DNA of 64,000 bases from Acidobacteriota bacterium (GTDB taxonomy: Bacteria; Acidobacteriota; UBA890; WLXD01), in the NCBI GenBank assembly GCA_012103255.1, contig WLXD01000004.1, positions 462,460 to 526,459 of the forward strand, written 5' to 3'. The position numbers and the translations under genes are program-made. Under the pieces are notes generated by a model that had not been told where the DNA came from, did not search any database, and saw nothing but the letters and a program-made list of their open reading frames with translations. Shown one piece after another: positions 1 through 64,000 of the stretch; within the stretch, counting starts at the first letter, position 1, and the number at the start of each line of letters is the position of its first letter.

Positions 1-110
1 AGGCAGTGTTCGACAGCAAAACATGGACACCGCCGAGTCTGTCCCGACATACTCTGTACGTTCGTGATGAACATGAGCTCGTCGCACTGGAGTTGAGCTC
101 CTCCGACTGA
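1..110 (+). CDS. C-terminal end of a PQQ-like beta-propeller protein (partial)
   Basis: The frame opening at base 3 runs for 35 codons to TGA at 108-110 and is cut by the window edge. The visible tail has the pattern TWTPPSL followed by LYVRDEHELVALEL. This resembles the last blade of outer-membrane PQQ-binding-like beta-propeller repeat proteins, which often end in a short strand of the form LYVRD...I/L-A-L-D/E-L. The other two forward frames give less protein-like sequence. The rest of the protein lies outside the window, so the full function cannot be judged. The next gene starts 48 bases downstream on the same strand. Confidence 0.5.
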   Translation, partial: AVFDSKTWTPPSLSRHTLYVRDEHELVALELSSSD

Positions 111-158
111 GCCGCGCACGCCGAAAATCGACGACGTCGCCAAATCCCCGGCAAGCCC

Positions 159-2321
159 ATGACGAAGACCTTCCTGCGTTCCGCTCTCTACCTCGCTCTC
201 GCCGCCGCGGTACCAGCTGGCTCGCTTCTCGCCCAGGATCCGGAGTCGGACCCTCAGGAGGAGCAGGTGCTGCAGGGCGAAGCCACTGAATACATCTTCG
301 TCGAGGGCAGCATGCCGCTGGTGCCGAGCACGAACAGCATCGCGTCGAAACTGCCGCTCTCGTTGTTCCTGACGCCAAACAACATCGGCATGGTGACCTC
401 CGAGTTGATGCGAGAGCAGAACGCTCGTGTGATGAGTGACGCTCTCGGCAACGTCAGTGGAATCAACGTCCAGCCCGGGTTCGGTGTGACCGACTACTTC
501 GTGGTGCGTGGCTTTGATTCGCTCTCTAGCGGTCTCGTTCTGACGGACGGCGCGCCAGAGCCGGAAGCAACCTTCTGGCAGCTCTACAACGTTGAGCTTG
601 TCGAGGTACTGAAGGGTCCGGGCGGATTCCTCTACGGCAGCAACCCCCTCGCCGGCACCGTCAACCTGGTGCGCAAGCAGCCCTTCGCAGCTCAGCGCAT
701 CGCGGGCGGAGCGGCATTTGGGAGCTACAGCGACTTCGAAGGGGTCCTCGACTACAACTTCGGGCGCCCCGACTCAGACGTCGCCTACCGATTCAACGGG
801 CTCTACCGCACCTCCGACGGCTACCGCGACAACAAAGACAGCAAGGTGGCCGCCTTCAACCCGTCAATGAGCTGGCAGGTCGAAGACGATCACCGTATCA
901 ACGCGAGCTTCGAGTACGTCTCCGCAGAATATTCGCCGGATGCCGGGATACCGCTCTTGTTCACGGGAGTCGACGCGAATCGCTCTCCGATCTACGCCGT
1001 CTCGCCCGTCGATCCGAAGAACGACTACAACTCGCAGTTCGACAAGTCCGACCAGAGCATCTACCGGTTCCAGGTGGACTACGAGGGCGCGTTGAGCGAC
1101 CGCGTCACGGTACGCAACAAGTTCTACTACCGCAGCCTCGACTGGCTCTCGGATGGCACGCTCATCAACGGTGCCCAGCCCGAGTTCGGTCCCGCCGGCA
1201 TCCAGGACTACACCGTCTTCCGGACGTTCATCGCCCTGGACGATAAGCAAGACTTCCTCGGCAACCAGGCCGAGGCCATCTTCACATTCGACACAGGCTC
1301 GGTAAGCCACAACTTGCTGACCGGTGTGGAGTTCGGGCGGTATGCCGACAACTTCACGTTGGACGTGGCGTTCCTGGCACCAATCAGCCTGTTCAACCCG
1401 GTGAACCCACCCATCGACCCGCAGCCGATCCCCGGGCAATCGAGCGCAGGTGATGCGCGCAGCATCGTGTTCGCCCCATACGTGATCGACCAGATCAGCT
1501 TCTCCGATCGCTTCCAGGTGCTGGCAGGCGCGCGATTCGACTCCATCGACTTCAAAGACGACCTGACGAACCGCGAGCGCAGCGACAGCGAGGTTTCACC
1601 GATGTTCGGCGCGGTGTGGCTGCCGACCAACGACGTTTCCGTTTACGGCAACTACTCGCGTTCGTTTGCGCCGCCCTCGCCTCGCGCTTTCGGTGACCTC
1701 GAGCCGGAAAAGAGCCGTCAGGTTGAATTCGGCGTGAAGGCGCGCTGGCTGGACGGCCGCGCCCAGGCAACGGCCGCTGTGTACGAACTCGAACGCGAGA
1801 ACATCGCGATTCCGGACGACAACGGCTTCACCCAGCAGATCGGCAACCAGCGATCGCGCGGCTTCGAGCTCGAGATGGCCTTCGAGCCCGGCTCCGGATT
1901 CAGGGCCGTTGGATCTTATGCGTACAACGACTCCGAACTGACGCAGTTCGCGGAGTCTGTCCTCATTCCCACTCCGTTCGGATTCGTACCTGTGGTGATT
2001 GATCGCTCGGGCAACCGTCCCGCATTCGCGCCGGAGCATCTCTTCAGTGTGTGGGGAACCAAGACGTTCCGGAGCGGGCTCGGCATCTCGCTGGGCGGGC
2101 AGTACGCCAGCGAGCAATTCATCGCCGAGGACAACGCTTTCGCCATCAACGGGGCGTTCCGACTCCAGGCGGCCGCCAGCTACTCGTGGTCCAACTACAC
2201 GCTGAGCCTGAACGCACAGAACCTCACCGGCACCGACTACTTCACCCGCGGCTTCGGCTCCCAGTCGGTGATCCCGGCCGGCCAGGCCGCCGCCTGGGTG
2301 CGACTTGGCGTCGGGTTCTAG
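159..2321 (+). CDS. TonB-dependent siderophore-type outer-membrane receptor
   Basis: 720-residue outer-membrane receptor that would import an iron-chelate or similar ligand using TonB energy. Residues 1-25 form a signal peptide ending ALA-type before QDPE. The plug domain (about 75-170) contains the typical stretch with SDALGNVSGI, FVVRGFD and LVEVLKGPGGFLYGSNPLAGTVNLV. A 22-strand barrel follows, with several periplasmic and extracellular loops, and the chain ends in phenylalanine (LGVGF) as BAM substrates do. Length and plug match the TonB-dependent siderophore receptor group (FhuA/FecA-like). The substrate cannot be read from sequence. It is followed 57 bases later by a flavin-dependent halogenase-like gene on the same strand, so ligand import and oxidative chemistry may be linked. 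Confidence 0.9.
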   Translation: MTKTFLRSALYLALAAAVPAGSLLAQDPESDPQEEQVLQGEATEYIFVEGSMPLVPSTNSIASKLPLSLFLTPNNIGMVTSELMREQNARVMSDALGNVSGINVQPGFGVTDYFVVRGFDSLSSGLVLTDGAPEPEATFWQLYNVELVEVLKGPGGFLYGSNPLAGTVNLVRKQPFAAQRIAGGAAFGSYSDFEGVLDYNFGRPDSDVAYRFNGLYRTSDGYRDNKDSKVAAFNPSMSWQVEDDHRINASFEYVSAEYSPDAGIPLLFTGVDANRSPIYAVSPVDPKNDYNSQFDKSDQSIYRFQVDYEGALSDRVTVRNKFYYRSLDWLSDGTLINGAQPEFGPAGIQDYTVFRTFIALDDKQDFLGNQAEAIFTFDTGSVSHNLLTGVEFGRYADNFTLDVAFLAPISLFNPVNPPIDPQPIPGQSSAGDARSIVFAPYVIDQISFSDRFQVLAGARFDSIDFKDDLTNRERSDSEVSPMFGAVWLPTNDVSVYGNYSRSFAPPSPRAFGDLEPEKSRQVEFGVKARWLDGRAQATAAVYELERENIAIPDDNGFTQQIGNQRSRGFELEMAFEPGSGFRAVGSYAYNDSELTQFAESVLIPTPFGFVPVVIDRSGNRPAFAPEHLFSVWGTKTFRSGLGISLGGQYASEQFIAEDNAFAINGAFRLQAAASYSWSNYTLSLNAQNLTGTDYFTRGFGSQSVIPAGQAAAWVRLGVGF

Positions 2322-2378
2322 CGCATCCGAAATCGCAGCAGCAACGAATCCCGGAGCATCACCCTTTGAGAGGTAGCG

Positions 2379-3644
2379 ATGACCCGATCCGATGAGTACG
2401 ACGTGATCGTGATTGGTGGTGGGCCGGCAGGCTCCTCCACCGCGACCATGGTGGCCCAGGGCGGCCACAGTGTGCTCCTGCTCGAACTGGAGAAATTTCC
2501 TCGGTTCCGGATTGGCGAGTCATTGATGCCAGCGACGTACTGGACGCTTGATCGGATGGGCGTGCTCGACAAGATGAACTGCAGTCAGTTTCCGCAGAAG
2601 CACTCGGTGCAGTTCTTCTCCAAGAGCGGCCGCGGCTCGGTGCCGTTCTACTTTTCCGAAACAGAGCCGGGGCCCAGCGCGCAAACCTGGCAGGTCGATC
2701 GCGGTGAGTTCGACCTCATGCTGCTGAACAATGCACGCGAGAAAGGCGTTGAGGTGTTCGAGGAGACCCGCGTCACGGAGGTTCTCTTTGACGGCGATCG
2801 CGCCGTTGGCGTCGCCGCACGGTTTCCAGACGGCGAGATCCGCGAGATTGCGGCAACCGTGGTGGTCGACGCGAGCGGCCAGGCCGCAATGCTGGGCCAC
2901 AAGCTTCGGCTGCGCCAGGGCGACGAGAACCTGCGCAATTGCTCGTACTACACGCGCTACAAGAACGCCTGGCGTGGCGAGGGACGGGACGAAGGAGCGA
3001 CGCTGATTCTCTACACAGGCGAACCTCGGACCTGGTTCTGGTACATCCCGCTACCCGAGGGCGATGTCAGCGTGGGCGTTGTAGGTCCGATCGAGCGACT
3101 GACGGAAGGCCGTCGTGATCCTCAGGCAGTGTTTGATAGCGAGGCGGCCAGCTGCCCGGCGATTCTCGAACGTATTGAAGGCGCGGAGCAGCTTCACCCC
3201 GTGCGCGCCCTCAAAGACTTCACGTATTCCTGCCGACAGATGGCGGGAGATGGCTGGATACTGGTCGGTGACGCGTTCGGATTCATTGACCCGATCTACT
3301 CATCGGGTGTGTTCCTGGCGATGAAGGGCGGCGAATTCGCGGCGGACTCGATCCTCGCGGCGCTCGATTCCGACGACGTTTCCGGCGTCCGACTTGGCGC
3401 TCATGCCGAGGAATACGCCGAAGGCGTCGAGGCGATGCGCAAGCTCGTGTACGCCTACTACGCGCCGGAATTCAACTTCGCCAAGTTCCTGGAACAGTAT
3501 CCGGACGTGAAGGACGAGCTGGTCAATCTGCTGATCGGCAACGTCTACAGAAAAAGCGTTACCAGACTGCTAGAGTCCATGGAACAGTTTTGCGAATTGC
3601 CCGGATATGAGCCCTTCCGAATCGAGGAAGCGGCCGCAAACTAG
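2379..3644 (+). CDS. FAD-dependent halogenase-like oxidoreductase
   Basis: 421-residue flavoprotein of the PHBH-fold monooxygenase/halogenase superfamily, cytoplasmic. The N-terminal dinucleotide fold has GGGPAGSS at 13-20, the family motif RIGESLMP at 44-51, and GDAFGFIDPIYSSGV at 297-311 for FAD binding. Two halogenase hallmarks are visible. One is a WFWYIP sequence at 219-224, matching the WxWxIP motif thought to block monooxygenation. The other is Lys74 in FPQKHS, placed about where the catalytic lysine (K79 of PrnA) sits. The substrate is unknown; related enzymes act on carrier-bound pyrrole, phenols or indoles, and many genomic relatives are uncharacterised. No carrier protein or flavin reductase gene is visible nearby. 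AGAGGTAGCG lies just before the ATG. It could also be a halogenase-fold dehydrogenase. Confidence 0.75.
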   Translation: MTRSDEYDVIVIGGGPAGSSTATMVAQGGHSVLLLELEKFPRFRIGESLMPATYWTLDRMGVLDKMNCSQFPQKHSVQFFSKSGRGSVPFYFSETEPGPSAQTWQVDRGEFDLMLLNNAREKGVEVFEETRVTEVLFDGDRAVGVAARFPDGEIREIAATVVVDASGQAAMLGHKLRLRQGDENLRNCSYYTRYKNAWRGEGRDEGATLILYTGEPRTWFWYIPLPEGDVSVGVVGPIERLTEGRRDPQAVFDSEAASCPAILERIEGAEQLHPVRALKDFTYSCRQMAGDGWILVGDAFGFIDPIYSSGVFLAMKGGEFAADSILAALDSDDVSGVRLGAHAEEYAEGVEAMRKLVYAYYAPEFNFAKFLEQYPDVKDELVNLLIGNVYRKSVTRLLESMEQFCELPGYEPFRIEEAAAN

Positions 3645-3694
3645 CCTGGGCTTTCGGCCGCGTCGGGCGAATCGTGGCCTCACCGAGGAGACCA

Positions 3695-3907
3695 ATGTCG
3701 AGCAAGCACTGGCTGGCCCTCGGCCTGATAGCTGCGATGTACCTGCTGCACAACGACTGGTGGCTGTGGAATGACAGCAGTCTGGTCGCAGGAGTGCCCG
3801 TTGGGCTCGCCTATCACGTCGGCTACATGATGGTGAGTGCGGTGGTTCTGACCGCTGTCGTCAAGCTCGCCTGGCCCTCGGACCTCGACTCCGGAGATGA
3901 CCAATGA
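3695..3907 (+). CDS. DUF3311-type small membrane protein
   Basis: 70-residue protein with two predicted membrane helices (about 8-26 and 39-58) and an acidic C-terminal tail (SDLDSGDDQ). The internal sequence with LHNDWWLW and GVPVGLAYHVGY fits the DUF3311 family, whose members are usually encoded immediately upstream of sodium:solute symporters and may be an accessory subunit. The ATG at 3695 is preceded by GAGGAG at a good distance. An in-frame start 21 bases earlier has no comparable ribosome site. Its stop overlaps the ATG of the symporter gene by three bases, as expected for translational coupling. Confidence 0.8.
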   Translation: MSSKHWLALGLIAAMYLLHNDWWLWNDSSLVAGVPVGLAYHVGYMMVSAVVLTAVVKLAWPSDLDSGDDQ

Positions 3908-5367
3908 CACTTGGCATCATCGTTGTCTACATGGCGCTGGTCATCGGGATCGGCGTGGTGAGCAACCGGCTCCTGAGTGGCGCCGGCGACGACTACTTCC
4001 TCGCCGCGCGCTCCATCGGCCCGGTCGTGCTGCTGATGTCGTTGTTCGGAACGAACATGACCGCGTTCGCACTGCTCGGGTCATCCGGTGAGGCGTACCA
4101 CGCCGGCGTCGGCGTCTTCGGCCTCATGCCGGCGATCTCCGGCCTGGTGATCCCGACCGTGTTCTTCATTCTGGCCCCCAGGGCCTGGGCGATCGGCAAA
4201 CGGCACGGCTACACGACGCAGGTTCAGTTCTTCCGGGACCGCTGGGGCTCCGACGCGCTCGGACTTCTCCTCTTCGTCGTGCTCGTTTCGCTCGTCATTC
4301 CCTACCTGCTCATCGGCGTGATGGCCGGCGGGATCACACTCAACCAGGTCACCTTCGGAGCGGTTCCGGAGTGGATCGGCGGGCTCGTGATCTGCCTCGT
4401 GGTGATGTGCTACGTGACCTTCGGTGGTCTGCGCGGCACGGCGTGGGTGAACACATTCCAGACCGTGGTGTTCATGATCCTGGGCGCCGTCACCGTGGGT
4501 GTGGTGTTCAGCCGGATGGGCGGCGTTGGCGCCGTGATGGCGAGAATCGCGGAAGAGGCGCCGAACCTGCTGGTGCGCGAGGGGAATTTCAGTCGCGTCC
4601 ATTGGCTCTCCTACACGTTGATACCGCTCTCAGCCGGCATGTTCCCCCACATGTTCATGCACTGGCTGAGCGCCAAGCGAGCTGACAACTTCAAGCTCAC
4701 CGTCCGCCTGTACCCGCTGTGCATCGCCCTCGTGTGGCTGCCTCCGGTTCTTCTCGGCGTCGCCGGAAATCTCGACTTCCCGGGCCTCGTGGGCGGGCAG
4801 TCGAACTCGATCCTCGTGCAGATGATCGGCCTCCACGCCCCAGGAGTCCTCGCAGGATTGCTCGGCGCAGGTGTCTTCGCGGCGGTCATGTCCTCCCTGG
4901 ACTCGCAGGTGCTGTCGCTCGGCACGATGTTCACCGAAGACATCGTCGACCACTACGGCTACGGCGACGGAATGAACGACAAGCAGCGGGTGGCCACCGG
5001 CCGCATCTTTGTCGCCGGCATTCTGGTCATGGTCTACCTCATGTCGCTGTTCTCTCAGCGCAGCATCTTCGACCTGGCCACCTGGTCGTTCACCGGATTC
5101 GCCTCACTGTTCCCAATCGTCGTGGGCGCCTTATTCTGGCGGCGCAGCACGAAGGTTGGCGCCATTGCCTGCGTGAGCACGGTCGTCGTTCTGTGGCTCT
5201 ACTTCTTCACGGAAGGGTGGAGCGCCGGGAGCGTGCAGGTAGCCGACACGGACATCATGGCGGTCGCGGTGATTCTCGCCGGATCAACCGTCGCGATGAT
5301 CGTCGGCTCGTTGCTGAGTTCGCCTCCCGAGAAAGAACGCATCGACCGGTTCATCGCCTCGAGCTAG
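3904..5367 (+). CDS. Sodium:solute symporter family transporter
   Basis: 487-residue polytopic inner-membrane protein with about 13 predicted transmembrane helices. It fits the SSS (PutP/SGLT, LeuT-fold) family: an N-terminal DDYFLAARS segment after the first helix, LFGTNMTAFALLGSSG in the second helix region, TFGGLRGTAWVNTFQ in the middle, and AAVMSSLDSQVLSLGTM around the conserved sodium-site helix. It would co-transport sodium and an organic solute such as a carboxylate, amino acid or sugar. The substrate cannot be assigned. It is coupled to the DUF3311 gene by start/stop overlap and lies 6 bases upstream of the GT4 gene. Confidence 0.88.
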   Translation: MTLGIIVVYMALVIGIGVVSNRLLSGAGDDYFLAARSIGPVVLLMSLFGTNMTAFALLGSSGEAYHAGVGVFGLMPAISGLVIPTVFFILAPRAWAIGKRHGYTTQVQFFRDRWGSDALGLLLFVVLVSLVIPYLLIGVMAGGITLNQVTFGAVPEWIGGLVICLVVMCYVTFGGLRGTAWVNTFQTVVFMILGAVTVGVVFSRMGGVGAVMARIAEEAPNLLVREGNFSRVHWLSYTLIPLSAGMFPHMFMHWLSAKRADNFKLTVRLYPLCIALVWLPPVLLGVAGNLDFPGLVGGQSNSILVQMIGLHAPGVLAGLLGAGVFAAVMSSLDSQVLSLGTMFTEDIVDHYGYGDGMNDKQRVATGRIFVAGILVMVYLMSLFSQRSIFDLATWSFTGFASLFPIVVGALFWRRSTKVGAIACVSTVVVLWLYFFTEGWSAGSVQVADTDIMAVAVILAGSTVAMIVGSLLSSPPEKERIDRFIASS

Positions 5368-5373
5368 CGCCAA

Positions 5374-6663
5374 ATGCGCATTGGTTACATCACCGCCGGC
5401 GCCGCAGGCATGTACTGCGGCTCGTGCTTGCACGACAACACCCTGTCGGCGGCGATGCAGCGCAAGGGTCACGACGTGGCCCTCGTGCCGACCTATACGC
5501 CGGTGCGCACGGACGAGGAAGACGTCAGTATCGACCGCGTGTTCTACGGGGCGCTGAACGTCTACCTCGAGCAGAAGTCGAGCTTCTTCCGGAACAGCCC
5601 AGGGTTCGTTCACTGGCTACTGGATCGCAAACCCGTGCTGAACTGGGTCTCGCGCATGGCGGGAACACGCGCGACGCAGGGCGAGGAACTCGGCGAACTC
5701 ACCCTTTCCATGCTTCAGGGCGAGGAGGGCAACCAGGCTTCGGAACTCCTACGTCTCGTGGAATGGATGCGCGACGAGTACCGCCCGGAGATCATCCACA
5801 TCACCAACTCGATGTTGATCGGCATGGCGGGCTCGCTGAAGCGAACGCTCAATGTCCCGGTGGTCTGCAGCGTGCAAGGCGAGGACATCTTCCTCGACGA
5901 CATGGTCGAGCCCTGGCGCACGAGGGTCCGCGAGGAAATGCGCGCGCACGCCGGCGACGTCGACTGCATCATCGCGCCGAGCCGGTACTACGCCACGCAC
6001 ATGGCCAGCTACCTGGGGGTGAACCCCGACGTCATGCGCGTTGTCCCGCTCGGCATCAAGCTCGACGGGCATGCGGAACCGGAACCCCACTCCGACGCCT
6101 TCACAATCGGCTACCTGGCTCGCGTGTGCCCGGAGAAAGGGCTGCATCATCTGATCGACGCGTTCATCCAGCTGGCGCCGGAAAGTCCGCAGGCACGGCT
6201 GCGCATCGCTGGGTATCAGGCCGCCCGCGATGATGAGTACCGCAACGAGCAGGTGCAGAAGATCGAAGCCGCCGGGTTGTCCGATCGGGTGGATTGGCTA
6301 GGTGAAGTCGACCGGCAGGGCAAACTCGAGCTGCTGCACTCGCTCGACGTCTTCTGCATGCCCACCGTGTACCACGAGTCGAAGGGACTTCCCGTGCTCG
6401 AGGCGATGGCCAGCGGAGTGCCGATTGTCGTGCCCAACCATGGCGCCTTTCCCGAGATCATCGAGTGGACCGGCGGCGGCGCTCTCGTGGAGCCCAACTC
6501 CCCAAACGCTCTGGCCGCTGGCATCATGGAGATGGCGGCTGATCCGACTCAACGGTCGAGGCTTGGCGACGCCGCGAGACAAGCTGTTCACACGAAGTTC
6601 TCCGACGACGCGATGGCTGACGCCACGCTGCATGAATACGAGCGGTTGCGATGCACGAACTGA
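5374..6663 (+). CDS. Glycosyltransferase family 4 protein
   Basis: 429-residue GT-B fold glycosyltransferase. The N-terminal acceptor domain begins with MRIGYITAGAAGMYCGSCL and includes CSVQGEDIFLDD. The C-terminal donor domain starts near GYLARVCPEKGLHHLIDAF and contains LDVFCMPTVYHESKGLPVLEAMASGVPIVVPNHGAFPEI, the GT4 nucleotide-sugar binding region with the E-x7-E pattern. It should transfer a sugar from an NDP-sugar to a glycan or lipid acceptor at the cytoplasmic face. Donor and acceptor are unknown. It starts 6 bases after the symporter stop and overlaps the thioesterase gene by 13 bases, so it belongs to the same transcript. Confidence 0.88.
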   Translation: MRIGYITAGAAGMYCGSCLHDNTLSAAMQRKGHDVALVPTYTPVRTDEEDVSIDRVFYGALNVYLEQKSSFFRNSPGFVHWLLDRKPVLNWVSRMAGTRATQGEELGELTLSMLQGEEGNQASELLRLVEWMRDEYRPEIIHITNSMLIGMAGSLKRTLNVPVVCSVQGEDIFLDDMVEPWRTRVREEMRAHAGDVDCIIAPSRYYATHMASYLGVNPDVMRVVPLGIKLDGHAEPEPHSDAFTIGYLARVCPEKGLHHLIDAFIQLAPESPQARLRIAGYQAARDDEYRNEQVQKIEAAGLSDRVDWLGEVDRQGKLELLHSLDVFCMPTVYHESKGLPVLEAMASGVPIVVPNHGAFPEIIEWTGGGALVEPNSPNALAAGIMEMAADPTQRSRLGDAARQAVHTKFSDDAMADATLHEYERLRCTN

Positions 6664-7076
6664 CGGTCCGACGCAAAGTTGAGTTCTCCGACACCGACAT
6701 GGCCGGGATCGTGCACTTCTCGCGCCTCATCGTGTTCATGGAGAACGCCGAGCACGCTTTCTTCGAGGCGCTGGGAGCCAGCGTGTCCATGGAGCACGAC
6801 GGCAAGCACATCGGCTGGCCGCGGGTGGCGGTGGAGGCACAGTTCAAGGCTCCGGCGCGTTTCAACGAGCACGTTGAGATCACCGTGCGCGTGTTGAAGA
6901 AGGGCACCCGCTCGATGACCTACGGATTCGAGATCCGGGTTGGCGCACGCCTGGTGGGCACCGGAGAAATGACCTCGGTGTGCTGCGAGATGACCGGCAA
7001 GGGCCCGCGCTCAATGCCGATTCCGGCCTTCCTCGCGGACCAGATTGAAGAAGCCCCCAGCGCGGAGGAAGCGTGA
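6651..7076 (+). CDS. Acyl-CoA thioesterase, YbgC/4-hydroxybenzoyl-CoA type
   Basis: 141-residue single hot-dog-fold protein. The active-site region FSDTDMAGIVHFSRLIVFMENAEH matches the YbgC/4HBT pattern with catalytic Asp16. The consensus tyrosine/histidine segment after the glycine is HFS here. It would hydrolyse acyl-CoA or acyl-ACP thioesters; the chain type is unknown. Tol-Pal genes, the usual neighbours of ybgC, are absent from the window. It overlaps the GT4 gene at its start and the ABC ATPase gene by four bases at its end (GTGA), so it is translationally coupled to both. Confidence 0.85.
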   Translation: MHELTVRRKVEFSDTDMAGIVHFSRLIVFMENAEHAFFEALGASVSMEHDGKHIGWPRVAVEAQFKAPARFNEHVEITVRVLKKGTRSMTYGFEIRVGARLVGTGEMTSVCCEMTGKGPRSMPIPAFLADQIEEAPSAEEA

Positions 7077-7753
7077 ACGACGCGCCACGCTTGGTTGTTG
7101 AATCCCTGACCAAGACCTTCGCGGAAGGTGAGCGTGAGGTCAGCGTGCTACGCGGCGCCGCGCTGACTGCATCGGTGGGTGACTCGGTGGCCATCATGGG
7201 GCCGTCGGGGTCGGGCAAGAGCACGCTGCTGCACTGCGTCGGCACACTGGAACCACCCACCACAGGCACGGTCATGATCGACGGCGCCGATCCATTCGCG
7301 CTGTCAGAGCCCGAGATCGCTCGCTTCCGCAACTCCACGGTCGGTTTCGTGTTCCAGGATCACCATCTGCTCCCGCAGTACAGCGTCCTCGAGAACGCGC
7401 TACTCCCGACAGTCGCCTTCCGGAGCGCCAACGACAGCCAGGATCGCGCCCGTAGCCTGCTCGACCGTGTCGGTCTGGCACACCGACTGGACCACAGGCC
7501 AGGCGAGCTCTCGGGTGGCGAGCGCCAACGGGTAGCGATCGCACGGGCTCTCATCAATCAGCCGGGCCTACTGCTCTGCGATGAGCCCACGGGCAATCTC
7601 GACGGCCCGACCGCCGACTCCGTGGCGGATCTACTGCTCGAACTCCACGCCGAGGCCGACAGCGTGCTTCTGGTCGTCACGCACAGCGAACACCTGGCCG
7701 CGCGCTTTGCCCGTCACGTGGACCTGCAGGACGGCAAATGCGTCGAGCGCTAG
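7073..7753 (+). CDS. ABC transporter ATP-binding protein, LolD/MacB type
   Basis: 226-residue cytoplasmic ATPase subunit with all nucleotide-binding motifs: Walker A GPSGSGKST at 43-51, Q-loop in FVFQDHHLLPQYSVLEN, signature LSGGERQRVAIARAL, Walker B LLLCDEPTGNLD and an H-loop in VVTHSEHLA. The length and the HHLLP Q-loop are typical of the LolD/MacB/FtsE group that drives FtsX-type permeases (type VII ABC, mechanotransmission). The start is GTG overlapping the thioesterase stop. It overlaps the permease gene by 16 bases, so the two should form one transporter, probably for lipoprotein, lipid or peptide movement across the envelope. Confidence 0.9.
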   Translation: MNDAPRLVVESLTKTFAEGEREVSVLRGAALTASVGDSVAIMGPSGSGKSTLLHCVGTLEPPTTGTVMIDGADPFALSEPEIARFRNSTVGFVFQDHHLLPQYSVLENALLPTVAFRSANDSQDRARSLLDRVGLAHRLDHRPGELSGGERQRVAIARALINQPGLLLCDEPTGNLDGPTADSVADLLLELHAEADSVLLVVTHSEHLAARFARHVDLQDGKCVER

Positions 7754-10700
7754 CGCACTACTGGCGCACCAACGTCGCAGTTGGTCTGGCAGTCGCTGTT
7801 TGCGGCGCGGTACTCACCGGGGCTCTGCTGGTCGGCGACTCCGTACGGGGTAGCCTGCGCGATCTGACTCTTGATCGACTAGGAGCTCTCGACGTAGCCG
7901 TTGTCGGCGAGCGCTTCTTCCGTCGCGACCTACCCACGGAACTACTCGAGCAGCCCGACATGGGCGCTGCGTTCGATTCCGCCGCAGGTGCGATCCTTCT
8001 CCGGGGCAACGCGGTTCACGGGTCCACACGAGCGCGGGCGTCGCAAATCAACGTCATCGGGCTGGACGACGACTCGCGCAGCATGCTCGCGGATACGGAA
8101 GCATCGGATGTCTTCCGCCGTGAGGCCGAGACCGCGCCGGCGAGCGTGCAGAAGGATCTGAACAGTCCGTTCCCGCCCATCACCCTGAATGCGGCCCTCG
8201 CGGACACATTGGGCGCCACACTCGGCGATCAGGTCCTGTTGCGGTTCCAGATCGGCGCCGAGGTGCCGCGCGACACGCTTCTTGGCGAGCGGGAAACCGA
8301 CGAGGTCGTCGGCACCGTGCGAGGCGTCGTCGAGTCGATCATCCCGAACCGCGGCGTCGGGCGGTTCGACCTGTCGCCACATCAGGCGTTCCCGCTCAAC
8401 GCATACCTCGACATGGAGCGACTCCAGGCAGGCCTAGACCAAGCCGGCCGGATCAACGCTGTCTTTCTATCAGGGGCGCTCGAAGTCTCCGACGCAGCAT
8501 GGGAAGACCTCGCCAATGCGCTGACCCTCGAGGACGTCGGACTGCGGCTTCGGCCCGATCCCGCCGGATTCGTGGAAGTGAGTAGCGACGAATTCGTTCT
8601 GCGTAGCGCGCTCGTTGAGGCGACTGAGCGCGCTGCCGGCAACCTGGGCGTACCGACGCTACCGCTGCAGGCTTACCTCGCCAACGCGATGCGACGCGGG
8701 GCAGAGGTGGTTCCGTACTCGATGGTGCTGGCGTCCGATGCGCCGACGACTCCGACGCTCGGGCGTCTCGTCGACGTGGACGGCGAGCCGGCCGGAACGC
8801 TCGCCGACGACGAGATCCTGATCAACGCGTGGACGGCCGAGCAACTCGGCGCGGCTGCTGGCGACCAGCTCGAGATGGACTACTTCGTCGTGGGGATCGA
8901 TGAACGGCTCCGCAACGAGACGTCGTCGTTCAGGATCGCCGGCGTACTGGCCATGGATGGACTCGCTGCTGATCCGCAGGCGACGCCGGAGTATCCCGGC
9001 ATCGAAGGCGTGGACAATATCGCCGACTGGGACCCGCCCTTCCCGGTCGATCTCAGCGCAGTACGTGACGTGGACGAAGTCCACTGGGACGACTATCGCG
9101 GAGCTCCAAAGGCGGTGGTCTCCTCGGCCACCGGCGCGCGGCTGTGGGCGACCCGCTATGGCGCCACCACGGCGATACGCGTTGCCGTGCCGGAGGGCAT
9201 TGAGGCTGCCGCGTTCGCCACGCAGCTCGGCTCGGAGATCGAGGCCGCGATTTCCCCAGCCCAACTCGGATATCGATTCCTCGACGCCAAGGCGCGTGGA
9301 TTGGAGGGGGCAACCGGCGCCACGGACTTCGCTGGCCTCTTCATCGCGTTCTCCTTCTTCATCATCTTTGCGGCCCTGCTGATCGTGGCCATGCTGTTCA
9401 ACCTCGGCGTCGACGCGCGGGCACGCGAGGTGGGCACGCTACTGGCTCTTGGCTTTCCCGCACGCGTCGTGCGCAATCGATTGCTGGCCGAGTCAGCCGT
9501 GGTCGCGGCATGCGGCGCAGCTCTGGGAGCCGTGGCGGGCATTACCTACGCTCGTGCCATGTTGTGGGCGCTCACGACCTGGTGGCTCCCGGCGGTGGGC
9601 TCTCCGCTGCTGTTCCTGCATGTCCAGCCGGGCACGCTAGCGATCGGCTTCCTCCTGACGGTCGTGATCGCTCTCGGCACGATCTTCATCGCACTCCGCC
9701 GCCTGCGCGCGCTCCCTCCAACGCGCTTGCTTGTCGGGGACACGCGGCCTCAACAAACCGTGCGGCACGGCCCCGGCCGTTCACGCTGGCTGGCCCCGGC
9801 CGGCTTCGCCATTGGAATCGGCACTGTTGGTGCGGCGGTGGCAACGGGTAACGCTGCGAATCCTGGTCTCGCCTTCGGAGCTGGCGCCGCGCTGCTGGTC
9901 GGAGGCCTCGCCGCGTTTGCCTACTGGAACAACCGACCGCGCGCCCGAGTCGAGGTCGCACGGGGCGCTACCTGGCGCATGGCACTACGTAGCGCGGGAT
10001 GGAACCCCGGGCGCAGCCTGATCAGCGTTGCGCTCGTTGCATCGGCCTGTTTCGTGATCACCACCGTCGCCAGCAACACTCGCGATCCACGCAATGAGGA
10101 CGGTGTCGTCGAGGAAGGCGCCGGCGGCTACCGGCTACTCGCGTACACGGATGTGCCACTGCATCACAATCTGAACACCGCCGAGGGCCGCTTCGACCTC
10201 GGCTTCAGTGACGATGCGAGCGATGCCCTGGAGGGAGTGCGGATACACCAATTCCGCACCGTACCCGGCGACGACACGAGTTGCCTCAACCTCTACCAGC
10301 CGCAACGGCCGCGGCTGCTCGGTGCCCCTCAAGCGATGCTCGATGAGGGCGGCTTCCACTTCGCCTCGTCGCTTGCCGCCGACTATGGCGCCGAATCGCC
10401 ATGGGAGCTCCTGGCTCAGGACCTGGGCCCGGACGTCGTGCCCGTGATCGGGGATGCCAACTCGATGCAGTGGATCCTGAAGCTGACGCTTGGAAACGAA
10501 CTCGTGATCACGGACGAGCGCGGGCGGCCGCTCCGGATACGTCTGGTGGGTACGGTGAGCGAGAGCATCTTCCAGAGCGAACTGTTGATGTCGGAGGCAC
10601 ACCTGCTCCGACACTTCCCGAGCCGCAGTGGCTTCTCGTTCTTCCTCGTGGACGCCCCAGCCGGCAGCGAAGAGGAACTGGCGACGCTGCTCGAATCCTC

Positions 10701-11154
10701 GCTCGAACGATTCGGCTTCGACGCCATTTCGTCTGCGCAGCGGATCGCGGATTTCCTGATCGTGCAGAACACCTATCTCTCCACGTTCCAGGCTCTCGGT
10801 GGCCTCGGGCTGCTGCTCGGCACGTTCGGCCTTGGCGTGGTGCTCCTGCGCAACGTCATCGAACGCCGTGGCGAACTCGCGACCCTCCGCGCCGTGGGCT
10901 TCCCACGCGGCGCGCTCGCGCGGATGGTGCTCGCCGAGAACGTCGTGATGCTCATAGCTGGAATCCTCATCGGGGTGGGCGCCGCACTGGCCGCAGCCGC
11001 TCCCCGTGTCGTGCTCGGTGGACTCGCGCTACCGTGGACATCGTTGTTGTGGTCGGTCGTGGCCATCCTCGGCGTCGGCATGGCGGCCAGCCTTGGTGCG
11101 GTGTCGCTGACCTCCAGAATCCCGCTCCTGCCTGCACTGAAGGGAGAGAGCTAG
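7738..11154 (+). CDS. Very large FtsX-type ABC permease
   Basis: 1138-residue inner-membrane permease, much longer than the roughly 400 residues of LolC/E or MacB. A first helix (about 15-35) precedes a long periplasmic region to about residue 535. A membrane block follows (SFFIIFAALLIVAMLFNLGVD, then three or more helices to about 735). A second periplasmic region (about 755-1005) ends in another FtsX block (ALGGLGLLLGTFGLGVVLL to the C-terminus). FtsX landmarks are present in both halves, ARAREVGTLLALGFPARVVRNRLLAES and RRGELATLRAVGFPRGALARMVLAEN. It is therefore a tandem duplication of the FtsX unit. It should pair with the overlapping ATPase. The substrate is unknown. It overlaps the next gene by one base. 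Confidence 0.85.
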   Translation: MRRALAHYWRTNVAVGLAVAVCGAVLTGALLVGDSVRGSLRDLTLDRLGALDVAVVGERFFRRDLPTELLEQPDMGAAFDSAAGAILLRGNAVHGSTRARASQINVIGLDDDSRSMLADTEASDVFRREAETAPASVQKDLNSPFPPITLNAALADTLGATLGDQVLLRFQIGAEVPRDTLLGERETDEVVGTVRGVVESIIPNRGVGRFDLSPHQAFPLNAYLDMERLQAGLDQAGRINAVFLSGALEVSDAAWEDLANALTLEDVGLRLRPDPAGFVEVSSDEFVLRSALVEATERAAGNLGVPTLPLQAYLANAMRRGAEVVPYSMVLASDAPTTPTLGRLVDVDGEPAGTLADDEILINAWTAEQLGAAAGDQLEMDYFVVGIDERLRNETSSFRIAGVLAMDGLAADPQATPEYPGIEGVDNIADWDPPFPVDLSAVRDVDEVHWDDYRGAPKAVVSSATGARLWATRYGATTAIRVAVPEGIEAAAFATQLGSEIEAAISPAQLGYRFLDAKARGLEGATGATDFAGLFIAFSFFIIFAALLIVAMLFNLGVDARAREVGTLLALGFPARVVRNRLLAESAVVAACGAALGAVAGITYARAMLWALTTWWLPAVGSPLLFLHVQPGTLAIGFLLTVVIALGTIFIALRRLRALPPTRLLVGDTRPQQTVRHGPGRSRWLAPAGFAIGIGTVGAAVATGNAANPGLAFGAGAALLVGGLAAFAYWNNRPRARVEVARGATWRMALRSAGWNPGRSLISVALVASACFVITTVASNTRDPRNEDGVVEEGAGGYRLLAYTDVPLHHNLNTAEGRFDLGFSDDASDALEGVRIHQFRTVPGDDTSCLNLYQPQRPRLLGAPQAMLDEGGFHFASSLAADYGAESPWELLAQDLGPDVVPVIGDANSMQWILKLTLGNELVITDERGRPLRIRLVGTVSESIFQSELLMSEAHLLRHFPSRSGFSFFLVDAPAGSEEELATLLESSLERFGFDAISSAQRIADFLIVQNTYLSTFQALGGLGLLLGTFGLGVVLLRNVIERRGELATLRAVGFPRGALARMVLAENVVMLIAGILIGVGAALAAAAPRVVLGGLALPWTSLLWSVVAILGVGMAASLGAVSLTSRIPLLPALKGES

Positions 11155-11471
11155 TGACGGCCGGAAGCTGGGACGAGGTCTGGGAGGTCGTCCGCGAGAT
11201 TCCGGCCGGCAAGGTGATGAACTATGGCGGGGTCGCTCGTTTGCTCTCGCGGCCGCTGTCGGCGCGCGCCGTGGGCTGGGCCATGGCGGAGTGCCCCTCC
11301 GATGTGCCCTGGCACAGAGTCGTCAACGTGAAGGGCGTGTGCTCGACGGATGCCGTGGACGGCGCCGAAATCGGACGTCAGCGCCGGCGCCTCGAAGCCG
11401 AGGGTGTGACATTCGTCAACGGGCACGTTGATATGCGCCGTCACCTGTGGAGCCCGGAAGACGACGTCTAG
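11154..11471 (+). CDS. Alkyltransferase-like (ATL) DNA-binding protein
   Basis: 105-residue protein made of the C-terminal helix-turn-helix domain of O6-alkylguanine-DNA alkyltransferase. The usual PCHRV active site is replaced by PWHRVV with Trp53. This Cys-to-Trp change defines the ATL (Atl1/YbaZ) family, which binds O6-alkylguanine without repairing it and hands the lesion to nucleotide-excision repair. A GTG start at 11154 overlaps the permease stop by one base and gives a protein starting at the normal family N-terminus. An open extension upstream in this frame overlaps the permease and looks non-coding. It converges on an Ada-like MGMT gene with a 3-base gap. Confidence 0.85.
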   Translation: MTAGSWDEVWEVVREIPAGKVMNYGGVARLLSRPLSARAVGWAMAECPSDVPWHRVVNVKGVCSTDAVDGAEIGRQRRRLEAEGVTFVNGHVDMRRHLWSPEDDV

Positions 11472-11474
11472 CCG

Positions 11475-12347
11475 TCAGCCGACGCTCGCCGCCGGCGCCT
11501 CCATCTCGCGCTGCGCCTGTTCCCACGCCAGCATCGACTGCTTCCTGGTGACTCCCCATCGATAGCCTCCATGATCCCCGGTGGCGCGGATCACCCGATG
11601 GCATGGGATGAGATAGCCGACGGGATTGGCGCCCACTGCCGATCCCACTGCGCGAGCGGCGCCGGGCGCACGAACGGCGCTGGCGATGCTGCCGTAGGAA
11701 GCAACTTCACCAAACGGGATCTCCAGCAGCGCCCGCCAGACGCGCAACTGGAAGTTGGTGCCGCGTAGCAACAATCGCACGCGCGACTCGGCCCTCCTGT
11801 CTTCGAACACGTCCGCAAGAACATCGGCTGCGTGCGCGTCGTCTCGTACCAGCGTCGCGCCGCTCCACGTGCTGCGGAGCTCCGTTTCGGCCGCTGATGC
11901 GTCGCCCAGGAACTGCAGCGTCACAATGCCGCGTGCTGTCGCGCCCACGAAGCACACGCCGAAAGGCGATTCGCCGATGCCAAAACGAACCTCGAGCCCA
12001 GCGCCTCGGCTCTTGTATTCACCGGGCGTCACAGCGTCGGCCGCGACGAACAGATCGTGTAGCCGCGACGGACTCGAAAGCCCGGTCTCGAACGTGGTCT
12101 CGAGGAGGCTCGCGTCGCCGTCCAGGACCGTCTTCGCATGTTCAACCGTGAGGTACTGGAGAAAGCGTTTCGGCGAAACTCCCGCCCACTCCGTGAATAG
12201 ACGCTGGAAATGGAACGGCGATAGCCCCACGTGCTCCGCCACCTCGTCGAGATGCGGCTGCTGCGTCGAACGCTCGCGCAGGTAGTCGATCGCCTGTGCG
12301 ACGCGCGCGTATTGAGATGAGTTCATGCCGGTCCTCGCGATGTTCAC
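11475..12347 (-). CDS. Ada-like AraC-domain/methylated-DNA-cysteine methyltransferase
   Basis: 290-residue fusion of an AraC-type helix-turn-helix domain (about 12-115, with LSPFHFQRLFTEWAGVSPKRFLQY) and an MGMT domain (about 120-280) that has the active-site PCHRVI with Cys249 and GGYRWGVTRKQ near the end. It lacks the N-terminal zinc/four-cysteine Ada domain that senses phosphotriesters. It should therefore repair O6-methylguanine by suicide transfer and may also regulate transcription, as in shortened Ada/AdaB-type proteins. The start may be GTG at 12347 or ATG at 12326. Both have purine-rich upstream sequence, and the latter has CGAGGACC at good spacing. It is encoded tail to tail with an ATL gene. 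Confidence 0.85.
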   Translation of the reverse strand: MNIARTGMNSSQYARVAQAIDYLRERSTQQPHLDEVAEHVGLSPFHFQRLFTEWAGVSPKRFLQYLTVEHAKTVLDGDASLLETTFETGLSSPSRLHDLFVAADAVTPGEYKSRGAGLEVRFGIGESPFGVCFVGATARGIVTLQFLGDASAAETELRSTWSGATLVRDDAHAADVLADVFEDRRAESRVRLLLRGTNFQLRVWRALLEIPFGEVASYGSIASAVRAPGAARAVGSAVGANPVGYLIPCHRVIRATGDHGGYRWGVTRKQSMLAWEQAQREMEAPAASVG

Positions 12348-12513
12348 TCGAATCCTCTCCTGTCGAAGGTAGTGACGCCAGACTAGGAGTCGATCCGCAG
12401 CGCTTCGACCCGGTTCTTGCGGTTCGTCTACTTTCCCAAATCGCTGATTTCTGCCGTTCGACGAAACCTAAGTACCGATTTTTGCGAACTAAATACACAG
12501 AGAGACACAACCA

Positions 12514-12622
12514 ACTGGATAGACCGAACGTCTAAACAACTGAAGACGACGAACCGCGGGTCGCCGGGGCATAGCACGGGGAACTCGGCGACCCGCGGCT
12601 GACATTTACTGGATGGACCGAA
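12514..12622. repeat. Pair of 15-bp direct repeats
   Basis: ACTGGATAGACCGAA at 12514-12528 recurs as ACTGGATGGACCGAA at 12608-12622, with one mismatch and a start-to-start distance of 94 bases. The two copies bracket the hairpin at 12554-12598. The stretch 12348-12626 holds no convincing gene and its first 150 bases are clearly less GC-rich than the surroundings. The repeats could be paired operator sites or the footprint of an insertion. The function is unknown. Confidence 0.4.
12554..12598. other. Perfect 12-bp stem hairpin
   Basis: CCGCGGGTCGCC at 12554-12565 is the exact reverse complement of GGCGACCCGCGG at 12587-12598, enclosing a 21-base loop. There is no T-tract after either arm, so a classical intrinsic terminator is unlikely. 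It lies between the divergent Ada-like gene and a small downstream open frame. It may be part of a small RNA or leader. Confidence 0.5.
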
Positions 12623-12626
12623 GCCA

Positions 12627-12833
12627 ATGATCAGCGCCGCAATCTCGACAGCACTCGTAGCCATGGCACTCTGGGCCGGTTATGCCGTTGTGCGAACCGC
12701 GATCGAATTGAGGGAAGAGCTTCGCGTCCCGGTCCGGCACGACTCGCATGCGACGACGCTTCCGCAGTCGCGCAGCCGCTATGGCCGGCAGATCCGGAGG
12801 CCGCGCCGTCGTGGGCTCCGTCGCGTCGCCTAG
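12627..12833 (+). CDS. Small putative membrane protein
   Basis: 68-residue open frame with one hydrophobic helix near the N-terminus (about 3-24, AAISTALVAMALWAGYAVV), a short acidic patch (IELREEL) and a strongly basic C-terminus (RQIRRPRRRGLRRVA). I recognise no family. No good ribosome site precedes the ATG, but the hydrophobic start followed by a basic cytoplasmic tail looks plausible for a small inner-membrane protein. It ends 16 bases before the stop of the convergent ZIP gene. It could be spurious. Confidence 0.35.
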   Translation: MISAAISTALVAMALWAGYAVVRTAIELREELRVPVRHDSHATTLPQSRSRYGRQIRRPRRRGLRRVA

Positions 12834-12849
12834 CGCCCCTTGAGGCCGC

Positions 12850-13578
12850 TCAGAGGAGTCGCTGGAAGGCGACCATGGCGATGAGTGACAGGCTCACGAG
12901 CACGCCTACGTTGGCGCGATTGCCCTCCTCGTAGGCTTCGGGCAGCAGCTCCACCAGCACCATGAAAACCATGGCGACGGCGGCAAATCCCATGCCGTAG
13001 GGCAAGGCTGGCGCAAACGCGTCGACGAAGAGAAACGCCGGAACCGCCACGATCGGCTGCGGTAGCGAAGAGAAGAAGCTCCACCACGCGCAAGCTCCCA
13101 GGCTCGCACCCTGCGGCCGCAATACCGCCGAGATCGCCAGCCCCTCGGGCACGTTGTGCACCGCGATGGCGGTAGTAATTACCGTCGCCAACACCGCGCC
13201 GCCGGCAAAGGAGGCCCCTATCGCTACCCCCTCGGCGATCGAATGAACCGTCATCACGACAACAATCAGGACCATGCGCCGGGCTCCGGCCCCGCGCACC
13301 TCGCCGAACTCGAGGTCGTGCCCATCGAGAATGCGCTTCGTAGCCAGGATGAAGACCACGCCGGCGAGCCCGCCGAGCCCGGTCTGCCAGGCGCCGATGG
13401 CTGTCCCTTCGGCAACCAGCCCGAAGCAAGCTCCCAGCATGAGACCGCTCGCGACGGCGTTCGAAGCCGAGAGCACTCTCGCCGACACGGTCCGGACAAA
13501 CGCAAACGGTACGGCGCCGAGCGCAGTGGCGAGGGCAGTCACCATGCCGTACACGAAGACAGTCCATGTAGCGCTCAT
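12850..13578 (-). CDS. ZIP family metal transporter (second of a pair)
   Basis: 242-residue inner-membrane protein with about eight helices. The ZIP signature helices are visible: VMTVHSIAEGVAIGASF in TM4 and IAVHNVPEGLAIS in TM5, where the histidines, asparagine and glutamates form the binuclear metal site. It should move zinc, iron, manganese or a related divalent cation. The ATG at 13578 overlaps the stop of the upstream ZIP gene (ATGA). The open frame continues far upstream in another register over the partner gene, but that extension is not protein-like. Confidence 0.8.
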   Translation of the reverse strand: MSATWTVFVYGMVTALATALGAVPFAFVRTVSARVLSASNAVASGLMLGACFGLVAEGTAIGAWQTGLGGLAGVVFILATKRILDGHDLEFGEVRGAGARRMVLIVVVMTVHSIAEGVAIGASFAGGAVLATVITTAIAVHNVPEGLAISAVLRPQGASLGACAWWSFFSSLPQPIVAVPAFLFVDAFAPALPYGMGFAAVAMVFMVLVELLPEAYEEGNRANVGVLVSLSLIAMVAFQRLL

Positions 13579-14303
13579 CCGCGCAGCACCCCGTGCAGCA
13601 ACCCGAAGGTCCACAGCGCGAGCACGACCGTGAGTGCGATGCTCTTCGCGCCTGCCCCCTCGTAGGCGTCCGGGAGCAGATCCACCAACACCAGGTAAAC
13701 CAGTGCCCCCGCCGCAAACCCCAGCAGGAGCGCCAATCCGGCAGGCCATCTGAGCAAGGCCAGGTAAGTTCCGAGCGCCAGGATCACCTGACCGCTGTTC
13801 GCCGCCACGCCAAGTACGGCGGCGCGCTGCAGGGAAGCTCCGCGCGCCTGCAGAACGGCACCCAACAGAGTACCCTCCGGCACGTTGTGAAGCGCCAGGG
13901 CCACGGCCACGAAAACGCCGAACGCTATGTCCTGCGCCATCGCCGCGCCAATTGCCGCGCCTTCTGCTGCCGCGTGGATCATGCCAACGCGCAGCACGTT
14001 GCGACCGTAGGTATCGGTGACGGCATCCAGTTGATGCAGGCGTATGTCCCGTGCACCGATTGCCACCCGCGCGAGGTGCAGAACACCGATCCCGGCCACG
14101 GCACCCAGCGCCATCTGGAGCGTGGTCGATCGCGGCACCGATTCCACCAGAGCGAACGAGGCGGCGATCATCAACCCGCCAGCGAGCGCGCTCGACCAGG
14201 CCATCCAACGGGAGGCGGGACGGCCGCTCCGCAGCGGCAGGATCCCCAATGCCGTCGCGCCGGCGGCCGCACTCGCGGCCAGCACAACCATCATCCACGG
14301 CAT
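13575..14303 (-). CDS. ZIP family metal transporter (first of a pair)
   Basis: 242-residue membrane protein with about seven or eight helices and the ZIP motifs GMIHAAAEGAAIGAAM (TM4) and ALALHNVPEGTLLGA (TM5). It also carries YLVLVDLLPDAYEGAG near the end, close to the MVLVELLPEAYEEGN of its downstream partner, so the two are paralogues. The HNVPEG box is intact. GGAGG lies 9-12 bases upstream of alternative GTG 14306 and ATG 14303 starts; a GTG at 14336 is also in frame. The two genes overlap by four bases and may encode subunits of one transporter or two separate carriers. Confidence 0.8.
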   Translation of the reverse strand: MPWMMVVLAASAAAGATALGILPLRSGRPASRWMAWSSALAGGLMIAASFALVESVPRSTTLQMALGAVAGIGVLHLARVAIGARDIRLHQLDAVTDTYGRNVLRVGMIHAAAEGAAIGAAMAQDIAFGVFVAVALALHNVPEGTLLGAVLQARGASLQRAAVLGVAANSGQVILALGTYLALLRWPAGLALLLGFAAGALVYLVLVDLLPDAYEGAGAKSIALTVVLALWTFGLLHGVLRG

Positions 14304-14468
14304 CACGTCCGAGCACCTCCGGTTGAGCGAGCGCACAGATTGTACGCCTTGGGCGACAGCGTGGGCCCGAAAACGAGTTTCTGGGGTCGTCTCTTGTCGA
14401 ACCGATGCCGGATGCGAAATGATTCGGCCGTCTCTTGCCGTTTGCCCCGCTACTCAAGGAGTCTTCAA

Positions 14469-15302
14469 GTGTCGAAAATGTCGCAGTCGTGGCGCGGGCG
14501 CGGTGCAGTCCTCGCAACAGTCCTCTTTGGCCTCGCCGTTCTTGCGGGACCATTCGCGATTTCCAACGCCGAAGGACAGACGGTAGGCCGCGCCGGATCT
14601 AGCGCCGGACAGGAGGGCCAGCTCGGAATACCGCAGACACCGCGCAATTTGCAGATCCTCCCGGCCGACATGTCGACGCGAGCAGTGATCGGTGTGATGC
14701 GAGGGATGACCGGCGCGCTCGGCACCCGCTGCACCCATTGCCACGTGGGCGACAATCCACGTGATCTGAGCACGGTCGACTTCGCATCCGACGAAAAGGA
14801 GACCAAGCGAGTTGCCCGCGTGATGATGCAGATGGTGGGCAACCTCAACGACGATCTCCTCCGCCCCGGTCTCATGGAAGCCGGCCGCGCGGAGGCGATG
14901 GAGGTCACCTGCCAGACCTGTCATCGCGGCAACACGCGCCCGGTTCGACTCCAGGACGTCCTCGCCGAACGCCACGAGAGCGAAGGGACGGACAGCATGA
15001 TGGAGCTGTACGAGGAGCTCTACGAGCGGCACTACGGCTCAGCGGTATACGACTTCAGCGAAGGGTCGTTGATTCGGACGGCAGGCAGGCTGGCTCGCGC
15101 CGGCGACGTAGAAGCCGGCCAGGCGTTGATCGACCGCAATCTCGAGCTCTACCCGACTTCGATCAACACCTACTTCAGCTGGGGCCAGACGCTGGAGGCG
15201 GCGGGAGAGAACGAACGCGCGCGGGCATCCTGGGAAAAGTGCCTGGAACTCAATCCGGCAGCTACCTGGTGCCAGAACGCCATCAACGGACTCGACCAGT
15301 AG
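14469..15302 (+). CDS. Exported dihaem cytochrome c, reaction-centre cytochrome family
   Basis: 277-residue protein with a signal sequence (about residues 4-38, hydrophobic LATVLFGLAVLAGPFAI) and two CxxCH haem sites, CTHCH and CQTCH. The intervening arrangement (LPADMSTRAVIGVMRGMTGALGTRCTHCH) matches the photosynthetic reaction-centre cytochrome c subunit family, here with two rather than four haems. The C-terminal 90 residues look like a TPR pair (AGDVEAGQALIDRNLELYPTS, GENERARASWEKCLELNP). Members of this family are common in non-phototrophs, and no photosynthesis gene is visible here. The GTG at 14469 has AAGGAG seven bases upstream; an ATG at 14478 is the alternative. Confidence 0.8.
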   Translation: MSKMSQSWRGRGAVLATVLFGLAVLAGPFAISNAEGQTVGRAGSSAGQEGQLGIPQTPRNLQILPADMSTRAVIGVMRGMTGALGTRCTHCHVGDNPRDLSTVDFASDEKETKRVARVMMQMVGNLNDDLLRPGLMEAGRAEAMEVTCQTCHRGNTRPVRLQDVLAERHESEGTDSMMELYEELYERHYGSAVYDFSEGSLIRTAGRLARAGDVEAGQALIDRNLELYPTSINTYFSWGQTLEAAGENERARASWEKCLELNPAATWCQNAINGLDQ

Positions 15303-15314
15303 ACGGTAGGCCGG

Positions 15315-16133
15315 CTACTCGCGGACGAAGCGCACTTCGAACAGCTTGGGCCAGAGCTTTCCGGTGATCCAGATACGTCCGGTGTCCGGATCGTATGCGA
15401 TCCCGTTGAGAACGGATTCGGGGTCTGGCAACGAGTTCGTATCGAAGATGCCCGACATATCGACACGACCGATCACGCGGCCATCGCGCGGCGAGATTCG
15501 GAGAATCTCCCAGCTGTGCCAGACGTTGGCGTAGATGTCGCCGTCGATGTACTCGAGCTCGTTTACCTGATCGATGATCCCGTTTGCGTCGTGCACCTGG
15601 ACCGTACGGCTGGGCTGCATCGTCGCCGGATCGATGAAATACAGGTTCGCTGTGCCGTCGCTCTGGATCAGCGATTCGCCATCGCTCGTCAGGCCCCACC
15701 CCTGGGTGAACTGCCTGAACTGCTCGACCACTTCGAATGACTCGAGGTCGTAGATGAACCCGAGGCCCGACGTCCAGGTGAGCTGATAGACCCGCCCGTC
15801 GTGCAGCGCGATGCCCTCACCAAACAGCACCGGACTCAGGTCTGAGCGCTGCTCCACGCGGCCCGACTCGATATCGACCCTGCGTACGCTCGACTGTCCA
15901 CGCCGGCCCGTTCCCTCATAGAGGAAACCGTTGTGGAACGTGAGCCCCTGGGTAAAGGCGGAAGCGTCGTGCGGGTGTTCGCGAACCACCTGGAAGGTCT
16001 CGAGCACTTCCTGGCCGGCCGACGCCGTCGACGCTGGCTGGCTCGGCGTGTCGGACGCCGTCTCGGTGCCCGGTGAGCACCCGACCATCACCATCAGTGC
16101 TGCGGACGTTCGAATTAGCTTGGTCATACTCAT
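15315..16133 (-). CDS. Glutaminyl-peptide cyclotransferase lipoprotein
   Basis: 272-residue lipoprotein: basic start, hydrophobic segment and lipobox VMVGC with Cys19, followed by a Thr/Ser/Ala linker. The mature part is a five-bladed beta-propeller of the bacterial/plant-type glutaminyl cyclotransferase family, seen in REHPHDASAFTQGLTF, YEGTGRRGQS, GEGIALHDGRVYQLTW, VNELEYIDGDIYANVWHS and LNGIAYDPDTGRIWITGKLWPKLFEV. It would cyclise N-terminal glutamine of exported peptides or proteins to pyroglutamate at the envelope. It converges with the cytochrome gene and starts about 100 bases from the divergent padR gene. Confidence 0.88.
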   Translation of the reverse strand: MSMTKLIRTSAALMVMVGCSPGTETASDTPSQPASTASAGQEVLETFQVVREHPHDASAFTQGLTFHNGFLYEGTGRRGQSSVRRVDIESGRVEQRSDLSPVLFGEGIALHDGRVYQLTWTSGLGFIYDLESFEVVEQFRQFTQGWGLTSDGESLIQSDGTANLYFIDPATMQPSRTVQVHDANGIIDQVNELEYIDGDIYANVWHSWEILRISPRDGRVIGRVDMSGIFDTNSLPDPESVLNGIAYDPDTGRIWITGKLWPKLFEVRFVRE

Positions 16134-16208
16134 GCGCCCAGTATGCCGCGTCGGCGACGACGATGCGCTAACCCCGCGAACGGATCGAGGATGTGTAGAT
16201 TTGCCTTA

Positions 16209-16227
16209 TGTGCTCATTTTGAGCACA
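16209..16227. promoter_or_regulatory. Palindromic operator candidate upstream of padR
   Basis: TGTGCTCA, three T, TGAGCACA: a perfect 8-bp inverted repeat ending 8 bases before the padR ATG at 16236. PadR-type regulators bind palindromes in their own promoters, so autorepression by the gene product is the likely use. The position would also block the ribosome site or transcription start. Confidence 0.6.
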
Positions 16228-16235
16228 ATGGACAC

Positions 16236-16571
16236 ATGAACACCCTTCACCCGATGCGGCCCGTTGAATTTCTGATTCTGACAGTGCTCCAGAGCCAGGA
16301 CCAGCACGGGTACGGACTCGTCAAGGCGATCGAAGCACGGACCGACGGGAGCGTTCAGCTCAAGGCCGGCAATCTCTACCGCGTCCTCGACCGCCTTGTA
16401 CTCCGGGGGCTGGTCGAACACGCCGAGACCGTTGACGACGGCGACGAACGGCGTCGCTACTATCGAATTACGCCAACGGGACGCGAAGCCCTGTCGACCG
16501 AAGCGCGTCTGCTTGGTGGTTTCGTGGACGAGGTGCGCGCGGCCGACACGACGGGAAGCGAAGCCCTGTGA
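16236..16571 (+). CDS. PadR family transcriptional regulator
   Basis: 111-residue winged-helix regulator with the PadR pattern VEFLILTVLQSQDQHGYGLVKAIEARTDGSVQLKAGNLYRVLDRLVLRGLVE followed by the wing DERRRYYRITPTGREAL. It is a short, PadR-s1-type protein with only one C-terminal helix for dimerisation. It sits at the head of a two-gene unit with an ADOP-type permease; the permease GTG overlaps its stop by three bases (GTGA). This pairing recurs at 29409 in the window. The effector is unknown. Starting at ATG 16236 places the operator-like palindrome just outside the gene. Confidence 0.88.
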   Translation: MNTLHPMRPVEFLILTVLQSQDQHGYGLVKAIEARTDGSVQLKAGNLYRVLDRLVLRGLVEHAETVDDGDERRRYYRITPTGREALSTEARLLGGFVDEVRAADTTGSEAL

Positions 16572-19189
16572 GGGGGAGGCGCGCGCGTCTGAGCACGCGG
16601 CTGATTCTCTGCTGCTGGCCACAACGCCTGCGTCGCACCTACGGTGCCGAAATGGTCTCGTTGTCGCATGAGCTCGTCAACTCCCGATGGAGTCTCCTGA
16701 CCGCTCTGCTTGGACTTGGCCTCCAAGGGCTGGGCGCCCGTTGGAACGAATTCGCACGAACTCCCCGTGATCAAGGATCCACCATGGACCGCTTGCTGCA
16801 GGACCTCCGCTACGCCCTCGCCAGCTGCCGACAACGTCCGGGCTTCGCGGCCACCGTGGTGCTCATCACGGCCGTGGGCATCGGCTCGAATGCCGCCATG
16901 TTCGCGCTGCTCAACGCCACTCTGATTCGCCCTCTGGACATTCCGGAGGTCCATCGGCTCGTTGCCCTGTCGGAGATCCAGGAGGACCGCCCCGGCGAGA
17001 GCAGCAACGTCGCGTTCTTGAACGTGCGCGATCTCGTCGAGCGAAGTACGGCAATCGAAGCACTTGGCGTTCTGACCCCGGTCGACCGCAACCTCGTCTA
17101 CGGAGAGTTTCCCGAACGCGTGCGCGGAGCTCTAGCCTCGCCCGAACTATTCGACGTGCTCAGCATGGCTGCTGTCCGAGGTCGGCTACTACGAACCGAA
17201 GACGTCGGCGGTGCGGCCGTTGCGCTCGTCACAGAGAGCTACTGGCGCAGCCGCCTGGGCGCTAGCGAAACCGTCGTGGGTAGCACGATCCCGATCAACG
17301 GGACCCCCACGGCAATCGTCGGAGTCGTCGAGAATCGACCCGAGATAGGGCGCTTTGAAATCTATCAACCGCTGCCGCGCGTCGACTACGTCACCACCAG
17401 GACGAACCACTTCCTGACCGCCTACGCGCGGCTGCTGGCCGGGACGACTATCGACCAGGCGAGCGCCCAAGCTACGGAGATCGGAGCGAGTCTCGCACTG
17501 GCCTTGCCGGCTACGAACGATGGTTGGAACTTCCGCCTGGAGCCCTTGCAGTCGGCGCTCGTGGGACGCACGCGGACGACCTTGACGCTATTCACGGCCG
17601 GCGTCGCGGCAGTACTGGTCATCGCGTGTCTCAACGTCACGAGTCTCATGTTGGTCCGAGCGAGTGAACGGCGCCGGGAACTCGCGGTCAGGGGCGCTTT
17701 GGGCGCCTCACGAGGCAGGCTGCTGCGCCAGCTACTGACGGAGAGCCTGACGCTCGCCGGTCTGGGAGGCCTCCTCGGCACGGCGATGGCCTACTCCGGA
17801 CTCGGACTCCTGCGCAGTGCGCTGCCCGGCGACGTCCCAGGTCTGCAAACGGCCACCATCGACGCGAACGTCGTTCTTTTCGCGCTGGTCGCCTCCACAG
17901 TGACCGGACTGCTGTTCGGCACCGCGCCCGCCTAGCGCGCAACCGGGCTGAAGGCGGCGAAGGAACTGCGCGACGGGGGAACTTCCGCATCAACCGGGAA
18001 CCGGGGCGCCAGAGCCCGGCGCGCCTTCGTACTGGCGGAAGTGACCGCGGCGGTCCTGTTGCTAGCGGTCGCCGGCACCTTGTTGCAGTCGCTCAACGTC
18101 GCACTGGGGCGCGACCCCGGATTCGAGCCGACGTTGGTCACTACGATGCGCATCGAGCCGCCGGCCGCGGCCTACCCAAGGCCCTCTCTGCCACAGCTAG
18201 TTGACGTCATTCTGCAGGAGATTGACCGTCTTCCCGGAGTGGCCCAGGTGGCCGCCACAACGCGCATCCCGTTGGGGCGCTCCGAGACATGGCGCGGCTA
18301 CAAGCCCGCCGGTGCGCCGGACCCCGGGTTCGATGACGGCTTCTTTGCTACGTGGTTGAGCATCACCCCCGGGTATCTCGACACCATCGGTATCTCGATC
18401 GCTCACGGACGCGACTTCCTTGAGACCGACAACAGCAGCGGCGCACCGGTTGTGATCATCAACGAAACGCTAGCGCGGCGCGCGTTCGGACGCGCCGACG
18501 TTGTAGGCGAGCAGGTTCATATCTGGACGGACGAGGAACAACCGCGCACAGTAGTCGGCGTCGTCGCCAACGCCCGGAATCGAAGTCTCTTCGGCGCCGA
18601 GATTCCGGCCGAGTACTACGCTCCATTCGCGCAGGCGCCGTTCTCGAGGATCAGCCTGGTAGTCCGGCAAGCCACGGACTCCGCGGAAGTCGTTCCGCTC
18701 TTGCGCGGCGCACTGCTGGAGGTCGACGCTCAGCTTCCGATCTTCGATGTACGTACGATGGAGACCGTCATCGCGGAGGACACCGCGTCGCGGCGGACGT
18801 CTTCGCGATTTCTCGGCATTCTTGCTGCCGTCGCCCTGGCCCTGGCCATTTTCGGCCTCTACGGCGTCGTGACCTATGCGACCAGTAGCCGCACACATGA
18901 GCTTGGGGTGCGTATCGCGCTCGGAGCGAATCGAGGCTCGATTCAGGCGCTCGTGGTGCGGCAGGGCATGCTCCTCGGCGGCCTCGGAACGATCCTGGGT
19001 CTGGCAGTAGCGCAGGTTGCAACTCGCGCGCTGAGCACCTTCGCTCCGGAGATCGCGCCCGAGGGCTCGACGTGGACAATCGGGCTGGTGATCACCGTGA
19101 CGGTCCTCGCGACGACGGGGCTAGCCACGTACATGCCGGCTCGACGAGCCGGCCGCACCGATCCTCTGAGTAGTCTGCGCGAAAGCTGA
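16568..19189 (+). pseudogene. ADOP-type ABC permease interrupted by an in-frame amber codon
   Basis: The span of 873 codons plus stop encodes a complete ADOP/MacB-type permease except for TAG at 17933-17935, codon 456. The reading frame is the same on both sides: LLFGTAPA before the stop, RATGLKAAKEL and then RRAFVLAEVTAAVLLLAVAG after it. The usual residue here is leucine (APALRAT), and the paralogue at 29736 has leucine at the equivalent place. The N-terminal 75 residues form the cytoplasmic ADOP leader, followed by a MacB-like periplasmic domain and FtsX block, then a second set after the stop (FLGILAAVALALAIFGLYGVVTYATSSRTHELGVRIALGA). It may be a real nonsense mutation, a consensus error (TTG to TAG), or less likely readthrough. 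Confidence 0.8.
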
Positions 19190-19259
19190 CCTGGCGAGTC
19201 GCGCTGCCGCCGACTAGGCTAGCGCCGGCTCTCCCTGATCCGAGCCTTCGGAGGTCACC

Positions 19260-21005
19260 ATGCGCCGAGCCGCCTGCGTCATAGCTTCCCTGATCCCACT
19301 GACGAGCGCAGCATGCATGCCCACCGACGGCGCGCCGCGGAGCACCTCGATCGAGATTGTGTATCCCGAATCGCTCCATGACGGGCCCCTCGCCGGCCGC
19401 CTCTATCTCATGCTGTCGACGCAGGAGTACGACGGCACCCAGGCCACCGAGCCGCGCTCGCTCGTGGCGAGTTGGCGTGGCGGACAGCCGATGTTTGCCG
19501 TCGACGTGGAGAACTGGATGCCCGGTGAGGCTGTCACCTTTGATGCCAGCGCTATCGGGTTCCCGGTGAACAGCCTCGCGGACATGCCCCAGGGCGACTA
19601 CCACGTGCAGGCATTGCTACACGTGTACACAACGTTCAATCGCGCGGACGGGCACACCGTGAAGTTGCCGATGGACAACTGGGAAGGCCAGAACTGGCGG
19701 ATCTCTCCCGGCAACCTCTACAGCGATGTTTCGGCCCGCATGGAGGGGATTGATCTGACGGACTCGAGTCAGAGCGTGCGTATCGAACTGGCCCACGAGG
19801 TGCCGCCCAGGCCTGAACTTCCGGAAGACACGGAGTTCGTGAAGTACCGGAAGTTCCGCAGCGAAATCCTGAGCGACTGGTGGGGCACGGACATGTACCT
19901 GGGCGCGATCGTTCTCGTTCCGCCCGGCTGGGATCCGGATTCGGATGTGCGCTACCCCGTGGCCTACTACCAGGGGCACTTCCACGACTACTTCTACACG
20001 CCCGCCACGTTCAGCGAGGAGCCCCCGGCGGACGATCTGACGGGCTACGACCTCACCTATGCGCAGTACAGCCATCAGCTGTATCAGGACTGGACGAACG
20101 GCAAGCTGCCGAAGTTCATCGTGGTCACGATGCAACATCCCAACCCGTACTTCGACGACTCCTATGCCGTCAACTCCGAAAACGTCGGGCCCTACGGCGA
20201 CGCGATGACTCAGGAACTCGTTCCTTTCGTCGAGGAAGAGTTCGGCGGCATCGGCGAAGGCTGGTCGCGCACCTTGTACGGCGGTTCAACTGGCGGCTGG
20301 GAATCCCTGGCCTGGCAGGTCAAGTACCCGGACATGTTCAACGGCGCCTGGGTGAATTGCCCGGACCCGATCGACTTCCGGTACTACCAGCTGGTGAACC
20401 TCTACGAGGACGACAACGCCTTCTACCCGAACAGCGAGTGGCGCAAAGATCCGATTCGGCCGTTCATGCACGACCCGGACGGCCAGGTCTTGATGAGTGT
20501 TCAACAGGCGAGCCAGCTGGAACTTGTGCTCGGCACCAACGGTCGGTCGGGCCAGCAGCTCGACGTCTGGCAAGCGGTGTATGCCCCGGTAGGCGACGAC
20601 GGGTATCCGATGGACGTCTGGGACAAGCAGACAGGCGAGATCAACCCGGCTGTCCGGGACCATATGCGCGAGAACTACGATCTCTCGTACATCATCCGGC
20701 GCGACTGGGAGACGCTCGGGCCAAAGCTCGAGGGCAAGCTACACGTGGCAGTAGGCGACGAGGACAATTTCTACCTGGAAGAGGCTGTAATGCTCCTCGA
20801 GGACTTTCTCGAGGAAACCACGACTCCCTACTACGGTGGCTCTTTCGACTACGGCTATCGCCATCCGCACTGCTATTCGGGGCAGCCGGAGGATCAGTCG
20901 GTGCGCATCACGCGTCTCACGTACAACCAGCGCATTCTGCCCAAGATGCAGAGTCGGATCCTGTCGAGCGCGCCGCCAGGTGCCGATCTGCGCTGGAGCC
21001 GTTAG
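19260..21005 (+). CDS. Exported esterase-like alpha/beta hydrolase
   Basis: 581-residue exported protein. The signal sequence ends around TSAAC at Cys19, which might be a weak lipobox. The N-terminal ~200 residues are beta-rich. The C-terminal part looks like the putative-esterase (FrmB/Fes/esterase D) fold: LVPPGWDPDSDVRYPVAYYQGHFHDYF, FIVVTMQHPNPYFDDSYAVNSENVGPYGDAMTQELVPFVEEEFG, then TLYGGSTGGWESLAWQVKYPDMF with a GGSTGG nucleophile elbow. The aspartate in AVGDEDNFYL and the histidine in YRHPHCYSG may complete the triad. The substrate is unknown. It begins 70 bases after the permease and shares its strand. Confidence 0.72.
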   Translation: MRRAACVIASLIPLTSAACMPTDGAPRSTSIEIVYPESLHDGPLAGRLYLMLSTQEYDGTQATEPRSLVASWRGGQPMFAVDVENWMPGEAVTFDASAIGFPVNSLADMPQGDYHVQALLHVYTTFNRADGHTVKLPMDNWEGQNWRISPGNLYSDVSARMEGIDLTDSSQSVRIELAHEVPPRPELPEDTEFVKYRKFRSEILSDWWGTDMYLGAIVLVPPGWDPDSDVRYPVAYYQGHFHDYFYTPATFSEEPPADDLTGYDLTYAQYSHQLYQDWTNGKLPKFIVVTMQHPNPYFDDSYAVNSENVGPYGDAMTQELVPFVEEEFGGIGEGWSRTLYGGSTGGWESLAWQVKYPDMFNGAWVNCPDPIDFRYYQLVNLYEDDNAFYPNSEWRKDPIRPFMHDPDGQVLMSVQQASQLELVLGTNGRSGQQLDVWQAVYAPVGDDGYPMDVWDKQTGEINPAVRDHMRENYDLSYIIRRDWETLGPKLEGKLHVAVGDEDNFYLEEAVMLLEDFLEETTTPYYGGSFDYGYRHPHCYSGQPEDQSVRITRLTYNQRILPKMQSRILSSAPPGADLRWSR

Positions 21006-21011
21006 ACCGGC

Positions 21012-21374
21012 TCAGGCCGCACGCTCACCGAGACGCAGCCAGAGCTGTCGGCGGAGCAAGTGCGCGCGCGCTCGCACGTGGGTCGTCTCGCTGGGCAAGT
21101 CGGCCCCCTCGGGTTTGCTCTGAGCGGCCACTACCAGCCGCCGATCGACGTCCGTCCATCCGCCCAGGAGCGCTCGGACGAAGTCCATCTCCAGCGCCGG
21201 CCCCGCCGCTTCGACTTCAACGCGCACGCTGTCGAGGATCCCGAGGAGGTCCGCGTAACACTCGTCCACGAGGTCGAACGCGCCGGCGGAGAGATCACCA
21301 GAGGCGACGTCTTGCTCCAGGCGGATCCGGTGGCGAACGAGTTGCTGCCGCATCCCACGAAATCCCATCATCAC
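21012..21374 (-). CDS. Hypothetical protein, helical
   Basis: 120-residue open frame, or 118 if the Met at 21368 is used, predicted to be largely alpha-helical and soluble (RQQLVRHRIRLEQDVASGDLS, DECYADLLGILDSVRVEVEAAG). I recognise no family. It converges with the esterase gene at a 6-base gap and has no gene on its strand next to it. Composition is protein-like, with alternating charged and hydrophobic positions, but support is modest. The stretch 21375-21533 between it and fbp shows nothing else. Confidence 0.45.
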   Translation of the reverse strand: MMMGFRGMRQQLVRHRIRLEQDVASGDLSAGAFDLVDECYADLLGILDSVRVEVEAAGPALEMDFVRALLGGWTDVDRRLVVAAQSKPEGADLPSETTHVRARAHLLRRQLWLRLGERAA

Positions 21375-21533
21375 GCGCGTCCCCCTTGGATTGCCGCCAT
21401 GAGAAAGCCCTGAGCGTCAAAATGAGTCCTGCACAACACAGACGGCCGTCGTCACCCGGTTTCCGGGAGCTTGCTTTCGCGCCTCGGGCGGCGAAAATAC
21501 CTGCGTTCCAACGACCACCTGCCTGGAGGCAGC

Positions 21534-22583
21534 ATGTCCAGCGTTTCCAAGACGGCGAGTAAGACTCCCATCGTCACTCGCCCGAACGAGATCGTTACGA
21601 TCGAGCGCCATATCCTCGATCAGCAGGCCGCCCACCCAGAAGCGCGCGGCGATCTTTCCAAGCTCCTGTACGACATCGCGCTCACCGGCAAGCTGATCGC
21701 CCGCGAAGTCAACAAAGCAGGCCTCGTGGACATCCTCGGCGAGACAGGCGTCACGAACGTTCAGGGCGAGACGGTGCAAAAGCTCGACGACTTCGCCAAC
21801 GAGTGCTTCGTGAAGACGTTCGACCACGGTGGCCAGCTGTGTGTCATGGGCAGCGAGGAGGTGGACGACCCGATCCAGATCCCGTCGAAGTTCGAGTGCG
21901 GTGACTACGTGCTGCTGTTCGACCCGCTCGATGGCTCATCCAACATCGACGTCAACGTGTCGGTCGGCTCGATCTGGTCGATCTACCGCCGCAAGACCGA
22001 GTCCGGCCCGGGCACCCTCGAGGACCTGCTGCGATGTGGCGCCGAGCAGGTCGCCGCCGGATACGTGGTGTACGGCTCGAGCACGATGCTGGTGTATACG
22101 ACCGGCGAGGGAGTCTCCGGCTTCACGCTCGACCCGAGCATCGGCGAGTTCCTACTGTCGCACCCTGACATGCAGATGCCCAAAGCCGGAACCGTCTACA
22201 GCCTCAACGAGGGCTACCGGAATCTGTTCTTCGACTCCACGGTCCGATACCTGGAACACCTGCAGACCAACGATCCCGACTCTGGCCGACCGCACTCGGC
22301 CCGCTACATCGGCTCGATGGTCGCGGACGTGCACCGAACCCTGCTGTATGGCGGCATCTTCATGTACCCCGCCACCAAGAAGGCTCCGGGCGGCAAATTG
22401 CGGCTGATGTACGAGGCCAATCCGATGGGCATGATCATGGAGCAGGCAGGCGGTATGGCGTCGACCGGCAAGGAACGCATCCTCGACATCCAGGCCACCG
22501 AACTGCACCAGCGTATCCCGCTGTACATGGGCTCCGAGGAAAACGTGAAATTGGCGGTCGAGTTCGAAACGGGAGTTCGCTAG
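21534..22583 (+). CDS. fbp: Class I fructose-1,6-bisphosphatase
   Basis: 349-residue cytoplasmic enzyme converting fructose 1,6-bisphosphate to fructose 6-phosphate in gluconeogenesis or the pentose/Calvin cycles. The metal- and phosphate-binding core is intact: GSEEVDDPI (metal Glu), [47 protein letters not shown] and [20 protein letters not shown]. Length is close to the class I norm of about 330-340. The ATG at 21534 follows GGAGG by four or five bases; an upstream extension is unlikely to be translated. It appears to be monocistronic. Confidence 0.96.
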
Positions 22584-22690
22584 CCAAACGGGCGTTGAGT
22601 TGACCTGAGCACGGCTGCGGTTCACTCTCCCGGGTATTCATACGCTCGTTTCGTCCCGTTCTTATTTAGCGCTCCGCGGCCTCATATCAC

Positions 22691-23773
22691 ATGCCGTGGC
22701 TGGATCAGCAGGTGGCCCTCGTGCATCCAGACCTCAAGATCGGCTACGTGGGGGCGGGCTCGTACCTCCCTGCGAAGGTCCTGACCAACGACGATCTCGC
22801 CGAGATTGTCGACACCGACAACGAATGGATCGTCCGGCGCACCGGCATCCGTGAACGTCGGATCCTCGCCGAAGACGAATCGATACTCGACATGGCCGTG
22901 GGCGCAGCCCTCGCAGCCCTCGAGGACGCGAACGTCGATCCATCCGAGATCACCGACATCCGCGTCGGCGTGAACACCTGGGCTCGGTTTCCGAGTCTGG
23001 CGACTCAGCTCCAGGCGCGGATTGGTGCCGAGCATGCCTCGGCCGCCGACGTATCTGCCGGATGTGCCGGGTTCGTGTACGCCGTCGAAGAGGCGTACAA
23101 CAAGCTCTACGTCGAGCGCGTCCGGGACGAACGCCGCGGTACCGCGCTGGTTGTGGGCGTGGACGGCCTTTCTCACATCACGAACTGGCGCGATCGGTCC
23201 ACCTGCGTGCTCCTCGGCGACGGCGCGGGCGCTGTCGTAATGCGCGAGGTCGACAGTGGCGGGATCATGTCGATCAGCACCTGCGCGGACGGGCAACACG
23301 GTGACCTGCTGTATTCCGACTCAGTGCTCGAAGCGCAGTGGGATCCAGGCGGCCCGGCTCCGTTCAGCCACGTCACAGAGGGTGTGAGGCCCTACCTGCA
23401 TATGGATGGGCGCCGCGTCTACGGCGTTGCCGTGAAAACGATGGTTGAGGAAGCGCGCAAGGTGATCGAGATGTTCAATCGAGAAAACCCGACCCCGATC
23501 GGTGTGGACGACGTGGCTTTCGTCTACCCTCACCAGGCAAACCTCCGGATCATCGAGAAAGTCGCCTCGAAGTTGGACATCCCGCTCGATCGCGTCTACA
23601 CGACCGGAATCGAACGCTTCGGCAACACCTCGACGGCCTCGATTCCGATCGGCTATGTCGATCCCGAGGCTCGCGCCGAACCGTCTCGGCCGGGCGACTA
23701 CGAAATCGACGTGGCTTTCGGGTCGGGGTTCGCCGCCGGGGCGATCCTCCGTCAGGTCGGCGAGCCTAGCTGA
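22691..23773 (+). CDS. fabH: 3-oxoacyl-ACP synthase III (FabH-like)
   Basis: 360-residue ketosynthase of the KASIII branch with the complete Cys-His-Asn triad: Cys125 in VSAGCAGF, His281 in YPHQANLR and Asn312 in GNTSTASIP. The N-terminus contains DDLAEIVDTDNEWIVRRTGIRERR as in FabH. It would condense an acyl-CoA with malonyl-ACP to begin fatty-acid chains. It is about 40 residues longer than E. coli FabH because of an N-terminal extension and an insert before the triad histidine, so a specialised priming enzyme is possible. No other fatty-acid gene is adjacent. The 107 bases upstream show nothing distinctive. Confidence 0.88.
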   Translation: MPWLDQQVALVHPDLKIGYVGAGSYLPAKVLTNDDLAEIVDTDNEWIVRRTGIRERRILAEDESILDMAVGAALAALEDANVDPSEITDIRVGVNTWARFPSLATQLQARIGAEHASAADVSAGCAGFVYAVEEAYNKLYVERVRDERRGTALVVGVDGLSHITNWRDRSTCVLLGDGAGAVVMREVDSGGIMSISTCADGQHGDLLYSDSVLEAQWDPGGPAPFSHVTEGVRPYLHMDGRRVYGVAVKTMVEEARKVIEMFNRENPTPIGVDDVAFVYPHQANLRIIEKVASKLDIPLDRVYTTGIERFGNTSTASIPIGYVDPEARAEPSRPGDYEIDVAFGSGFAAGAILRQVGEPS

Positions 23774-25181
23774 AGCAGACGAGCTTCGGTTCGGTCATTT
23801 CTTCGAGCGCGAACCGTACGCCCTCGCGACCCAGCCCGCTCCGCTTGCGTCCGCCAAACGGCATCGCGTCGATGCGGAAGTCGGTGCTCTCGTTCACCAT
23901 CACGCTGCCAAAGTCGAGCTCTGTGGCAGCCGCCCGTGCGGTGGCCAGCGACTGGGTGAATACGGCAGCCTGAAGCCCGTAGTCGGTACCATTGGCGAGC
24001 CGGATCGCCTCCTCGAGAGTGTCGAATGGGTAGAGAGCGGTAACCGGACCGTAGATCTCTTCGCACGAGAACGGAGCGATCGCGGGGACGCCCTCTAGCA
24101 CCGTGGGAGCGACAAAGGCGCCGTCACGGGTGCCACCGGTCAAGACAGTCGCCCCCGCGCTCACAGCCGATCTGACAGCCGCCTCGACGCGCGTGGCGGC
24201 ATCCTCGTTCACGAGCGGCCCCATGTCGGTGGTCTCGGACAGCTTGTCGCCGACCTCGAGCGCCTGCGTCCCCTTGACGAAGGCGTCGCGGAACTCCGTA
24301 TATACGCCGGCCTGAACGAGCAGTCGCTGGACGTGCAAACAGTTCTGGCCCGCAGCCCAGAACGCGCCGCTGACGCAACTCGGCACAGCCACGTCGAGCT
24401 CAGCATCGTCCATCACGATCACCGGGCAGTTGCTGCCAAGTTCCATGCTCACGCGCTTGAGACCGACTTGCCGCGCAACCTCCTCTCCTGTCTCGAGACC
24501 TCCGGTGAAGGAGATCATCCGAACCCTCGGGTCCGACACAAGCGTCTTTCCCACACGGCGGCCGCGCCCAGGAACGACCTGCACTCTCCCCTGGGGAGCG
24601 CCGGCGTCGTGCAACGCCTTCACAAGTCGGATCCCGGAGATCGGCGTCTTGGAGTCAGGTTTAAGGATCACCGAGTTGCCGCCTGCGAGCGCGGGCCCCA
24701 GCTTGTGAGCAACCAGATTCAACGGATCGTTGAATGGCGTGATCGCGCCTATGACCCCGACAGGCTCCCGAACCCAGTATCCAAATCGCGACTCCCCGCC
24801 GGGCCGCTGATCGAAGTTCACCGTCTCGCCGTGCAGCCGGCGCGACTCCTCGGCCGAAATCCGCAACGTGTCCACGCAGCGACTCCCCTCGAGGCGCGCC
24901 TCCCGGATGGTCTTGATGCCCTCGCGGGCGATGGTTCGAGCGAAGCTCTCTGCGTCGCCCTCGATCCGATCCGCTGCGCCAGCCAGCACGGCGATGCGCG
25001 CGTAAGTTGGCCACGCGATTTCCAGAGCAGCGCCAGCGGCCTCGATCGCGTCGCGCATGTCTGCGCCACGCCCGAGCGGCGCCGTGGCGACGATGCTCGC
25101 GTCTTGCGGATCCAGCACCTCGAAAGACTCTTCCGCGGCACGCCACGCGCCATCAATCAGCATCTCGTATGCGTCGTTCAC
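23766..25181 (-). CDS. NAD(P)-dependent aldehyde dehydrogenase
   Basis: 471-residue aldehyde dehydrogenase superfamily enzyme with catalytic Cys281 (AAGQNCLHVQRL), general base Glu247 (SMELGSNCPVIV), Asn151 (ITPFNDPLN) and the nucleotide-binding FTGGLETG. It oxidises an aldehyde to the carboxylate. Sequence is closest in flavour to the lactaldehyde/succinate-semialdehyde/non-phosphorylating GAPDH branch, but the substrate cannot be named. The start is GTG at 25181, overlapping the stop of the homocysteine methyltransferase gene (GTGA). The open frame extends upstream in the wrong register over that gene. Its 3' end overlaps the convergent fabH by eight bases. Confidence 0.9.
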   Translation of the reverse strand: MNDAYEMLIDGAWRAAEESFEVLDPQDASIVATAPLGRGADMRDAIEAAGAALEIAWPTYARIAVLAGAADRIEGDAESFARTIAREGIKTIREARLEGSRCVDTLRISAEESRRLHGETVNFDQRPGGESRFGYWVREPVGVIGAITPFNDPLNLVAHKLGPALAGGNSVILKPDSKTPISGIRLVKALHDAGAPQGRVQVVPGRGRRVGKTLVSDPRVRMISFTGGLETGEEVARQVGLKRVSMELGSNCPVIVMDDAELDVAVPSCVSGAFWAAGQNCLHVQRLLVQAGVYTEFRDAFVKGTQALEVGDKLSETTDMGPLVNEDAATRVEAAVRSAVSAGATVLTGGTRDGAFVAPTVLEGVPAIAPFSCEEIYGPVTALYPFDTLEEAIRLANGTDYGLQAAVFTQSLATARAAATELDFGSVMVNESTDFRIDAMPFGGRKRSGLGREGVRFALEEMTEPKLVCFS

Positions 25182-26086
25182 GCTCGTTCTCCGCCGTCGT
25201 CCGTCTTCGCCACGAGTGTTCGCAGCGCCTCGAGATGCTCGGGGCGCGTTCCGCAACATCCGCCAATCATCCGTGCACCGAGTTCGATCCATCGCTCCGC
25301 CAGGCCAGCATACTCGGCCGCAGACATCACGTCGGTCGCGCTCCAACCACTGGTGTCCTCCGCATGCCCCACGTTCCCGTAGGCAGCAAGAGGCACCTCG
25401 CTGGTGGCCGCCAGCAGGCCGAGCGCCACGTGGAGGGTCACCGCCGCCGAGCAGTTCACCATCACACCGATGGCGCCCGCCGCCGTCGACGCGGTAGACG
25501 CCGCCGCGATCGACTCGCCCGAGACGAGCGCGCCGTCGGGGCCGCAAGTGAAGCCAGTCCAGATGGGGACTCCGCACACGGAAGCGGCACGCGTGGCTGC
25601 CTCCGCTTCACGGATCGTCGGCATGGTTTCGACCAGTACGAGATCTACGCCGGACGCGGCGAGGTGCTCCGCCATCTCCGTATGCTCTGCCTCGAGGTCG
25701 TTGTCCGACGGAGTCAAATCCGGCGAGTAGCAGTCCTCGAGCGGAGCGATGGAGCCGGCAACAAAGACCCGGCCATCGGCGGATTCAGCGGCGTGCCGGG
25801 CCAGGCTCACGGCGCTGTTGGTCAGCTCTCCGGCCCGATTGCCCATGCCGGCCTTGGCCAGCGACCGGCGGTGGGTCCGGAACGTATTCGCTGTGAGGAC
25901 TTCCGCTCCCGCGCGAACGTTGTCCTCGTGCACCTGTTGCACGAGCCCGGGATCGTCCAATAGCGCCCACGCCGACCACAAGGGCAGCGTCGTCCGTCCA
26001 CCGCGACGATCGATCTCGGTTCCCATCGGACCATCGAGGAGGACAGCCGCGGGGTCATCCAGCCGGGCAGCAAAGTCTTCACCCAT
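25178..26086 (-). CDS. Homocysteine S-methyltransferase family protein
   Basis: 302-residue TIM barrel of the MetH-N/MHT/BHMT family. It has the N-terminal LLDGPMGTEIDRRG and the zinc ligands: Cys in VMVNCSA and the Cys pair in GARMIGGCCGTRPEHL. It would methylate homocysteine, or a related thiol or selenol, from a donor such as S-methylmethionine or a betaine-type compound. The downstream aldehyde dehydrogenase overlaps it, which would suit a betaine or methylated-compound catabolic pair, but that is inference. It starts 84 bases from the divergent MutS-like gene. Confidence 0.87.
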   Translation of the reverse strand: MGEDFAARLDDPAAVLLDGPMGTEIDRRGGRTTLPLWSAWALLDDPGLVQQVHEDNVRAGAEVLTANTFRTHRRSLAKAGMGNRAGELTNSAVSLARHAAESADGRVFVAGSIAPLEDCYSPDLTPSDNDLEAEHTEMAEHLAASGVDLVLVETMPTIREAEAATRAASVCGVPIWTGFTCGPDGALVSGESIAAASTASTAAGAIGVMVNCSAAVTLHVALGLLAATSEVPLAAYGNVGHAEDTSGWSATDVMSAAEYAGLAERWIELGARMIGGCCGTRPEHLEALRTLVAKTDDGGERA

Positions 26087-26170
26087 TGTTCCCTCGAATC
26101 ACGATGCGACGCGGCCGTGCCGTTGTCGCGTACCCTGTTGGCTGCAATCTTCCTTGCCAACGCCATCGCC

Positions 26171-27965
26171 ATGCCGTCGACAACACCCCGCCAATTCTAC
26201 GAGAGCCGCCGGGCAGAGCTGACGACTCAGCTCGAAGAGTTCGATCGCCGCGACGGCCAACTGGCCGCGGCCCGTGGCGTCGTCATCTTGATCGCTCTCG
26301 TGATGGCCTGGGCCGTCTTCAATCCGGACCGACTCGCGATCCAGTGGGGCGCCGTCCCTGTGGTGTGCTTTGTCGCTCTCGTCATCATGCACGAGCGGCT
26401 CGCCCGACAGCGTTCACGGCGTCAGGCCGCTCTCAACTTCTACCACCGCGGACTCGCGCGAATGGACGACGCGTGGGCCGGAACCGGACCCACTGGCGAC
26501 GACTTCACGGATTCGGAACACCCGTATGCCGCCGATCTGGATATCTTTGGCGAAGCGTCGTTGTTTCAGCTGCTCTGCGCCGCACAGACGCTGAGTGGGC
26601 GTCGACGACTGGGCCGCTGGCTGCTGGGCCCGGCGTCTCCCGAGGTCGTGCGCGAGCGACAGGCCGCCGTCGCGGAACTGGCGCCGCGCACAACACTGCG
26701 CGAGGACCTCGCGACGCTGAGCCTGGACGTGGCGCGGCGCGCCCGACCGGGGTCTCTCCGAGACTGGGCCGAAGGCAGGCAGGAAATCGACACACCCCGC
26801 AAGCTTCGCCTGGCAGCTGCGGCTGTGGCCGGACTCACGGTGATGCTGGCCATTGCCATGCTTGCCGGATGGCTTTCGCGCTACTGGCTCGTCGGCGCGG
26901 TGATCCTCCAGGGCGTCTTCGCGCTGAGAACCCGCGCCGCCGTTGAGCGGGTGGCCGAGAGCGTCGACGCGGCGCGACGGGAACTCGACCTCCTCGGAGG
27001 GCTCCTGACGCGTTTCGAGGGAGAGGAGTTCCAATCGAAGCTACTTCGCGACCTGGTTGCCCGATTGCGCTGCGATGATGAGCTACCGTCGCGTCAGATC
27101 CTCCGACTGCGTCGTCTGGTTGATCTTCTCGACGCACGACGAAACCAGTTCTTCAGCCCGTTCGCTGCCCTGTTGCTGTGGGGAACTCAGTATTGCCGCC
27201 TCCATCGAGCAGTGGCGACTTCATCACGCAAGCACCGTCGTTGAATGGCTTGAAGCGGTCGCCGACCTGGAAGCGCTCGACAGCCTCGCCGCTTACCACT
27301 ACGAGCACCCCGATGACCCCTTCCCCGAGATCTCCACGTCGGGACCTGCGCATTTCGTAGGCGAGGAACTGGGGCACCCACTGCTACCTGTTGAGGCCTG
27401 CGTGCCCAATTCGGTTCAACTCGAGGGCGAGCAGCGCGCCTGGATCGTCAGCGGATCGAACATGTCGGGCAAGAGCACGCTCATGCGGACGATCGGCATC
27501 AATGCCGTGCTCGCGCAGGCGGGCGCACCGGTGCGAGCCAAGGCTTTGCAGCTATCGGCTCTCCAGGTCGGTGGTTCGATACGGGTGGGAGACTCGTTGC
27601 GCCAGGGAATGTCCGGCTTCTATGCCGAGATTCACCGATTCCGCGCCATACTCGACCTGGCCAGCGAAGCGACGCCGGTGCTCTTCCTCCTCGAGGAGAT
27701 CCTGCACACCACCAACTCGCACGACCGGAGAATCGGCGCTGCGGCGCTGGTGAAGTCGCTTCTCGGACGCGGTGCGATCGGCCTTGTCACCACCCACGAT
27801 CTGGTCATCACGAGCCTCGCGGACGAGGGTCTCGGGATCCGCAACGTGCACTTCGTCGACGAACTCGTGGACGGCGAGATTCGCTTCGACTACACCGTCC
27901 GTGACGGCGTGGTGCAGCGCAGTAACGCCGTCGACTTGATGCGCGAGATCGGCCTGGACGTCTGA
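26171..27965 (+). pseudogene. Membrane MutS-like ATPase interrupted by a +1 frameshift
   Basis: The span is 1795 bases, one more than a multiple of three. From ATG 26171 the first frame runs to FAALLLWGTQ; protein continues one base out of register as LSIAASIEQW through to 27965. Removing one G from the GGGG run at 27180-27183 restores a continuous protein of about 597 residues. It has two N-terminal helices (about 36-75), a lever/clamp-like region, two more helices (about 217-258) and a MutS domain V ATPase with GSNMSGKST (Walker A), FLLEEILHTTNSHDR (Walker B) and VTTHDL. It lacks a mismatch-recognition domain. This is the membrane-anchored MutS-related family of unknown role. The indel may be a sequencing error. 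Confidence 0.8.
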
Positions 27966-27976
27966 GGCCGGTCCGG

Positions 27977-29263
27977 TCAGGAGTCCCGCCCGTCCGAGGG
28001 CAACCGCCGTCGGTACACTTTCACGCGCACCGCTCCATCGTCGTCGTCAACTGCCAGGCCGAACGTGTCGTCGCGGATGTAGGGCCAACCCATGATCCGG
28101 ACGTTCGGCCGCACCACCTCGCCAAGGTAGTTGCCGTCGTGGTCGAAGAAGTCCCAGGTGTACCTGGTTTGCCAGCACATCGTTGCCCCGGCTTCGAAAT
28201 CCTCCGTGGTGGGCTTCTCGACACAGTCGTCGCCCCGTTCGGACGCTACGTGCCGAACGATCATGATCAGGCTTCCATGATCCGGAATGATGCTCGCGTA
28301 GGCCGGTTTCGTTTCGGGCACTTCCGGGCCGGTCCACTCCCAATCGGGCGCCCGCCTGCGGACGCGTGCGATCGTCTGCGCCTTCAGCGACTCGCGCTCG
28401 GCCGAACTGATCGGTACGGGCGTCCAGTGACGGTCCACGCTCACCCTGCGCCCATCGGGGTAGTGAATATTGAAGGCGTACGTGCCGTTCCACCCATCGA
28501 CCACCGCCGGTGCCGTGGAGATCCCGTTCGGCACTCCGGGTGCGTACGGCACCGTCGCACCAAATCGACCGTCACTCGACCGCATCACAAACTCGGACCG
28601 GTCCATGTCGACTCCTGGCGCATAGAAGGGATCGCCGACGGTGCCTTCGTCGTCCACCTCATGGAAACCCCACCGCTGCTCATCTGCCGGGAGCTGTTGC
28701 CCTTCGTCGTCCAGAAACAACATCGACTGCATGTACGCTCGGCCGTCCGCGGCCACGACAAAGCCCCCGAGGAATCCCAAAGCGTCGAGCCGCAGCTGCC
28801 GTCGGTATTCCCCGTCGGTGCTAAACACCTGGATCCGGCCGTTGCCACCGTCCTGCACGAACAATTCGTCGCCAACGACCCGCATCACGGATGGAAACAC
28901 GTATTCGCCGGGCCCCTCCCCCTCGCCTCCGACTGTACGGACGAACTCTCCGGAGGCCCGGTCATAGACCTTGATCAGCGCAGGCTGGCTGTCGGCGACG
29001 AACACAAACTCTTCGCTGACTGCAACCGTTGATACCCGCCCGAGCATGTACTCCTCGTCGCCCTCGAGAACGCCGATCGACAGCTCCTCCACCAACACGG
29101 CCTGGCCACCCCACTTGGAGCCGGCGAGATTCCGGACCGTGGTCACGTCCCCATCGGTTGAGCGCTCCACCTGCCATGCAGCCATGACTTCATCTTCGGG
29201 CAGGGCATCTCCGGCACAGGCACAGAGCGAGATCATTCCGACACAAACGAGCAATCGACGCAT
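27977..29263 (-). CDS. Six-bladed beta-propeller lipoprotein
   Basis: 428-residue exported protein with a lipobox-like N-terminus (ISLCAC, Cys14 or Cys16). The mature part has NHL/6-bladed propeller repeats: GRVSTVAVSEEFVFVADSQPALIKVYDRASGEFVRTVGGEGEGPGEYVFPSVMRVVGDELFVQDGGNGRIQVFSTDGEYRRQL. The phrase GGEGEGPGE is typical of the six-bladed propeller lipoproteins abundant in Gemmatimonadota and Bacteroidota. The second half is less repetitive and carries two cysteines. The ligand and role are unknown. It converges with the MutS-like gene and is divergent from the second padR gene. Confidence 0.75.
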   Translation of the reverse strand: MRRLLVCVGMISLCACAGDALPEDEVMAAWQVERSTDGDVTTVRNLAGSKWGGQAVLVEELSIGVLEGDEEYMLGRVSTVAVSEEFVFVADSQPALIKVYDRASGEFVRTVGGEGEGPGEYVFPSVMRVVGDELFVQDGGNGRIQVFSTDGEYRRQLRLDALGFLGGFVVAADGRAYMQSMLFLDDEGQQLPADEQRWGFHEVDDEGTVGDPFYAPGVDMDRSEFVMRSSDGRFGATVPYAPGVPNGISTAPAVVDGWNGTYAFNIHYPDGRRVSVDRHWTPVPISSAERESLKAQTIARVRRRAPDWEWTGPEVPETKPAYASIIPDHGSLIMIVRHVASERGDDCVEKPTTEDFEAGATMCWQTRYTWDFFDHDGNYLGEVVRPNVRIMGWPYIRDDTFGLAVDDDDGAVRVKVYRRRLPSDGRDS

Positions 29264-29354
29264 CGCGGTCCTCCGTGAGGCTCAGGGGACGGTCGCTAGG
29301 AAAACCGCGAGGCTCATCGATTTACGGAGGAGTCCTATCGTCGGAATTGGACCC

Positions 29355-29392
29355 TATATAGAATCCTAGGATGAAACCTAGGTTCCTATATA
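29355..29392. promoter_or_regulatory. Imperfect palindromic operator candidate upstream of second padR
   Basis: A 16-base arm at 29355-29370 (TATATAGAATCCTAGG) and its near reverse complement at 29377-29392 (CCTAGGTTCCTATATA) pair at 14 of 16 positions around a 6-base centre. Each arm also contains the self-complementary CCTAGG. It ends 16 bases before the padR ATG, in the position expected for an autoregulatory operator, and is far more AT-rich than its surroundings, so it probably overlaps the promoter. Its sequence is unrelated to the operator candidate of the other padR gene. Confidence 0.6.
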
Positions 29393-29408
29393 CCCGTAGA
29401 TCAAGACC

Positions 29409-29732
29409 ATGACCACCAAGATCACCTTCACCTACCCCACCGCGATGGCTCTCGCAGCGATCGGCGAAGGCCACCGCTACGGGTTCGACATCATGGACGC
29501 CACCGGCCTGCCGGACGGAACGGTGTATCCGATTCTGCGGCGACTGGAGAGTCGCGGCTACCTGATCGGGAAGTGGGAAGACGACGACGTGGCGTTCCGC
29601 GAAGGGCGCCCCGCCCGGCGCTACTACGAACTCACCGGCCCGGGCGACGACGCTCTCCGAGGGGCGTTCGCGAAGTTCCCTCGTCTCTCCGAACTGTTCC
29701 CCGAAGCCGGCCGCCTGGGGTCCTCGATCTAG
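29409..29732 (+). CDS. PadR family transcriptional regulator
   Basis: 107-residue winged-helix protein with PadR landmarks TYPTAMALAAIGEGHRYGFDIMDATGLPDGTVYPILRRLESRGYLIGKWED and the wing sequence GRPARRYYELTGPGDDALRGA. Compared with typical PadR-s1 proteins the recognition helix region GTVYPILRRLES is well preserved. It is separated by three bases from an intact ADOP-type permease and probably controls that unit, with itself as target through the upstream palindrome. The inducer is unknown. Confidence 0.88.
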   Translation: MTTKITFTYPTAMALAAIGEGHRYGFDIMDATGLPDGTVYPILRRLESRGYLIGKWEDDDVAFREGRPARRYYELTGPGDDALRGAFAKFPRLSELFPEAGRLGSSI

Positions 29733-29735
29733 CCG

Positions 29736-32435
29736 ATGACTCTCACGAACTCGCCCTCCTCCCCCACCGCGCGTCGACTTCCCGTCGCGTTGCGGCGAGT
29801 CCTGTCGGTCGGAGCTTTCTGGGTGCCCCGATCGCGGCGTGGCGCCTGGCGACGGGAATGGGAAGCGGAGCTGTTCTTTGCGGCACGTAAGGGTGATACG
29901 GCGCGAAACAAGAAACTTTGGCGTCGAGCGCTCTGGTCTCAGCTCGACGCGATGTGGATTTTCCAGGAGGAACTGACGATGATCCGACTCCTTGCAGATA
30001 TCCGGCTTGCCGTGCGCGGCCTGCAGCGCTCGGCCACGTTCACGGTGGTGGCGGTGCTCACCCTCGCCCTCGGGATCGGTGCGACCACGGCGATATTCAG
30101 CGTGGTCAACGCGGTGCTAATCCAACCGTTGCCCTATCCGGATGCTGAAGAACTGCTGTCTGTGAACTTCGAGGCCCCGGGGATGGGCTACCCGTTCGTG
30201 CCTTTCTCCGACGGCGCATTCCTGTTCGTCCGCGATCGGCAGCAGAGCCTGGCGGCACTCGCGATGTACAACACGCACAGCGTGAATCTGGTGGCCGACG
30301 GTGAGCCGATCCGGGTGGCAGGTGCCAACGTCACGCCGTCGCTATTCGACGTGCTGCAGATACCGGCCGCGATGGGCCGGACGTTCACCAGTGAGGAAGG
30401 AACACCCGGGGCGGCGCCCGTAGCGCTCATCGCCCACGAATTATGGCTCGAGCGCTACGGTGGCGACTCCGCCATCCTTGGTCAGGTGGTGGACATGGAC
30501 GGCGTGATGCGACAGATCGTGGGCGTGATGCCCCCGGGGTTTACCTTCCCCGGAACGAACACGCGGATCTGGAAGCCGTTCGAGTTGGATGAGACGAGCT
30601 TCTCGATGGGATCGTTCAGCCACCCCGGTGTCGGACGCATGCGACCGGGTACCGACGCCGCGACGGTGGAGTCGGACATCGAGGCTGTGATGGTCCGAAT
30701 GTTCGAAGAGTACGCCGACGCCTTTCCGCCGAACTTCGCCGAGCAGGCCGGATTTGCGCCACGCGTCGTGGACCTCAAGGAACTGGCGGTTGGCGACATC
30801 CGCCAGGCGTTGTTCGTCGTGCTAGGCACGGTGAGCTTGGTTCTGCTGATCGCGTGCGCCAACGTCGGCAACCTGTTTCTTGTGCGTGCCGAGATGCGAC
30901 AACGCGAGGTCACGCTGCGTGCCGCGCTGGGCGCCGGTCGCACAGACATAGCCCGGTTCTTCCTCGCCGAGAGCCTGATTCTGGCCATCACTGGCGGCGT
31001 CCTCGGAGTGGTATTGGCTTTTCTCGCGGTGCGCGCGTTCACCACACTGGCGCCGGTCGCGCTCCCGCGGTTGACCGAAATCAGCATCGACGCGACGGTC
31101 CTGCTGTTTACGCTCGCGGTCTCGCTGGCTGCCGGGATCGCTTTTGGCGCCATTCCGCTCCTGCGCCGTCAGCTACGCGACCTCGCCTCGTCGCTGCGCG
31201 AAGGCGGACGCTCGGTCACCGTGTCGCAGGGCCCCTTCAGCCTCCGCAACCTCCTGGTGGTGTCACAGATCGCGCTAGCGCTCGTGCTGCTCGTCGGCTC
31301 CGGACTCATGATGCGGAGCTTCCAGGCTCTGCGCGAGGTCAATCCCGGCTTCGCAGCCGATGGGGTGCTGACGGCGTCCATCGCCCTTCCCAGGTCCGAG
31401 TATCCGGACGCAGAAGAACGTCTGGCGCTCTGGGTCTCGCTCCGCGACCGGGTGGCCGGCCTGCCGGGCGTCACGTCGGCGGGAGTGGTCGACAATCTGC
31501 CCATGGGCACGAGCCGCAGCGCCGGCTCGTTCACCATCGAGGGCCTCGTCCCGGAGGAAGGTGCTCTCCCGCCCTCGGCGGAGAAGAAGAGTGTGACGGC
31601 GGGCTACTTCGAGACTCTCCAGATTCCCCTGCTACAGGGCAGGTACCTGGACGACGGCGACGGTGTGGATCGCTTCCGGGCCGCCGTGGTTTCGGCAAAC
31701 CTCGCAGCGCACTGGTGGCCGACAGCAGGCGCTATCGGGAAACGCATCAGCGAGAACGGTGGCGCTGATGAACCCACGTGGTACGAGATCGTCGGCGTGG
31801 TCGGCAATGTGCACAACGAAACGCTCGAAGATCCGGCCGAGCACACGATCTACTACCCGATCATGGCCGGGGCGGCCGAGGCTCCCGACGTGTCCTGGAA
31901 CAACACCCTGATCATCCGCACCGAAGGCTCACCGACAGGGCTGCTCCCTGGGGTCCGCGGTGTAGTCAGCGAACTCGACGCCCGCCTCCCGATCGCGCGG
32001 TCACGGCCGCTGGCGGAGCACCTCGCCGACACGATGGCCCGTACCTCCTTCACTCTCGTGATGCTAGGCATCGCTGCCTCGGTCGCGCTGTTCCTGGGAG
32101 CGATCGGGATCTACGGGGTGATCTCTTACGTGGTGAGTCAGCGCACTTCCGAGATCGGTGTCCGCATCGCACTCGGCGCCTCACGCGGCTCGGTGCAGAA
32201 CATGGTCGTACGACGAGGAATGCTGCTGGCAAGCGTCGGAATCGTCGTAGGTCTCGTCGGGGCCTTCGCCGCCACGACGGCACTCGGGTCGCTGCTCTAC
32301 GAAGTGGATGCGCTCGACCCGACAACCTATGCGGCCGTTGCCGTGGCCCTGGCGTTGACGGCGTTGCTTGCCAGCTGGATTCCGGCGATGCGGGCTTCGG
32401 GAGTGGATCCGATTGTGGCGCTGCGTTCGGACTAG
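29736..32435 (+). CDS. ADOP-type duplicated ABC permease
   Basis: 899-residue permease of the Acidobacterial duplicated orphan permease group. Residues 1-80 are a basic cytoplasmic leader (AWRREWEAELFFAARKG). The MacB-type unit begins with MIRLLADIRLAVRGLQRSATFTVVAVLTLALGIGATTAIFSVVNAVLIQPLPYP, followed by a periplasmic domain and FtsX block (AEMRQREVTLRAALGAGRTDIARFFLAES). A second copy begins near NLLVVSQIALALVLLVGSGLMMRSF and ends with QRTSEIGVRIALGASRGSVQ and a final helix. No ATPase gene is adjacent, as is usual for this orphan class. The substrate is unknown. It is the intact paralogue of the interrupted gene at 16568. Confidence 0.88.
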   Translation: MTLTNSPSSPTARRLPVALRRVLSVGAFWVPRSRRGAWRREWEAELFFAARKGDTARNKKLWRRALWSQLDAMWIFQEELTMIRLLADIRLAVRGLQRSATFTVVAVLTLALGIGATTAIFSVVNAVLIQPLPYPDAEELLSVNFEAPGMGYPFVPFSDGAFLFVRDRQQSLAALAMYNTHSVNLVADGEPIRVAGANVTPSLFDVLQIPAAMGRTFTSEEGTPGAAPVALIAHELWLERYGGDSAILGQVVDMDGVMRQIVGVMPPGFTFPGTNTRIWKPFELDETSFSMGSFSHPGVGRMRPGTDAATVESDIEAVMVRMFEEYADAFPPNFAEQAGFAPRVVDLKELAVGDIRQALFVVLGTVSLVLLIACANVGNLFLVRAEMRQREVTLRAALGAGRTDIARFFLAESLILAITGGVLGVVLAFLAVRAFTTLAPVALPRLTEISIDATVLLFTLAVSLAAGIAFGAIPLLRRQLRDLASSLREGGRSVTVSQGPFSLRNLLVVSQIALALVLLVGSGLMMRSFQALREVNPGFAADGVLTASIALPRSEYPDAEERLALWVSLRDRVAGLPGVTSAGVVDNLPMGTSRSAGSFTIEGLVPEEGALPPSAEKKSVTAGYFETLQIPLLQGRYLDDGDGVDRFRAAVVSANLAAHWWPTAGAIGKRISENGGADEPTWYEIVGVVGNVHNETLEDPAEHTIYYPIMAGAAEAPDVSWNNTLIIRTEGSPTGLLPGVRGVVSELDARLPIARSRPLAEHLADTMARTSFTLVMLGIAASVALFLGAIGIYGVISYVVSQRTSEIGVRIALGASRGSVQNMVVRRGMLLASVGIVVGLVGAFAATTALGSLLYEVDALDPTTYAAVAVALALTALLASWIPAMRASGVDPIVALRSD

Positions 32436-32448
32436 AGGGTGGAGAGAG

Positions 32449-32581
32449 GAGCGGGGGACGGGGTTCGACGACGAACTGTCATCGGGTGCAGTTGATTCCA
32501 CGCCGTGCAGCCGCGCCATCTCCTTCGCTCACCCCACCGCACTGCCAGCGAGTGTTCTCTGTCGAACCCCGTCCCCCGCTC
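32449..32581 (+). repeat. Palindrome-armed element R1 (plus orientation)
   Basis: A 133-bp element bounded by a perfect 21-bp inverted repeat: 32449-32469 (containing GCGGGGGACGGGGTTCGAC) and 32561-32581. The 91-base interior carries three blocks shared with the other three copies: TGTCATCG at 32477-32484, GCCGTGCAGCCGCGC at 32502-32516 and TGCCAGCGAGT at 32543-32553. It begins 13 bases after the stop of the ADOP permease and reads in the same direction as that gene. There is no open frame of note and no transposase. Confidence 0.85.
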
Positions 32582-32675
32582 TCGCGAAACCGTAGTTCCG
32601 GCGCGCGCGCATCGCGGGCTCGCGCGCCTCGGTCTCGCAACGACGCTAGAAGCGCCTGACGTAGGAGTTGCCCGG

Positions 32676-32812
32676 GGGGAGTCCGTCAGGGGTCGACAAG
32701 CGAGGACTCGCTGGCACGGCAACGAGGAGGGCTAGGCTCCCGCGCGGCTGCACGGCGATCGAACAACCCCGAAGCGACGACACCGAGCGGCTCGACCCCT
32801 GATGGACTCCCC
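32676..32812 (-). repeat. Palindrome-armed element R2 (minus orientation)
   Basis: A 137-bp element inverted relative to R1. Arms 32676-32696 and 32792-32812 pair at 20 of 21 positions, and the single exception is a G-T wobble. On the minus strand the core blocks are TGTCGTCG (32782-32775), GCCGTGCAGCCGCGC (32756-32742) and TGCCAGCGAGT (32716-32706). The arm sequence (AGTCCGTCAGGGG inside) is unlike that of R1. In minus-strand direction it begins 20 bases after the stop of the PQQ/EF-hand gene, so it is in the sense orientation for that gene. The 94 bases between R1 and R2 contain GC-rich alternating sequence and nothing I can name. Confidence 0.85.
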
Positions 32813-32832
32813 GCCCTCGCTCTCCCCAACGT

Positions 32833-34278
32833 TCAGTCGGTCAAGCCGAACGCATACAGATGATTCCGCGTCCGCAAATAGATCCGATCATCCGCAATCG
32901 CCGGCGTCGCGTGACAAAGGTCGTCGAGGTCCGACACGCTCACCGGCGCAAGGCCACCATCGGGCTCGAGCACGGAGAACATGCAGAGCTCGGAGAGCAT
33001 GAAGATCTTGCCGTCGGCTGCGATCGGCGACGCATAGTACTGATCGATCGCGCCCTTGAGGCGGCCCTGTGCGATCACCTCGCCTGTGGCCGGATCGAAC
33101 GAGGTAACGATGCCGCCGTCGTTCACCATGTAGAGAATGTCGTTGTAGATCAGCGGCGACGGAAGCTGGGGCACTGCCTTGTTGTACTCCCAGATCAGGT
33201 TCTCTTCGCTCATGTCGCCGGAACCGCCGAGACGAATGGCCAGCATGCCGTTGCGACTCTCGAGAGCGGCGCGCAGGTACGCCCATTCGCGCTCGTTCAG
33301 ATTGCCGTCGCCCTCGTAGTCGGCCAAACCGAACCACTGCGTTGCCCGGGACTGCGGCATTTCTTCCTGGCTGATCAGACCGTCACCGTTGCTATCGGCG
33401 TCGGGCATGAGCTCGTCGAACTCAGGCAGGAATACCTGGTTGCCCGGTTGATTCATTGGCGAGCCGTAGCCGTTCACAAAGGCAACGCCATCGTGGATCA
33501 CCGGCGTCGACTTCATCTCGAATGACAACCCGCTGACCCACCAGAGCTTCTCGCCGGTGAAGGGGTCGTAGGCATCGAGCAGGAACGATCCGGGGACCAA
33601 CAGTTGTTGCTCGCCCTCTGGGGACACCCAGAGGATCGGTGTCGAATGTCCGCTATGAGCCTCGGGCCGCGCAACACGCCACACTTCGTCACCCGTGGCG
33701 CGGTCGTAGGCTGCGATAAACGACTCGACTTCCTGGTCGGCTACGAGGATCACGAGATCATCCACGATCACCGGGGAAGCCCCCATGCCGTAGATGTTGG
33801 TGAACGGGCCCATGGCGACGTCCCAGCGCTCTTCGCCATCGAGGTCGTAGGACAACAGGCCGTAATCGTGGAAGAACACGTAGAGTTCGTTGTCGGCCAC
33901 GACTGCGCTGGCCGCAGCCGGGTGGCTACGAAAGTCCACTGATTCCTGGCGCGGCCTGGGCGAGGTCTGGCGCCAGAGAATCTCACCGGTTGTCCGATCC
34001 AGAGCGATCGTCTCGAGCGCTTCGCCTTCGAGGGCGGTAACGAAGACGCGATCGTCGGCGATCACAGGTGAGGAAAAGCCGGACGGCAGGGCCGTCTTCC
34101 ACACAACGTTGGTATCGGGGCCGAACTCCGTGGGCAGATTACCGGCCTCCACCACGCCGGATCCGTTCGGGCCGCGGAATCGCTTCCAATCGTCCTCGGG
34201 TGCGGTACCCAATGCGTCTGCAACGCCGGCTACAAGGATCGCGACCAGGAACACACCAGAGAGGGCACGCTTCGTCAT
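32833..34278 (-). CDS. Exported PQQ-like beta-propeller protein with EF-hand insert
   Basis: 481-residue protein with a signal sequence (about 1-23). The mature part has PQQ-type propeller repeats: WKRFRGPNGSGV, NVVWKTALPSGFSSPVIADDRVFVTALEG, ETIALDRTTGEILWRQ, FIAAYDRATGDEVWRVAR, LDAYDPFTGEKLWWVSG and TSFDPATGEVIAQGRLKGAIDQYYASPIAADGKIFMLSE. Near residues 290-330 two calcium-binding EF-hand-like loops interrupt the blades, DADSNGDGLISQEE and DYEGDGNLNEREW. This composite is frequent in planctomycetal and acidobacterial secreted proteins. Whether it binds PQQ or acts as a scaffold is unknown. Confidence 0.85.
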   Translation of the reverse strand: MTKRALSGVFLVAILVAGVADALGTAPEDDWKRFRGPNGSGVVEAGNLPTEFGPDTNVVWKTALPSGFSSPVIADDRVFVTALEGEALETIALDRTTGEILWRQTSPRPRQESVDFRSHPAAASAVVADNELYVFFHDYGLLSYDLDGEERWDVAMGPFTNIYGMGASPVIVDDLVILVADQEVESFIAAYDRATGDEVWRVARPEAHSGHSTPILWVSPEGEQQLLVPGSFLLDAYDPFTGEKLWWVSGLSFEMKSTPVIHDGVAFVNGYGSPMNQPGNQVFLPEFDELMPDADSNGDGLISQEEMPQSRATQWFGLADYEGDGNLNEREWAYLRAALESRNGMLAIRLGGSGDMSEENLIWEYNKAVPQLPSPLIYNDILYMVNDGGIVTSFDPATGEVIAQGRLKGAIDQYYASPIAADGKIFMLSELCMFSVLEPDGGLAPVSVSDLDDLCHATPAIADDRIYLRTRNHLYAFGLTD

Positions 34279-34355
34279 CAGTCCTACCGTTTTTTTCGAG
34301 CCGCAGAGAAGTGGCGGCTGGTCGTGGGAGCGCCAGATGACTGTATCATTGGGGC

Positions 34356-34628
34356 ATGAGAGCGAACATTGGAGTTCAGGTTGGCGTCGGCGTCCTGCTG
34401 GTGGGCGCGCTCGTGCTCATCATCTGGGCGAGCGCGTCACTTGGCGGAGTAACCGGCGAGATCTGCATCACGTACAACGGACTCACGGAATGCCGCGTAG
34501 CTTCAGGCAACACCGAAGAGGAAGCGATCCGCACGGCCGCCGACATGGCTTGCTCGGCGCTGGCCTCTGGCATGACCGAACGCATTAACTGCCAGAGTTC
34601 CACGCCCACCAGCGTCACCTGGCAGTAG
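34356..34628 (+). CDS. Small exported or membrane-anchored protein
   Basis: 90-residue protein with one N-terminal hydrophobic helix (about 8-29, VGVGVLLVGALVLIIWASASL) and a short domain with four cysteines (EICITYNGLTECRV, DMACSAL, RINCQSS), suggesting two disulphides outside the membrane. I know no family. The ATG is preceded by GGGGC, and TGTATCAT about 15 bases before the start could be part of a -10 region. It converges with the phosphatase gene, leaving two bases between the stops. Confidence 0.6.
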   Translation: MRANIGVQVGVGVLLVGALVLIIWASASLGGVTGEICITYNGLTECRVASGNTEEEAIRTAADMACSALASGMTERINCQSSTPTSVTWQ

Positions 34629-34630
34629 CG

Positions 34631-36262
34631 CTACTCGCGGCGGAACTCCGAACTCAGATCCGTGCCGTCCAGGTTGTCCGGAAAGGCAATGCCGAGCCAC
34701 GCAGCGAGCGTTGGCGCGATGTCCGCTGCCGACACTCGAGCGTCGATCCGAGTGGGGCGTGCTCCTGGTCCCGCGAACACCACGGGTACCCATGTGTCGT
34801 AGTCGTAGACGGAACCGTGTGTCGTCCCCAACCCGGAGCCGTTGTACAGGTATCCCTCGCGGAGCTGCAGGACCACGTCCGCTCCCCGGCCAGGGAAGTA
34901 GTTGTTGCGGAAGCGTTGTTCGGCGAGAGGCCCCTCGCCCAGCGGGAGGGCCGCGATCTCGGCGTCGGTCCACGCGCGCTCGACCGCTTCGCATGACTCG
35001 ACCCACCCAGCCAGCGCCGTCGCCATTTCATTGACGTCCTGGCCTTCGCTGACGACTAGGTCGCGGTCGAGGTAGAAGCCGTAGCTGAGCCATGGTTTGT
35101 CGCCGTACGTCTCGCGCAGTTTCACGCCGGCACGTTGCACGCAGATAATGTCCTCGGCGCCAAGGCGTCGTTGGGAGCCCCCACGCATCTGTTCGACCTC
35201 TGGATAGGTCACAACACCGTGGTCGGCACTCAGTGCGAAAACGACGTGCTCCAGACCAACGGTCTCGTCGATGTATTCGATCAAGTCACCGAGCAGACGG
35301 TCCAGTCGAATGAGAGTGTCCAACGCTTCCGGACTGTCGGGCCCGAAATCGTGGCCCACCGAGTCGAGAGCCGAGAACGACAGTCCGAGCAGATCAGGAC
35401 TCCCGTCGAGTCCGAGGCCCTCGTTCTCGATAGCCTGCTTGGCGAACTCTGCTAGATAGGCGTCGACGAACGGTGTGTCGTAAATCGAGCTGTAGTAGCT
35501 GCTGCCGGAGTGCACCGAGTAGCTGCCGAGGGCGTACGGAAAACCTGACGGCACCAGGCCAGTGTCGATCTCCACAAGGCCCAACTCGTCATAGCGCGAC
35601 GGAGACAACACAGGCTCCCAGGCCGTGCCCTTGAAACGGCCGAGCCAATCCAGCGCGTTGAGCTCGTCGAGCCAGTCGCGCTGTGCCCACGTGTAGAAAC
35701 TACTGGTTACCCAGTCCCCCGCGGAACGACCGTACCAATACGCACCATCGGGACGCTGCCCGCCCATCATCACCGCCGATCGGTCCTTGGCACTTGCTGT
35801 GAACACTTTTGAGCGGGCGTCGCGGGCCTTCATCCAGTCGCCGAGCGCCGTCACTTCGAGATTGGCCGGGGAGCGCGGGCGACTGCCGCTGTATTCCTCG
35901 TAGCCCGTCTCGCGGTTGAACCAGGTGTTCCCGATCACACCGTGTTTGGCCGGTTCGGTTCCGGTTGAGATCGTGGCGTGACCTGGCGCGGTCGCGGTCA
36001 TCGAGTGGTTCTGGTGACCGTCCGTGAATACCGCGCCGTTCTGCCAAAGCCAGGCGATTCCGCCGTCTAGAACCGACTCGAAGCGGTCGTAGTAGTCGCC
36101 TCGCATCTGATCCACGACGATGAGAACGATGAGCGATGGATCATCGCCGCGCGGCAGTTCTGCGGCCGGCGCCGAGGCAACGCGTTGTCCGGAACTGGAG
36201 CAGGCGCTGAACACAGCGGTCGCTGCTAGAGCACAGCACGCAAAGGAGCGGGAGCGGGACAC
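34631..36262 (-). CDS. Alkaline phosphatase family lipoprotein (PafA/NPP type)
   Basis: 543-residue lipoprotein: signal ending in the lipobox FSAC with Cys21. The catalytic domain belongs to the type I phosphodiesterase/nucleotide pyrophosphatase/alkaline phosphatase superfamily. Metal ligand Asp51 lies in VVDQMRGDY, the nucleophile threonine region is SMTATAPGHATISTG (residues 87-101), the second-metal region is LSADHGVVTYPE, and further ligands include HDFGP and the histidine in TTHGSVYDYDTWVPVVFAG. Length and the order of motifs agree with PafA-type monoesterases. It would release phosphate from extracellular phosphoesters. Confidence 0.88.
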   Translation of the reverse strand: MSRSRSFACCALAATAVFSACSSSGQRVASAPAAELPRGDDPSLIVLIVVDQMRGDYYDRFESVLDGGIAWLWQNGAVFTDGHQNHSMTATAPGHATISTGTEPAKHGVIGNTWFNRETGYEEYSGSRPRSPANLEVTALGDWMKARDARSKVFTASAKDRSAVMMGGQRPDGAYWYGRSAGDWVTSSFYTWAQRDWLDELNALDWLGRFKGTAWEPVLSPSRYDELGLVEIDTGLVPSGFPYALGSYSVHSGSSYYSSIYDTPFVDAYLAEFAKQAIENEGLGLDGSPDLLGLSFSALDSVGHDFGPDSPEALDTLIRLDRLLGDLIEYIDETVGLEHVVFALSADHGVVTYPEVEQMRGGSQRRLGAEDIICVQRAGVKLRETYGDKPWLSYGFYLDRDLVVSEGQDVNEMATALAGWVESCEAVERAWTDAEIAALPLGEGPLAEQRFRNNYFPGRGADVVLQLREGYLYNGSGLGTTHGSVYDYDTWVPVVFAGPGARPTRIDARVSAADIAPTLAAWLGIAFPDNLDGTDLSSEFRRE

Positions 36263-36284
36263 GACTGCCTCGGGAAGAGGGTTC

Positions 36285-38603
36285 CTAGAAATCGAACGAG
36301 CGCGTGAACTTGGCGATCAAGCCGTGGTCGGAGACGCCCGAGTACGGCAGATCGTAGCGCGTGGTCGATTTGTACACTAGGTAGAAGTCGTCGCCGGTCC
36401 GATAGATGAATCGCAATCGCGCGTACACGGACATCTGGTCTGAGAGGCTGTTGTACTGCACCAAAGCGCTCGTGAGCAGCCGCTCATTGAAGTTGTAGAC
36501 AACGCGCATGCTCCCGACGTGCGTGTTGAAGTCGGCACTCGGGTGCTCGATCCGATTGAAGTCGTAGCGCGGCGATAGTGAGAACTTCTCGTTGAACCGC
36601 ACCGTCGCGCTCGCGCCGTACGAGCGCCGGGTGCCGCCGTAGTACCCGCCGCCGCTGGTGCTCACACGGCCACTCACGGAGCGGGCGCGGAAGCTCTCGA
36701 GCGAAACGCGCCATTCGGTGAAGTTGTAGTCACCGGGCTCGACCGTCGCGATGCCGCCAGGCTGGAAGCCGTACTCAAGCCGCTCGAAGTTGCGCGAGAG
36801 ACTCAGACTCATCCCGTCACCCGACTCGAACTGCGGTCGGATAAAGATCGATTGCTCGCGATCCGTAATATTCCCCTGCGTGTCAGTGAGGTAGTTCACC
36901 GAGCCCCAGAACGTCACCTGACGCATCCACGAAACGTCCGGACGCGGGCTGAAGTTCACGGAATAGTTCTGCTTGATCAGATCCCGGCGGAGGATGAAGC
37001 CCATGTCTGTCTTGAAGTTGGGATCGATGTAGTCGACCGTCGCGTTGGCACCCCACAAATCCGTGTTCCAGCCAGCGGAAAACTTCCCCACATACTGGGA
37101 TCCATCGATATCCGAATCGCGCGACTGCGCCACGTAGCTGTTGATCGACAGGTTGTCGAAGAAGCGGAATGTCGCGTCGACTCCCCCAACGCGATTGCTC
37201 TCGCCGCCGCCCTGCACGTTGGTGAAAATCATGCCGATGGAGGATCGCTCGAACACGTCCTGCTTGACGCGCATCGTCGAGAAGTTGGCGCCCTCGTAGC
37301 CGATCACGTTGTCGCTGCCAGTCTGAGAATTGATCAGACCGATACTGGTACTGCCCATCTTGCCGGTCGTCTTGAGCCCGTAGGTCATCGGCACGGGTTC
37401 CCCCGCCGCGAGACCGATATTGCGGGAGTGATACAGCACAACCAGTGGAGTGCCGAAGCTCCTCCCCGAGCCGAATTGGAATTTGTCGGCTCCTTCGAGG
37501 AAGAACTCGCGGCGCTCCTGGAAAAACAAAGGGAAGCGCGTGAGATTGACGCGCTCCTGATCGCTCTCGACCTGCGCGAAATCGGTGTTGACGGTCAGGT
37601 CGGCGGTCAGATTCGTCGTGATCTGCGCCTTGAAGTCCTCGATGCCGAACTCCCCGCCCCGATCGACCACCGGAGTGTCGAGCGCGTTCAGCGCTGTGTA
37701 GGCGCCGGACAGATAGGGCGTGAGCCGGTAACGCTGCGTCAGACGCGTGTCGCGCAAACCGAGGAGGTGCCCACCCTGTGAGATCGCGCGGAAGTCGAAG
37801 TCTTGCCTGAAGTTGCTCCAGTTGACCTCTTCGTTGTTCCGACGAATCTCGCGCTTGAAGTCGATACCCCAGACATGCGACCCCGACGGGAACCGCAGAG
37901 CCTTGAACGGGATCATCATCTCGACCTGCCAGCCGTCGTCGGTAATCTGCGCGGCCGCTTCCCAGCGCTCATCCCACGAGGAGTTGAGATCACTCTCGTC
38001 CTTTAGCGTCGTGTCGTACTTCGTTCCCAGCGGGTTCACCCGGAACAGGAAGCCGTTGCGGTGGTCGTGGAACGTGTCGAACAGGACGGCGATCGTGTCG
38101 TCCGTCTCGAGTCGGCTGTCACGGCGCAAGTCCGAGGCCATGATCCGGTCGGGCTCATCGTCGAACATGATGAAGCCGAGATAGAGATTCTTGTCGTCGT
38201 AGAGAATCCGAACCTCGGTGCGCTGCGAGGGCTGACCAGCTTCAATCGGCTCGCGCTGCAAGAAGTCGGAAACGACCTCGGCGAACTCCCAGACATCGTC
38301 GTCCACGAGACCGTCCAGGATGGGCGGTGCATCGGTGGGCGTCGCGGACATCCTTTTGCCGCCAGCCTGAATCACCGCCAACTCTTCATCCGTTGGCTCA
38401 AGGCTCGGCGTCGGAGCCTCGCTGGTGCCCGCGATCTCCGCGAAAGCGGCCGCCACTCCGGGGCTCACCGCGGGCTTTTCCGACTCTTCCTGAGATGACG
38501 TCGGTTCCTGGGCTGACGCCGACATGCCGTTCACGCCTGGCGCAAGCGCCAAGCAAGAGCAGATCAAGAGTCGCAGTCGCACCGAAGAACGAGCGGAGAG
38601 CAT
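36285..38603 (-). CDS. CBM9-like/DUF5916 outer-membrane protein
   Basis: 772-residue outer-membrane protein. A signal peptide and low-complexity linker occupy residues 1-80. A carbohydrate-binding family 9-like domain follows (about 85-265): PPILDGLVDDDVWEFAEVV, TEVRILYDDKNLYLGFIMFDDEP, DDTIAVLFDTFHDHRNGFLFRVNPLGTKYD and WQVEMMIPFKALRFP. The rest (about 280-772) is a DUF5916-type beta-barrel that includes FPLFFQERREFFLEGADKFQFG and ends in a C-terminal phenylalanine after FTRSFD. The family is widespread in Gemmatimonadota, Acidobacteriota and Bacteroidota; its substrate is not established. It is 22 bases downstream of nothing on its strand and precedes the phosphatase gene by 22 bases, so the two may be co-transcribed. 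Confidence 0.85.
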   Translation of the reverse strand: MLSARSSVRLRLLICSCLALAPGVNGMSASAQEPTSSQEESEKPAVSPGVAAAFAEIAGTSEAPTPSLEPTDEELAVIQAGGKRMSATPTDAPPILDGLVDDDVWEFAEVVSDFLQREPIEAGQPSQRTEVRILYDDKNLYLGFIMFDDEPDRIMASDLRRDSRLETDDTIAVLFDTFHDHRNGFLFRVNPLGTKYDTTLKDESDLNSSWDERWEAAAQITDDGWQVEMMIPFKALRFPSGSHVWGIDFKREIRRNNEEVNWSNFRQDFDFRAISQGGHLLGLRDTRLTQRYRLTPYLSGAYTALNALDTPVVDRGGEFGIEDFKAQITTNLTADLTVNTDFAQVESDQERVNLTRFPLFFQERREFFLEGADKFQFGSGRSFGTPLVVLYHSRNIGLAAGEPVPMTYGLKTTGKMGSTSIGLINSQTGSDNVIGYEGANFSTMRVKQDVFERSSIGMIFTNVQGGGESNRVGGVDATFRFFDNLSINSYVAQSRDSDIDGSQYVGKFSAGWNTDLWGANATVDYIDPNFKTDMGFILRRDLIKQNYSVNFSPRPDVSWMRQVTFWGSVNYLTDTQGNITDREQSIFIRPQFESGDGMSLSLSRNFERLEYGFQPGGIATVEPGDYNFTEWRVSLESFRARSVSGRVSTSGGGYYGGTRRSYGASATVRFNEKFSLSPRYDFNRIEHPSADFNTHVGSMRVVYNFNERLLTSALVQYNSLSDQMSVYARLRFIYRTGDDFYLVYKSTTRYDLPYSGVSDHGLIAKFTRSFDF

Positions 38604-38772
38604 GCCGGAGATTCCCGCAGAAGAGCATGGGGGCCGGCTGGGGAGAACCGGCTTCTGATGCAGTCAATCTACGTGGCGCCCAGACCCCCAGCAACGGGAA
38701 AACTGCGTAGTTCTTTGTTCTTTACGGTTCTTTACCGGGGATGCGTTGCCCCCCGCAAAGAGCCAACCTGCG

Positions 38773-39924
38773 TCACGCGAGGACAGCTTCCAGTGCATCC
38801 ACGCAACGGTGCATTTGCGCAGGAGTTCCGACCGAGATCCGCAAGCCGTTCGGCAGGGCCGGGAATAGTCGGCCCACGGCAACCCCGCGGTCTGCCATTG
38901 CACGATTGACGGGCATCATCGGGCGCCCGAGATCGCACATCACGAAGTTTGTCTGCGACTCCCACACTGGACGACCGAGCCGCTCCAGCCCGGCCTCGAG
39001 GATGCTCCGCGCCTCGAGATTCAGTCGCTTCTGATCCGCGGCATAATCCGGGTCCTCGATCGAGGCTGTCGCGCAGGCCGCCGAGATCACGCCGATGGAC
39101 ATCTCTGTCCGATGGGCGTCGAGTTGGCGCACCAACGCTCGCGGCCCCACTACGTAACCAACCCGCATCCCGGCCATGCCGTAGATCTTGGAGAAAGTCC
39201 GGATCACCACGATGTTTGAACTCGCTACCGAACGCTCGACCTGGCTGTGATAGTCCGGCGCGTCGACGAACTCGTGATAGGCCTCATCGATAATCACCAG
39301 CTTGTCGCCGGGCACTCGATCGAGAAACGCATCGAGCTCGGACTGCGGCAGCAGCGTACTGGCAGGATTGGACGGGTTGCAGATGTAGATCACGCCGGCC
39401 TCATCGAGACGATCGGACATCGCGTTGAGATCATGACGGCCCTCTGCGTCGACCGGCACACCGACCACGCGATTGCCGAACTTCCGCGTGTACGAACCGA
39501 GAGTCTCGAAGGTGGGTTCCGCCTGTAGTACACCGCGCTCCGACCACGCCACTGCGCACATGCGCAGAATCTCGGTTGAGCCGGCTCCCAGAGCTACATT
39601 GGACTCGGCCACCCCGACATGCCGCGCCACAGCGCCATGCAACGGCGCGGACCAGGCGAACGGATACCGATTGGCGTTCTCGACTTCCGCTTGCAGGCGG
39701 TCACGTGCGGCCTGGCACATGCCGTACGGATTCTCGTTGCTGCTGAGGCGAATGGCAGCGTTCTGGGCGGCAGGCAAACCCTCGATCCGCAGTTCCCCGA
39801 AGTCCGGCAGCGGGCCGGCCCCGAGCATGCTGATGGCACCCCCGCCCCAGCCCAGTCGGGCCAGGACATCACGCCTCGAGAGTCCCTGAGATCGATCTGC
39901 CGAGCGCGGTGTCGTCCGTGTCAT
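38773..39924 (-). CDS. Tat-exported histidinol-phosphate aminotransferase-like enzyme
   Basis: 383-residue fold-type I PLP enzyme of the HisC/class I-II aminotransferase family. PLP lysine Lys246 lies in TFSKIYGMAGMRVGY. Other landmarks are SSNENPYG (61-68), the phosphate-binding GAGSTEIL, CNPSNPAST and the aspartate of IIDEAYHEF. The unusual feature is an N-terminal twin-arginine signal, SRRDVLARLG at 16-25, followed by a hydrophobic stretch GGGAISMLGAG, so the enzyme should be folded with cofactor in the cytoplasm and exported. No histidine biosynthesis genes are near. The downstream intergenic stretch 38604-38772 contains GTAAAGAAC-like repeats (minus strand) and a small hairpin at 38633-38652 but no gene. 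Confidence 0.85.
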   Translation of the reverse strand: MTRTTPRSADRSQGLSRRDVLARLGWGGGAISMLGAGPLPDFGELRIEGLPAAQNAAIRLSSNENPYGMCQAARDRLQAEVENANRYPFAWSAPLHGAVARHVGVAESNVALGAGSTEILRMCAVAWSERGVLQAEPTFETLGSYTRKFGNRVVGVPVDAEGRHDLNAMSDRLDEAGVIYICNPSNPASTLLPQSELDAFLDRVPGDKLVIIDEAYHEFVDAPDYHSQVERSVASSNIVVIRTFSKIYGMAGMRVGYVVGPRALVRQLDAHRTEMSIGVISAACATASIEDPDYAADQKRLNLEARSILEAGLERLGRPVWESQTNFVMCDLGRPMMPVNRAMADRGVAVGRLFPALPNGLRISVGTPAQMHRCVDALEAVLA

Positions 39925-40068
39925 GCCGGTCCTCCAACGGGTTGGTTCGCAGGCGACTCTATCGCCGTCAGCCGGTTGACCTCAATGACTCCTGTATTCT
40001 TGGGCCCGTTCGGCGGCTCACTCGATCCGGCAAATGCCGCCCAACCACCGCTCCGGGAGAGTTACTCG

Positions 40069-42135
40069 ATGTTCAAGCCCCGTAGATTCGCTCACGCTTT
40101 GGCCGTTCTCGTCCTGGCGCTCTCGGCGCCGCCCGCTTTCGCGCAGGAAGCCGAGCCGATTCCGGCCGCGGAACCCGCCTCCATCGAAGTCACTCCGATG
40201 GAGATCACCCTGGAGGTGGGCAGCACGACTCAACTGAGCGCGATTGTCCGCGACGCTGAAGGCAACGAGCTGGCCGAATCGCCGGTGCTCTACTTCTCTC
40301 GCGCGCGCCGCCAACTCGAGGTCAATCCGGCGGGGTTCGTGCAGGCACACGGTCCGGGCGAGTTCGAGATCGTCGCGTTGGCGCCGGGCGATCCTGACGC
40401 GAGCTTCTTCTCGTCTCAGGAAGCACCACGCACCACGATCAACGTCACCGTGCCCGTGCCACCCGTCACGAGCGTGGATTTCGAAAGCGTGCCGTCCCGG
40501 TTCTACACGGACACGACACTGCGGCCACAGTTCGCAATCGTCGACGAGTCGGGCGCCGACCGTGAGGACGTTCGGCCGGAGCTGACGAGCAGCGACTCCA
40601 CCGTTGTAGAGATCACCACGCTCGGTCACCTGAATTTCGTCGGTGTCGGCACGGCGACGATCACAGCTCGCGCAGAGGCGATCACGACAACAATCGACGT
40701 CAGCGTCACGTCGAATCCAACCGAATCCGTGTCGCTGGACGCCTCCGCTGCGGCTGTGCGGACCGGCGATGTCGTTCATCTGAACGCGGTGGCACGCGAT
40801 TCGGCAGGCAACGCCGTCCCGGAAATGCCCATCGGCTATTCGTTCCAGGCTCGAACCGACCAGGCCGAACTTGGCGAGCCGCCCTCGGGCCTGGTCACCG
40901 AAGACGGTCGATTCGTCGCGGACTTGCCCGGTGAGTACACCATCCTGGCGACCGCGGGCAACAACTGGGCCTCGACCGTCGTCACCGCCGAGCCACGCAA
41001 TGCGCAACGCGAGCTCGAGCTTCTGGGCCAGGGCCGCGTCGCCGACCGGAAGACGTCAGATATCTGGGTTTGGGAAGCACCGAACGGCCGCGACTACGCC
41101 ATGACCGGCACCTGGGGTGCATCCGGACATGCGTACTTCTGGGACGTCACGGATCCGGGCAACATGCAGATCGTCGACATGGTCCGGGTGGATGCCCGCA
41201 CCGTGAACGACGTGAAAACTTCGGAGGACGGCAGCGTCTGCATCATCTCCCGCGAAGGCGCATCGGACCGACGCAACGGGATGGTGATCCTCGATTGCTC
41301 GAACCCCACCGAGGGCGTCTCGGTGCTTTCACGCTACGACGATCAGATGACCGGTGGGGTGCACAACGTCTTCATCTACGAGGAGCACGTGTACGCGCTG
41401 TCAGGTGGGCAGCGCTACGACGTGATCAACATCGAGGATCCGCGCAACCCGTACCGCGTCGGCCGGTTCGAACTCGACACCCCCGGGCACTCGATCCACG
41501 ACGTCTGGGTGCGGGACGGTATTGCGGTGTCAGCGAACTGGTCGGATGGAGTTGTGCTCGCCGATGTAGGTGGCGGCGGAATGGGTGGCTCGCCCGACAA
41601 CCCGATCGAGATGGGCCGCTACGCGTACCCGAGCGGCTGGAATCACGCCGCCTGGCCGTTCAAGAGCGCGTCCACGGGCAAGTTCTACGTGATCGGCGGC
41701 GACGAGGCGTTCCCGCGTTCGCGCAACCCGCTCGGCACCAACCGATTCGAAGGGCCGCCCGTGCAGGCGGCCGGGTGGATTCACTTCATCGAGTTCGACG
41801 ACCTCGACAATCCGCGCGAGGTGGCGCGCTACGAGGCGCCCTACGGCGGCACACACAACTACTGGGTCGAGGACGACATCCTGTACATCGCGTACTACAA
41901 CGCGGGACTGCGGATCGTGGATATCTCCGGCGAACTCCTGGGGGATCTCTATCGACAGGGTCGCGAGATCGCCTACTTCTTGCCGTTCGATCCCGATGGA
42001 TTCAAGCCGAACGCGCCGCGCACCTGGGGCACGATGACCCACAAAGGGAACATCTTCTTCTCGGACAACAACTCCGGGATCTGGGCAGTAAGGTTCGCGC
42101 CCGAAGACGACGAGGCAGCCGCAAGCGGCGAGTAG
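40069..42135 (+). CDS. Exported LVIVD-repeat protein with N-terminal Ig-like domains
   Basis: 688-residue secreted protein. Signal peptide residues 1-26 end AFA before QEAEP. Residues 40-300 hold three Big-2-like Ig repeats: SIEVTPMEITLEVGSTTQLSAIVRDAEGNEL, DFESVPSRFYTDTTLRPQFAIVDESG and SVSLDASAAAVRTGDVVHLNAVARDSAGN. From about 325 onward there is a propeller of LVIVD-type repeats (YAYFWDVTDPGNMQIVDMV-like, MVILDCSNPTEGVSVLSRY, YDVINIEDPRNPYRVGRFEL, LRIVDISGELLGDLYRQG). The ATG at 40069 is preceded by GGGAGA; the frame is open much further upstream over the aminotransferase promoter but without protein character. The function is unknown, possibly surface recognition or adhesion. Confidence 0.8.
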   Translation: MFKPRRFAHALAVLVLALSAPPAFAQEAEPIPAAEPASIEVTPMEITLEVGSTTQLSAIVRDAEGNELAESPVLYFSRARRQLEVNPAGFVQAHGPGEFEIVALAPGDPDASFFSSQEAPRTTINVTVPVPPVTSVDFESVPSRFYTDTTLRPQFAIVDESGADREDVRPELTSSDSTVVEITTLGHLNFVGVGTATITARAEAITTTIDVSVTSNPTESVSLDASAAAVRTGDVVHLNAVARDSAGNAVPEMPIGYSFQARTDQAELGEPPSGLVTEDGRFVADLPGEYTILATAGNNWASTVVTAEPRNAQRELELLGQGRVADRKTSDIWVWEAPNGRDYAMTGTWGASGHAYFWDVTDPGNMQIVDMVRVDARTVNDVKTSEDGSVCIISREGASDRRNGMVILDCSNPTEGVSVLSRYDDQMTGGVHNVFIYEEHVYALSGGQRYDVINIEDPRNPYRVGRFELDTPGHSIHDVWVRDGIAVSANWSDGVVLADVGGGGMGGSPDNPIEMGRYAYPSGWNHAAWPFKSASTGKFYVIGGDEAFPRSRNPLGTNRFEGPPVQAAGWIHFIEFDDLDNPREVARYEAPYGGTHNYWVEDDILYIAYYNAGLRIVDISGELLGDLYRQGREIAYFLPFDPDGFKPNAPRTWGTMTHKGNIFFSDNNSGIWAVRFAPEDDEAAASGE

Positions 42136-42156
42136 TCCTCGAACGACCCGCCAGGA

Positions 42157-43335
42157 CTATGCCGGCGGCAGCTCGCCCCGGCGCAGCTCTGCCAACGAGT
42201 AGAACGTGCCGCGCCATTCGATGCCGCCGCGCCAGTAGGTAAGCGCGGCGGCACGCATGTAGGTCCAAGCCACCAGCAGCACGCCGATCGGCAAGAAGAG
42301 CGGAAGCCATGTCGGCAGACTGGTCTCCGACAACATGGCCCCGTGGACCGTCACCACCACGATCACAACCGCGACGTTGAGCCAGCGCGCGGGACCTTCC
42401 AGCATCAAGATCGCCAAGAAGGGCCAGGCCGTGAAGAGAATCTGGGCGGCCATCCCGCCGAACAGGAGTCCGAACGACCAGTTCACCCCGGCCATCGTGT
42501 TCTTCTCGAGCCCGCGGATCGCCGCCGTCAGGGTCGGATACCACTCCACCCGCGCCATCGGGCCCGGCACCGCGCACACCTGATGAGCGCCCGACTTCTT
42601 CAGCGCCTTGCCGAGATTCACGTCGTCCAATGGATCCATGGCGAGAGCCGCGTGAGTGCCGGCGCGCTCGTAGGCGGTCCGGCGAACCAGGTTGAAGCCA
42701 CCGAAACCAACGTATGCATCGCTCCGCGGATCTCCCGCGCGCCACGGCCGGAAGTAGCCGTTGAAGAAGAGCGCGAAGGTCGCAATGAAGAGTTGGAGTC
42801 CGAAGCCATGGGCGGTGACGTCGGTAGCACCGGCCACGTGATCGATATCGCGCTCCACTATCGCGGCTACGGCCCGCGCCGCCACGCTCGGCTCGAAGAT
42901 GACGTCGGCGTCAGTGAACAGAATCAAGTCGCCGGTGGCGGCATGGGCGCCGGTCCACAGAGCGTGGTTCTTCCCCAACCAACCCGACGGCAACTCCGTC
43001 ACGTCGACAACTCGCAACCGATCGTCGGCGGCCGCGAGGCGGGCGAGGATGTCGCCGGTGGCGTCGTCTGAGCGATCGTTCACCGCAACGACCTCGAAGT
43101 CGGGGTAGTCGAGCGCCAGCATCGATCGCACTGCCGGCTCGACGCCCTCGGCCTCATTGCGAGCACCGAACACAACGCTCAGCGGCGGCAAGCGTGCCCG
43201 CGCTTCGCCCGCGGGCGCGGAACAACGACGCAGGAACAGTACCCAACGCTGGCCCAGAGCACCGTCGATGCCCAGTCCGACCCACGCGAGTAGCGTGATG
43301 CCGCCGAGCGCGAGCAAACCCAACTCGATCGTCAT
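42157..43335 (-). CDS. Membrane glycosyltransferase family 2 protein
   Basis: 392-residue protein: an N-terminal membrane helix, a GT-A domain (about 50-290) with LSVVFGARNEAEGVEPAVRSMLALDYPDFEVVAVNDRSDD, the DxD motif in LILFTDADVIF and the acceptor-side LDDVNLGKALKKSG, and three or four C-terminal helices. It resembles the hopene-associated HpnB and other undecaprenyl/lipid-linked GT2 enzymes. It would transfer a sugar to a lipid or polymer at the membrane. It is divergent from the four-gene membrane/methyltransferase operon across a 166-base AT-rich promoter region. Confidence 0.87.
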   Translation of the reverse strand: MTIELGLLALGGITLLAWVGLGIDGALGQRWVLFLRRCSAPAGEARARLPPLSVVFGARNEAEGVEPAVRSMLALDYPDFEVVAVNDRSDDATGDILARLAAADDRLRVVDVTELPSGWLGKNHALWTGAHAATGDLILFTDADVIFEPSVAARAVAAIVERDIDHVAGATDVTAHGFGLQLFIATFALFFNGYFRPWRAGDPRSDAYVGFGGFNLVRRTAYERAGTHAALAMDPLDDVNLGKALKKSGAHQVCAVPGPMARVEWYPTLTAAIRGLEKNTMAGVNWSFGLLFGGMAAQILFTAWPFLAILMLEGPARWLNVAVVIVVVTVHGAMLSETSLPTWLPLFLPIGVLLVAWTYMRAAALTYWRGGIEWRGTFYSLAELRRGELPPA

Positions 43336-43435
43336 GCCAACGAGCGTAGCAGGGTGCTCTCGCGAGCATCGATCTCAACACGCCGTGTCGAGAAGGATGG
43401 CCAGGACACGCCGGCATGCCATTTTCGTGCTTTTT

Positions 43436-43456
43436 AGTGACTATTAACGACTAATA
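43436..43456 (+). promoter_or_regulatory. AT-rich promoter motif shared with the pilus-like operon
   Basis: A 21-base stretch beginning AGTGACTATTAAC and ending GACTAATA, located 46 bases before the ATG at 43502. It matches 18 of 21 positions with the minus strand at 63988-63968 upstream of the pilus-like operon. It contains two direct 8-mers, GACTATTA and GACTAATA, ten bases apart. A -10-like TACAAT overlaps and follows at 43455-43460. A regulator site is the likely reading, but no known consensus is matched. Confidence 0.45.
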
Positions 43457-43501
43457 CAATAACCCTATTGATCCTGAACGCCTCCTGACGACGCTGCACA
43501 C

Positions 43502-45082
43502 ATGAGCTCTGGCCAGCAACCAACACCACCCCCTCGCGAAACGCCTGCCTGGGTTTACGTGGCAGGACTGTTTCTCGTGGCCGCGCTGCACTACACGTTC
43601 CGCTATGTCATGGCATTCAGCGAGTCGCAGACGCTGGTGTATGCGAAGCAGTTCGCCTTTCCCGATTACATTCCGAACGACTGGTATCTGAGCCAGCCGC
43701 AGCTTGTGCGCATCCCCTATCAGCTGGTCGCCCTACCCATCATCTCCTTCTTGCCGCTCTACCACGCCACCGTGGTCTTGCGACTCATCGGATATGCGGC
43801 TGTCGCGGGCGGCCTCGGTGCCATCTGCCACCGGCTCAAGATGCGGGCTACGACCGCTTGGATCGCGTTCGGCTTCTTCCTCATGATCAGCCAGTCGAGC
43901 ATGCCGGGGCGCGAATGGATCGTCCTCCGCACCGAGTCGAAGGTCTTCGGGTATGCGCTGATCCTGTTCGCGGTGCACGCCTTGATGCGCCGCCGGCTGT
44001 GGGAAGTTGGCCTCGCCGCGGGCCTCGCCACAACGATGCATATCCTGGTCGGTTTCTGGGCCAGTGTGGCCCTGGGGCTCGTCGTGCTCGTCGAACGTGT
44101 TGGCAGCTGGCGTGAGCGCCTGATTGCAACCGGAGCCTGGGCTGCGGCTGGGAGCTTCGCGCTATACGCGGTCTTCGACCGGATCACGGCGCCGAAAGCG
44201 ATGCTCGACGTCGACCCGACCGACATCTGGGTGAACTTCCGCAACCCGCACTACACCCTGCTGAGCCACTGGGGGTTCGATGAGCCCTGGACGGTCGCCG
44301 TATTCCTCAGCTTCGCGGCCATCCTGATCGGTGCACGGTGGACTGCTGGCAACTCCGACGGGCAGAAGCTCGCCGCGAGCTTCGGGCTCGCCACGCTGGT
44401 CCCGCTGGGAGCCACCATCCTGGCTGCGTACACACCACTCGGCGAGAAGGTCGCGTTTTACTTGCCCTTCCGCGTGGCCGACACCATGGTGCCGCTGTTC
44501 GGATCCATTCTGGCCGGGCACCTGCTCTACCGGTTTGCGCTCAAGGAGCAGGCCGCGAAGTGGGTTACCGGCGTGGGACTCATTCTCCTGGCCGGAGCCA
44601 GCATCGACGATCTCCAGGTCGGCCTCGAACACCGCCGCGAAGCGCCGCTCGGCGCGATGTCTGGGAGCTACTCGAAGGCGCGATCGCTGCATGAACTTTG
44701 CGCCTTCGTACGCGAACGCACCCCGCCCGGCACGCTTCTGGTCACAGCGCCCGACGAGGACCTGATCAACTACGCCTGCGAGCGCCCGGTGATCGTGACG
44801 TTCCGCAATGTGCCGTCGTCCGGCGAAGGCATCGCGGAGTGGTATCGCCGCCTCGTGGAACTGAACGGCGGTGAGGAACCACGCCATGTCGGCTTCGACG
44901 CCGAGAGCGAGATCACCGCGAACTTCCAGCGTCTGCCTGATTCGGACTACGTACGCCTGGGCGAGAAATACGGCAGCCGCTACCTACTCCTCAAGCGAGC
45001 GACTCCGTCGGACCTTCCGCGGATCTTCGACAACCGGCACTACGCGCTCTACGTATTGGGTCCGCCGGAGACGAAACCGTGA
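43502..45082 (+). CDS. Polytopic membrane protein, possible GT-C-like
   Basis: 526-residue protein with about ten predicted helices from residue 15 to 365 and a soluble C-terminal domain of about 150 residues (RTPPGTLLVTAPDEDLINYACERPVIVTFRNVPSSGEGIAEWYRRLVELNGG). The topology resembles GT-C-like or DUF-type membrane proteins of surface-glycan pathways. An acidic loop after the first helix, typical of lipid-phosphosugar-dependent GT-C enzymes, is not obvious. It is the first gene of an operon with two methyltransferases and another membrane protein; its stop overlaps the next gene (GTGA). The function is not established. Confidence 0.75.
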   Translation: MSSGQQPTPPPRETPAWVYVAGLFLVAALHYTFRYVMAFSESQTLVYAKQFAFPDYIPNDWYLSQPQLVRIPYQLVALPIISFLPLYHATVVLRLIGYAAVAGGLGAICHRLKMRATTAWIAFGFFLMISQSSMPGREWIVLRTESKVFGYALILFAVHALMRRRLWEVGLAAGLATTMHILVGFWASVALGLVVLVERVGSWRERLIATGAWAAAGSFALYAVFDRITAPKAMLDVDPTDIWVNFRNPHYTLLSHWGFDEPWTVAVFLSFAAILIGARWTAGNSDGQKLAASFGLATLVPLGATILAAYTPLGEKVAFYLPFRVADTMVPLFGSILAGHLLYRFALKEQAAKWVTGVGLILLAGASIDDLQVGLEHRREAPLGAMSGSYSKARSLHELCAFVRERTPPGTLLVTAPDEDLINYACERPVIVTFRNVPSSGEGIAEWYRRLVELNGGEEPRHVGFDAESEITANFQRLPDSDYVRLGEKYGSRYLLLKRATPSDLPRIFDNRHYALYVLGPPETKP

Positions 45083-45762
45083 GTGCCGTCGACCGACTAT
45101 CGAACGCGGACGGCCAACCCGCGGCGCCTCAGAAGCCTGCCTCGCGCCGCGAGCGAGGACTCGGACTCCTGGACAAGTCACCCATCTTCTGGAGCGTGGG
45201 CGCCTATCGGCTCAGCGAGCGTCTTCTTGGCGCCGCCACCAAACGGCCGTTCAATCAGGTAGTCGACCTCATCCCGGGCGGGGCGAGCGTCACGGACCTG
45301 TGCTGCGGGCCGGCAGACCTCTACACGAAGCACCTGCGATCGAAGAGTTGCCGATACGTAGGGTTGGATTTCAACGGGCACTTCCGCCGCGCCCTGCGAC
45401 GCGAAGGGGTCGACTACCGATTCATCCGCCTGCCGGACGACCCGATCCCGCCGGCAGACTACGTAGTCATGTGCTCGAGCTTCTACCACTTCCGCGCATG
45501 CGAGGACTCATTGCTCGAACGGATGCGCGCGGCCGCCGCGCAACGCGTGATCATTGCCGAGCCAACGAGCAACCTCACGAACCACTCCTTCCGGCCGCTG
45601 GGGCGCATCGCGAACCTGCTCACCAAGCCTGGCGTCGGACGACATGATTTTCGACACGACAGCGCGACGTTCGCTGCCCTGGCCCAGCGCCACAACGCGA
45701 TCGAACTCCATACGGATCCCGATGGGCACCACGCGATCGCCGTTTTCCGAGGCACGCGATGA
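45079..45762 (+). CDS. Class I SAM-dependent methyltransferase
   Basis: 227-residue protein whose Rossmann region carries VTDLCCGPADLYTKHL (motif I with GPAD), YVGLDFNGHF, DYRFIRLPDD and VVMCSSFYHF. It should transfer a methyl group from S-adenosylmethionine, but the acceptor is unknown. The N-terminus (about 45 residues) is Arg/Ser-rich before LSERLLGAATKRPFN. The start overlaps the preceding gene by four bases and the stop overlaps the next by four. It lies between an integral membrane protein and a second methyltransferase, so the acceptor may be a lipid, quinone or glycan intermediate. Confidence 0.82.
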   Translation: MSAVDRLSNADGQPAAPQKPASRRERGLGLLDKSPIFWSVGAYRLSERLLGAATKRPFNQVVDLIPGGASVTDLCCGPADLYTKHLRSKSCRYVGLDFNGHFRRALRREGVDYRFIRLPDDPIPPADYVVMCSSFYHFRACEDSLLERMRAAAAQRVIIAEPTSNLTNHSFRPLGRIANLLTKPGVGRHDFRHDSATFAALAQRHNAIELHTDPDGHHAIAVFRGTR

Positions 45763-46379
45763 GCGCCGCCTTGCCCGAGATCCAGTCGCCGGGATGGCGT
45801 GCAGGAGTCTCGCCGGTCGACTGGGACACGCGCCTGCTCGCTGACCTCGCCGCACAACTCGCGCCGCGGACCGCGCTCGATGTGGGCACAGGATCTGGAT
45901 ACATCACCGTCGCACTCGCCGGGCAAGGCGTCCAGTGCACGGCCACCGACATCAACCCGGCGGCGCTAGCGCAGGCTCGCGAATTCGCCGCCGCCCGCGG
46001 CAGCACGATCGACTTTGTCCGCTCCGACCTGTTCGATCAGGTGCACGGGCGATTCGATCTCATCGTCTTCAATCCGCCATACGGACACACCGGGAGCTCC
46101 GGCGCGGCGCGCCTGGAGTACCTCAAGTCGCTGGTCCCGAAGGAAAACCCGATCGTCCGGCGCGTCGTCTACGAATTCGTGCGTCCGGGTCGCCTACGAC
46201 TGATTGATCGCTTTCTCCTCCAGGCACTCGACCACCTCACGCCGGGAGGAAGCGTGCTGCTCCTGGCTCACCGGCGAGAACTGCCGCTGGCGACGGGCTG
46301 GTGCTGCGACGTCATGGCGTCGCGCGACGAGTTCCGCGCTCTCCGTTTGACTCCTGAAAACAACCGAGAGCCGCGATGA
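45759..46379 (+). CDS. HemK/PrmC-like class I methyltransferase
   Basis: 206-residue SAM-dependent methyltransferase with motif I LDVGTGSGYITVAL, acidic ribose ligand TATDINPAAL and the HemK signature NPPY in FDLIVFNPPYGHTG. NPPY marks enzymes that methylate the amide nitrogen of glutamine or a related planar amide/amine (release factors, adenine, proteins). It lacks the N-terminal PrmC recognition domain and is shorter, more like the Mtq2/TrmN6 group. Its coupling by ATGA overlap to membrane-protein genes is unusual for a release-factor methyltransferase, so another substrate is possible. Confidence 0.82.
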   Translation: MSAALPEIQSPGWRAGVSPVDWDTRLLADLAAQLAPRTALDVGTGSGYITVALAGQGVQCTATDINPAALAQAREFAAARGSTIDFVRSDLFDQVHGRFDLIVFNPPYGHTGSSGAARLEYLKSLVPKENPIVRRVVYEFVRPGRLRLIDRFLLQALDHLTPGGSVLLLAHRRELPLATGWCCDVMASRDEFRALRLTPENNREPR

Positions 46380-47527
46380 ACCGCCGGCAAGCGGGAACGA
46401 GCGTCCTGCTCACCGTTTTCGCCGCGGGAATCGTGGCAGCCGTCCTTTGGTTCGACAGCGTCTATCTCGGCCTGTCGCCACTCCACGAGAACACCTATCC
46501 CAACAGCACGCCCGTCTACCTTGCTCGGACCTTCGCGTTCGCTGCCGCAGCGGCGATAGCTTTCTTCGCACTCCTGCGTCTACCCGACCGAGGTCGCTTG
46601 CCGGCCGACAGTGAGCCCACGCAATGGGCGCGGCTCACGATCGTCCTGGGCGCTGTGGTCACTCTCGCGACAGTGGCGCTGTTCCTGCTGAGCCCACAGG
46701 GCTACCACCTGCTGTCGCTCGAAGACAACGTGGTCGAAATGCTGTCGGCGCTCCTCGCGCTTGAGGCGAGCCTGGTGCTCATCACCGTCGCGGTCATCGT
46801 GCTGCGCCGGCATGGACGGGCCGAGCTCCTGCGCGCCGCGCTGCTCGCATGCCTCGGACTGGCCTGCCTGATCGTGGGCGTTGAGGAGGTTTCCTGGGGC
46901 CAGCGCTACCTCGACCTTGAAACGCCGGATGCAATTCTCGAACTCAGCGAACGCAACGAGATCAACTTCCACAACATGAACACGGCGTTCTTCGAGTTCG
47001 CGTACTACTTCGGACTCTTCCTGTTCTTCGTCGCGGCCCCGATCGTTCACGCGCGAACCAATCTATTTGCGCGCTTGGGTCCGACTGGAGACTTCGTCCC
47101 GACCTGGACGAGCGCTCTCGTAGTGGCGCCGGCATTTGGCTACAACTACGTTTTCTGGAATCTCGCGTTTACCCAGATCGCTTTCTGGTTCACCGCGTTT
47201 TTCCTCGCCTGGCACATCCGGAATCTGATCCGCGAGCAGGCCTGGGCCACCACAGTGGCGGCCGGGGCCTCCGCCCTGGCGTTTCTCGCCGCCCAGTACG
47301 TTTTCTACTTCCAGGGCGAGATGTTCCTCGCGATCCGACTGTGGGATGCCACCGAGTACAAGGAGCTCATCTTGCCGTACGCGTTGCTCGTGTACTCGAT
47401 CGTGCTAGCACACCGTTTCCGCGGCAGCGGCGGTCTGGCATCCGTGTTCGAACGGACTTCGAGCGCCGAGGGCCCGGCGGAACCAGTCAGGGCCGAGGTC
47501 GACCCGGCACTCCCGCACGCAGCCTGA
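46376..47527 (+). CDS. Polytopic membrane protein, unknown family
   Basis: 383-residue protein with about ten hydrophobic segments (for example LLTVFAAGIVAAVLWF, LTIVLGAVVTLATVALFLL, SALLALEASLVLITVAVIV, FAYYFGLFLFFVAAPIVH) and a soluble C-terminal tail rich in Ala, Pro and charged residues. I cannot name the family. It has a conspicuous GVEEVSWGQRYLDLETPD stretch after the fifth helix that could be a lumenal or periplasmic functional loop. It is the last gene of the four-gene operon, starting by ATGA overlap with the HemK-like gene, and ends next to a GC-rich hairpin that the convergent nucleosidase gene shares. Confidence 0.75.
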   Translation: MNRRQAGTSVLLTVFAAGIVAAVLWFDSVYLGLSPLHENTYPNSTPVYLARTFAFAAAAAIAFFALLRLPDRGRLPADSEPTQWARLTIVLGAVVTLATVALFLLSPQGYHLLSLEDNVVEMLSALLALEASLVLITVAVIVLRRHGRAELLRAALLACLGLACLIVGVEEVSWGQRYLDLETPDAILELSERNEINFHNMNTAFFEFAYYFGLFLFFVAAPIVHARTNLFARLGPTGDFVPTWTSALVVAPAFGYNYVFWNLAFTQIAFWFTAFFLAWHIRNLIREQAWATTVAAGASALAFLAAQYVFYFQGEMFLAIRLWDATEYKELILPYALLVYSIVLAHRFRGSGGLASVFERTSSAEGPAEPVRAEVDPALPHAA

Positions 47528-47537
47528 GAACGATACC

Positions 47538-47561
47538 GGCCCCCTAACCTATTGGGGGGCC
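47538..47561. terminator. Bidirectional GC hairpin between convergent genes
   Basis: GGCCCCC at 47538-47544 pairs with GGGGGCC at 47555-47561 around a loop of about ten bases. It follows the membrane protein gene by ten bases and overlaps the last codons of the convergent gene. There is no T-tract on either side, so it may terminate weakly or protect the 3' ends. Confidence 0.4.
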
Positions 47562-48536
47562 CCGCCAGGCACGCAGAAACTCGAGCAGGACCGCCGCGGA
47601 ATTGTTCGCCGCGAGGCGACCGAAGACTCGGATCTCGTTGGTCCCCGCGCCGCCGCCGGACAGATCCGACAGAGACCGGAAGCCGAGGAAGGCAACGTCG
47701 TTCAGCTCGGCGATCTGCGCGATCGCCGCCGTCTCCATATCGACCGCATCCGCCTCGAAGACGCGCCAGATCCATTCACGGAACTCGGCGTTGTTCAGGA
47801 ACGTCGAGCCGCTCACCCCGTTGCCGCCAACCACGATGCGCGGCTGGTGCTCAAGACACTCGCCCGCCGGCACGCAGCGCTCCAGCGCGACGTCGGCGGC
47901 CACCTCACGGGCGACAGCCAACATATTCGGATCGACCGGGAACCAGAATTGACGTCTTTCGGGTTGCGCCTCCGGTCCGCCGCCCAGAACCAGCTGGCCG
48001 CGCGGGAACATCATGCCGAAGTTCTCGAACTCGCCGCCCCGGCCGTCGGTCTCCCATCCATCCGGAGTCTCGCGCGCGAACACCATCTCCTGGTGTTGTC
48101 CCCACTGAGCAGGCACCGTCACGTCACCGACGGCGAGGTTGGGATTCACGCCGCCGGCAATGCCCGAGAACACGATCCCGCCCACGTCGAAATAGTCGAT
48201 CACCGCCTGGGTGGCCGCGGCTGCGTTCACCATGCTGACACCGGAGAGGAACATCACGACGGGATGTCCCTCGAGGTGCCCCACGTGGTGTTCACGTCTG
48301 GCGATGGTGACCGTCCGTTCGATCTCGGCGGCTTCAAGGAGACGATCGAGCTCTGCTGGTACCGCAGAGATCACCACCACCCGGCGAACCTCGCCGTCCT
48401 CGAAAACGGCGCGCGAGCTTCCACCAGCGCGTTCTGGCTCCGCAACCTGGACGGTCGTGCTGGACGCGGAAACGCACGCCGACAACTGGGATGCGACAAC
48501 AAACAGCGCGACAAAGTGCAATAGGCGATTCGACAT
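47544..48536 (-). CDS. Nucleosidase/nucleoside phosphorylase-like lipoprotein
   Basis: 330-residue lipoprotein with lipobox LSAC and Cys21. The mature domain belongs to the PNP/UDP/MTAN phosphorylase-nucleosidase superfamily: VVVISAVPAELDRLLEAA, GVSMVNAAAATQAVIDYF, IVFSGIAGGVNPNLAVGDVTVPAQW, IVVGGNGVSGSTFLNN, ADAVDMETAAIAQIAE (the MTAN Glu-Met-Glu substrate site) and FLGFRSLSDLS with the active-site aspartate. It would cleave a ribosyl bond of an extracellular or periplasmic nucleoside such as methylthioadenosine or S-adenosylhomocysteine. Family members are normally cytoplasmic, so the lipid anchor is unusual. A four-residue insert and a disulphide candidate (CVPAGEC) support an exported location. 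Confidence 0.85.
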   Translation of the reverse strand: MSNRLLHFVALFVVASQLSACVSASSTTVQVAEPERAGGSSRAVFEDGEVRRVVVISAVPAELDRLLEAAEIERTVTIARREHHVGHLEGHPVVMFLSGVSMVNAAAATQAVIDYFDVGGIVFSGIAGGVNPNLAVGDVTVPAQWGQHQEMVFARETPDGWETDGRGGEFENFGMMFPRGQLVLGGGPEAQPERRQFWFPVDPNMLAVAREVAADVALERCVPAGECLEHQPRIVVGGNGVSGSTFLNNAEFREWIWRVFEADAVDMETAAIAQIAELNDVAFLGFRSLSDLSGGGAGTNEIRVFGRLAANNSAAVLLEFLRAWRGPPIG

Positions 48537-48717
48537 AGCCGAATTCTAACGGCCAGCCACCACACGCTGGGCCACCCGCGACCGGCGCTGCTCCGTGTTC
48601 GGTTGCATCCAGGGCGGCACGAGGGTTTGATAGCCGCACAAACTGGCTTTTCGCGATGCGCGTTGAGGCGGCGCGCACGCTCGCACCCGGGGCCTGCCCC
48701 GTAACCCGGAGTCGTCG

Positions 48718-51700
48718 ATGCGATCTCTCCGCACTCGCACCCTGCTCACGATCGTCTTTGTAGCGACCGTCGCTTTCCCTGCCGGCCAGAGTGCCGCGAT
48801 TGCGCAGGAAGGTGACGACAACGCGAATGTGACCGTTGACCCTCGCCTTTACGAGGACATGTCATATCGGTCGCTCAACTTCAGCCGTGGCGGCCGCGCA
48901 GTAGCCGTTTCCGGGGTCGTCGACTCTCCCCTCACCTACTACATGGGCGCCACGGGCGGCGGCGTGTGGAAGACCGACGATGCTGGCAATAGCTGGAACA
49001 ACATCTCGGACGGTTTCTTCGGCGTCGGCTCTATTGGCGCGATCGAAGTCGCGCCGTCCGACCCGAACGTGATCTGGGTCGGTACCGGCGAGGGATGTCC
49101 GCGCGGCAACGTCGCCATCGGTGACGGCATCTACCGTTCGACGGACGCCGGCAAGAGCTGGATGAAGTCCCTCGACCTCGACGCCAACATCGGCAAGCTG
49201 GTGGTGCACCCGACCGATCACGACACTGTCTGGGTAGCGGTTATCGGCAACATCTTCGGCGACAACGAGGACCGCGGCGTCTACAAGACGACCGACGGTG
49301 GCATGAACTGGGAGAAGGTTCTTTACATCGATGAGAACACCGGTTTCGTCGATGTGGAGATCGATCCCAACAACCCGCGCATCCTGCTGGCGTCCGCGTG
49401 GACGGTTCGCCGTTCGCCCTGGTCGATCGACTCCGGATCTGAGGATGACGGTGTCTACCGGAGCAAGGACGGCGGCACCACGTGGGAGAAGCTCGGTGGT
49501 GGGCTCCCGGACGGCATGGTGGGCCGCAGCTCGGTGGCGATCTCGCCGGCCAACAGCGACCGCATGTGGGTGCTGATCGAGGCCTCCGACGACCGCGGCG
49601 GCGTGTTCCGGTCGGACAACGGCGGCGATACCTGGAACAGGATCAATAGCACCCGCGCGCTGCTGCAGCGCGCCTGGTACTACATCCACATCTACGCCGA
49701 CCCGAAGGACGAGAACACGGTCTACGCCCTGAACACGGGGTTCTACAAGTCGATCGACGGCGGCAAGACGTTCGACATCCGCCTGCGCCCGCCGCATGGA
49801 GACAACCACGACTTGTGGATCAACCCTGAGAATCCACAGGTGATGGTGAACGCCAACGACGGTGGCGCCAACGTCTCGTTCAACGGCGGGGGCAGCTGGT
49901 CGCACCAGCGCAACCAGCCGACGGCGCAGATGTATCGCGTCTCGGTGGATGAAGCCTGGCCGTACCGCGTCTACGGCGCCCAGCAGGACAACTCCACCGC
50001 ACGCCTCTCCAGCCTGAGCCGAGGCGGCTTCGGCGGCGGCGGTTTCGGCGCTGCCTTCGAGTCGGTGGGTGGTGGCGAGAGCGGCCACATTGCGGTGGAT
50101 CCACGCGGCAACGAGGTTGTGTACGCCGGCAGCTACGGCGGCACGATCACTCGGCGGGACATGGAGACGGGCCTGTCAGAGAACGTGCGCGCGTACCCCG
50201 AGTCGCAGACCGGCCAGCAGGCGCTGGACATGGAATATCGGTTCCAGTGGAACGCGCCGATCCGTATCTCGCCGCACAACCCCGACGCGGTCTACCACAC
50301 GTCCCAGTACGTACATCGAACGACCGACGACGGTCGGAGTTGGGAGGTCATCAGTCCCGATCTCACCTACGACGATCCCGAGACGCAGGGCTACTCAGGA
50401 AGCGCGGGCATCACGCGCGACAACACGGGCGTCGAGGTGTTCAACACCATCTTCGCGTTCGAGGAGTCACATCACGCCGCGGGTCTGATGTGGGCCGGCA
50501 CGGATGACGGGCGCATGTGGTTGACCCGGGACGACGGCACCAACTGGACCGAGATCACGCCGGAAGACATGCCGGTGCGCGGCACCGTCAACACGATCGA
50601 CGTGTCGGCCCATGATCCCGGCCGCATCCATATCGCAGTGCATAAGTACCGCGAGAACGACTTCACGCCGTACATCTTCAGGACCTCCGACTACGGCGCC
50701 TCCTGGGAGCTCCTGACGGACGGCACGAACGGCATCCCGGCTGACCACTGGGTGCGTACGGTCCGTGAAGACCCCGATCGCCAGGGCTTGCTGTACGCCG
50801 GAACCGAATTCGGTGTGTACGTATCGTTCGACGGCGGGGCGCACTGGCAGAGCTTGCAGCTGAACCTTCCGCAAGTCCCGATTACGGAGATCCTGGTACA
50901 TCGAAAGGACCTCGTGGTTGCGACGCAGGGCCGCGCTTTCTACATCCTCGATGATCTATCGCCATTGCATCAGGTCCAGGCAGGGATGGAGAACGAGGCG
51001 GCGGCACTGCTTGCTCCGCGCGACGCGTTCCGCGGGCTCGGTGGACCCGTCGCGATCAACTATTGGCTCTCAGAGGTTCCGGAATCTGGCGTCAAGATCG
51101 AGATCGTGAACGGCGACGGAGACGTGGTTCGGGAGTACTCTTCGTCCGCGTCGAGCGATCCGTCATCGATGCTCCCAGCCGGCATGTCGTTGGCCGATGT
51201 CCCGCCGCAGTTCCGGCGGCAACTGGCATCTGCAGGCGGCAGCCTCGAGCCCGAATCAGGCATGAATCAGCTGACGTGGAACGGCCGGCACGATGCCCTG
51301 TTCCGCCGGCCGCGCGGCATCGTGATGTGGGGCGGCGGCGGCACCCAGGGGCCCAAAGCCGTCCCCGGCGACTACACCGTTCGGATGACCGTCGGTGACG
51401 ACGTTCAAGAACAAGCGTTCACGCTGGGGATCGATCCGCGCCGCGACGCCACGGTTGCCGACTACGAACGGCAGTACGACCTCGTTGTCGAGGTAGGTGA
51501 ACAACTCGACGAAGTATGGACCTCGCTCGAAGGCTTGCGCCGGGTGAAGGGCGCCATCCGCCAGATCGGCGGCCGGGTTCGCGGACAAGACGGCGCCGAC
51601 GAAATCGTGAGGCTCGGGCGACAGATCACGGGCGACCTCGAGGAGATCGAAAAGGTGATCACCCAGGTCGAAGGCGAGGGTGGCCAGGATGCCCTCAACT

Positions 51701-51918
51701 TCCCCGGCCGTCTCGACAACCAGTGGGCCGCACTCTACGGCGCCGCATCCGGGCCGGACACGCCGCTCACGGCTGGCGTGGCCAAGCGACAGGCGGATCT
51801 GCAACCGGAAACGGACGAACTGCTCGAGCGCCTCGCGGCCATTTACGCCGGTCCATTGATCGAACTCAACACCAAGATCAGCGCGCTGAATCTGGACGCG
51901 ATCTCGTTGCCCGAGTAG
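48718..51918 (+). CDS. Exported BNR/VPS10-type repeat protein (sialidase-like)
   Basis: 1066-residue secreted protein. A signal peptide (about 1-30) precedes a beta-propeller region with many Asp-box/BNR repeats of the form S-x-D-x-G-x-(T/S)-W: TDDAGNSWNNISDG, STDAGKSWMKS, TTDGGMNWEKV, SKDGGTTWEKLGGG, SDNGGDTWNRIN, SIDGGKTFDIR, TTDDGRSWEVISPD, TRDDGTNWTEITPE, TSDYGASWELLTDG and SFDGGAHWQSL. The C-terminal 250 residues include an FN3-like strand region and a helical coiled segment (VEVGEQLDEVWTSLEGLRRVKG). It is annotated elsewhere as glycosyl hydrolase or WD40/YVTN/BNR protein; no catalytic residues are evident. An intrinsic terminator follows at 51988. The 181 bases upstream show no gene. 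Confidence 0.85.
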   Translation: MRSLRTRTLLTIVFVATVAFPAGQSAAIAQEGDDNANVTVDPRLYEDMSYRSLNFSRGGRAVAVSGVVDSPLTYYMGATGGGVWKTDDAGNSWNNISDGFFGVGSIGAIEVAPSDPNVIWVGTGEGCPRGNVAIGDGIYRSTDAGKSWMKSLDLDANIGKLVVHPTDHDTVWVAVIGNIFGDNEDRGVYKTTDGGMNWEKVLYIDENTGFVDVEIDPNNPRILLASAWTVRRSPWSIDSGSEDDGVYRSKDGGTTWEKLGGGLPDGMVGRSSVAISPANSDRMWVLIEASDDRGGVFRSDNGGDTWNRINSTRALLQRAWYYIHIYADPKDENTVYALNTGFYKSIDGGKTFDIRLRPPHGDNHDLWINPENPQVMVNANDGGANVSFNGGGSWSHQRNQPTAQMYRVSVDEAWPYRVYGAQQDNSTARLSSLSRGGFGGGGFGAAFESVGGGESGHIAVDPRGNEVVYAGSYGGTITRRDMETGLSENVRAYPESQTGQQALDMEYRFQWNAPIRISPHNPDAVYHTSQYVHRTTDDGRSWEVISPDLTYDDPETQGYSGSAGITRDNTGVEVFNTIFAFEESHHAAGLMWAGTDDGRMWLTRDDGTNWTEITPEDMPVRGTVNTIDVSAHDPGRIHIAVHKYRENDFTPYIFRTSDYGASWELLTDGTNGIPADHWVRTVREDPDRQGLLYAGTEFGVYVSFDGGAHWQSLQLNLPQVPITEILVHRKDLVVATQGRAFYILDDLSPLHQVQAGMENEAAALLAPRDAFRGLGGPVAINYWLSEVPESGVKIEIVNGDGDVVREYSSSASSDPSSMLPAGMSLADVPPQFRRQLASAGGSLEPESGMNQLTWNGRHDALFRRPRGIVMWGGGGTQGPKAVPGDYTVRMTVGDDVQEQAFTLGIDPRRDATVADYERQYDLVVEVGEQLDEVWTSLEGLRRVKGAIRQIGGRVRGQDGADEIVRLGRQITGDLEEIEKVITQVEGEGGQDALNFPGRLDNQWAALYGAASGPDTPLTAGVAKRQADLQPETDELLERLAAIYAGPLIELNTKISALNLDAISLPE

Positions 51919-51987
51919 GTGATTGGGTCCCCCGACGGGGCCGTAGAAATGGACGTGCCGCGCAGAGGACGGTGAGCTAGTCTGAAG

Positions 51988-52018
51988 GGGTCGGCCACTC
52001 GGTGGCCGGCCCTTTTTT
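51988..52018 (+). terminator. Rho-independent terminator of the BNR gene
   Basis: A stem of about eleven pairs including GGCCAC (51993-51998) with GTGGCC (52002-52007), a four-base loop and a run of six T at 52013-52018. It lies 70 bases after the BNR gene stop and before the outer-membrane barrel gene, so the two are separate transcripts. Confidence 0.85.
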
Positions 52019-52068
52019 GGGCGAGACCCGTCTTTTCCAAATCCCTGTCAGATTTGAGGAGCGCTCCT

Positions 52069-52725
52069 ATGCGCAAGTACCTTCCGGCACTGCTTCTGCT
52101 CGTTCTCGTGGTATCGATTCCTTTCGAAGCCGAGGCACAGCGCAGCCGCCGCAATTCCGTCGAGGTCACTCCGTTCGTCGGCTACCGCTTCAGCAACACG
52201 CTGACGGCCGACGTGAACCTGGATGGCGTCAACGTCAGCGAGCAGGTCAAGCTCAAGAACGGCGTGAGCTACGGCTTCATCGTCGATGTGCCCCTGACCG
52301 ACTACATCGGCATCGAAGCGCTGTACACCCGCCGCAGCGCGGACATCGAAGTCACCGGCCTGATGCCCGCCCACACGGTGGGCCAGGGCGACGCCACCTA
52401 CATTCACGGCGGCGCCAAATTCACCCTCAACCCCTACAGTCGCGGCGCCAAGTGGTTCCTCGCGGCAACGATGGGTGTGGGCCAGGTCGGCACCGATGTC
52501 CCGGACGTCGACAGTCAGTCGAAATTCAGCTTCGGGTTCGGTGCTGGCGCGACCATCCCGCTGAGCGACTCGATCGGTATCCGCACCGAGTTCCGTGGTT
52601 TCTCGACCAAGACGGATCTCACCAGCCTCGGCTGGATCTGCGGCTACTACACCTGCAGCCTCGTTCAGGGCAACCAGTACTTCTGGGAAGGTGAACTGCG
52701 GGCAGGAATCGAGTTCGGCTTCTAA
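52069..52725 (+). CDS. Small outer-membrane beta-barrel protein
   Basis: 218-residue protein with a signal peptide (residues 1-23, LLLLVLVVSIPFEAEA before QRSRR). The mature chain is an alternating-pattern beta-barrel, about eight strands, as in OmpA/OprF-like or DUF-type outer-membrane proteins: VEVTPFVGYRFSNTLTAD, YGFIVDVPLTDYIGIEALYTRRSA, YIHGGAKFTLNPYSRGAKWFLAATMGVGQ, FSFGFGAGATIPLSDSIGIRTEFRGFS. It ends in YFWEGELRAGIEFGF with a terminal phenylalanine for BAM. GAGGAG precedes the ATG at 52069 by six bases, favouring it over the TTG at 52054. A strong terminator follows at 52745. Confidence 0.85.
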   Translation: MRKYLPALLLLVLVVSIPFEAEAQRSRRNSVEVTPFVGYRFSNTLTADVNLDGVNVSEQVKLKNGVSYGFIVDVPLTDYIGIEALYTRRSADIEVTGLMPAHTVGQGDATYIHGGAKFTLNPYSRGAKWFLAATMGVGQVGTDVPDVDSQSKFSFGFGAGATIPLSDSIGIRTEFRGFSTKTDLTSLGWICGYYTCSLVQGNQYFWEGELRAGIEFGF

Positions 52726-52744
52726 CGAACTCGCACCAGGATTG

Positions 52745-52777
52745 AAGGCCGCGGCGGGCAACCGTCGCGGCCTTTTT
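52745..52777 (+). terminator. Rho-independent terminator of the barrel gene
   Basis: AAGGCCGCGGCGG pairs with CCGTCGCGGCC around a four-base loop (58-61), giving an eleven-pair GC-rich stem and then TTTTT at 52773-52777. It lies 20 bases after the barrel stop. The palindrome-armed element R3 begins 13 bases further on, so R3 is unlikely to be needed as a terminator for this gene. Confidence 0.85.
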
Positions 52778-52789
52778 GTTTGGGAGAGC

Positions 52790-61547: not shown

Positions 61548-62455
61548 CTAGTTCTCCTGCTGCCCTGCCGTCGCCGCGCTCGCGGGCGGCACAACGAATC
61601 GGACGGCATCGCGGAACTCAGCCCCAGAGACGTCACCCAGCGTCGCGAACACGTACTCTCCGGCCGGAAGCGCGTGCTGCACTACCAACGGAACCTCGCG
61701 GCGCGTGCCAGCCAGCACCGGGATCGCCGGTAGTCGCCCAGCTGCCAGGACTCCGGGGGGAGCGTCACTTCAGGCTCGCCTACGTTGGCGATCGGAACGA
61801 CTGCGGAAACACCCGGGAACATGTTGACCGGCCAGACGGCATATTGGCCGCCAAGTCGCACATGGGCGTTGCCGGAACTGGTCAGATCGAATCGCGCAGC
61901 GAACACGCGGGCGTCACTCACCACCTCAATGCTGTGCAGGCCGGACTCGCGCCGCACCTCCCCAGCATTGCCGTAAACCGCCACGCCCACCTTGAAGTTG
62001 ACGTAGACCTCGCCCTCGTTGCGCTCTTCCGGGAGGATTTCCTCGAAGTACAGCATCGCGCGATGCTCGCCGTCTTCAGGCTCCACACGGAGCCGCACGG
62101 CGAAGCGCACCGTCTGCGAACTCCGCGGCGGAATCTTGAAGCGCAGCGGATTGATCACGATCCACTGATCGAGCGACTGTTCGGTCGGGGCAAGCACCTC
62201 GACCCGGTTCTCCTCGTTCAGATCCCAATTCACAACTGTCGCCTGAATCTCGACTTCCTTGTCGCCAAGGTTGAAGAGACGCATCGACTGCACCGTAGGC
62301 CGGTTGCCGATCTCAATGTCGAACTTGCCGGGACTCACGGCCACGACGGCAGGAGGGTGCACGGCCTGGGCCAGCGCCACTCCGGTGGTCAACGACAGCA
62401 TCACGGTAGCGATGGCGCCGAGCATTGCCAGACGGAACGTTGTTGTACTTCGCAT
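61548..62455 (-). pseudogene. Periplasmic pilus chaperone interrupted by a -1 frameshift
   Basis: Signal peptide (residues 1-29, ending VALA before QAVHP) and a PapD-like two-domain chaperone. Conserved features are VAVSPGKFDIEIGNRP, IVINPLRFKIPPRSSQTVRFAVR with the subunit-anchoring basic residue, and the edge strand HRAMLYFEEILPEE. The first frame breaks at GDY and ends at 61682 after unrelated sequence. One base out of register, from 61730 downward, the protein continues PAIPVLAGTRREVPLVVQHALPAGEYVFATLGD...RFVVPPAS to TAG at 61550-61548. Adding a single C on the coding strand (CC to CCC at 61729-61730) restores about 302 residues and a 36-base gap to the usher. It may be a real mutation or a consensus error. 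Confidence 0.8.
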
Positions 62456-62467
62456 GTTGGGTCTCGC

Positions 62468-63073
62468 TCAGTAGTTGTTGAAGGTGACGGTCAAAGTGCC
62501 CTGGTACCTGCCGGAGCGACGGGCGCCGGCCAGATCCAGATAGAACACAAGGCCGCCCTGGAACACGTCATGGGTTCCATCGCTATCGACGACCGGCGGC
62601 GTAACGGGCTGAAGTCGAACGAGCATCGTGCTCGTTTCATCGCCGGTGTGGCTCAGCATCCCCGGACTGCCGTTAGCAGCCCGGAGTTGATAGTCCACGT
62701 CGAAGAAAGTGTTGCGGCGCTGGGACTGCTCCACGCGGAATTCCCACGCGTCGTCAACGGTCCGCGGAATGATCGGAGGGGCGGGGAACTCGGACATGCC
62801 CACCGCGCCATTCCAGGAACCCAGTGCCACTGCGGCACCGGAGGCCGACGCAGATGCAGTCCGCGCCGCCACGGGCGCGCCCGTTGCACCGAGTACTTCG
62901 GCCATCGAAACGGCCGCGAGCTCAATGGTGCGTGTGACGCTCATCGCCGCTTCGATGATGTCTGCGTCATTGATCGCCAGGGCTGAGCGCGGCGACTCCT
63001 GCGCCGCAGCCGGAGCCAGGGCACATAGAGCGCTCAATGCGATCAACGCAGCGATTGGGTCTCTGCGAAGCAT
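62468..63073 (-). CDS. Minor pilus/fimbrial subunit-like exported protein
   Basis: 201-residue exported protein with a signal peptide (residues 1-24, ALCALAPAAA before QESPR). The mature chain has an Ala/Ser-rich helical region, then a beta-rich domain ending VFYLDLAGARRSGRYQGTLTVTFNNY, the G-donor-strand-like C-terminus (SG-x-Y-x-G-T-L-T-V-T) of chaperone-usher subunits. It is 12 bases upstream of the chaperone gene and has GGAGGG before the ATG. Compared with the other subunit, it has a longer N-terminal region and may be a tip or adaptor protein. A hairpin separates it from the first subunit gene. Confidence 0.72.
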   Translation of the reverse strand: MLRRDPIAALIALSALCALAPAAAQESPRSALAINDADIIEAAMSVTRTIELAAVSMAEVLGATGAPVAARTASASASGAAVALGSWNGAVGMSEFPAPPIIPRTVDDAWEFRVEQSQRRNTFFDVDYQLRAANGSPGMLSHTGDETSTMLVRLQPVTPPVVDSDGTHDVFQGGLVFYLDLAGARRSGRYQGTLTVTFNNY

Positions 63074-63098
63074 GGGTCCCTCCGGAATCTGCGAAGGG

Positions 63099-63118
63099 CC
63101 CGGCGCTCGAAAGCGCCG
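63099..63118 (-). other. Intercistronic hairpin with TTCG tetraloop
   Basis: On the minus strand CCGGCGCT pairs perfectly with AGCGCCGG around a TTCG loop. It lies in the 78-base gap between the first and second subunit genes. There is no T-tract behind it, so it probably acts as a 3' stability or partial attenuation element that lets the major subunit outpace the rest of the operon. Confidence 0.55.
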
Positions 63119-63151
63119 GACCGATCGCCCGAAACCGCTGTCTGTGAGGAC

Positions 63152-63793
63152 TTAGACGATCTCTGCCTGCAGGGTCCAGCTACCGGTGTAGTTGCCGGAC
63201 TCTTCGGCGTCGGTCATGTCCAGTTCCAGCGCGATATCTCCAACCTCGGGGTTCACCAACCCGGGAGGCGTGAAGTTGTACGTCGAGCTGGACGGCGCGG
63301 ATCCGCCGGACGCGCCAACGAAGTAGTTGTTGACGTCGATCGAGTTGCCGGTCGGGCCCGACAGCGAGGACGACGATGCCGTGAACGACATCTGAACCTC
63401 TTCACCGGAGCCCCCCACCGCTCGCACGGCCCAGGCGTTCTGGATGTGCAGCGTGATGTCCGACACGTCGGTGGCCGAGCTGTACGAGATGTTCGCGTCA
63501 GCTTCGAGCGTGCCCGAGTTGTCGGTGATGCTGATCGTGCCACTGGCGGGCGCGGTTCCCTCGTCGCTGTCACCCGACGTGTTGCCAATCAGCAAGCTGG
63601 TCAGGTCGTTGGTCGAGATCGCCATGTTCAGCTGGCTCCAGTAATGGAGCACAACCACATTGGGGAAGCTGATCGAGAACGCCGTGGCGCCCGACGCGGA
63701 CTGGGCCGCTGCCTCCTTGCTCACCGGGGCAACCACCAACGTGGCCGCCAGGAGAGCGATCAGTGCGACGCGAGCAAAGCTTTTCTTCGGCAT
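63152..63793 (-). CDS. Major pilus/fimbrial subunit-like exported protein
   Basis: 213-residue exported protein: signal peptide residues 1-33 (VALIALLAATLVVAPVSKEAAA before QSASG). The mature domain is Ser/Thr/Gly-rich and beta-sandwich-like (TAFSISFPNVVVLHYWSQLNMAIS, DSDEGTAPASGTISIT, SFTASSSSLSGPTG). It ends GDIALELDMTDAEESGNYTGSWTLQAEIV, the same donor-strand-like pattern as the next subunit. GGAGGG precedes the ATG at 63793; an upstream in-frame start is less likely. As first gene and the one before the stabilising hairpin, it is probably the major subunit. Family resemblance to archaic (CsuA/B-like) spore-coat-U pilins is not strong. Confidence 0.72.
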   Translation of the reverse strand: MPKKSFARVALIALLAATLVVAPVSKEAAAQSASGATAFSISFPNVVVLHYWSQLNMAISTNDLTSLLIGNTSGDSDEGTAPASGTISITDNSGTLEADANISYSSATDVSDITLHIQNAWAVRAVGGSGEEVQMSFTASSSSLSGPTGNSIDVNNYFVGASGGSAPSSSTYNFTPPGLVNPEVGDIALELDMTDAEESGNYTGSWTLQAEIV

Positions 63794-63967
63794 GGCTCTT
63801 GTCCCTCCGTTCGTTAAGTTTCGCATCAGTCGCTACCAGCGGTTCCGGAAACTCATCTGATGCATTGATCAATCTCTCTGGGATCTTGAGGCAAAGAATA
63901 GCATTTGAATTCATGTTTGAAAGAACGAATCAGTACCTAAACGCCTTTTCTGTCGTATCTAGCACAC

Positions 63968-63988
63968 TATTAGTTATTGATAGTCACT
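63968..63988 (-). promoter_or_regulatory. AT-rich promoter motif shared with the 43502 operon
   Basis: On the minus strand this reads AGTGACTATCAATAACT and ends with AATA. It is 175 bases before the first subunit ATG and matches the motif at 43436-43456 at 18 of 21 positions. The surrounding 200 bases (63794-64000) are AT-rich and contain no gene, as expected for a regulated promoter region. Confidence 0.45.
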
Positions 63989-64000
63989 ATGAAATACACG

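Follow-up and report, generated by a model that had tools for sequence, protein, structure and literature searches.

Within the window, a 64-kb stretch of the genome G000, four copies of one palindrome-armed element (R1 to R4) form two inverted pairs, which lie 20 kb apart and are both situated between convergent genes (Table 1). R1 starts 13 nt past the stop codon of a MacB/FtsX (ADOP-type) permease gene, and R2 begins 20 nt past that of a PQQ/BamB-like gene. In the second pair, R3 is located ~21 nt past the T-run of the intrinsic terminator of an OMP gene, and R4 lies 7 nt past the stop codon of a SpoIIE-phosphatase gene. An earlier note on this stretch had described R1 and R2 as inverted copies of one element, with three spaced interior blocks, self-complementary enclosing arms of 21 bp and almost complete occupation of a 397-base gap. 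This description was confirmed: the gap extends from 32436 to 32832 (397 bases), the arms are present, and the blocks start at 32477, 32502 and 32543 in R1 (distances 25 and 41); in R2, read along the minus strand, they start at 32782, 32756 and 32716 (distances 26 and 40).

Table 1. Positions of the elements, their parts and their upstream genes in the 64-kb window (CM, covariance model)
Feature	Position	Strand	Remarks
R1 upstream gene, ABC permease MacB_PCD + FtsX	29736..32435	+	Domain matches
R1	32449..32581	+	21-bp arms, 0 mismatches; CM 119.6 bits
R1 arms	32449-32469 / 32561-32581	+	21 bp, perfect
R1 conserved core	32477..32553	+	TGTCATCG ... GCCGTGCAGCCGCGC ... TGCCAGCGAGT
R1/R2 spacer	32582..32675	.	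94 bp; most simply gained along with R1 and R2 (empty site in G002)
R2	32676..32812	-	21-bp arms, 1 mismatch; CM 132.1 bits
R2 arms	32676-32696 / 32792-32812	-	21 bp, 1 mismatch
R2 conserved core	32706..32782	-	Minus-strand core
R2 upstream gene, PQQ_2/BamB-like beta-propeller	32833..34278	-	Domain matches
R3 upstream gene, OMP beta-barrel	52054..52725	+	Domain matches
OMP-gene intrinsic terminator hairpin	52745..52774	+	Between OMP gene and R3
R3	52783..52933	+	29-nt arms, 90%; CM 142.7 bits
R4	53062..53201	-	25-bp perfect arms; CM 136.1 bits
R4 upstream gene, SpoIIE-type phosphatase	53209..54594	-	Domain matches

A scan based on structure only (arms ≥18 bp, loop of 40 to 220) returned four hairpins in the 64 kb, which were exactly R1–R4, and none in five shuffled windows. 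When R3 was used as a blastn query against the genome, the other three copies were recovered at E-values from 6e-17 to 1e-6; weak matches of R3 in other genomes (e.g. paired ones in G003 C172), and one in G000 C9, were attributed to chance, being coding-like sequence without arms. We compared G000 with two genomes of the same genus, G001 (Acidobacteriota MAG OFTM137) and G002 (MAG OFTM26), and with G003, which belongs to the same family. A covariance model built from R1–R4 identified a fifth copy in G000 and six copies in the two same-genus genomes. A second model, built from eleven copies, identified 8 copies in G000, 9 in G001 and 12 in G002 (one of the latter partial, at a contig end); these numbers are lower bounds because the search filters can lose weak copies. 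The earlier note had made the reality of the family depend on recurrence of the blocks elsewhere, and this condition did not refute the family: further copies were found in G000 and in both same-genus MAGs. The counts for placement, P1 cells and motifs given below rest on the 28 full copies from these three genomes.

With the covariance model, G003 and four genomes from its order gave no copy. Of 396 genomes in the phylum, only the three same-genus ones match, and the other 393 contain no credible copy. The sole other match in the phylum (G213) was rejected as a chance match, since it lies within a coding frame and its outer helix is broken. A pattern scan of 84,980 GTDB genomes revealed no organism with the element beyond OFTM26 and OFTM137: among 57 pattern matches, 49 had no covariance-model support and the remaining ones belonged to these two MAGs. 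No copy was found in IMG/VR viral contigs, phage records or plasmid records, and a limited literature search yielded no description of such a hairpin family. Relaxed-threshold matches to Rfam 15 were mainly to microRNA-type hairpin models, together with edge-of-range sRNAs, and were not retained. The family is a newly seen one, and was found in a single genus of uncultured Acidobacteriota only.

The element comprises ~130–150 bp and is composed of an outer helix (P1), a second, covarying helix of about 5 bp inside it (P2), and a conserved core of ~85 nt, in which stretches such as CGCGTC.TGGCC and TGC.GGCGA are kept. P1 has 19 modelled base pairs and reaches 34 bp in single copies; all 19 pairs show two-sided changes, and 95% are paired, with wobble almost absent. 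In the whole model, 24 out of 24 pairs covary, each with two-sided changes in some copies; 93.3% of the cells are paired, and the covariation score was 0.827, compared with 0.208 for shuffled and at most 0.189 for slid alignments. For copies less than 25 kb apart, identity was on average 0.58 in the arms and 0.76 in the core; for copies in different genomes, the values were 0.44 and 0.59, and the core value for more distant copies of one genome was 0.64. Because nearby copies are the most alike, spread or conversion of copies appears to be local. At duplicated OMP genes, a 2-bp insertion in one arm is matched in the opposite arm, and after this duplication the cores are 97% identical and the genes only 83%, which speaks for constraint on the core. 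The proposal that a conserved interior is combined with arms private to each copy was thus upheld in part: the interior is kept and the arms vary from copy to copy, but the arms constitute one covarying helix, and they are only partly private because their inner part (GGGGTCG/CGACCCC) is largely common to R1–R4, which represent one subfamily confined to their 20 kb.

A CACCGAG-like motif recurs downstream of P1 in 19 of the 28 copies, and the unit therefore extends beyond the helix on this side; the same kind of motif ends a degenerate second half-copy at L164. A conserved fold within the core beyond P2 was considered and is not supported (consensus energy –1.8 on the sense strand, z –2.5; –1.3 on the reverse strand, z –1.2).

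Among the P1 cells of the full copies, 501 were Watson-Crick pairs, 15 were wobble-type and 12 were other mismatches; on the sense strand, the wobble-type cells comprised 2 G-U and 13 A-C or C-A combinations. This near-absence of G-U is more DNA-like than RNA-like. An RNA helix that undergoes compensatory change would usually show an excess of wobble pairs; the lack of it here would fit either DNA-level correction between the arms or a requirement that both strands can fold. With respect to the functional strand, P1 and the P2 junction contradict each other. The reverse strand was considered as the functional one on account of the A-C excess in P1, but this reading was not adopted: the 13 to 2 ratio shrinks to 8 versus 1 distinct events (P = 0.04), and it is contradicted by columns 28 and 104 (of 131 kept), which pair in 28/28 copies when the sense strand is read and in only half of the copies when the reverse strand is read.

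All 28 full copies are located just 3΄ of a gene end and in the orientation of that gene. A simple gene caller placed 25 of them behind a same-strand gene, and the remaining three were resolved by hand: one (L091:10959) follows tRNA-Glu, one (L102) comes after the end of a visible ORF, and one (L103) follows the terminator common to the OMP paralogues L089/L100. The upstream genes are unrelated and include ssb (by sequence), polA, carB, rplQ, TerC, MacB/FtsX permeases, an NtrC-type regulator, OMPs and a tRNA. In 19 copies the element lies 12–47 nt past the stop codon with no intervening T-run, and in the other nine, one of which is behind a tRNA gene, it lies 21–40 nt past a T-run. The sequence TTTT did not appear within 30 nt after P1 in any of the 28 copies, and therefore the element is not an intrinsic terminator. 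The inverted pairing seen in the window is secondary, and the majority of copies are unpaired; as a rule, an occupied gene end carries a single copy that points in the direction of the gene, and inverted pairs thus result where convergent genes each have their own 3΄ copy. At one locus of G001 (L091:10845-12911, C79), a tRNA-Glu gene is followed by an element, a 276-aa gene, a tRNA-like 3΄ fragment with a T-run and another element, so that the combination of a tRNA end and an element recurs here in an island-like manner.

We further compared orthologous sites. The genes that flank R1/R2 are 2 nt apart in G002, and the element is absent from this site in G003; the simplest reading is therefore that the G000 lineage acquired R1, R2 and the spacer between them. 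At the empty site, with only 2 nt between the stop codons, no target duplication is recognizable. The ssb gene is followed by an element in G001 and G002, and by none in G000 and G003; in G000 an intrinsic terminator occupies its place. Similarly, polA has an element in G001 and none in G000. At the NtrC/OMP pair, G000 and G001 both carry elements, whose arms differ for the most part, whereas in G002 the OMP gene has no copy of its own and a PadR-permease unit stands at the place that NtrC has in G001. This unit (L096:7698-11097, G002 C34) consists of a PadR regulator and a MacB/FtsX permease. The two elements that frame it have similar arms and the same direction, and the contig end cuts the outer one. 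Extra genes are also present between ssb and rnpB in G002. Truncated remnants were found at L164 and at L172:9440-9480 (G001 C237), the latter being a lone left arm directly after a stop codon. As a separate observation, the last 20 nt of rnpB form a perfect inverted duplication around an unrelated 71-nt loop in G002 (L088:6221-6331, C12); it is absent in G000 and G003 and is possibly a fresh palindrome made from the gene end.

An integron-like system of gene cassettes, with the elements as its recombination sites, would agree with the framed PadR-permease unit, with the extra genes beside ssb and with the constant orientation in which a hairpin follows the 3΄ end of a gene. We consider this explanation very improbable, because the motif GTTRRRY is missing from the 3΄ half of 28/28 copies and RYYYAAC is missing in 27/28, the host genes are core genes (polA, carB, rplQ), and the orientations are mixed within clusters. 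It is also clearly unlikely that the element is a vertically inherited structured RNA in the 3΄ UTR of the upstream gene, such as an mRNA stabilizer or an RNase III processing site: the strong presence/absence variation among close relatives, the nine copies behind T-runs, the one behind a tRNA gene and the scarcity of G-U in P1 argue against it, although the long duplex, the 19 copies close behind a stop codon without a T-run and the occupation of the NtrC/OMP pair in two genomes are in its favor.

We propose that the family is a genus-restricted dispersed hairpin that spreads to the ends of transcription units and serves there as an anti-read-through or 3΄-end module, a reading in which both function and mobility are inferred and to which we give a probability of roughly 45%. 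That the helix covaries suggests that the form recognized is a folded single strand, and the conserved core argues for a specific partner; the element may thus be recognized via its core, either in read-through or 3΄ UTR RNA or in extruded DNA, and its arms would need only to pair, their sequence being free. The strict placement points either to transcription-unit ends as targets or to selection that favors a role at these ends. The module would block or process read-through transcripts and would be most useful between convergent genes, and it would spread as a non-autonomous element through some mobility machinery. Quasipalindrome correction is known from E. coli, and arm complementarity might partly be kept by such arm-to-arm copying at the DNA level. 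Several observations count against this proposal: most transcripts of the nine genes with a T-run before the element would not contain it, no copy has TTTT close behind P1, G-U is nearly absent from P1, the strand signals of P1 and the P2 junction disagree, and no mobility enzyme was found.

These same nine copies, which lie behind existing terminators, would be explained if the element were purely selfish, i.e. a non-autonomous mobile repeat whose enzyme reads the folded core and inserts it beside transcript ends without any host function. The gain at orthologous sites, the functionally unrelated host genes (tRNA included), the truncated remnants and the confinement to one genus also agree with this explanation, which we regard as possible, if short of probable. 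However, the perfect orientation bias would need a target-sensing mechanism, the Y1 transposase is absent from the four genomes, RVT_1 is found in G000 only and not in G001 or G002, and the empty R1/R2 site shows no recognizable target duplication. Returning to the proposed 3΄-end module, a more specific form of it appears somewhat doubtful, namely that the family represents a class of mobile element that is aimed at transcription-unit ends, is recognized as a folded strand via its core and then serves as a 3΄-end or anti-read-through module. If recognition proceeds only via the core of the folded strand, the long arms would therefore be free to become site-unique.

The stems of bacterial hairpin repeats are normally kept, and such repeats are often regarded as passive debris. 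The present family reverses this plan, with free arms and a fixed core, and follows a strict placement rule: the 3΄ end of any gene, tRNA genes included, on the same strand. It thus offers a concrete case for asking how repeats find transcript ends, whether gene-end modules spread in a transposon-like manner, and whether palindromes stay perfect because one arm is copied onto the other.

Compared with known systems, the element resembles intrinsic terminators in being a GC-rich hairpin past a stop codon, and at ssb it occupies the same place as the G000 terminator; unlike them, it lacks a T-run within 30 nt in 28/28 copies and carries a conserved 85-nt core in its loop. It differs from MITEs of DDE transposases, as no conserved terminal inverted repeats were found (arm identity 0.58/0.44). 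The attC sites of integrons are imperfect palindromes that follow a gene at its 3΄ side, always in one orientation, with arms that are free in sequence but paired, and the element shares these features; in contrast to attC, it has no R΄ consensus (R΄ GTTRRRY in 0/28 copies; R΄΄ RYYYAAC in 1/28), and it sits behind core genes.

Insertion behind terminator hairpins, with a single orientation, is also the habit of group IIC introns, whereas the element is only 130 bp long, contains neither a reverse transcriptase nor intron domains and has no Rfam match at the gathering threshold. The reverse transcriptase domain RVT_1 is present in G000 only and absent from G001 and G002, although these two genomes together have 21 copies; within the completeness of the assemblies, this disfavors an RT-driven form. 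Three related UG4-group reverse transcriptases are encoded in G000 C1 (L182, L183 and L184; PADLOC RT_UG4, E about 1e-117). All three lie close to fragments of tRNA 3΄ ends, and one is ~0.8 kb from an element copy. Their surroundings suggest tRNA-linked islands, found in G000 only, and these enzymes were set aside as candidates on that ground.

REP sequences are 20–40 bp long and usually exceed 100 copies (PMC3733652, PMC2817692). The element is similar to REP, BIME and REPIN sequences with their RAYTs in being an extragenic palindrome that occurs partly in inverted pairs (PMC3733652, PMC2817692, PMC3116915). It differs from REP/BIME in its length of ~130 bp and its 8–12 copies, and is thus not a short high-copy palindrome. 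The Y1 (HUH) REP-associated transposase (PF01797) was found in none of the four genomes, whose assemblies are 71–95% complete, and was detected in control genomes. Within this completeness, its absence disfavors RAYT-mediated mobility of the element.

The arms of ERIC are conserved terminal repeats. A passage on the ‘erosion of their TIRs’ agrees with this (PMC2267715), and that survey also gives ERIC and YPAL as stem-loop families with models of 140 and 168 positions (Cozzuto et al. 2008); many intergenic hairpin families are listed in systematic surveys. ERIC/IRU and the stem-loop sequence families resemble the element in their length of ~127–170 bp and in being intergenic, dispersed and formed by a single long hairpin (PMC2267715); like ERIC/IRU, a ~127-bp imperfect palindrome, the element is intergenic and dispersed. 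It differs in its fixed core, changing arms, fixed orientation to gene ends and low copy number (8–12), and relative to ERIC as described, its arms covary instead of being conserved in sequence. The claim that its plan is unlike that of any known family holds insofar as no family of Rfam 15 matches at the gathering threshold, but must be qualified, since the element is near in kind to ERIC and the stem-loop sequence families. The family belongs to the broad kind of dispersed hairpin repeats, and is set apart within it by its free arms, its fixed core, its orientation and its placement at gene ends.
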